Part shown: positions 1 to 34,469 of the stretch, one piece after another
How positions within the stretch are numbered: position 1 is the first letter of the stretch
How the letters are laid out: the number at the start of each line of letters is the position of its first letter
NCBI GenBank assembly: GCA_016871135.1
Contig: VFZQ01000002.1
Coordinates: 1 to 34,469, forward strand
DNA length: 34,469 nucleotides
Source of the DNA: Acidobacteriota bacterium
GTDB lineage: Bacteria > Acidobacteriota > Terriglobia > Bryobacterales > Bryobacteraceae
Direction of reading: 5' to 3'
The notes under the pieces: generated by a model
The model's database searches: none
Told to the model about the DNA's origin: nothing
What the model saw: the letters and a program-made list of their open reading frames with translations, nothing else
Program-made: the position numbers and the translations under genes

Positions 1-574
1 GGACGCGCGGCGCGATGGCTGCGGCGGTGAATTTCGTTGGCCAGCACATCCTTGCCCGTGCCGCTTTCGCCGAGGACCAGCACACTCAAATCGCTGGCGG
101 CGACACGATCGGCCAGTTGAAACAGGTCGCGCATCACGCGGGACGAACCACTCATCGCGCCGAAGTCGCCGTCGCCGGCCAGGCGGCCGCGCAGGCCCGC
201 GACTTCGCGGCGCAGCGACTGACGCTCGACGGCGCGATCGACCACGCTTCGCAGTTCGTCGAGATCGTAGGGCTTGGACAAATAATCGTAAGCGCCGGCC
301 TTAATGGCTTCGACCGCCAGGCGCTCCGAGCCTTGCCCGGTGACCATGATTACGGCCGGCGATTCCGCGCCAGCCAATTCATGAAGAAGAACGACGCCAT
401 CCTCGCCAGGCATGCGGTAATCCAGAAGCACAACGTCAGGGCGCCCCGCGCGAAGTTGCTCGCGCGCTTCGGCCACCGACGCAGCTTCGAGAAGAACGAA
501 CTCGCCATCGAAGGCCCTCCGCAACGCGTAACGCGCGGCCGGTTCGTCGTCGACAATGAGGATCGTGGCGGACA
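1..574 (-). CDS. NtrC-family sigma-54-dependent response regulator (N-terminal part; gene runs off the left edge)
   Basis: Translating the reverse complement from ATG at 574 gives MSATILIVDDEPAARYALRRAFDGEFVLLEAA...GRPDVVLLDYRMPGEDG (receiver domain with phospho-acceptor Asp), then VLVLGESGTGKDVLANEIHRRSHRAAR (AAA+ Walker A of bacterial enhancer-binding proteins). GGAGG lies upstream of the ATG. Confidence 0.93.
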
Positions 575-603
575 TAAGCCCTCCGACGATCCTCTCACAT
601 CGT

Positions 604-996
604 TCAAGGACGGCGGCCACGATAGATGACTGTGGACTTGTGGTTGAAGAGGCCGACGCCCGCGCCGTAGGCGGTAAATCGCAAGAGCCCAACTTGCGGC
701 GCAAGCATGAGCGGGAAGCCGCCGATGAGCGCGCCGTGCGCCGCGCGACGCGCCGGATGACGATCGCGGATGGCAACGGTCATGACGTTCGCCTTGGAGA
801 ACGTCAGATCATTGGCACCTTTTTCGATGGTGATCGTATTGTCATCGGCGGAGACGAAGCGGCCCCAGTGTTTATGACGGTCCATCGACTGGACCATGGT
901 TTGGTGCGAGGGCTCGAGTTGGGCGAGGCGAGCCCATCGATCTTGTTGCGCGAACGCGGGAAGAGCGAGCGCGAGAGTGAGTAGCAGGTGTTTCAT
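604..996 (-). CDS. Small exported protein, paralog 1 of tandem family
   Basis: Signal peptide MKHLLLTLALALPAFAQ; core WARLAQLEPSHQTMVQSMDRHKHWGRFVSADDNTITIEK; Gly/Ala-rich hydrophobic segment; C-terminal STVIYRGRRP. Shared architecture with the upstream neighbours. Confidence 0.85.
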   Translation of the reverse strand: MKHLLLTLALALPAFAQQDRWARLAQLEPSHQTMVQSMDRHKHWGRFVSADDNTITIEKGANDLTFSKANVMTVAIRDRHPARRAAHGALIGGFPLMLAPQVGLLRFTAYGAGVGLFNHKSTVIYRGRRP

Positions 997-1013
997 GGTG
1001 TGGCTCCTTGTTA

Positions 1014-1418
1014 TTACTTGCGATAGACGGGGGTCGTGGTGTTCTGGCTGAGTCCGATGAGCGCGCCGATGCCGGCGACGGCCGGGATCGCGCCAACAGA
1101 GGCACCGTAGGTTGGGATCGCCGCGGCGACACCAATGGCGCCGGCGATGATGGCGCCTTTACGAGCGCTGTGCGAACGCGGCTTCTCCCGAACGAAAACC
1201 ACCTCGACGCGAGACTTCTCAATCGCCTGTTCATCTTTTCGCGTCCTGATGATCAACGCATCCGCTGAATAGGAAACGAGGGCGCCTTCGTAGCGCTTTC
1301 GGTCGCTGGTTTGGACCACTGTTTGTTGCGATTGATCGATCCGGCCGAGTGCGGGCCAGTCGTCCGGCGAGGCGAATGCGCACCTCGTTATGGCTAGCAG
1401 GAGAACAGCGCTTCTCAT
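1014..1418 (-). CDS. Small exported protein, paralog 2 of tandem family
   Basis: Start trimmed to MRSAVLLLAITRCAFAS (ATG at 1418). Core DWPALGRIDQSQQTVVQTSDRKRYEGALVSYSADALIIRT...VEVVFVRE; glycine-rich segment; C-terminal TTPVYRK. Confidence 0.83.
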   Translation of the reverse strand: MRSAVLLLAITRCAFASPDDWPALGRIDQSQQTVVQTSDRKRYEGALVSYSADALIIRTRKDEQAIEKSRVEVVFVREKPRSHSARKGAIIAGAIGVAAAIPTYGASVGAIPAVAGIGALIGLSQNTTTPVYRK

Positions 1419-1825
1419 GGTCGCTGCCTCATGTAAATTCGAACGTGGCGCCGGCTGATCAGCCCAAAGAAAGCTCCGTAGGTCGCCGTCAGAGGGGCTA
1501 ACTTGACGCCTTCTTTCGGCGCCCAGGCCAAGACGGATAACGCGAACACAGATCCGGCGGCGATTACGGCGCCTTTTCTCGCGTTTGTCGCCGAATCCGA
1601 TTTCTTGACGCTTACCCAGTCGATGAGGCCGCGCTCGATCATGTAGCAGCCGGTCGCTGTATCGATAACCAGCGCCGTGTCGGAGACCGACTTGATCGAC
1701 CCTTTCAATCGCTTCCCGTCGAGTGGCTTGACGATCGCCTCCTGTGCCGGGAAAACCTTCCGAAGAGCGTTCCAATCTTCTGCGAACACCGGCGCCATCG
1801 CGGCCAGAAGTATCCACTTCATCAC
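1415..1825 (-). CDS. Small exported protein, paralog 3 of tandem family
   Basis: MMKWILLAAMAPVFAEDWNALRKVFPAQEAIVKPLDGKRLKGSIKSVSDTALVIDT...; C-terminal HVRIYMRQRP. 4-bp overlaps with both neighbours. Confidence 0.85.
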   Translation of the reverse strand: MMKWILLAAMAPVFAEDWNALRKVFPAQEAIVKPLDGKRLKGSIKSVSDTALVIDTATGCYMIERGLIDWVSVKKSDSATNARKGAVIAAGSVFALSVLAWAPKEGVKLAPLTATYGAFFGLISRRHVRIYMRQRP

Positions 1826-2178
1826 CTTGCTCCTTTTCGATAGACCGTTCGATACGCCGGCAGCAGCGCATTCACGCTGGCCGCGATCGGCGTGTAGAAG
1901 TTGGGATTCGCGGTCAACACGGCTGAGGCCATTCCGAGACCGAGGCCGATCGTGTTGGTGCGCACGCCAATGCGCGTCACGACGACGCGAGTGTAGGGAA
2001 CATCGCTCGCCTTTGTGCGCACGACGACGCGGTCACCGTCGACGCCGCCGAAGGTTCCGTGAATCGAGCGGCCGTCGAGCGTCTCGATGCGCACCTGCTG
2101 GCCGGGGCGCAGGCGTTCGACGCTCTTCCACGTCTCGGCGCGCAAGGCGAGCGCGCACAGGAATAGCAGGGTTTTCAT
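1822..2178 (-). CDS. Small exported protein, paralog 4 of tandem family
   Basis: MKTLLFLCALALRAETWKSVERLRPGQQVRIETLDGRSIHGTFGGVDGDRVVVRT...; C-terminal YRTVYRKGAR. 4-bp overlaps with both neighbours. Confidence 0.85.
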   Translation of the reverse strand: MKTLLFLCALALRAETWKSVERLRPGQQVRIETLDGRSIHGTFGGVDGDRVVVRTKASDVPYTRVVVTRIGVRTNTIGLGLGMASAVLTANPNFYTPIAASVNALLPAYRTVYRKGAR

Positions 2179-2441
2179 CGCGCCCCCTTGCGCCGGTAGA
2201 TCGTCTTCATGCCCGGTGTGATCAATTGCACGACCGCGCGGATGCGTTTGACGGTACCCTTCGGCACGACGGTGAGAACTCCGTCGATCAGCAGGCGGAC
2301 TGTGTCGCGATCGGCGCCGAGAAACGCACCGTGCGTGGTAAGACCGAAGTTGAAGTCAATGTAGGTCACCGCGCCTTGCGGGAGTGCGGAGACGGCGTTC
2401 CAGTTGTGCGCGCCGGTCAGGATCGTGAATAGGAGTCTCAT
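2175..2441 (-). CDS. Small exported protein, paralog 5 of tandem family (short form without the glycine-rich segment)
   Basis: Start trimmed to MRLLFTILTGAHNWNAVSALPQGAVTYIDFNFGLTTHGAFLGADRDTVRLL...VKRIRAVVQ followed directly by the family tail GMKTIYRRKGAR. 4-bp overlaps with both neighbours. Confidence 0.8.
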   Translation of the reverse strand: MRLLFTILTGAHNWNAVSALPQGAVTYIDFNFGLTTHGAFLGADRDTVRLLIDGVLTVVPKGTVKRIRAVVQLITPGMKTIYRRKGAR

Positions 2442-2863
2442 CGTTTCACCTCGCTGTAGACGGTTTTGTATCCGGGGAACAGTGCGCCCAAGCCGGCGCC
2501 GATCAGGCCCCATCCGAAGATCGCCGCCGCGACAAAATCGCCGTCGCCGTCGGACGCATTCGCGGCGAGTCCGCCCATCGATCCACCGGCGATCGCGGCG
2601 CCGATCGCCGCGTTCCGCCAGCGGCTGCCGGCGGTTCGCACCGAGACCTTCGAGATATCCTTCTTCGCATGGGAAGAGTCGCCGCTGCCGGTGCGGATGA
2701 CGACGCCGTCGTCACTCGCCGAAATGAACCGGCCCTTGTGTTTGCGCCCGTCGCGAGTGTGGACGTGGGTATCTTGTCCGGGATAGATGCCGCGCATCAG
2801 CACCCAGGAATCGGTTTGCGCAAAGGCTACGGCGGAGATCAACAAGAGTCGGAGCAGCATCAC
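2438..2863 (-). CDS. Small exported protein, paralog 6 of tandem family
   Basis: M(M)LLRLLLISAVAFAQTDSWVLMRGIYPGQDTHVHTRDGRKHKGRFISASDDGVVIRTG...; Gly/Ala-rich segment; C-terminal YKTVYSEVKR. Start is GTG at 2863 or ATG at 2860. Confidence 0.85.
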   Translation of the reverse strand: MMLLRLLLISAVAFAQTDSWVLMRGIYPGQDTHVHTRDGRKHKGRFISASDDGVVIRTGSGDSSHAKKDISKVSVRTAGSRWRNAAIGAAIAGGSMGGLAANASDGDGDFVAAAIFGWGLIGAGLGALFPGYKTVYSEVKR

Positions 2864-3340
2864 CTACCTCCAGGTAACGCCGAATCGGAATGAGGTCAGG
2901 TTCAAGTCGTTGTAGCGGTAGTCGACGTGATGGCGGATTTCGGCGCGGATGCCGAAACGGGGCCTGAGCCAGGCCGTTACGCCGCCGCCGAACTGCCAGA
3001 TGCCTAGGCCGGATCCGTCGCCGCCGAGAAAAATGGCCGGGCCGGTCGAGGCGAAGGGAACAACGCGGCCTGTACCGATCTTTGTTGCGTGATAGGTGAC
3101 CGACGGAGAGAACGCGCCGATGCCACCACCCTCGCCCGGCAGAAAATAGCCGCCCGCGTCAACATTTGTGCCGAGGCCTTTGTAGAACAGGAAGTCGCCA
3201 CCCGTGAACGCGCCTTGAATGCTTTTCGAAAAATATCCGCTCGAGCCGACGAACGGCGTGTAGACCACATATCCCTGCCGGCGAAACTCTTGGGCGTCGC
3301 CGAGCATCATGAAAGTGGCCGCCAGTATCAGTGTTTTCAT
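2864..3340 (-). CDS. Putative outer-membrane beta-barrel-like exported protein
   Basis: Start trimmed to MKTLILAATFMMLGDAQ (ATG at 3340). Alternating hydrophobic/Gly-rich strands, and the end RAEIRHHVDYRYNDLNLTSFRFGVTWR resembles a small OmpA/OmpW-type barrel. Immediately abuts paralog 6. Confidence 0.7.
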   Translation of the reverse strand: MKTLILAATFMMLGDAQEFRRQGYVVYTPFVGSSGYFSKSIQGAFTGGDFLFYKGLGTNVDAGGYFLPGEGGGIGAFSPSVTYHATKIGTGRVVPFASTGPAIFLGGDGSGLGIWQFGGGVTAWLRPRFGIRAEIRHHVDYRYNDLNLTSFRFGVTWR

Positions 3341-3476
3341 GCCAACCAGAGAGGCACGCAGTTGGCCAATCCGAAAATCGTGCGTAGTCAACAGCTTGCG
3401 AATCGCACGCCCGCCAGATTTCCCTGATACCCGCCAAATTCGTATGGCGGCGTTCGGCTGTTAAACTGACGAAGCG

Positions 3477-5123
3477 ATGTCCCTACTCGGCAACGCGCTA
3501 TTGGCGGTTGCGCTCGCTGGCGGTGCTGGCCTCAGTGCTCTGATCGGCGCCGTTATTGTCGAAAAGCCCGGCAAGCGCGCCGCGCATTGGTGGGCGCTGG
3601 CGCTTTTCGTCGCGGCGTTTTGTTGGCACGGCGCGGCGCTTTACGGATTTTTGCAGACCGCGGCGCTTGACGGACGCTCGTTCGACACATCGGTCCCGTT
3701 TCGCGTGATGATCGCTCTGTTCTGTGTCGTGGCCGCGCCGGAACGACCCTGGCGATTTGTGTTTCTTTTGCTAGCCGGCGTACCGTTCGATCCGCCTCGA
3801 TGGGCGGGCTTCGGCACCTTCGCCGCGTTGTTCGCACTGGGCGGATGGATTCAATTTCGCGGATGGCTCGGGCTTTACTTCAGCCGGCGCATCCGGCTGG
3901 TTGGAGCATTGGCGGTTATATCGACGATTTACTTGCTAGCCGTTCGCCGGCTGTCCGATTTTCTTTCGCGCGAGTTCGATGCGTTCGGAGAGTTGCTGGA
4001 AGTCGCGTTGATCTTTGCTGGGGCTCTCGGATGGCTTGCGCTCTATGGTTGGATGACGCGGGCGATGTCGCGACGGACCGCGCTGTACACGGCGTTTGGC
4101 CGGCGTGTAATCGAAGAAGCCGTGCCGATTCTCGATCTTCGCGAACGGGTGCAATTTCTCGCCGAGGGCGTGGCGAAGACGTTTTCGCTGCATCGCTGCA
4201 AGATACGGATTGAAGGGCCCCCAGTGGCGCAGGGCGCGGCCGGGGCGTCTTCCGGAGAATCCTGGTCGCACGAGTTTGCGTTGCGGTACGAAGATCAAAT
4301 TCGTGGGACGCTGTGGGCCGACTGCCATCCGCGCGCGTCGTTGGAAGAAGACGCCGCCGTTCTTGAAGATCTTTGCCGCCAGATCGCGCATTCGATCGAA
4401 GCGTGCCGGTTGGCCGAAGAGAAACTCTCGCTTGAGCGCACGCTGGTCGAGCAAGAGCAACTGGCAACGATGGGTACGCTGGCGGCGACGATCGCACATG
4501 AAGTAAAGAATCCACTTGGGCCGATGAAGACGCTGGCGCAATTGATGGCCGAGGACCCGGAGCTGCCGCCGCGTTGCCACAAAGACCTCGAAATCATGCT
4601 GAGCGAAATCGACCGGCTGAATCGGTGCGTGGAGCAACTGCTTGGCTTTGCGCGACCGCTGCGCAACGCCGACGGAGAGATCGATGTCGCGGCACTTGTC
4701 GACACCGCGATGCGGCTGATGGCGCGCGAGGCGGCGCCGCGGCGGGTCGAACTGCGGCATACTTGTGCGCCGGGGTTGAAGCTACGGGGAAAAGACAGGC
4801 AGGGTGTACAGCAGATACTGCTCAACCTTGTGCTTAACGCGGTCCAGGCGAGCACCGAGGGCGGTATCGTTGTGCTCGATGTGACGGCGAACGGCGATGG
4901 CCTGCGGTTGCGGGTTACCGACGATGGGCCCGGAATTCCGGGGGAGATGCAGCGCCGCGTATTCGATCCATTCTTCACGACCAAGCAGCAGGGCACGGGG
5001 CTGGGACTGGCGATCGTGAGCAAAAACGTGAAGCAGCTGGGCGGCGCGTTGCGGTTGGAAAGCCCGGTGGCCGATGGGCGCGGGACGCGGGTCGTCGTCG
5101 AATTGGGAGCGGAGGCGCGATGA
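3477..5123 (+). CDS. Membrane sensor histidine kinase, NtrB/ZraS-like
   Basis: Multiple N-terminal TM segments, GAF-like region, H-box TIAHEVKNPLGPMKTLAQLM, and HATPase motifs DDGPGIPGEMQRRVFDPFFTTKQQGTGLGLAIVSKNV. Confidence 0.93.
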   Translation: MSLLGNALLAVALAGGAGLSALIGAVIVEKPGKRAAHWWALALFVAAFCWHGAALYGFLQTAALDGRSFDTSVPFRVMIALFCVVAAPERPWRFVFLLLAGVPFDPPRWAGFGTFAALFALGGWIQFRGWLGLYFSRRIRLVGALAVISTIYLLAVRRLSDFLSREFDAFGELLEVALIFAGALGWLALYGWMTRAMSRRTALYTAFGRRVIEEAVPILDLRERVQFLAEGVAKTFSLHRCKIRIEGPPVAQGAAGASSGESWSHEFALRYEDQIRGTLWADCHPRASLEEDAAVLEDLCRQIAHSIEACRLAEEKLSLERTLVEQEQLATMGTLAATIAHEVKNPLGPMKTLAQLMAEDPELPPRCHKDLEIMLSEIDRLNRCVEQLLGFARPLRNADGEIDVAALVDTAMRLMAREAAPRRVELRHTCAPGLKLRGKDRQGVQQILLNLVLNAVQASTEGGIVVLDVTANGDGLRLRVTDDGPGIPGEMQRRVFDPFFTTKQQGTGLGLAIVSKNVKQLGGALRLESPVADGRGTRVVVELGAEAR

Positions 5124-6301
5124 TACGAGCATTGCTACTGGCGGCCTTCGTTGCGCACGCGCAGCAGTTCCCGGCCGACGGCGTACGACGCGCGCGCGCC
5201 GTGATGGACGCAATCTTCAGTCTCGATCACGCGGCGGGCGAAAAGTTGTGCCGCGACTGGATCGCCACCGCACCCGAAGATCCAGGCGGATACGTCTATC
5301 TCGCGCGAACCAAGTGGAGCGAGGAGTTGAGCACGCGGCGTGCGTTGAGCCTCGAACGCTATGCTTCACCCGAGTTCTTCTCCGACGATGAGCGCTACCG
5401 CTTGCCCGTTCCACCGGCTACGGTGAATTCGTTTCGGTCCTTCAACACCGCCGGCATCACGCGAGCGAAGGCAATGCTGGCTCGCAATCCCCGCGACGCC
5501 TGGGCGCTGTTCACGCTCGGCGTGGGCCATCAGAACGAGGCGACGCTAGAGGCGACGTTTCTACACAATTGGTGGACGGCGTTCCGGCAAGGCACAAGCG
5601 CGTATCGCGCGCACGCGCAACTGCGAGACATGCATCAGGGTTTGGTCGATGCGCGCCTGGTACCGAGCGTCTATCGCTACGTCGCCGGCACGGTGCCGTG
5701 GCGAGTACGATGGCTGGCGGCGCTGCTTGGGTTTCGCGGTTCGGCCGAAGGCGGTAGAAAGGATCTTGAAGAAGTCGCCTCCCGAGCGCTGTTGACCAAC
5801 GACGACGCACGCACCGTGCTGGCGCTGATTTATGCGCGCGAAAAGAACTTCACCGATGCGAACCGGCATTTGTCCGACCTACGGCGCCGCTTCCCGCGAA
5901 ACTACATTGTCCATCTCGATCTCGGCAGCATTGCGATGCAAATGAAGAGGTCCGACGAAGCCGCCCGGCTGTTTCGCGAGATTCTCATCGCAATCGAGAG
6001 CAAACAGAACGGTTATGAGCGGCTCGACAGCGCAACGGTTCTGAATCATCTCGGTACGGCCGAGCGCGCCTCACGACGGTTTGAATCGGCGCTGGAGCAG
6101 CACCGCCGCAGTTTAACCGATTCGTCGGCGACGGCTCGGACACGCGCGATCGCACAGCTGGAGACCGGGCGCGTCTACGACTTAATGGGACGGCGCGCCG
6201 AGGCGATCGCTGCCTATCGCCAGGTGCGGAGTATTCCCGAAATGCCAGGCATCGCGCAACAGGCAAGAGCGCACGAGGCGAAGGCGTACAGGGTTCAATA
6301 G
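5120..6301 (+). CDS. Exported TPR-repeat protein
   Basis: Signal peptide MIRALLLAAFVAHAQ. Helical repeats such as ALFTLGVGHQNEA, LGSIAMQMKRSDEAARLFREIL and LETGRVYDLMGRRAEAIAAYRQV. 4-bp overlap with the upstream kinase. Confidence 0.82.
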   Translation: MIRALLLAAFVAHAQQFPADGVRRARAVMDAIFSLDHAAGEKLCRDWIATAPEDPGGYVYLARTKWSEELSTRRALSLERYASPEFFSDDERYRLPVPPATVNSFRSFNTAGITRAKAMLARNPRDAWALFTLGVGHQNEATLEATFLHNWWTAFRQGTSAYRAHAQLRDMHQGLVDARLVPSVYRYVAGTVPWRVRWLAALLGFRGSAEGGRKDLEEVASRALLTNDDARTVLALIYAREKNFTDANRHLSDLRRRFPRNYIVHLDLGSIAMQMKRSDEAARLFREILIAIESKQNGYERLDSATVLNHLGTAERASRRFESALEQHRRSLTDSSATARTRAIAQLETGRVYDLMGRRAEAIAAYRQVRSIPEMPGIAQQARAHEAKAYRVQ

Positions 6302-7020
6302 CCAGCGGGTGCGGCGGCGTTGGAAAGGATCGGATCGAGCCCGAGCCGTTTACGAGCGTCGTCCATCATCGACGCGGTGCGCGTTGCCCCGCAGCGCGAC
6401 ACGCCCAGCGCCCGAACCGCCAGCAGCGCATCGAGGTCGCGCACGCCGCCCGCGGCTTTCACTTGAATGTGCGCGGGCGAGTGTTTGCGCATCAGGCGGA
6501 GGTCCTCATGCGTCGCGCCGCTGGGCGCGTAGCCGGTTGAGGTCTTGACCCAGTCGGCGCCGTGCTCGGCGCAGATTTCGCAGAGGCGGATCTTCTGTTC
6601 GTCGTTCAGGTAGGCGTTTTCGAAGATGACCTTTGCTTTTTGGCCCGCGTCGTGGGTCGCTTTGACGACGGTGGCGATGTCGGCCGAAACGTATTCCCAG
6701 CGCCCGCTCAGCACGGCGCTGATGTTGACAACCATGTCGAGTTCTTCGCCGCCATCGGCAAGAGCCTGTTTCGTTTCGGCGAGCTTGATGGCGGTCGTGT
6801 GGCCGCCGTGGGGGAAGCCGATCGTCGTCGAGGCGCGTACGTTGGACCCGCGCAGGCGATCAGCCGCGTGGCGTAGCGCGTAAGGCATAATGCAGACGGA
6901 GGCGACATCGTAATCGAGGGAAAGCTGGATGCCGCGGTCGAGATCGTCCTGGGTCAAGGTCGGGTTCAGCAACGAGTGGTCGATCATCTTGGCGACGTCG
7001 AGATAGGTGAAATCAATCAT
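6295..7020 (-). CDS. deoC: Deoxyribose-phosphate aldolase
   Basis: Start trimmed to MIDFTYLDVAKMIDHSLLNPTLTQDDL. Motifs VCIMPYALRHAADRL, TTIGFPHGGHT, ADWVKTSTGYAPSGAT and IQVKAAGGVRDLDALLAV are characteristic of DeoC. Confidence 0.95.
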   Translation of the reverse strand: MIDFTYLDVAKMIDHSLLNPTLTQDDLDRGIQLSLDYDVASVCIMPYALRHAADRLRGSNVRASTTIGFPHGGHTTAIKLAETKQALADGGEELDMVVNISAVLSGRWEYVSADIATVVKATHDAGQKAKVIFENAYLNDEQKIRLCEICAEHGADWVKTSTGYAPSGATHEDLRLMRKHSPAHIQVKAAGGVRDLDALLAVRALGVSRCGATRTASMMDDARKRLGLDPILSNAAAPAGY

Positions 7021-7033
7021 GCAGGAACTATTG

Positions 7034-8080
7034 TCACTGGCTGAGCGCGTAAACCGCAAATGACGCCAGCCAGTGTTCGCCGCCGTAACTGCCCGTCAGG
7101 TGCGGCATCGTTTTCTCGATCAATTCGGCGGCCGTGCGCTCCATGGCGGCGCGGCGTTTCGATGTCGCGGGTAGCGCGGATGCGATGCCCTTCAGGCACC
7201 AGGCACGGCTGAATGAGAGGCCGTCGAGATGAACGATTTGGTAGTCGGAACGGTCAGAGACGGTCGGCGGCTTCATCAGGTTCGCCAAGCCGGGCTCGCG
7301 CAGATACCGTGAGAACCATGCCGCGAATTCCTTGCCGGGGAGCACGCGGCGCATGAGGTCGGCGACTTCCAGGCTGGGCGAGAAGAAATCCGAGCCATCG
7401 GGCTCTTGCAGTGCGGTGACAGCGGTGTTCGTTTCGTAGTATTCGCGGGCGCGTTTGACGATCAGCGCTTCGAATTCGGCGTGTTTCGTGGCGCGCGCCC
7501 AGTCGAGCGCGAAGACCAATCCGAAAGCGGTGTTCGGGTGGACGCCCGTGCGGTTCGGGTAAGTCTGTTTGGGAAGATAGGCGATCCACGCTTCGCGGAC
7601 CACGGCGGTCAACGGCTGCATGTTGCGGAGCCATTCGCGACCCTGTGCGTCATCCCAACCGAGAAGTTCTTCGTCGAGTTTCAACAGCCACGCCCAGCCG
7701 TAAGTGCGTTCGAAGGTCGCAGCGAGTTTTGACCGCTTGAAGTAGTCCGCTTCGGCACGCATGGCGGTGGGGGTGAAACTGGAGGCGAGCACGCGGCGGA
7801 TTTCGTCGCGCTTGGGCAGAGCCGGATTCGTCTTCAGAAGCCGCACGAGCATCCAGTGCCCATGCACGCTGGAGTGCCAGTCGAAGCAGCCGTAAAAAGC
7901 GGGGTGAAGTTCGCGGGGCGAGAGCCGGGCGTCGGATTCGGTCTCGATGGTGTGCCCGGTTTTATTGGGGTATTCCTGGTGAATGCACTTGAGCGGCAGT
8001 TCGGCGAGCCGTGCGGCGATGTCGTCGGAGAGGGGGGACTTTGCGAGCATGGGTAGGGCGATTAGCAGGGCAAAACGCAT
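7034..8080 (-). CDS. DUF2891-family protein
   Basis: Start trimmed to MRFALLIALPMLAKSPLSDDIAARLAELPLKCIHQEYPNKTGH. Motifs FYGCFDWHSSVHGHWMLVRLL and GSYGGEHWLASFAVYAL. Confidence 0.85.
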   Translation of the reverse strand: MRFALLIALPMLAKSPLSDDIAARLAELPLKCIHQEYPNKTGHTIETESDARLSPRELHPAFYGCFDWHSSVHGHWMLVRLLKTNPALPKRDEIRRVLASSFTPTAMRAEADYFKRSKLAATFERTYGWAWLLKLDEELLGWDDAQGREWLRNMQPLTAVVREAWIAYLPKQTYPNRTGVHPNTAFGLVFALDWARATKHAEFEALIVKRAREYYETNTAVTALQEPDGSDFFSPSLEVADLMRRVLPGKEFAAWFSRYLREPGLANLMKPPTVSDRSDYQIVHLDGLSFSRAWCLKGIASALPATSKRRAAMERTAAELIEKTMPHLTGSYGGEHWLASFAVYALSQ

Positions 8081-8104
8081 CTTGGACCATGGTACAACTT
8101 GGTT

Positions 8105-8350
8105 ATGCGCGAGATTGCGATTTCGAAGTTCAAGTCGACGTGCCTGGCGGTGATCGATGAGGTCAATCGCACGCGGCAGCCGATTCGAATTACGCGATTT
8201 GGCAAGCCCGTGGTGGACTTGCAACCCACTAAGGCTGCCCCAAAGAAGCGAGTTCTCGGTGGCATGAAAGGCAAGATGAAACTTGATCCCAGTTTCGATT
8301 TTGTCGCACCCATACACGCATTTAGCCCGTGGCGAGATGGCGGCCAGTGA
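8105..8350 (+). CDS. Phd/YefM-type antitoxin (VapB-like)
   Basis: MREIAISKFKSTCLAVIDEVNRTRQPIRITRFGKPVVDLQPT has the Phd/YefM pattern. Immediately upstream of, and overlapping, a PIN toxin gene. ATG at 8105 preferred over the TTG at 8099. Confidence 0.88.
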   Translation: MREIAISKFKSTCLAVIDEVNRTRQPIRITRFGKPVVDLQPTKAAPKKRVLGGMKGKMKLDPSFDFVAPIHAFSPWRDGGQ

Positions 8351-8739
8351 ATCTGCTGCTGGACACCCACATATGGCTGTGGGCTTTGGAACAGAACAGG
8401 CGGTTAGCCCCGGTCGTCCGTAAGCAGTTGGAGAACCCGCGGAATCGGTTGTTTGTATCGCCCGTTAATGTCTGGGAAGCGGGCAATCTCTACAAGCACG
8501 GCCGGATCAAGGGCGGAGCGTTTCACGAGTGGCTCGACGAGTCCCTGGAAGCACTGGCCGTCATCGAAGCTCCTTTTACCGTCGCCATTGCCAGCGAGGC
8601 CTCGCGCCTCCGCCTGCCGCAACCAGACTTCGGCGACGTCATGCTGGCGGCAACGGCTATTGTGGAGGGCCTCGTGCTCGTCACCGCCGACCAGCAACTG
8701 CTCGATTGCAAGTGGCTTCGCACGCTCGCGAACGCGTAG
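8347..8739 (+). CDS. PIN-domain toxin (VapC family)
   Basis: GTG start at 8347 overlaps the antitoxin stop (GTGA). VNLLLDTHIWLWALEQNRRL...VSPVNVWEAGNLYKHGRI...PQPDFGDVMLAATAIVEGLVLVTADQQLLD carries the PIN acidic residues. Confidence 0.92.
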   Translation: MNLLLDTHIWLWALEQNRRLAPVVRKQLENPRNRLFVSPVNVWEAGNLYKHGRIKGGAFHEWLDESLEALAVIEAPFTVAIASEASRLRLPQPDFGDVMLAATAIVEGLVLVTADQQLLDCKWLRTLANA

Positions 8740-8801
8740 CGGTTTCGTCCTCTGTGATATCCTGAACTTGAAATTTACCGCACGGGAGGTCGTACCATTC
8801 G

Positions 8802-9263
8802 ATGGGCACGCTAGGGACACAGGAGATGATCATCATTTTTCTCCTGGCCTTGCTGATCTTCGGTCCGAAGAAGTTACCGGAACTGGGGAAAACTGTGGCC
8901 AAAGCGATGGGCGAGTTCCGTCGGGCGTCGTCTGAGTTGAAATCGACGTGGGATCGTGAGATGCAGCAGATCGAGAAGGAAACCGAACCGATCAAGCAGG
9001 CTGCCGACGAGTACCACCAGCAGGTTACCAACTACGACGATTCCTCGTATTACGACTACGGAGCTTACGACTCCGGTACGTCGGATTCAACGGCAACCCC
9101 ATCCACAACTGTAGGCGAACCCGCAACTCAGGGCGCTGAACAAACCACCGCTACCGCGACGGCCGAACCTCCGGCTGAAACGTTGGTTGCGCAGGCCCCG
9201 GAGGGTACGGCCGCTCAGAGCTCATCGAGCACTGGCAGCGCCGCAACACCGGCGGCCGGTTGA
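8802..9263 (+). CDS. Sec-independent protein translocase TatA/TatB-type subunit
   Basis: MGTLGTQEMIIIFLLALLIFGPKKLPELGKTVAKAMGEFRRASSELKSTW (TM, FGPKKLPELG hinge, amphipathic helix). SD-like GGGAGG upstream. Confidence 0.95.
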   Translation: MGTLGTQEMIIIFLLALLIFGPKKLPELGKTVAKAMGEFRRASSELKSTWDREMQQIEKETEPIKQAADEYHQQVTNYDDSSYYDYGAYDSGTSDSTATPSTTVGEPATQGAEQTTATATAEPPAETLVAQAPEGTAAQSSSSTGSAATPAAG

Positions 9264-9274
9264 TTGGTTAGGTA

Positions 9275-10465
9275 ATGTCCGTCCCGGAAGAACAGAAGGG
9301 GATAACCCCGTCCGAGAATCCGCCTGTGTCTACTAACGGCGAAGCATCGGATACCGGTGTCTCCTCTTCCGGCGCGGCGGACACCGGCACGGTCAGCTAT
9401 GAGCAGACCACCGATCACGACTACGACTCGCATTATCACTCCGAGCACGATCACCAGTACGACGATCCGTACGGCGGGCATTCCTATCCGCCGGCTGAGG
9501 AATCGACGGCCGTAGTTCCCGCCACGACGACTGGGGGGTCGAGCACGCCGCCGCCATCTTCTCCCGATCCGGATGAGGAAGACGAGGAAGACGACGGCAT
9601 GTTGCGTATGAGTTTCCTCGAACACTTGGAGGAACTGCGCAATCGGATCGTGAAATCCCTAATTGGAATCGGCGTCGCATTCGCTCTTTCGCTTATCTTC
9701 GCCGAGGATATGTGGAAAGCGGTCAGCGAGCCGGCGGCGACCGCGCTCAAGGCCCTCGGCTACGCACCGACCTTGAAACAGCTCACTCCGATGGATGCGT
9801 TTACAACCATCTATATGAAGCTGCCGCTGCTGTCCGCGACGTTCTTGAGTTCGCCGTGGTTGCTTTGGCAGATCTGGGGCTTCGTTGCGCCGGGGCTTTA
9901 CAAGAAGGAACGCCGTTTCGCCGCGCCGCTGGTTCTCAGCTCGGCGGCTCTGTTTGTAGCGGGCGGGCTGTTCGCGTATTTCGTCGCATTCCGGTTCGGC
10001 CTCGAGTTCCTGCTCGGCATCGGGCGCGACATCAACGTCGAACCGGCGATCAACATGGTCGACTACTTCGATCTGTTTGTTAACGTGACCCTGGGTATCG
10101 GCATCGTCTTCGAACTGCCCGTTGTAATCTTCTTCCTGGCGCTGCTGAAGATCGTATCGGCGAAGTTCCTGATCGAACATTCACGCTACGCGATCCTGAT
10201 CATCGTCATTTTGGCCGCGGTCATCACGCCGACACCGGACGTTTTCAACCTGATGCTGTTCTCGGTGCCGATGGTGGTGTTGTACTTCGTCGGCGTCTTC
10301 GCGGCATACCTGCTCGAGTTGCGGCGCGATCAGCGCAGCTTCCCGTGGCTATCAGTGCTTGTGATTATCCTTGCCGTCGGTGGAGTGGCGGGCGGCATTG
10401 TGTGGGCCCTTGTCGCCAAGTACGGATATAAACTCCTTCTGCACTGGCCGTTTATTGCACGGTAG
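9275..10465 (+). CDS. tatC: Sec-independent protein translocase TatC with long N-terminal extension
   Basis: MSFLEHLEELRNRIVKSLIGIGVAF...PLLSATFLSSPWLLWQIWGFVAPGLYKKERRFAAPLV...FELPVVIFFLALL...RYAILIIVILAAVITPTPDVFNLMLFSVPMVVLYFVGVFAA. About 110 residues precede the canonical start. Confidence 0.96.
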   Translation: MSVPEEQKGITPSENPPVSTNGEASDTGVSSSGAADTGTVSYEQTTDHDYDSHYHSEHDHQYDDPYGGHSYPPAEESTAVVPATTTGGSSTPPPSSPDPDEEDEEDDGMLRMSFLEHLEELRNRIVKSLIGIGVAFALSLIFAEDMWKAVSEPAATALKALGYAPTLKQLTPMDAFTTIYMKLPLLSATFLSSPWLLWQIWGFVAPGLYKKERRFAAPLVLSSAALFVAGGLFAYFVAFRFGLEFLLGIGRDINVEPAINMVDYFDLFVNVTLGIGIVFELPVVIFFLALLKIVSAKFLIEHSRYAILIIVILAAVITPTPDVFNLMLFSVPMVVLYFVGVFAAYLLELRRDQRSFPWLSVLVIILAVGGVAGGIVWALVAKYGYKLLLHWPFIAR

Positions 10466-10508
10466 GCGTTTCCGCACGTAGGGCGCCGAATCTCCTCTGG
10501 AGAACGGA

Positions 10509-10553
10509 ATGTCTGAATTGGACGAGCCGCTTGAGTCGATTCTTCTTCGGTGA
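10509..10553 (+). other. Candidate 14-aa leader ORF (MSELDEPLESILLR)
   Basis: GGAG at 10499-10502, 6-nt spacer, ATG TCT GAA TTG GAC GAG CCG CTT GAG TCG ATT CTT CTT CGG TGA. Lies between tatC and the next gene. Confidence 0.35.
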
Positions 10554-10578
10554 TACCCCTCTCAGAGATTCACCCTAT

Positions 10579-10619
10579 AAAATCGGTACTTTTGAACGGG
10601 GAGCACTTTTCCCGATTTT
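10579..10619 (+). promoter_or_regulatory. Inverted-repeat / alternative-hairpin leader element
   Basis: AAAATCGG (10579-10586) pairs with CCGATTTT (10612-10619). A nested CGGGGA/TTCCCG hairpin (10597-10602/10609-10614, with G.U pairs) uses part of the same 3' arm. Confidence 0.4.
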
Positions 10620-10652
10620 CGGATAGGATAGAAGAAGTAATTCCACAAAATA

Positions 10653-10937
10653 ATGGAGATCCAAACATTCGGTGCCGGAAGCACCGGTATGTCAACCGGA
10701 GCCGCTTCCATGGACTTGTCAAAGACCATTCAGGAACTTTACACCGAGAAAGAACGAATTGACGAGGTTATAGCCTCGCTCGAACAGTTTCTAGCTAACG
10801 ATGGCCAAGGCCCGCTTCGCCGCCGACGCGGAAGGAAGTCGATGGGCGCCGACGAGCGCCAGGTCGTTTCCGAACGCATGCGGAGCTATTGGGCCAACCG
10901 CCGAGCCGACAAAGTGATGAAGGCGTCGGCTGAGTAG
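10653..10937 (+). CDS. Small conserved-looking hypothetical protein (coiled coil plus basic GRKSMGADERQVVSERMRSYWANRR tail)
   Basis: ORF MEIQTFGAGSTGMSTGAASMDLSKTIQELYTEKERIDEVIASLEQFL...RRRRGRKSMGADERQVVSERMRSYWANRR. The heptad-like helix and basic tail look coding. Confidence 0.7.
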   Translation: MEIQTFGAGSTGMSTGAASMDLSKTIQELYTEKERIDEVIASLEQFLANDGQGPLRRRRGRKSMGADERQVVSERMRSYWANRRADKVMKASAE

Positions 10938-10940
10938 CGG

Positions 10941-11618
10941 TTAGCGCTTAAAAAACCAGAGCCAGAAATACTGCTCGCCGGCCCCATGCCTGTGGCGCGG
11001 CTCGAATCCGCATCGCTCGGCCATGGCTACCGCTTCGGCGTCCGAGAACGGCACGCCGAGCCAGGTATCGTGGCGGTCGGATTGGATGGAGGTGTCGCCC
11101 TGTACCTGGAACTTGAAAAGCGCCCCGGGACGTAGTAATCGTGCGACTTCACGGACATAACTTTCGATAACTTCCCGGCTGGGAATGTGCTGAAAGACGA
11201 TTGTGGAGAACGCAAAATCGTAACCAGAGCCGGGAATCACGGAAAGGTCCATCCCGTTGTTTTGGTAAATATGCGCACCCGGGAAGGGTGCTACGGCGCG
11301 GGTTGCCTGTGCCACCATCTCTCCCGACACATCGACCGCGTGGACTTCGCCGAACAACCCCGCCAGCGCCCGGGTCACGCGGCCTGCGCCGCAGCCGATC
11401 TCAAGCACGCGCATCTGCTTGGATTCGCGCCCCTGGCAGATATTGATCATATCGGTTAGGATCTCTTCGGCGACGGTCCGTTCGCCCGAGGCAAAAAATT
11501 CGTCGTCAGTCCACGCATCGTTGGCGGTGTTGACGTAGTAGCGGGCGTTTTCCTTGGCGCGAGCGTCCCAGTCGGCGCGCATCTTTTCGAGGGTGTCTTG
11601 CATCGGTGTTTCCGGCAT
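10941..11618 (-). CDS. Class I SAM-dependent methyltransferase
   Basis: MRVLEIGCGAGRVTRALAGLFGEVHAVDVSGEMVAQA (SAM motifs I/II) and YDFAFSTIVFQHIPSREVIESYVREVARLLRPGALFKFQVQGD. Confidence 0.93.
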   Translation of the reverse strand: MPETPMQDTLEKMRADWDARAKENARYYVNTANDAWTDDEFFASGERTVAEEILTDMINICQGRESKQMRVLEIGCGAGRVTRALAGLFGEVHAVDVSGEMVAQATRAVAPFPGAHIYQNNGMDLSVIPGSGYDFAFSTIVFQHIPSREVIESYVREVARLLRPGALFKFQVQGDTSIQSDRHDTWLGVPFSDAEAVAMAERCGFEPRHRHGAGEQYFWLWFFKR

Positions 11619-11647
11619 CCAGCTTCCAGTTTAGCGGGTCGGGATGA

Positions 11648-11653
11648 TATACT
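11648..11653 (+). promoter_or_regulatory. Candidate -10 element (TATACT) of tRNA-Ala promoter
   Basis: TATACT lies about 15 nt before the tRNA 5' end. No convincing -35 was found. Confidence 0.4.
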
Positions 11654-11667
11654 GAAGTGTCGTCAGT

Positions 11668-11743
11668 GGGCGGCTAGCTCAGTTGGGAGAGCACCACGTT
11701 CGCAACGTGGGGGTCGTGGGTTCGAATCCCATGCCGTCCACCA
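11668..11743 (+). tRNA. tRNA-Ala (anticodon CGC), CCA encoded
   Basis: GGGCGGC-TA-GCTC-AGTTGGGA-GAGC-A-CCACG-TTCGCAA-CGTGG-GGGTC-GTGGG-TTCGAAT-CCCAT-GCCGTCC-A-CCA folds as a full cloverleaf. The G3.U70 wobble pair is the alanine identity element. Confidence 0.97.
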
Positions 11744-11758
11744 AAATCCCTTCCCACA

Positions 11759-12337
11759 ATGGTTCTTTCCGACATCGACATCCGGCGCTATATAGCCGAA
11801 GGGAAGATCAAACTCGACCCGCCGTTACCGTCCGATCATTTCGGAAGTTGTTCCATCGACCTGCGGCTCGGCAACGAGTTCAGCGTTTTTGAGCATTCGC
11901 GCGTGCCGTTCATCGACCCGCGCGACCGTTCGGCGATTCAGGACATGATGCGGACGATCATCGTGCCCGACGGCGAGCCTTTCATCCTGCAGCCGCGTGA
12001 CTTCGTCCTGGCAATCACGATGGAGTCGATGGACCTGGCCGACGATGTCCTGGCACGGCTGGAAGGCCGGTCAAGCCTGGGACGCATCGGCGTTATCGTA
12101 CACGGAACCGCTGGGTTGTTCGACCCCGGTTGGACAGGCAAGGCAACGCTCGAACTCTCAAATCTCGGCCGTGTGCCGGTGGCGTTGTATCCCGGCATGC
12201 GAATCTGCTCGTTCACGTTTGAGCCCCTCTCGACGCCGTCGTCGATGCCGTATCGCAAGAAGCCCGGCAACAAGTACGCCGGGCAGACCAGCCCGTTGGC
12301 ATCGCGTCTTTCCGGCGAAGTCAGTACTCTGAAGTAA
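11759..12337 (+). CDS. dcd: dCTP deaminase
   Basis: MVLSDIDIRRYIAEGKIKLDP...FGSCSIDLRLGNEF and ARLEGRSSLGRIGVIVHGTAGLFDPGWTGKATLELSNLGRVPVALYPGMRICSFTFEPL. Confidence 0.95.
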   Translation: MVLSDIDIRRYIAEGKIKLDPPLPSDHFGSCSIDLRLGNEFSVFEHSRVPFIDPRDRSAIQDMMRTIIVPDGEPFILQPRDFVLAITMESMDLADDVLARLEGRSSLGRIGVIVHGTAGLFDPGWTGKATLELSNLGRVPVALYPGMRICSFTFEPLSTPSSMPYRKKPGNKYAGQTSPLASRLSGEVSTLK

Positions 12338-12741
12338 TGCTACGGCACACACTGGCCACTTTGGCCTACCGGTTGGAGAAGGCGCTGCGCGACGCACCTT
12401 CGGAATTCGCAACGTTCCGCGCCTCGGAGTCGTCACGGACGCCGGTCGAAATTCTCGCACACATGGGCGATCTGATGGACTGGGCGCTAAGCCACGCCAA
12501 CGGCGCCGAGCGGTGGAACGATTCCACTCCACTTGCGTGGCCCGCCGAAGTGGAACGGTTCCATGCCGCACTACGGGCCTTCGATGATCGGCTGGCGGCC
12601 GGCGGTATTTCTTGCGACGAGAATCGCCTGTTCCAAGGCCCGGTCGCAGATGCCCTCACGCACACCGGCCAGATCGCGTTCCTGCGCCGGATGTACAGAT
12701 CACCCGTGCCGCCGAAAAACTACTTCAGAGCCGAGATCTAG
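12337..12741 (+). CDS. DinB-like small helical protein
   Basis: Start overlaps the dcd stop (TAATG). TPVEILAHMGDLMDWALSHANG...ALTHTGQIAFLRRMYRSPVPPKNYFRAEI; the helical bundle with a conserved-type H..H pattern resembles the DinB superfamily. Confidence 0.7.
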   Translation: MLRHTLATLAYRLEKALRDAPSEFATFRASESSRTPVEILAHMGDLMDWALSHANGAERWNDSTPLAWPAEVERFHAALRAFDDRLAAGGISCDENRLFQGPVADALTHTGQIAFLRRMYRSPVPPKNYFRAEI

Positions 12742-14393
12742 CCGAGCGGCAGACGGATGTGAAACACGGCTCCACGGGGAGCCGCATCGGCCGCCCATAT
12801 TTCGCCGCCGTGATCGATCACCGTCTCGCGGCTCAGCGCCAGACCAAGGCCAAGGCCATTCCGCTTGCCAAAACTGGTGAACGGCTGGAAGAGCTGGTCT
12901 TTGATTTCTTTGGCGATGCCGGAGCCTTGATCGGCGATTGAAATTCGCAGATTCGCGCCTTCGCGATTGGCGCGAATCGTCACGACGCCCCCGTCGGGCA
13001 TCACTTCGACGGCGTTGGCGATGAGATTTACGAAGACGCGCTCCATGCGGGCGCGTTCGACCGTAGCTTCGATGTTGTCGGGAACATCGATTTCGAATTG
13101 AATGTGCGCCGCCGATTCCTCTTGCGTCTGCACGGCGGTCTGCACGAGTTCGAGAATATTGCAGGACTCCCGCTCGCCATGTTTGCCTTTCGAGGCATCA
13201 AGCAACTCCTGCAACATCTCCAAAATACGGCGCGAGGCCTTATAGATGTTATCGGCGAGGCGCTTGTTGTGCGCCGGCGGGAGATCGTCGTCGATCATCA
13301 TCTCGGCGCCGGAATAGATGGCCGCGAGCGGGTTGCGGAGATCGTGCACGATGCTCGACGCCAAACGGCCGACGGTTGAGATGCGTTCCTGGCGGATCAG
13401 TTCGCGCTGCGCATTTTCCAGCGAACCGGCCATCTGGTTGAAGGCCGTCGCCAGCCGGCCGAGTTCGTCCTTCTGATTGGCGACATCACCCGGCACGCGG
13501 TGCTTCAAGTGTTGCTGCGCGATTTCGGCGGCGGCGGTGTCGAGCGCGGAGATCGGCCGCACAATCCGGTTCGCCAAAACGTAGCCAAGTACGAGGCTGA
13601 CGATAAGTCCTGCCGCCCACATCAACAAAAGCTCACTGCGCAGTTGGCCGATGCGGTTGCCGGCGATGCCGAAGCTTCGAACGATGGTCAGCTTACCGAC
13701 GGGCGCGCCGTCGAGTCCGGTGAGATCACGCTCGATTCGAGCATCGTCGCCGGAGACATCGAGCAGCGTGGCGGCGAAGCGGCCCGAAGGTCCCGAGAAA
13801 ACGAAATCGCTGCCTCCGGTCGATTGTTTCAGCGTCTCGGCCAGCGTGTTTGTCACCGGATAGCCGGCGACAAGAATGCTTATCAGTGCCGTGCCGCGCG
13901 CGCTATCGACGAAGATTGGCGTGAGGACCAACTGAAACAGCATGCCGTCCTGCACGTGATAGCCGGAGACCTGACGCGGCGCGGAAGGAACGACGGCGGC
14001 CTCGACGGGCCAGCGCTTGAGTTTAGGATCGCCTGAAAGCACGGCGATCGGATTGCCGCGCGGATCGGCGACGACGAGGAACGTCGACTGCTTCAGCGAA
14101 GGGCTCAAATAGTTGCCGAGTTCGCCGGCGGAGTCTCGAATCGTGGCCGGGTCGCCAGTGCCGAACGCGGCCCGGACGTTGGGAAGACTGGCCAACAGCA
14201 GAGCTGCCGCGCCGATCATCTCCTGACGGGCCTTGAGGACCGACTCATACGCCTGGAAGCCGGCTTTCACTTCTTCATCAAGACTGCGTGTAGCCGTTTC
14301 GACCGCGTGCCGTTGCAGCAGCCATCCGGCGACACCGAACAAGCCAGTCACGATGCCAAAAACAGAGAGCCAGATTTTCCAGCGCAGCGGCAT
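12738..14393 (-). CDS. HAMP-containing sensor histidine kinase with extracytoplasmic sensor domain
   Basis: Start trimmed to MPLRWKIWLSVFGIVTGLFGVAGWLLQ. Periplasmic domain, TM, HAMP (RIVRPISALDTAAAEIAQQ), H-box SSIVHDLRNPLAAIYSGAEMM, and G-boxes DQGSGIAKEIKDQLFQPFTSFGKRNGLGLGLALS. Confidence 0.94.
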   Translation of the reverse strand: MPLRWKIWLSVFGIVTGLFGVAGWLLQRHAVETATRSLDEEVKAGFQAYESVLKARQEMIGAAALLLASLPNVRAAFGTGDPATIRDSAGELGNYLSPSLKQSTFLVVADPRGNPIAVLSGDPKLKRWPVEAAVVPSAPRQVSGYHVQDGMLFQLVLTPIFVDSARGTALISILVAGYPVTNTLAETLKQSTGGSDFVFSGPSGRFAATLLDVSGDDARIERDLTGLDGAPVGKLTIVRSFGIAGNRIGQLRSELLLMWAAGLIVSLVLGYVLANRIVRPISALDTAAAEIAQQHLKHRVPGDVANQKDELGRLATAFNQMAGSLENAQRELIRQERISTVGRLASSIVHDLRNPLAAIYSGAEMMIDDDLPPAHNKRLADNIYKASRRILEMLQELLDASKGKHGERESCNILELVQTAVQTQEESAAHIQFEIDVPDNIEATVERARMERVFVNLIANAVEVMPDGGVVTIRANREGANLRISIADQGSGIAKEIKDQLFQPFTSFGKRNGLGLGLALSRETVIDHGGEIWAADAAPRGAVFHIRLPLG

Positions 14394-14400
14394 AAAGACC

Positions 14401-15081
14401 CTATTTCGGAACTCCGTAGGCGCCTTCGCGGGCTTGTGGCGGATAGTCGCGTCCGAGCTTGTTCTTGTGACCGACTTCGAGGTATCCGCTTTCCGAGATT
14501 CGAATGGCGCCGGCATCGGTATCACCAGCGACGTTAAGGCGGCGTTCGAGGCGTTCGAGGGTCTGCTCTGTGGCGCGTTCATGAAAGACTCGGAGCGTAT
14601 ATTCGCCCGGCGGAACATTGTTGATCCGGAAGGCGCCGTTGGCGGAGCTGATGCTGTAGTGCTGCGTCGGTACTACCACGATAACCGCACTCATCTGCGC
14701 ATGAATGTTACAAAACACGCGAACGACGCCAGGACGCCGAAAAGTTATCTTTTGTGACGTGCCGGGGGCGTAGAGGCCGGTATCGAACGGCTGTCCGGCG
14801 AAGTTGGAAAAGGCGTTGTGGAAGATCGGGTCGTGGTTGGGGAAATCGACCTGCGAACCGACCGGGATGGCCATGACGTGGGGCAGAAACCGCTTGTTGC
14901 GTTGGTCGAGGATATATCTGCCGGTTGGCGCGGGGCCGGCCGGATTCACCGGTTCCAACCACACGACAACGCCAGCCGCCGAAGATCCCTTCCGCGCGTC
15001 GGCGAGTTCGATCTTGCCGTCGATCGACGCGGCGCCGAGCGCGCCGGCCAGACTAAAACAGATAAGCGATGGCAAGGTCAT
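14401..15081 (-). CDS. Exported cupredoxin-like (type-1 copper) protein with carboxypeptidase-regulatory-like domain
   Basis: Signal peptide; VDFPNHDPIFHNAFSN and VVRVFCNIHAQMSAVIVV supply His/Cys/His/Met copper ligands as in plastocyanin-like domains. INNVPPGEYTLRVFHE is typical of the regulatory-like beta-sandwich. Confidence 0.82.
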   Translation of the reverse strand: MTLPSLICFSLAGALGAASIDGKIELADARKGSSAAGVVVWLEPVNPAGPAPTGRYILDQRNKRFLPHVMAIPVGSQVDFPNHDPIFHNAFSNFAGQPFDTGLYAPGTSQKITFRRPGVVRVFCNIHAQMSAVIVVVPTQHYSISSANGAFRINNVPPGEYTLRVFHERATEQTLERLERRLNVAGDTDAGAIRISESGYLEVGHKNKLGRDYPPQAREGAYGVPK

Positions 15082-16327
15082 AGCGATTCATCCGGCGGTT
15101 GAAAGTTCCAATGTAGCTGCTGCGAATTTGGGAGGACTCGAAGCTCACGATGACGTTCGGCGCAAGGTGCCACACGATGTTTGCGCCGCCGGTCCGGTTG
15201 GCGCCGTTTTGGCCTCGATTTAGGTCGGCGTTGCGATCGTCATGGATGCCGGCGAAGACGTTTAGCGTCAGTTTGGGCGTGAACGGCACCGAGGCTTGCG
15301 TCCAGCCGCCGCGAGAACGGACCGTGTTGACAAGGCCATTGGCGGCGATGCGGAAGCTCTGGCGCAGCGCTCCGAGATGATGCACATTCTCGCCGTTGAA
15401 GAAATTGCCGGTCAGCGTTAGTTTCGACACGGGCGTGACGAGCCAGTCGACGCTGGCGATGCGCGACGGCAGCGCCTGGCCGCCGATGCGGGACTCCGAG
15501 AAATGCCCGCCGAAGCCCACTTCAACGCGGCGCGTGTCGTCGAACGAGTGACTGGCGGAGCCGCGCAGTTCGAGACCCGGACGGCGGCGCGCGTTGATGA
15601 GGTTCGCGGGCGCGCCGGTGCTGTCTTCGCTGGTCTGCATGAAGGCGGCCTGTCCTTTGAACCAGCCCGCACGTTGTTCGAAGCGCAGTTGCGGCTGCCA
15701 GCGCCAGAGGTTACCGGAGCTAGTGAGAGGCGAGATGCCGATGTAGGCGAACGAACTGGGGTCGTGGGGAGAGATCAGCGGCTTCATCATGCCGAGGGCG
15801 AGCGAACGCGTTGCCCAATCGACAGTGACTTCGGCGGTGCGCACGCGGAAGGGCGGCGCGCCGCCTTCGGTGTTGCCGTCCCAGAAGTCCATGTACATGG
15901 AACCGGAGACCTTGCCGCCAAATACCGTTTGCGGGCCGTGATAGCGCAGGCCAATCACCGATTGCCGCGGCGAGGCGCCGGCGGAGGCGCGGCCGGGCGT
16001 CACGGCGGCGGTGGTCGGCACATCGAGGCCGTTGGCGCCGCGCGTATTGTAGAAGGTCTGAAAAACGGCCATGCCGGTGATCTCGAGCGGATAGCGATTC
16101 GGCGCCTCGACCTTCGTCGACGCCTGCTCCTCGACGCGCCGTTCGACGATGTCGAGACGCTCGGCGACGGTCGGCTTGGCGCCTTCGACGATGTCGCGAA
16201 GCTGCTTCACCTCTCCGCGCAATTCGCGATTTTCGGCTTCGAGTTTTTCGAGCCTGGCCAGTATGGCGGAAAGATCCTGCGCGGCCAGCGACACGGCGGC
16301 CGCGAGCAGTAGAGCCCTTTTACGCAT
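15053..16327 (-). CDS. Outer-membrane porin-like protein with N-terminal coiled coil
   Basis: Signal peptide MRKRALLLAAAVSLAAQ, coiled coil ILARLEKLEAENRELRGEVKQLRDIV, long beta-rich barrel, terminal ...YDLAIAYLF (C-terminal Phe). Confidence 0.8.
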   Translation of the reverse strand: MRKRALLLAAAVSLAAQDLSAILARLEKLEAENRELRGEVKQLRDIVEGAKPTVAERLDIVERRVEEQASTKVEAPNRYPLEITGMAVFQTFYNTRGANGLDVPTTAAVTPGRASAGASPRQSVIGLRYHGPQTVFGGKVSGSMYMDFWDGNTEGGAPPFRVRTAEVTVDWATRSLALGMMKPLISPHDPSSFAYIGISPLTSSGNLWRWQPQLRFEQRAGWFKGQAAFMQTSEDSTGAPANLINARRRPGLELRGSASHSFDDTRRVEVGFGGHFSESRIGGQALPSRIASVDWLVTPVSKLTLTGNFFNGENVHHLGALRQSFRIAANGLVNTVRSRGGWTQASVPFTPKLTLNVFAGIHDDRNADLNRGQNGANRTGGANIVWHLAPNVIVSFESSQIRSSYIGTFNRRMNRYDLAIAYLF

Positions 16328-16676
16328 TGAGTAACTCCTGAAGGCGTTCGCGCACCTGCGCGAGACGGAATGGCTTTACTATAAACCGATTCGCACCCGC
16401 GGCGAGGGCGCCCGCATCGTCGTTGCGGGCGCTCATGGCAAGAACGGGCACGCGTAACAAAGCGGGCGTGGCGCGCATCCACTGGATGAGTTGGCACCCA
16501 TCGACGCGAGGAAGATCGAGATCGGTAAGAACGGCCGCTGGCGCGGCATTGGATTGGAGATAGGCCTGCGCTTGCGCGCCGTCGTGCGTGACAACGATCG
16601 GGCCGAGCGGCGCGAGCGCCAACTCCAGAGTCGACGCCAGCGCGCGGTCGTCTTCGACGATGAGAATGGTCGGCAT
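16320..16676 (-). CDS. Stand-alone response-regulator receiver protein
   Basis: MPTILIVEDDRALASTLELALAPLG...AVLTDLDLPRVDGCQLIQWMRA...VPVLAMSARNDDAGALAAGANRFIVKPFRLAQV; no output domain. Confidence 0.93.
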   Translation of the reverse strand: MPTILIVEDDRALASTLELALAPLGPIVVTHDGAQAQAYLQSNAAPAAVLTDLDLPRVDGCQLIQWMRATPALLRVPVLAMSARNDDAGALAAGANRFIVKPFRLAQVRERLQELLNA

Positions 16677-17351
16677 TTACGGAAGGAACCGGTAGCCAAC
16701 GCCATGAACCGTGAGGAAATGGCGCGGCGTGACGGGATCGATCTCGAATTTCTGGCGCAGCTTGACGATGTGCGCGTCGACGGTGCGAGTGTTCGGAAAC
16801 GAGTTGTAGCCCCAGACCGAATTCAAGATCACGTCGCGAGTCAGCGGGCGGTCTGGGTTTTGCAGGAAAAAGACGAGCAAGTTGTATTCGGCAGGCGTGA
16901 GTTTGACCTCCTCACCCTTGCGCATCACGATGCGCCGTTCCATGTCGATCTCGGTGTCGCCGAAGTGCTGCACGCGGTGGGCGTCGGACGTTGCGCGGCG
17001 CAAAACGGCCCGAATACGGGCCAGCAACTCGCGCCGGCCGAAAGGCTTGGTGACGTAGTCGTCGGCGCCGATTTCGAGAAGAAGGACTTTGTCGATCTCA
17101 TCGCCCACGGCGCTGAGTACAATGATAGGAGTCTGCACTTTGTCGGCGCGAAGTTGGCGGCAGATCTCGACCCCGGTCATGCCGGGGAGGCGAAGATCCA
17201 CCAGAATCAGATCGGGCCGCAGGGTGAGACAGCGCTCGTAGCCCTCCCGTCCATCGGCCGCAAGTTGTACGCGGAACCCCTCTTGCTCCAACATCAAAGC
17301 AATTGTGTCGCGAAGGCTGTCGTCGTCATCTATTACAAGGATTGTTTGCAT
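16677..17351 (-). CDS. OmpR/PhoB-family response regulator
   Basis: MQTILVIDDDDSLRDTIALMLEQEG...DLILVDLRLPGMTGVEICRQL...ADDYVTKPFGRRELLARIRAVLRR plus winged-helix VKLTPAEYNLLVFFLQNPDRPLTRDVILNSVWGYNSFPNTRTVDAHIVKLRQKFE. Confidence 0.96.
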   Translation of the reverse strand: MQTILVIDDDDSLRDTIALMLEQEGFRVQLAADGREGYERCLTLRPDLILVDLRLPGMTGVEICRQLRADKVQTPIIVLSAVGDEIDKVLLLEIGADDYVTKPFGRRELLARIRAVLRRATSDAHRVQHFGDTEIDMERRIVMRKGEEVKLTPAEYNLLVFFLQNPDRPLTRDVILNSVWGYNSFPNTRTVDAHIVKLRQKFEIDPVTPRHFLTVHGVGYRFLP

Positions 17352-17404
17352 CGTCGTGGCTGAAATGGGCCCGTTTGGAATTGTACCGGAAGGTGAGCTG
17401 AATC

Positions 17405-18031
17405 ATGCGTAAGTTTTTTCTCATTACTTTGACCGCGGCGCTCTACGCGCAGGAATACAAGTCGTCGGCCGTTGGCGCGCCGCCATCTGAATTGAACGCG
17501 AGCGTCTCGGGGTTGCTCGAAAAACAAGGGATTCAAATTCAGAAGGATGGGAAGGTGCTGAGCGAGATCTGGTTCCGGGCCGAACTGCCCGCGCCGAAAC
17601 CGACTACCGAGGGAAGCCTGACGATGCCAAACGTTCCGCACGGCACGCTGATGGGCGTAATGAAGGTGCATCAGAGCTATTCGGACCGCCGAGGCCAGAC
17701 GTTTAAAGCCGGGTTGTACACGTTGCGCTATAGCTACTATCCCGAGAACGGCGATCACCAGGGCGCCGCGCCGCAGCGCGATTTTCTAGTACTCTCGCCC
17801 GCCGACGCCGATACCGACGGCGCCGCGTTCCCGGAGTTCAAGCCGCTGATGGAGCAGAGCAAGAAGGTTTCAAATACGCCCCATCCGTGCGTGTTTTCGA
17901 TCCGCAAGGAAGACCCGAAGATCTTCAAGGACAATCACGTCGAGAAGGAAGGCGAGCAGGACTGGCTGCTGATGCGGAAGATCGGCGGCGTGCCGGTGAC
18001 GATGGTGATTGCCGGGAAGGTGGAGGCGTAA
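17405..18031 (+). CDS. Exported protein of unknown function
   Basis: Signal peptide MRKFFLITLTAALYAQ; coherent beta-rich 208-aa ORF. Confidence 0.82.
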   Translation: MRKFFLITLTAALYAQEYKSSAVGAPPSELNASVSGLLEKQGIQIQKDGKVLSEIWFRAELPAPKPTTEGSLTMPNVPHGTLMGVMKVHQSYSDRRGQTFKAGLYTLRYSYYPENGDHQGAAPQRDFLVLSPADADTDGAAFPEFKPLMEQSKKVSNTPHPCVFSIRKEDPKIFKDNHVEKEGEQDWLLMRKIGGVPVTMVIAGKVEA

Positions 18032-18049
18032 GCGGTACACTCGTCTGTT

Positions 18050-19840
18050 GTGAAGACGATCTTTTTCCTTTCGTTCGCGGCCGCGCTAATGGCGCAACCT
18101 CCCCGCCCCGAGATTCCTCAGCCGCAGTTTTCAAGAACCGATTGGCAGTCGCTCAACGGCGAATGGGAGTTCGCCTTCGACGACGCCAACGCCGGACTGC
18201 GCGAGAACTGGGCCGACGGCAAGAAGGCCTTCCCGAAAAAGATCGTCGTCCCGTTCGCCTTTGAAACGAAAAAGAGCGGCATCGGCGATACGTCGTTTCA
18301 TCCGTGGGTCTGGTATCGGCGCAGTGTGACGCCGCCCGCGGCGTGGAAGGGCAAGCGCGTGCTGCTGCATTTCGGCGCGGTCGACTACCGCGCTATGGTG
18401 TGGGTGAACGGCAAACATGCCGGGCAGCACGAGGGCGGGCATGTGCCGTTCCGCCTCGACATCACCGATCATCTCAACGCCGCTGGCGCACAGGTGATTA
18501 CCGTTCGGGCGGAGGACCCGCCGGAAGATCGCTACATCCCCCGAGGCAAGCAATACTGGCAGCCGCAATCGCGCGGGATCTTCTATACGCGCACAACAGG
18601 CATTTGGCAATCGGTGTGGATGGAAGCCGTCGGCGAGAGTTATCTGTCGAGTGTGCGCGTGCATGCGTCCAACGATGGCCGCGTGACGTTCGCCGGAAAA
18701 GTGACGCGTCCGCAGGCGGGATTAACGCTGCACGCGGCGATCAAATATCGCGACCGCGCGATTACTTCCGGCAGCGCCGCCGTCACGGGCGAACGCGCGA
18801 CGCTCGGACTCTTCGTCAACGATCCCGCGAAGTGGGGCATCAACCAGGGCAATCTCTATGACGTCACCTACGAGTTGCGCAAGGGCGCCGAGGTTCTCGA
18901 CCGTGTGTCGTCCTATTATGGCTACCGGTCGATTAACATCGAGAACGGGAAGTTCTATCTCAACACGCGGCCGACGTATTTGAAGATGGTGCTCGATCAG
19001 GGCTATTGGCCCGAGTCGACAATCACACCGCCGTCGGACGATGCAATTCAGTACGACATCAAGATGATGATCGAGATGGGCTTCAACGGCGCGCGCAAGC
19101 ATCAGAAGGTCGAAGACCCGCGGTTTCTGTATTGGGCCGACAGGATGGGCTTCCTGGTTTCGAGCGAGATGGCCAACGCGTATCTCTACGACGAAGACTA
19201 CGCCGCCCGCTTCACGCGCGAGTGGATCGAAGCGGTCGAGCGCGACGTGAATCATCCGTCGATCGTGATGTGGATTCCGATCAACGAAAGCTGGGGGGTG
19301 AGCGATATGAGCGATCCTCGTCAGGCCGCTCATTTGAAGGCGTTGTATCAGTTGACCAAGTCGCTGGACGCGACGCGCCCGGTGATCGACAACGATGGCT
19401 GGGAACACACCGACATGACCGACCTGTTCGGCATTCACGACTACGCCGCACGCGGCGAACGGCTGGTCGAGAAGTACAGGGTGCTTTCCCAGCAGAAGTT
19501 CGATTTCCCTGACAACGGGCGCGCGGTGCTTGCGCCGGGCTTTAAGTACAACGGTTCGCCGGTGTTTCTGAGCGAGTTCGGCGGCATCGCGTATCCGCTG
19601 CCCGGATCGCCCGTGCCCGCCGATGCGTGGGGGTACGCGGGTGTCGAGAAGTCGCCGGAGGCCGCGCTGGAGCGGCTGCGGTCACTCTACATCGGCATTC
19701 GGCAGATCCCTCAAATCATGGGCATCTGCTATACGCAGTTGACCGATGTCGAGCAGGAGATCAACGGGTTGCTGACGTACGACCGGAAGCCGAAGTTCGA
19801 TTCGAAGGTGCTGCGGGAGATTAATGGGTTGCTCAATTAG
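18050..19840 (+). CDS. Exported glycoside hydrolase family 2 protein (beta-galactosidase/beta-glucuronidase-like)
   Basis: GTG start; DWQSLNGEWEFAFDDA jelly-roll start, HPWVWYRRSVTPPAAWKGKRVLLHFGAVDY. Catalytic motifs WIPINESWG (acid/base Glu) and VFLSEFGGIAYP (nucleophile Glu). Confidence 0.93.
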   Translation: MKTIFFLSFAAALMAQPPRPEIPQPQFSRTDWQSLNGEWEFAFDDANAGLRENWADGKKAFPKKIVVPFAFETKKSGIGDTSFHPWVWYRRSVTPPAAWKGKRVLLHFGAVDYRAMVWVNGKHAGQHEGGHVPFRLDITDHLNAAGAQVITVRAEDPPEDRYIPRGKQYWQPQSRGIFYTRTTGIWQSVWMEAVGESYLSSVRVHASNDGRVTFAGKVTRPQAGLTLHAAIKYRDRAITSGSAAVTGERATLGLFVNDPAKWGINQGNLYDVTYELRKGAEVLDRVSSYYGYRSINIENGKFYLNTRPTYLKMVLDQGYWPESTITPPSDDAIQYDIKMMIEMGFNGARKHQKVEDPRFLYWADRMGFLVSSEMANAYLYDEDYAARFTREWIEAVERDVNHPSIVMWIPINESWGVSDMSDPRQAAHLKALYQLTKSLDATRPVIDNDGWEHTDMTDLFGIHDYAARGERLVEKYRVLSQQKFDFPDNGRAVLAPGFKYNGSPVFLSEFGGIAYPLPGSPVPADAWGYAGVEKSPEAALERLRSLYIGIRQIPQIMGICYTQLTDVEQEINGLLTYDRKPKFDSKVLREINGLLN

Positions 19841-19855
19841 GGTGGGCCGCCAGCT

Positions 19856-20047
19856 ATGCCGATGAAGGTTCGCGAGGTTATTCGCTTGTTGGAACGAAAT
19901 GGATGGAGGGAGGTGCGAACGAAGGGGAGCCATCGACACTTCCGGCATGCAAACGTCCCTTTCATCGTGACTGTGCCGGGGAATCCAGGCGGCGAAGTCG
20001 CCCCGGGCACGCTAAACGATATACTCAAGAAGGCAGGTCTAAAGTGA
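19856..20047 (+). CDS. hicA: HicA-type toxin
   Basis: MPMKVREVIRLLERNGWREVRTKGSHRHFRHANVPFIVTVPGNPGGEVAPGTLNDILKKAGLK; the GSHRHF catalytic His is conserved. Confidence 0.94.
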   Translation: MPMKVREVIRLLERNGWREVRTKGSHRHFRHANVPFIVTVPGNPGGEVAPGTLNDILKKAGLK

Positions 20048-20265
20048 TGTCCAAAAAATATCCAATCGTGATTGAGGCAACCAGCACCGGCTTCAGCGCC
20101 TATTCGCCCGATGTGCCAGGGTGTATCGCGATCGGCGATACCGAGGAAGAGATCCGGCTGAACTTTCAAGACGCACTGTCGGAGCACTTTCGCGTGATGC
20201 GCGAAATCGGCATGCCGATTCCCGAACCGCACTCCACGGTTAACTACGTCGAAATCGCGGCTTAA
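20047..20265 (+). CDS. hicB: HicB-type antitoxin
   Basis: MSKKYPIVIEATSTGFSAYSPDVPGCIAIGDTEEEIRLNFQDALSEHFRVMREIGMPIPEP. Start overlaps the hicA stop (TGATG); GTG at 20044 is an alternative. Confidence 0.92.
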   Translation: MSKKYPIVIEATSTGFSAYSPDVPGCIAIGDTEEEIRLNFQDALSEHFRVMREIGMPIPEPHSTVNYVEIAA

Positions 20266-21125
20266 GCTACCCCCGCCCGCATCTCATCCAGCGCCTGCTT
20301 CAAGCTCGCCACTTGCTCCTTGAGCGGCAAGTACTCCATGCAAATAATGCCTTCGTAGCCGGCCTTCGAAATCGCCTTGTAAATGTTGGCGTAGTTCATC
20401 TCGCCGGTGCCGGGCTCATTGCGGCCGGGGTTGTCGGCGACGTGGAACACCTTCACGTGCTGCATCGCCGCTTGGGCGGAGCGGATGACATCGCCGCGCT
20501 CGACCTGCTCGTGATAGAGATCGAACAATAGTTTCACGCTCGGGTGATTGACCTGCTGAATCAGTTTGAGCCCGTCGACGCAGTTCGACAGAAAGTAACC
20601 CTTGTGATTGACGCGCGTGTTGAGCGGTTCGACGATGAGCGTCACGTTGAACTTGGCCGCCAACTCGCCGCAGCGTTTGGCGCCGTCGACCATCGACTGG
20701 AACTGCTGTTCAAATGTCCGGTCGGGCAGGGTATTGCCGGACATGATCAGTCCGAGAGGCACTTCGAGCTTCTGCGCGAAGACGAGATTTTTTTCGACTT
20801 CAACCAGCAGCCGGTCGCGCTGCGCGGGGTCGACCATGTTCAATTTTTCGCGGCCCCACGCCGGCATCACGCCGAGCGTGTCGATCGACAAATGCAGCGA
20901 CCGCAGGAGACTCTTCACCGCGCGGATGCGGGCGTCGTCCCAGCCGGTGTGCTCGCCGACAAACTGCACGCTTTGAAAACCGGCCTTCGCGGCGGCTTCC
21001 ATCTTCTCTTCGAAGGTGCCTTTCAGTGTCCAGAGCATCACGCTCGACGTCACCTTGGCCTTCTTCGGAACAGGTGGCTGCTGCGCGAGCACGGCGCCGG
21101 TGGCGAGAAACAGTCTGCGGTCCAT
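20262..21125 (-). CDS. Sugar isomerase/epimerase-like TIM-barrel protein (hydroxypyruvate isomerase-like)
   Basis: MDRRLFLATGAVLAQQ leader, then the xylose-isomerase-like barrel: VEPLNTRVNHKGYFLSN, VKLLFDLYHEQVERGDV, VKVFHVADNPGRNEPGTGEMNYANIYKAI. Confidence 0.9.
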   Translation of the reverse strand: MDRRLFLATGAVLAQQPPVPKKAKVTSSVMLWTLKGTFEEKMEAAAKAGFQSVQFVGEHTGWDDARIRAVKSLLRSLHLSIDTLGVMPAWGREKLNMVDPAQRDRLLVEVEKNLVFAQKLEVPLGLIMSGNTLPDRTFEQQFQSMVDGAKRCGELAAKFNVTLIVEPLNTRVNHKGYFLSNCVDGLKLIQQVNHPSVKLLFDLYHEQVERGDVIRSAQAAMQHVKVFHVADNPGRNEPGTGEMNYANIYKAISKAGYEGIICMEYLPLKEQVASLKQALDEMRAGVA

Positions 21126-21135
21126 CCCTACCAGA

Positions 21136-21867
21136 CTACTTGCGTTTCTCGACGAACGCACGCATGCGTGTTTGCGCCTCGGGGGCCATCGCGTTCGCCG
21201 TCATCACGCCGCGGGTGAATCGGTAGGCGTCGTCTTGATCCATGTCAATCTGTTGATAGAACGCGCGTTTGCCGAGCTTGATGGTGTAATCGCTCTCGGC
21301 GGCGATAGTCGATGCAAGTTCCATCACGTTCGCCGCGAGATCGGCGGCGGGAACGGCGCGGTTGATCAGGCCCCAATCGGCGGCGGTGCGCGCGTCGATC
21401 GGCTTCGCCGTCAGCAGCATCTCCATCGCGCGTTTGCGGCCGATCGCCCGCGTCAACGCCACCATCGGCGTGGAACAAAACAGGCCAATGCGAACGCCCG
21501 GCGTAGCAAACCAGGCGTCTTCGGCGGCGATGGCGAGGTCGCACGTGGCGACAAGCTGACAACCCGCCGCGGTCGCAACGCCTTGCACCTGGGCGATTAC
21601 GGGCTGCCGCACAGCTTGCACCGTGTACATCAGCTCCGTGCACACATTGAACACTTCATCGACCCGATCCGACGCGCAGCCGATCATCTCGTTCAAATCG
21701 TGTCCCGCGCAGAACGCCGGACCCTCGGCGGCGATGACGATCACGCGGCCTTTCGCATCATGCAGCGCGGCGATCAGAGCCCGCATCATCGCCACCGAAA
21801 GCGCGTTGCGGCGCGGCCCCGCGAGCGTTAGGATCTCCACCGCGCCTTCGTGCGATACGTTGATCAT
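21136..21867 (-). CDS. Enoyl-CoA hydratase/isomerase family protein
   Basis: MINVSHEGAVEILTLAGPRRNALSVAMMRAL, AEGPAFCAGHDLNEM, VQGVATAAGCQLVATCDLAIAAEDAWFATPGVRIGLFCS. ATGA overlap with the upstream gene. Confidence 0.93.
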   Translation of the reverse strand: MINVSHEGAVEILTLAGPRRNALSVAMMRALIAALHDAKGRVIVIAAEGPAFCAGHDLNEMIGCASDRVDEVFNVCTELMYTVQAVRQPVIAQVQGVATAAGCQLVATCDLAIAAEDAWFATPGVRIGLFCSTPMVALTRAIGRKRAMEMLLTAKPIDARTAADWGLINRAVPAADLAANVMELASTIAAESDYTIKLGKRAFYQQIDMDQDDAYRFTRGVMTANAMAPEAQTRMRAFVEKRK

Positions 21868-23498
21868 GCCTTCTTCCCTTCCAACTGCCAACGCGTAAAC
21901 GGCGAGCGCGCCCCTTGAATATTCACGTTCAACAGGTAGGGAAGCTTGCTGGCGAATGCGCGTTGCAGCGCCGGGCCGACCTGTTCGACGGTGTCGATTG
22001 TTTCGCCGCCGCCGCCAAAGCCTTGGCAAACGATGTCGTACCGAGTGCGGCGCAGTTCGCAGGCCGTTGTCGTACCTTGTGTCGCACCCTGTAGCTCGCG
22101 CTCCAGTCCCCAGCCGCCGTCGTTGCCGACGACGATTACAACGGGCACGCCGTAGCGCACCAGCGTGTCGAGTTCGGCGATGTAAAAGCCGAGTGAGCCA
22201 TCGCCGGTGAGCATCATGACGGGCTGTTTTGGACGCGCCATCTGCTGGGACATTGCGTTTGGCAGAGCGGCGCCGATGGTCGCCATCGGGCCAAGCCGCA
22301 GCCATCCGCCTGGATGCAACGCGGGCATCATCGCGCGACCCCAGTGAATGAAATCACCGCCGTCCCAACTGAGCAGCGGAGAGACCGGCAGCGTACGGCG
22401 CATCTCGGCGTAGAACGCCGCGGGATGCAGCAGAGGGCCGGATACCTCGACGGTTTCAAGCTCCTTGATCCACGTCTTGCGCCACACCGCGAGTTGCTTC
22501 AACCACGCTTTGCGCGGCTCCCACGCCTTGGCCGGCGTTGCCGCTTCGAGGAAAAGCCGCGCGTCCGACAGCACGCCGAGTTCGATATCGCGCGTGTTGC
22601 CGAATTCGGGCGCGTGGACATCGACCTGAATGATCTTCGCGTTCTTGTTCAACAGGCGCGGCCCGCCCATCGCCAAGCGGTAATCGATGCGCTTGCCGAT
22701 CACGAGGATTACGTCGGCCTCTTGAAACGCCGGCACACAGCCGCGGTTTAGCGCGGGATCGGCGTACGGCGCATTCGCTATGACGCCGCGCGCCATCGTG
22801 ACATCGAAGTATGGCAGTGCGGTTTGCTTCAGGAATTTCTTCAGTGCGATGCCGGCATCGCTCCACCACACGCCGCTGCCGCCAATAACGACAGGCTTTT
22901 CGGCCTTGCGCAACAGTTCCATTGCCCGCGCGGGCGATTCGCAAGCGGCGCTGGTCCGATCGGCGCGCGGTACGCGCAACGGCGCGTCGGTCTTGCCGGT
23001 GAAGACGCTGACGGGAATCGACAGATGCGAGACTCCATAGCGTCCGTGGAAGCATTCGTTGAACGCGCGGCCGAGTGCGAACGGCACCTGCGCGGGCGTC
23101 GCCACCAAGTGCGCGAACTTGCAGGCGGGCGCCGCCATGCCGACTTGATCGACATCTTGAAACACGATGCGATGGCGCATGTCGGCGCCGGGTGCGCCGC
23201 TCACGGCGATGACCGGGCTACCGTTTGCATTCGCCGTCGCCATTCCGGTCAGCGCATTCGTATGGCCGGGGCCGCCGGTGACAAGCGCAAGCCCAGGCTT
23301 GCGTGTCATGCGGCTCCAGGCATCGGCCGCGTGGACCACGGCCGCTTCATGCCGCATGTGAATGATCTCGACGCCGCGCTTCTCAGCGACCGAGAGCACG
23401 TCGTTCAGATGGTCGCCGACAAGAGTGAAGTAGCGATCAATCCCGAGACCAAGTGTGGTTTCAACAAAGAGTTCCGCGCCAGAAGGCATGTCTGTCAT
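21864..23498 (-). CDS. Thiamine-diphosphate-dependent enzyme (acetolactate synthase / 2-hydroxyacyl-CoA lyase-like superfamily)
   Basis: MRHEAAVVHAADAWSRMTRKPGLALVTGGPGHTNALTGMATA (catalytic Glu present) and the ThDP motif GDGSLGFYIAELDTLVRYGVPVVIVVGNDGGW. Start at 23498 or 23489 uncertain. Confidence 0.92.
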   Translation of the reverse strand: MTDMPSGAELFVETTLGLGIDRYFTLVGDHLNDVLSVAEKRGVEIIHMRHEAAVVHAADAWSRMTRKPGLALVTGGPGHTNALTGMATANANGSPVIAVSGAPGADMRHRIVFQDVDQVGMAAPACKFAHLVATPAQVPFALGRAFNECFHGRYGVSHLSIPVSVFTGKTDAPLRVPRADRTSAACESPARAMELLRKAEKPVVIGGSGVWWSDAGIALKKFLKQTALPYFDVTMARGVIANAPYADPALNRGCVPAFQEADVILVIGKRIDYRLAMGGPRLLNKNAKIIQVDVHAPEFGNTRDIELGVLSDARLFLEAATPAKAWEPRKAWLKQLAVWRKTWIKELETVEVSGPLLHPAAFYAEMRRTLPVSPLLSWDGGDFIHWGRAMMPALHPGGWLRLGPMATIGAALPNAMSQQMARPKQPVMMLTGDGSLGFYIAELDTLVRYGVPVVIVVGNDGGWGLERELQGATQGTTTACELRRTRYDIVCQGFGGGGETIDTVEQVGPALQRAFASKLPYLLNVNIQGARSPFTRWQLEGKKA

Positions 23499-23511
23499 AC
23501 TAAGTCTTTTC

Positions 23512-24480
23512 ATGCCTAGAATTCTTGTGACCGGCGGCGCGGGTTATATCGGCTCCCATACTGTCCATCAACTGCGCACGCAAGGCTTTGATACGATCGT
23601 GGTCGATGACCTCTCCAAAGGTCACGCAGCCTCGGTGCCCGCCGAGGCATTGCACGTTGGGTCGATCTTCGATCGGTCGCAATTGATCGAAATTTTGTGC
23701 GGCGAGCGGATCGACGCGGTGGTGCACTTTGCGGCGTTCATCGCCGTCGGTGAGTCGACGCGCGAACCGCAGCGTTACTTTCATAACAACGTCAGCGGCA
23801 GCCTGGCTCTCCTCTCGGCGATGTCCGAAGCTGGCGTGAACAAACTCGTGTTCTCGTCAACGGCCGCGGTCTACGGCAACATCGACGTCTCTCCGATTCC
23901 CGAAGATACCCGTTACGATCCCGCCAATCCTTATGGCGAAACGAAAGTGATGGTGGAGCGCGTGTTGCACTGGCTCGACCAGTGTGCCGGTCTGCGCAGC
24001 GTGCGATTGCGCTACTTCAACGCCTGCGGCGCTAATCCCGATGCGGGTCTCGGCGAGCGCCACGATCCGGAAACGCATCTCATTCCACTTCTATTTCGCG
24101 CGATTCTCACCGGCAAGCCGATCACACTTTTCGGCGACGACTATCCCACGCCCGACGGCACCTGCATCCGCGACTACATTCACGTCGACGATCTCGCCAA
24201 CGCGCACATCGCGGCGCTGAAGCACTTGCTCGAGGGCGGCTCGTCGGACGTGTTCAACGTTGGAACTGGTGAAGGCCTTTCCGTGAAAGAAGTGCTCGCC
24301 GCCGTTGAGCGCGTTACCGGTCGAAAGGTGCCCCATGTCATCGGACCCCGCCGCGAAGGCGATCCCGCGCGGCTTGTCGCGGATTCGACAAAGCTTCGCC
24401 GCGCGCTCGGCTGGCAGCCGGTGCGATCGACGCTAGACGACATCATTCGTGACGCGTGGACATTCGAAACTAGAGCTTGA
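23512..24480 (+). CDS. galE: UDP-glucose 4-epimerase
   Basis: MPRILVTGGAGYIGSHTVHQL, FSSTAAVYGN, NPYGETKVMVERVL, RYFNACGANPDAGLGERHDPETHLIPLL, TPDGTCIRDYIHVDDLANAH. Confidence 0.96.
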   Translation: MPRILVTGGAGYIGSHTVHQLRTQGFDTIVVDDLSKGHAASVPAEALHVGSIFDRSQLIEILCGERIDAVVHFAAFIAVGESTREPQRYFHNNVSGSLALLSAMSEAGVNKLVFSSTAAVYGNIDVSPIPEDTRYDPANPYGETKVMVERVLHWLDQCAGLRSVRLRYFNACGANPDAGLGERHDPETHLIPLLFRAILTGKPITLFGDDYPTPDGTCIRDYIHVDDLANAHIAALKHLLEGGSSDVFNVGTGEGLSVKEVLAAVERVTGRKVPHVIGPRREGDPARLVADSTKLRRALGWQPVRSTLDDIIRDAWTFETRA

Positions 24481-25579
24481 AGAAGATCTTCCGCTGATAG
24501 AGCCAGTAGCACATCCCCCACATCACGGCCATGATTGTGAGGTTGTATGGGATCGCGCCCACCGGGCCGAGGAACGCGAACTTGCCGGTGAAGTTGCCGA
24601 TGCCACGTGCGAGCCAGCCGTGTAACACCTGCGAGAAGCTGTAGATGAAAATGCAGTTGACGCCGACCACGGCGGCCGGGAACGTCCAGCCTTTTGCCTG
24701 CTTCACTTCGATCAGCCAGTAACACGCCGCGAAGGCGGCAAGCACCCATCCGGCGCTGAAGAAGGTGAAGGATCCCAACCACAGCCTTTTGACCATCGGG
24801 ATCATCGGCGCAAGTGCGAGTCCGAGAGCGAAACACGCGGCCGAACAACCTGCGAGAATGCGAAGCCGCTTGCCGTGTTCGGCTTCGTTTTGCAAGAGCA
24901 GGCCGGTCCAGGCGCCGAACAGAACCGTGATCGCGTTGCCCAGGAAGTTCAGCGTGGTGTAGAAACCGGAGTGGTTGTAGCCGAGGATGGCGTAGTCGAG
25001 TTGCTGGCCGACATTGCCGGTTTGCGCGAACACGCCGCCGGGCGCGGGGAAGAGATAGAACAGCGCATGATGCAGCGCCATCAGCCCGAGTGCCGTAACA
25101 GCCTGCGCTTTGAACGGCAATCGAAGTATAGAAAAGACGAGAACGTAGGAGAACGCGATCTGGCAGAGCACGTTGATGAACTGCATGCGCAGCGGTTGCG
25201 TTGTGTTCCAGTTCGAGAGCACGTTCGACAAAACCAGCAGCGCCGCCGCGCGCCAGAGGACGTGCTTGAAGAGTTGAGCGTGCGTCGCGCCCTTGCACAA
25301 CCGGATGGCGGAAGCAAGCGGAATCGCAACGCCGACGATGAAAGTGAAAGCGGGCTGGATCAGATCCCAGAGCGTGCAGCCGGCCCAGGCCGCGTGCTCG
25401 AACTGATCGGCCAGCCACGCCATGCTGGCGTTGTCCCTGAAGGCATCCCGGATTCCAAAGCCGTGGGAGATGAGCAGTAGCATCGTCAGGCCGCGGAAGA
25501 CGTCGAGCGATTCGAGGCGCGCGGGTGCGGTGTCCAGGCGTTCGGCTTGGCGGATTGGAGCTTCGGCGGTTGCGGCCAT
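24470..25579 (-). CDS. Multi-TM acyltransferase-like protein (DUF5009 / heparan-alpha-glucosaminide N-acetyltransferase-like)
   Basis: RLESLDVFRGLTMLLLISHGFG start motif; about 10 hydrophobic segments; LWDLIQPAFTFIVGVAIPL. Confidence 0.85.
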   Translation of the reverse strand: MAATAEAPIRQAERLDTAPARLESLDVFRGLTMLLLISHGFGIRDAFRDNASMAWLADQFEHAAWAGCTLWDLIQPAFTFIVGVAIPLASAIRLCKGATHAQLFKHVLWRAAALLVLSNVLSNWNTTQPLRMQFINVLCQIAFSYVLVFSILRLPFKAQAVTALGLMALHHALFYLFPAPGGVFAQTGNVGQQLDYAILGYNHSGFYTTLNFLGNAITVLFGAWTGLLLQNEAEHGKRLRILAGCSAACFALGLALAPMIPMVKRLWLGSFTFFSAGWVLAAFAACYWLIEVKQAKGWTFPAAVVGVNCIFIYSFSQVLHGWLARGIGNFTGKFAFLGPVGAIPYNLTIMAVMWGMCYWLYQRKIFFKL

Positions 25580-25592
25580 GGCCGGGATTGTA

Positions 25593-27296
25593 TCAGTTAC
25601 CGGCCAGGTGGTCGAGCGCCGCCTTCGTAAAAGCGGCGACGAAATCGGCGCCGTTGTTGATGAGGTTGTCGCGGGTCTGGTAGTCGTAGACGATGTCGGG
25701 CGTAACGCCGACGTTTTCGATGTAGCGCGAGGCGGGGAAGCCTGGGGCCGAGCGCATCTCGGGGCGGACGAGCATGGTTGGCGTCATCGACACCGCCCCT
25801 TCGGAATAGAACCCAGCTTCGAATTGAATCGTCGATCCGCCCGCGCCCGCGGTGCGGTAACCGAAGATCTTGCCGCGCTTGTTGTCTTGGACCAGCGCGG
25901 CGAACATGTCACCGGCGGAGGCCGTAAACTCATCGGTGAGCAAGAGGACTGGTTTTGTGTACGACAGTGGCGCTCCATTGCGATCGCGGGCCGGCGCGGC
26001 TTCGAGTCCATCCTGGCAGAAGGGCATTGTGCCCGTACGTCCGCGATTTTCCGAATACGCCGCTTCAATGTCCTTAAGCAATGCCGCGTACAGTTTTTGT
26101 TCGTCAGCCGAACCGAAGTCGAGCGCCCCCTGGTACGCGTCGCGCCACGCAAGCACGTCGAACAGCGTCGGCCGGTATTCGAGGCCAAAGACCTGGAAGT
26201 TGCGGGTCATCAGATAGCCAAGCATGCCCTCCGCATAACACCCAAAGCCGCCACCATTGCGTGTGATGTCGACGATCAGGACATCGGTGTTGGCCTGCAT
26301 GAAAGCGATTTCGGTCTGAAACTGGCGCAGCGCCGAGTTGACAACGCCGAAGCTGCCGAGGTTAAACGTTCCGACTCGAATGAAGCCGATGCGCTTGCCT
26401 TCCGCGGTCCACGTCCCGGAGTAATAGAAGTCGGCGCGCGACCGGCCGAGGCGTTGCTGAAAAATAGCAGGGAGTCGAAATATCGGATCGCGCGCGTGAA
26501 ATCCGCGCAGATGTTTCGATGGCCGAGCCACGTTGTTTTGCAGTTTGATCCAGGGCTTCTTCCAGGACGGCACCTCCTCGCCAATCACTTCCTCTACGTC
26601 GCTGTGTTTCTCCGCGGCGCGCCCGAGGCGGAAGTTGGGGAGCGGGCCGAGCTTCGTGATCGGCGTGCCCTCCTTGTCCCAATCGATGGTGTAGCTTTTC
26701 TCGGCGCCGTCGGCCCTGCGGATCAGTAGCGTCGCCGAATTCCCGAGTTCGGGCGAACGCGGCTGCACTCCCTGCGTGCGGTAGGTCACGTAGTCGGCGG
26801 CCCAGCGGCGCGTTGAACGTGGGTTACCGAAAACGTTCATTCTCGCGATCTCGTCGATGACCTGCGCGACAGGTCTGCCGTCGATCTGCAAGATCTCGTC
26901 GCCAACGGCAAAGTCGAACGTTCGCGCGGGCAGGTGGTTGCGGTCGATGGACTCAATCAGCAGTTTGCCGTCGTAAATGTCGCTGAACAGATGCAGGTCG
27001 GCCGAGAAATCGGAGTTCAAGATGTAATAACTGTGCACGTCGTTGAGCTTGGCGACGTACTCGTTGACGATCTCCAGATACGCCAGATCATCCTTGCTCG
27101 CGCGAATCCGCTCCATCCAAGGCCGCAGATCGAACAGGTCGAAGCCGAGATTATCGCGCTTCCATTCATAGGGCGCGTACTGCTTGGCGTAGGCGCTGGC
27201 GATGGTCTGAAAGTCGATCGCCTTCTGCTCCGGCGTCAACTGCGCCGCGAGCGGCAGGGTGATGGCTGCAAGCAGCGCGAGTCTGGAAATATACAA
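25593..27296 (-). CDS. Exported S41-family (C-terminal processing) peptidase with PDZ-like region
   Basis: Probable TTG start at 27296 with AAGGAG upstream, giving (M)YISRLALLAAITLPLAAQ. PDZ-like FAVGDEILQIDGRPV; S41 motifs VLIVDITRNGGGFGCYAEGML, PVLLLTDEFTASAGDMFAALVQDNKRGKIFG. Confidence 0.88.
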   Translation of the reverse strand: MYISRLALLAAITLPLAAQLTPEQKAIDFQTIASAYAKQYAPYEWKRDNLGFDLFDLRPWMERIRASKDDLAYLEIVNEYVAKLNDVHSYYILNSDFSADLHLFSDIYDGKLLIESIDRNHLPARTFDFAVGDEILQIDGRPVAQVIDEIARMNVFGNPRSTRRWAADYVTYRTQGVQPRSPELGNSATLLIRRADGAEKSYTIDWDKEGTPITKLGPLPNFRLGRAAEKHSDVEEVIGEEVPSWKKPWIKLQNNVARPSKHLRGFHARDPIFRLPAIFQQRLGRSRADFYYSGTWTAEGKRIGFIRVGTFNLGSFGVVNSALRQFQTEIAFMQANTDVLIVDITRNGGGFGCYAEGMLGYLMTRNFQVFGLEYRPTLFDVLAWRDAYQGALDFGSADEQKLYAALLKDIEAAYSENRGRTGTMPFCQDGLEAAPARDRNGAPLSYTKPVLLLTDEFTASAGDMFAALVQDNKRGKIFGYRTAGAGGSTIQFEAGFYSEGAVSMTPTMLVRPEMRSAPGFPASRYIENVGVTPDIVYDYQTRDNLINNGADFVAAFTKAALDHLAGN

Positions 27297-27356
27297 TTTT
27301 GATCTCCTTGGCCAGCTTAGCAGCGTTGCACTTGGTACAATGGCCATTCCCGCTTT

Positions 27357-27737
27357 ATGGTTCAAGCGATACTCCGATTCTACAGTTACGTTTTCCAATT
27401 GCTCGTCTCGCTCGGCGCTCTTGGCGTTGGGCTGGTGGCCGCAATGAGTGAGAACACGACGTTCCAGTTCGAGTTCCTGCCGTGGTCCCCCAAGGAGCTT
27501 CAAAACTGGTTGCTCGTACTCGGCGCGATTGGCGTTGCAACTGTGGTGTTAGCTTTCAAGGGAAAGATGAAATTCCTGTTCCTGGCGTGGACGCTGGTAG
27601 TGACAGGGCTTGTTGTGCGCGGAATTTTCTTTTCGAGCTATCGATTTGACGGCGAAGCGGATTTCCAGTGGGCGCTAGGTTTTCTAGTTGGCGTCTTGGC
27701 GACTGTCCTCGGCGCGTGGAGCCGCGCGCGGAGCTAA
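27357..27737 (+). CDS. Small integral membrane protein of unknown function
   Basis: 126-aa ORF with four hydrophobic segments. Confidence 0.75.
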   Translation: MVQAILRFYSYVFQLLVSLGALGVGLVAAMSENTTFQFEFLPWSPKELQNWLLVLGAIGVATVVLAFKGKMKFLFLAWTLVVTGLVVRGIFFSSYRFDGEADFQWALGFLVGVLATVLGAWSRARS

Positions 27738-29092
27738 TCCCACAGCTCGTGCACGGGCCCGTATAGATCGCGATCCGCAAACGGCACGTATTCAAAGCCG
27801 CGGCCCGTCGGATCGTCGCGGCGAATGGTCGTCCAGTCGATGCCGAGCGCTGAGTAAATCGTCGCTTCGATGTCTTCGGCGCGGATGTCGCGATCGCGAC
27901 CCCAGCCGAACTCGCGCGATTCGGCGCCGCGGTCGTCGGTAACCCCGATCGCCCGCCGGCCGCGAATGCGGGCGCCGGCCCACAGCGCCGCTTGCTGCAT
28001 GAAGTGGTCGCGCCCATTCTGGGCGTTCGGATTGTTGATCGTCCGGCCAAACTCGCCCATCGCCAGGATTAGCGTGCGGTCGAGCAGTCCATCGGTCTTC
28101 AAATCCGCAATCAGAGTGCCGAGCGCGGCGTCGAACTGCCGGCCCGTGGAGTTCGCATTGCCCGCGTTCAAGCCGGCCGTGTAAATGTTCGCGTGCATGT
28201 CCCAGCCGCCGGAAGTAATCTGGACGAATCGCGTGCCCTTCTTGGCGCGCAGCAGATTGCGCGCGGCGATGCAGGCATTGCCGAAACCGGAGTTGCCGTA
28301 GCGGACGCGCTCGGCTTGATCGAACGTGAAAATGCGGTTGACATCGGCGTTGTACATCAATCGCCGCGCGCTGTCGTTCCACTTTGCGACCTCAACGGAC
28401 ACCGACCCGGTCACGCCGGCATCGCGCGTTTCCTTGTCCATGTCGAGCAGCATGCCGTAGCGGCGCTCGAAGATCGTTTGGTTGTCGAAGTGCGAAGTAT
28501 TGCCGAGCCCGCCGCCGCCGGGACTGACATAAAACGGCGCGTGCTCCGGCGCGAGATAACCCTGCGCGGGACCGCCACCGGTGTTGAGCGACAAGAATGC
28601 GGGAAGCGTCTGATCGGTGTTCTTCGGCCCGAGTTCCAACGACACCACCGAACCGATATGCGGCGCGATGCGCGCCAGTCCGGAAACCGGATTGCGGCCG
28701 ATTTGCAGCCACGTCTGCGCGAGCCCGTGCGCGGTGGCCCACGGTTTGATCGAACGCATCAGCGAAATCGAATCGATCTGCTCGGCGAGCTTCGGAAATA
28801 AGCCGGGCGCGAATGACATGCCGTCGTACGTCGTCGCCTCATAGTTGGCGGGCAGCCAGGGGCCGGTTTTCAAATCGAACGTATCGATGTGGCTCGGCCC
28901 GCCGTTCATGAGAATGAAGATGACGTTGTCGGCGGTGGCTTTCGTCGCGGGCGCCGCGTAGGCGATGCGCTCCATCGGGCGCTCGGGCAACAGGAAGTAG
29001 CCGCCAACGGCCGATGCCGCGTGCCGGAAGAAGACGCGGCGGTTGATGTGCGGCGCGCGCCAGAATCGTTGACCTTGAATGGGGTTCGGCAT
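27734..29092 (-). CDS. DUF1501-family protein with Tat-like signal
   Basis: HINRRVFFRHAASAVGGYFLL leader; VIFILMNGGPSHIDTFDLKTG, LLDRTLILAMGEFGRTI, GRDHFMQQAALWAGARIRG. Confidence 0.93.
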   Translation of the reverse strand: MPNPIQGQRFWRAPHINRRVFFRHAASAVGGYFLLPERPMERIAYAAPATKATADNVIFILMNGGPSHIDTFDLKTGPWLPANYEATTYDGMSFAPGLFPKLAEQIDSISLMRSIKPWATAHGLAQTWLQIGRNPVSGLARIAPHIGSVVSLELGPKNTDQTLPAFLSLNTGGGPAQGYLAPEHAPFYVSPGGGGLGNTSHFDNQTIFERRYGMLLDMDKETRDAGVTGSVSVEVAKWNDSARRLMYNADVNRIFTFDQAERVRYGNSGFGNACIAARNLLRAKKGTRFVQITSGGWDMHANIYTAGLNAGNANSTGRQFDAALGTLIADLKTDGLLDRTLILAMGEFGRTINNPNAQNGRDHFMQQAALWAGARIRGRRAIGVTDDRGAESREFGWGRDRDIRAEDIEATIYSALGIDWTTIRRDDPTGRGFEYVPFADRDLYGPVHELWD

Positions 29093-29096
29093 GGCG

Positions 29097-30932
29097 TTAT
29101 TCCTTGATCAGAAAGTCGGTTTTGTTGACCAGGACCCAGGCGAGGTCTTCCACTGTCGCGGTGCGGAGCGCGGGCGTCGTGGCGCGGCTGAGTGCGCTGG
29201 CCGCTTTGGCGCGTTCGGTTTCGGTCGGCACGCGGCCGAGATACCAAAGGAACAACTCTTCAACGGCGGCGTTGTTATCGGTCATCGCGACGACCGCGCG
29301 GATGTTCGGTGACGACGCGTTGCGAATGCGATCGCGGATGAAGACGTCGTTCATCATCGTCAGGGATTGCAGAATCGATCCGTCGCCGCGGCGAACAACG
29401 GTGTCGCGATTGCCACGCAGAAACGTATTCATCAGCGCACCCGCGCCACCGCCGGGTTCGGTGGTGTCGGGCAGCAGCCAGGCGCTTTGCACCGTGGCGG
29501 CGAAGCCTTGCGGCATGTAGTTCGCCCAGTTGCCGGAGCCTTGCGAAAGCACGTCATGGACTTCCTCGGCTTCCAAGCGTCGTGCGTAGTGGCGCGCGAA
29601 CAGCGGCACGTAATCGATCGACCATTTGCCGTCATAGCGGGAGCTTAGCTGATACGTCGTCGAGAGCACGATGGCGCGAACAGTCTCACGCAGACTGTAG
29701 TTGCTGGCGACGAAGTGTTCCGCGAGCCGCCTCATCAACACTGGGTGCTGTGTTTGGAACGTCCACGGCGCGTCGGGCGGCTTGTCGGGATCGAGCCGCG
29801 CGGGATCGAGCGAATCGACAGGTTCGGCAAGCCCGAGTTGGAAGAGCTGCTTCCAAATGCGATTGACCATGTTCTTGGCGAACATCGGATCGGCGGTGAG
29901 CGAATCGGCGAAGGCTTCACGCCAAGGCTGACCGGCGGACGGCGTCTTGCCGTCGCGGTATTCCGGCGTGACGTTTAGTGTGGCGCCGACGCGAATACGA
30001 TTGGGGCGATTGCCGAACCCCGTGTTGAGATCGTATGTGCCCGTGGCGCGATCGGTGATATCGAAACTGCCCTGATACTTGTCGCCGGCGGGAGCGGTGC
30101 GGCCGCCGATGTTCAGCCGCGCGAAGAACGCCGACATCTTGTAGGCTTCCATGCGGGTGACGCCGCGGCCCCACACGCTGAGGATGTCGAGATGGCCGCG
30201 GCCGTTGTGGCACGCGAGGCAGTCATAGTGGCCGAGTCCGAGAAAGATCGTCGCGGGGCGGATGAACGCGGTGTCGTAGCGGTCCTGCACCGGGCCGCCC
30301 GGCGTAATCGTGCGGACCGACCAGTTAGCCGGACCGCTGTCGTAGTTATTGCCGGCTGCGGCGATCAATTCCCAGGCGAGATCGCGTATCGATTTATCTT
30401 CGACAACGGCTTGTCGCAAATAGTCGTACATCGTGTTGCGGCCGTTGACGTTTTGGTTGGCGTTGAAGGCCGTGCGGTTGTTCTGCACGAGGTCGCCGAG
30501 CCAGGTCGACCAGCGATTCAGGTAATCGGGCGAATTAAGCAGGCGATCGACGAGAGCTTCGCGTTTGGTGGGATCAGTATCGCCGACGAACTCGCGATAC
30601 TCGGCGGGTTTGGGAAGGCGGCCGGCGAGATCGAGATAGATGCGGCGGACGAACTCGGCGTCGGTGGTTAACGCGGCGGCGGGGATCTTGTCCCGTCCAA
30701 GCCGGCCAAGGATCTCTTCGTCGATGAAGTTGCGCCAGGGCAGATCGGCGGCGTTGGCGGACTTGGTGGCCGCTTTGCTCGCATATTTCATCGCGCGTAG
30801 GTGAACATCGGCGATGGTGCGTTCCTCGCGAAGCAGAAACTCGTCCGGGTTCGCGGTGAACGTGCAGTTCTCCCCCGAGATCTGCGCGTACAGACTGCCC
30901 GTCAGCAGGAGTACGAAATGTTGGATTTTCAT
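29097..30932 (-). CDS. DUF1549/DUF1553-domain exported protein
   Basis: Start trimmed to MKIQHFVLLLTGSLYAQ. FVRRIYLDLAGRLPKPAEYREFV...REALVDRLLNSPDYLNRWSTWLGDLVQ (DUF1549); CLACHNGRGHLD; FAKNMVNRIWKQLFQLGLAEPVDSLDP (DUF1553). Confidence 0.94.
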   Translation of the reverse strand: MKIQHFVLLLTGSLYAQISGENCTFTANPDEFLLREERTIADVHLRAMKYASKAATKSANAADLPWRNFIDEEILGRLGRDKIPAAALTTDAEFVRRIYLDLAGRLPKPAEYREFVGDTDPTKREALVDRLLNSPDYLNRWSTWLGDLVQNNRTAFNANQNVNGRNTMYDYLRQAVVEDKSIRDLAWELIAAAGNNYDSGPANWSVRTITPGGPVQDRYDTAFIRPATIFLGLGHYDCLACHNGRGHLDILSVWGRGVTRMEAYKMSAFFARLNIGGRTAPAGDKYQGSFDITDRATGTYDLNTGFGNRPNRIRVGATLNVTPEYRDGKTPSAGQPWREAFADSLTADPMFAKNMVNRIWKQLFQLGLAEPVDSLDPARLDPDKPPDAPWTFQTQHPVLMRRLAEHFVASNYSLRETVRAIVLSTTYQLSSRYDGKWSIDYVPLFARHYARRLEAEEVHDVLSQGSGNWANYMPQGFAATVQSAWLLPDTTEPGGGAGALMNTFLRGNRDTVVRRGDGSILQSLTMMNDVFIRDRIRNASSPNIRAVVAMTDNNAAVEELFLWYLGRVPTETERAKAASALSRATTPALRTATVEDLAWVLVNKTDFLIKE

Positions 30933-30966
30933 TACACCCAATCCTCTTGCCAAAGCCTAACACTAT

Positions 30967-31731
30967 TTACGAAGGAGAGTTGCGGTCTATCCGTTTGGCT
31001 GCGCGGAGGGCTTCGAGTTCTTTCTTTAGGGGGGCCCAGTAGGCCCGGTCGAGGTTGGTTTCGATGCGCTGCTCTTCGGCGAGTAGGCGGTCGATTTCGT
31101 CGCGATTTCCGGCGATGGCGGCGCGGAGGACGGGACGGCGATCCGCATGCGCTAGAGTCTTATCCGGGTAGTCGAGCGCGACTCGTAGGAGGAGGTCGGG
31201 CGTGCGAAGTTCTTGTAGCCAAAAATCGACGAGCGAATCGGTACGCGGTATCGTTTTTGAAAAGTAGGTTACTTCCACCAGCCGCTCAATCATCGGCCAA
31301 TCCTTCGATCGCTGCGTTTTCTTCGCCTTTACGAGATCGGGGATCGAAATTAGATTGATCGGTCCTTCCGGCGCATTGACGACGAACCGACGCTCCCACA
31401 ATTGATCAAAATCATCGACGCCTCGCATCCGAGACATAACGTCAATCCGCAGATCCTCAAGGTCCTCGCGTTTGCACCGATAGTGAACGGCGTGGCCGCG
31501 CTCCATAATTGCCGGGTCGAGCGGAGGCACCGCGATCAACTCCGCCTGCAGATCAGCGAGAGCTTCGCCAAGCTTGTCGAGCGTTTCGAAATCTGGCGTA
31601 AGCGCTAGATCGAGGTCGCGGCTAAATTGCGCCGCGCCGTACAACACGCAGGCCTGCCCGCCGATAACCAGAACCTTCACTCCACTCTTCCGGAACGAAG
31701 AAAGGGCTACTCGAATCAGGTTCGGGTCCAA
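30967..31731 (-). CDS. Nucleotidyltransferase-fold protein (MNT/AbiEii-like)
   Basis: VLVIGGQACVLYGAAQFSRDLDLALTPDFETLDKL carries the GG...D.D nucleotidyltransferase motif. TTG start at 31731 preceded by GAGGA. Confidence 0.8.
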   Translation of the reverse strand: MDPNLIRVALSSFRKSGVKVLVIGGQACVLYGAAQFSRDLDLALTPDFETLDKLGEALADLQAELIAVPPLDPAIMERGHAVHYRCKREDLEDLRIDVMSRMRGVDDFDQLWERRFVVNAPEGPINLISIPDLVKAKKTQRSKDWPMIERLVEVTYFSKTIPRTDSLVDFWLQELRTPDLLLRVALDYPDKTLAHADRRPVLRAAIAGNRDEIDRLLAEEQRIETNLDRAYWAPLKKELEALRAAKRIDRNSPS

Positions 31732-31858
31732 GAGATCCTCCTAGCGACAAAAAGTTGGCCCAGAGCTTGGCGGACTCCCGCCACCGCTCCTCCGGCGTCA
31801 GAGCATACCACTCCGCCCACTCGTCGCCAACCAAATCCTCCGCGCGGATGCGTTCCAC
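31622..31858 (-). CDS. Small acidic/Trp-rich protein overlapping the nucleotidyltransferase gene out of frame
   Basis: GTG start at 31858: MERIRAEDLVGDEWAEWYALTPEERWRESAKLWANFLSLGGSLGPEPDSSSPFFVPEEW. Its frame overlaps the first 110 nt of the downstream gene and contains that gene's ribosome-binding site. Confidence 0.6.
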   Translation of the reverse strand: MERIRAEDLVGDEWAEWYALTPEERWRESAKLWANFLSLGGSLGPEPDSSSPFFVPEEWSEGSGYRRAGLRVVRRGAI

Positions 31859-31867
31859 GCTTTCATT

Positions 31868-32180
31868 CTAATCCGCCAGACGCCGCATCAGGATCAGATC
31901 GCTGCCGGTCGTGTCGGCCTGGCCCCAAATCAGCGTGGTGCCATCGGGCGAAATATCCGCGCGCGTCGGGAATGCCTTTCGCTGGAACGTAGTAGATACC
32001 GTCGCGGGTGATGGCGACGCTTAGAAACCTTGCAAGGGCCGGCAGGTCGACACTACGGAGCGACTCACCGTCGACCAGCTCCATGACGAAGTAGTTCTCG
32101 CCAACATCGAACGGCGCGACGATACTCGGATGATTCAGCGCCGCGACCGGATCTAGCCGTGTGCCGGCGGCTAGGGGCAT
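31868..32180 (-). pseudogene. Decayed Ser/Thr protein kinase with C-terminal TolB-like propeller (internally deleted and frameshifted)
   Basis: Frame 1 reads MPLAAGTRLDPVAALNHPSIVAPFDVGENYFVMELVDGESLR...SVAITRDGIYYVPAKG (kinase fragments plus propeller fragment). The next segment is only sensible in another frame: AFPTRADISPDGTTLIWGQADTTGSDLILMRRLAD-stop at 31868. Confidence 0.75.
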
Positions 32181-32210
32181 AGGCTTGTATCTTATCGCGA
32201 ACGTGTTAGG

Positions 32211-34400
32211 ATGCGTGCCATGTATCGATTGCTCCTCGCCACGCTCGCCCTTCATGCCGAAATCAAGTGCGATCTGTCCGCCTACAAGCCGCAGGAGGGC
32301 ATCGCGGCGCAGATGCGTCTCGGGACCCTTGAACTTTCCTGGCAGGGCGAGAAAAACGAACGCCTCCGCGCGCGGTTCGATATTCGGAACGGCGTGCCGG
32401 TGATTCAGCAGTTGGCCGTTGGCGCGACGGTGCTCGGGCGCGATCTGGAGCCGGAGTATCAACTCACGACGGCTGTGCGCCGCATGACGACGCAGCAAGT
32501 GCAGCCTTTGCAAGGACTTGGTGTGGAGTTGACGCCCAACGTCATCAACCGCGAGAAGTGGAACGCGTTCTGGGACGCGCCGTTGATGGTGCCGGGACGC
32601 CTGAACACAAATCTCGATCTCCCGCGCAAGCCGGAAGAGATCCAAGTTTCCACCGCGAAGTTCAAGGCGACGAGTTGCGTCGTCCGCACCGCGGGCGCGC
32701 GCGTCGAGGTGGAGTTCAACGGCTTCGAAGCGGGAAGCTTCGCGGGATCGCTGCGCTTCACCGCGTACAAGGGCTCGAACCTGCTGCGGCAGGAAGTGAT
32801 CGCCAAAACGGAGCAGCCCTCGGTTGCCTACAAATACAACGGCGGGCTGCGCGGCTTTGCGATCGGCGAAAACACGCGCATGGTGTGGCGCGATACGGCG
32901 CGCGGCTGGCAGCACTACGCCTTCGGCGGATCCGTGAACGACGACTCTGTCGCGCTGCGCGCGCGGAATCGCTTGGCGATTCTCGAGACACACGGCGGGT
33001 CAATCGCGGTCTTCCCGCCCTCGCACAAGTTCTTCTGGTCGCGTGAGATCGAGACGAACCTGGGCTACGTCTACTACCGCAAGGAGAGCGATACAAAAGC
33101 CGCGATCGGTGTGCGGCAGAACGACCGCGAAGTCGGCGCAAAACCGTGGGGCGTTTCCGACGCGGTGTGGAACCGGCGCGTCAGCCAGACCCGATCGCAC
33201 ATGCACAATTTCGCCCTCTACAACGCGCCCGCCGGCACGATGCAGCGCATGCCGGTTTACTACTACCTCAGCAACGCCGACGGCCGCGCGACCCAGCAGG
33301 CCGTGATGGCGCTGACCAACGACGATGTCTACAAACCGCTGCCCGGGTATAAGGTGATGGTCAGCCATTTTCACTTCCACTACAACGAGCAGTTGACCGA
33401 CCTCGGCACCATCGACTTCGAGCCGACTTGGCTGCCCGTCTTCCGCGATCTCGGCATCAACATCGCCATCCTCGCCGACTTCCACGGCGACTCCCATGCG
33501 ACCGATACCGGCAAGGTCCGGCTCGACGAACAGAAGGTCTATTTCCAAGGCTGCGAGCGATTCTCCGACAAAGATCTGCTGCTGATTCCCGGTGAAGAGC
33601 CTGACGCGCACTTCGGCGGGCACTACCTCTTTATGTTTCCGAAGCCCATCTACTACACGCACGGCAAGCCGAAAGAGAAGCAGCCGTTTGTCGAGGACAT
33701 CGCGGGATACGGCAAGGTCTATCACACCGATTCCGCTGCCGATGAACTCGAATTCCTCAAGCGCGAAAACGGTCTTGTGTGGCAAACGCATCCGCGCACG
33801 AAGGGCTCGACCGGCTACCCCGATGCCGTGCGCGACCGCGACTTCTTCAAGAGCGACCGTTACCTCGGTGGCTCGTTTCAATCGCTGCCAGTCGATCTCT
33901 CCGAACAGCGCATCTGCGAAAAACGCTGCTTCGATCTGCTCGACGACATGAACAACTGGGGCGCTCCGAAATACATGCTGGCCGAGGGCGATACGTATAT
34001 GAAGTACCCCGACGACGAGACCTATCCGCAGTTGATGGTGAACTACGTGAAGCTCGATCGCGTGCCGAAATTCAAGGACGGCTGGACGCCCGTGGTGAAC
34101 GCGTTGCACGCGGGCGATTACTTTGTTACGACGGGCGAAGTGCTGCTGCGCAACTGGGCCCTCAAGGGGAACACGTACACCGCCGAGGCCGAGTGGCGCT
34201 TTCCGCCCGAGTTCGCCGAGCTTGTGTGGAGCGACGGCGCGAAGGTCGAGCGCCAGATCATCGACATGCGCGACAAGCCGCCGGCGTCGAGCCACAAGTT
34301 CAACATTCCGTTCAACAGCGCGGGCAAGAAGTGGGTGCGCTTCGCGGTGTGGGATTCGGCGGGCAACGGCGCCTTCACCCAGCCGGTGCATTTGAAGTAA
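32211..34400 (+). CDS. Large exported protein with PHP/CehA-like metallohydrolase signatures
   Basis: Leader M(RAM)YRLLLATLALHAE; beta-rich N-terminal half; C-terminal half with VMVSHFHFHYNEQL, IAILADFHGDSH, LLIPGEEPDAHFGGHY and LVWQTHPRTKGSTGYPDA in the order expected for PHP-like metal ligands. Confidence 0.78.
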   Translation: MRAMYRLLLATLALHAEIKCDLSAYKPQEGIAAQMRLGTLELSWQGEKNERLRARFDIRNGVPVIQQLAVGATVLGRDLEPEYQLTTAVRRMTTQQVQPLQGLGVELTPNVINREKWNAFWDAPLMVPGRLNTNLDLPRKPEEIQVSTAKFKATSCVVRTAGARVEVEFNGFEAGSFAGSLRFTAYKGSNLLRQEVIAKTEQPSVAYKYNGGLRGFAIGENTRMVWRDTARGWQHYAFGGSVNDDSVALRARNRLAILETHGGSIAVFPPSHKFFWSREIETNLGYVYYRKESDTKAAIGVRQNDREVGAKPWGVSDAVWNRRVSQTRSHMHNFALYNAPAGTMQRMPVYYYLSNADGRATQQAVMALTNDDVYKPLPGYKVMVSHFHFHYNEQLTDLGTIDFEPTWLPVFRDLGINIAILADFHGDSHATDTGKVRLDEQKVYFQGCERFSDKDLLLIPGEEPDAHFGGHYLFMFPKPIYYTHGKPKEKQPFVEDIAGYGKVYHTDSAADELEFLKRENGLVWQTHPRTKGSTGYPDAVRDRDFFKSDRYLGGSFQSLPVDLSEQRICEKRCFDLLDDMNNWGAPKYMLAEGDTYMKYPDDETYPQLMVNYVKLDRVPKFKDGWTPVVNALHAGDYFVTTGEVLLRNWALKGNTYTAEAEWRFPPEFAELVWSDGAKVERQIIDMRDKPPASSHKFNIPFNSAGKKWVRFAVWDSAGNGAFTQPVHLK

Positions 34401-34469
34401 ACCAGCCGTCGCTATTCCAGACTATGTAACCACCGCCCGCGCCAAGAAGGCCGACGAAACCTTCGGCAG

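Follow-up and report, generated by a model that had tools for sequence, protein, structure and literature searches.

The stretch of DNA analysed here (the window) is 34,469 nucleotides long and represents the whole of one contig from a 6.46 Mb metagenome-assembled genome of an Acidobacteriota bacterium. Positions 604-2860 of the minus strand carry six co-oriented genes encoding proteins of 88-140 aa, each with a signal peptide (Table 1). The earlier note had placed the end of the array at 2863, which corresponds to a GTG start codon; the likely ATG of copy 6 lies 3 nt further downstream. Read in the direction of transcription, from the gene for a putative outer-membrane beta-barrel (P0007) through copies 6 to 1 and on to the response regulator gene, the intergenic gaps are 3, -4, -4, -1, -4, 17 and 28 nt. 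Because all gaps fall between -4 and +28 nt, a single transcription unit, in which copies 6 to 2 are coupled in translation, is likely.

Table 1. Coordinates of the array, its neighbours and fused relatives in other acidobacterial lineages
Feature	Position	Strand	Description
NtrC-type response regulator (receiver + sigma-54 AAA), last operon gene	1..575	-	PF00072 and PF00158 above cut-off; cut by contig end
Copy 1 (P0001)	604..996	-	130 aa
Copy 2 (P0002)	1014..1418	-	134 aa
Copy 3 (P0003)	1415..1822	-	135 aa
Copy 4 (P0004)	1822..2178	-	118 aa; shortened hairpin (alignment)
Copy 5 (P0005)	2175..2441	-	88 aa; predicted Sm-like barrel and C-terminal strand, without hairpin
Copy 6 (P0006)	2438..2860	-	140 aa; signal peptide, predicted Sm-like barrel, two-helix Gly/Ala hairpin, C-terminal strand
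Putative outer-membrane beta-barrel (P0007), first operon gene	2864..3340	-	158 aa; signal peptide, C-terminal FGVTWR
Palindrome CCGCCA-N8-TGGCGG, candidate regulator site	3431..3450	.	divergent intergenic region
Membrane histidine kinase, divergent from operon	3477..5123	+	HisKA and HATPase_c above cut-off
Exported TPR protein	5120..6301	+	TPR Pfam matches; homologs adjoin kinase in G018 and other genera
Fused relatives	L093:6308-7480, L111:1865-3316, L112:1786-3258, L113:1098-2456		Sm + hairpin + putative C-terminal outer-membrane barrel
Fused relatives	L114:1873-3111, L115:1877-3139, L117:1792-2979, L119:767-2026		Sm + hairpin + putative C-terminal outer-membrane barrel

The earlier note had read these genes as tandem, divergent paralogs of one small exported family, and profile comparisons bear this out. 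A family profile built without window sequences scored copies 1 to 6 at 80, 81, 62, 65, 27 (26.9) and 133 bits, against a maximum of 15.6 bits among 300 shuffles of each copy; the best shuffle of copy 5 reached 10.2 bits. The proposed check for similarity among the mature regions gave the same answer, as leave-one-out profiles made from the other five copies recovered every copy (18.9-80.7 bits; best shuffle 12.6). In pairwise comparisons, 10 of the 15 mature pairs gave z = 9.0-24.8 relative to shuffles, while copy 5 scored z = 6.7 with copy 4 and z = 0.9-2.3 with the remaining four. The sequence pattern originally described is likewise real. Across 32 aligned family sequences W19 and Y135 are invariant and G43 is nearly so; the W lies in the first helix, the core follows an Sm1-like DG(R/K)...G.(f/l) pattern, and the tail reads (T/V)(V/I)Y. 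A Gly/Ala-rich segment is present in five of the six copies, as had been noted, and both the alignment and the AlphaFold model show that copy 5 is the one without it. The window signal peptides end in A-x-A-like motifs, and none of the six has a lipobox Cys at the signal-peptide end.

Searches of Pfam and NCBIfam with the six copies and their relatives returned no family above cut-off, and the literature collection searched yielded no paper on the array family and none pairing the glycine zipper with Acidobacteriota. A profile search of the same genome detected no seventh copy at E < 0.5, and the six-copy alignment contained no conserved stretch for a degenerate search. By sequence comparison, the six genes are diverged members of one undescribed acidobacterial family. 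P0006 also gave sub-threshold matches to the Leptospira families NF047624, NF047433 and NF047503 (NCBIfam, E 0.004-0.04), a hint of spirochaete relatives.

With the family alignment as input, AlphaFold modelled copy 6 at a mean pLDDT of 86.8 as a helix (residues 18-24) followed by five strands (30-35, 40-48, 52-57, 60-65 and 69-76), two further helices (79-99 and 107-126) and a last strand (130-136). In copy 5 the same helix and five strands are predicted, with core pLDDT of 95-98, a last strand at 78-83 and no hairpin. Foldseek searches of the PDB with either model placed Hfq at the top (probability 1.00, TMt about 0.6-0.74, best E about 0.004-0.01). The hallmark of the Sm/LSm fold, an N-terminal helix leading into a five-stranded bent-sheet barrel, is thus present in both predictions, in keeping with the original suggestion of a small Sm/SH3-like barrel, and the two monomers share one predicted fold rather than having unrelated ones. 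At the sequence level Sm/LSm membership was not detected: the best match to PF01423 (E 0.09, one member) fell below cut-off, and the family profile aligned without gaps over 45 residues to Hfq 17-61, covering strands 1-5, at E 0.12-0.13, which is below significance. A profile built from the long fused proteins of other lineages matched LSm/Sm chains only, and weakly. We consider the homology and fold of the family very likely to be correct, and an Sm/LSm-like fold is well supported by the models.

Several known proteins share this predicted architecture in part. The array proteins have in common with Hfq and other Sm/LSm proteins (PDB 6gwk, 5szd, 4noy) the predicted N-terminal helix and five-stranded barrel, the Sm1-like pattern and the gapless profile alignment, but they are exported, do not keep the Hfq RNA-site residues, and have two additions, a hairpin of membrane type and a further strand at the end. 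Rings of the Sm fold are best known for handling RNA. The top structural match to Hfq, along with the basic character of the mature proteins (+5 to +9), could be taken to indicate exported Sm proteins that bind RNA or other nucleic acids as functional relatives of Hfq. This we regard as very improbable. The YKHA of the Hfq RNA site pairs with a-r-a-e in the family consensus, so that Y-K-H is not kept; much of the charge resides at the hairpin flanks and tail; and the signal peptides place the proteins outside the cytoplasm. The barrel also matches CgeA of the Bacillus subtilis spore crust (PDB 9l9d; TMt 0.70, 1.7 A over 60 columns in Foldseek), an example of an Sm-like fold associated not with RNA but with a surface layer, although CgeA is a Gram-positive spore protein with no hairpin in the match, and the likeness is one of structure. 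The C-terminal SH3 domain of RimP (PF17384) gave weak profile matches to 3 of 32 family members (best E 0.00056), but those with listed bit scores were below the curated cut-off, and RimP is a cytoplasmic ribosome-maturation protein.

The last strand is conserved, and in five of the six copies the two-helix Gly/Ala hairpin is inserted between it and the barrel. Hairpin hydropathy reaches 2.1 over 17 residues. Charge is unevenly distributed around the hairpin: the two flanks next to the barrel carry in sum more positive charge than the loop does (means of +3.4 and +2.1 versus -0.7), and this holds for all 31 members that have a hairpin. Were the hairpin seated in the inner membrane and its barrel exported, such a distribution would run counter to the positive-inside rule; the outer membrane is therefore favoured. 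In addition, at least 8 relatives from other acidobacterial lineages have the barrel-hairpin domain fused to a further 230-280 C-terminal residues (Table 1), with OMP-like termini of GFRI, GLRI, ELRF or GIHF. Amphipathic-strand counts exceeded those of shuffles (p < 0.05) in 6 of 9 fused regions and in 0 of 4 control proteins; the count for P0007 was not significant. The fused regions matched no Pfam family, with a weak autotransporter match (E 0.04) as the sole hit. On the strength of the charge pattern and the fusions to probable OMPs, we are moderately confident that the array proteins associate with the outer membrane. Two family domains can also occur in one chain, as in G238; L092:4984-6081 is a single 365-aa frame, with an N-masked stretch inside, that holds two such domains in tandem.

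The same features bear on whether the hairpins might instead line a pore beneath a ring of Sm barrels in the inner membrane. The beta domain of MscS is Sm-like, and an MscS-like channel would accommodate both the joining of an Sm barrel to Gly/Ala-rich helices in the copy 6 model and the hydropathy of the hairpin. Nevertheless, an exported barrel on a hairpin in the inner membrane is at odds with the charge pattern of all 31 members that have a hairpin, relatives are fused to probable OMPs, and copy 5 has no hairpin at all, making a channel-like assembly unlikely.

A further comparison is with SlyB, an outer-membrane lipoprotein of E. coli (PDB 7ojf; PF05433). On our reading of the sequences, SlyB is likewise small and exported, with a small beta domain that houses a Gly/Ala hairpin. 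Membership of the array family in the SlyB family is not claimed: SlyB is a lipoprotein with its hairpin near the N-terminus, whereas the array proteins have no lipobox and their hairpin follows five strands, and the best of 32 family members against the Gly-zipper 2TM family PF05433 scored E 0.098, short of the cut-off, which SlyB itself passes with 31.1 bits against 24.2. None of the Gly-zipper models gave a convincing match to the family members. SlyB, which is controlled by PhoPQ, forms rings in which OMPs may be enclosed (PMC13067283). By analogy, it is the nearest working counterpart of the envelope assembly that we propose below.

Members of the family were found in 36 of 61 genomes in a set of close relatives and in 67 of 297 sampled Acidobacteriota genomes, the window's own genome being counted in each. 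Most carry one or two copies, and the single-copy acidobacterial relatives that the earlier note had mentioned are among them. Tandem arrays of two or three copies, and in one case four, occur in G018, G028, G001, G047, G466, G411, G209, G452 and G219, and six copies form the largest array seen among the sampled genomes. The locus is kept in the sister, same-genus genome G018 (locus L053) in the order regulator, three copies, OMP, kinase, TPR, DeoC and DUF2891. In a phylogenetic tree, copies 2 and 3 group with the G018 copy L053:8550-8951 (support 95/87), copies 1 to 3 form a group with two G018 copies (97/91), and copy 1 is nearest to L053:8957-9373 (95/47). Copy 6 groups with single copies from two other genomes of the genus (97/92), and copies 4 and 5 are sisters (89/80), with copy 5 having the longest branch (3.15); long branches make the placements of copies 5 and 1 less sure. 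Recent local expansion of all six was rejected, as a single clade gave p-AU 0.00036, and since ortholog types are shared with G018, the six copies do not derive from one local expansion.

Measured by dN, evolution of the copies is 2-6 times faster than that of the flanking genes. Relative to G018, dN is 0.58-0.79 for the copies, 0.50 for the OMP gene, and 0.12-0.32 for the regulator, DeoC, DUF2891, kinase and TPR genes. A comparison of dN/dS between copies had been suggested; values were obtained for ortholog pairs, but dS was 1.2-2.1 or not computable, so that synonymous sites are near or beyond saturation and the ratio is not informative on positive selection. The loss of the hairpin from copy 5, its long branch, and the difference in copy number between the two sister genomes are what would be expected of a fast-evolving remnant of tandem duplication with little function, held in place by drift. 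We consider this highly unlikely, as every one of the six reading frames is open and includes a signal peptide, the W, G and Y of the core have been retained, ortholog types persist in two species, and NG86 estimates, where obtainable, put dN below dS (0.58/1.45 and 0.62/1.55, with synonymous sites near saturation).

The genes flanking the array include both halves of a two-component system. The window regulator is truncated and is 82% identical to its counterpart in the sister locus L053, which is complete; with this ortholog taken into account, a receiver, a sigma-54 AAA domain and an HTH are found beside a HisKA/HATPase kinase, the composition of an NtrC-type system. The kinase ortholog in G018 occupies the same place and is 67-69% identical. 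The palindrome in the divergent intergenic region occurs once in the window and not at all in 100 shuffles, and it has a G018 counterpart in the matching place (L053:10354-10373). A possible sigma-54 promoter, GG-N10-GC at 3354-3369 (-), is not claimed, as the motif is as common in the window as expected by chance. The end of this match is 13 nt upstream of the start codon of the OMP gene, and the alignment with G018 shows a counterpart there; were the match a promoter, a nearly leaderless mRNA would be implied. P0007 itself is 47% identical to the product of L053:9815-10264, which weakly matches TIGR04565 OMP_myx_plus (E 0.0018), and a second homolog, L128:3329-3781, gave E 5.6e-5, all such matches being under the curated cut-off.

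The OMP-regulator-kinase-TPR module, or parts of it, recurs in other genera of the bacterial family (L127-L133), usually without a clear Sm-like array; L128, for example, has the module and no clear members of the array family. In L130 a short protein with a AVYLLTGTGIVFVV tail is encoded before the regulator (L130:9064-9315). It appears to be a distant Sm-like relative with weak similarity to RimP (NCBIfam E 0.0048), and its sequence probably represents a second acidobacterial Sm-like family. In a genome from another bacterial family (L091), kinase, regulator and two array-family genes lie in succession. In most relatives the array-family gene is found elsewhere and the kinase is absent, and the link to a two-component system is therefore not general. 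The sensor segment of the kinase had no match across the phylum sample outside the window's own genome. From its position, the flanking NtrC-type system probably controls the array in this genome.

Starting from the homology, operon layout, predicted Sm fold and conserved locus established by computation, we propose that the array encodes diverged Sm-barrel subunits of the envelope, anchored in the outer membrane, hetero-oligomeric together with the neighbouring barrel, and governed by the flanking two-component system, an account to which we give about an even chance. Each mature protein would form a periplasmic Sm-like barrel of an N-terminal helix and five strands, and the Gly/Ala hairpin of the five copies that have one would be packed into the outer membrane in the manner of a Gly zipper. 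The barrels would sit side by side, as in Sm rings, in joint assemblies that contain different copies as well as P0007, the small outer-membrane barrel. The array would be expressed together with the flanking NtrC-type system, which would probably also control it. The assembly would plausibly protect the envelope or stabilise OMPs, working like SlyB, an action suggested by analogy.

Of these elements, mixed assembly is the more tentative. In eukaryotes, different paralogs make up the Sm ring, and it is this biology, with the translational coupling of the copies, that leads us to hypothesise a hetero-oligomer, which we regard as possible rather than probable. Sm rings form through strands 4 and 5, and the extra last strand of the array proteins might block the edge that such rings use. 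Another possible reading is that the copies are independent accessory proteins, each a separate homomeric envelope subunit serving different ligands or conditions. Single-copy relatives are common, and hence a homomeric form must work; the ortholog types are older than the split from G018, and the excess of dN in the copies over the flanking genes fits this account as well. Yet overlapping stop and start codons couple five of the copies, the usual layout for subunits made together, and no ligand pocket was identified. Both species have maintained diverged types separately, as would suit distinct subunits. As G018 carries three copies and other genomes a single one, a complex need not contain six different subunits, and six is not a fixed stoichiometry. 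In its fullest form, the proposed hetero-oligomeric assembly would be a mixed ring of exported Sm-fold paralogs with outer-membrane hairpin anchors, holding or encircling a small beta-barrel under a sigma-54-type two-component switch, and would constitute an envelope counterpart of the eukaryotic Sm/LSm heteromer; this version is speculative, and we think it rather improbable.

An unnamed, widespread acidobacterial family in which a hairpin is threaded into an exported Sm fold, and in which some members are fused to probable outer-membrane barrels, would show the fold put to a second use, as a scaffold in the envelope. The six-copy operon offers a compact system for asking whether bacteria build mixed Sm rings, and a handle on outer-membrane upkeep in Acidobacteriota, a phylum whose envelope biology has been little studied.
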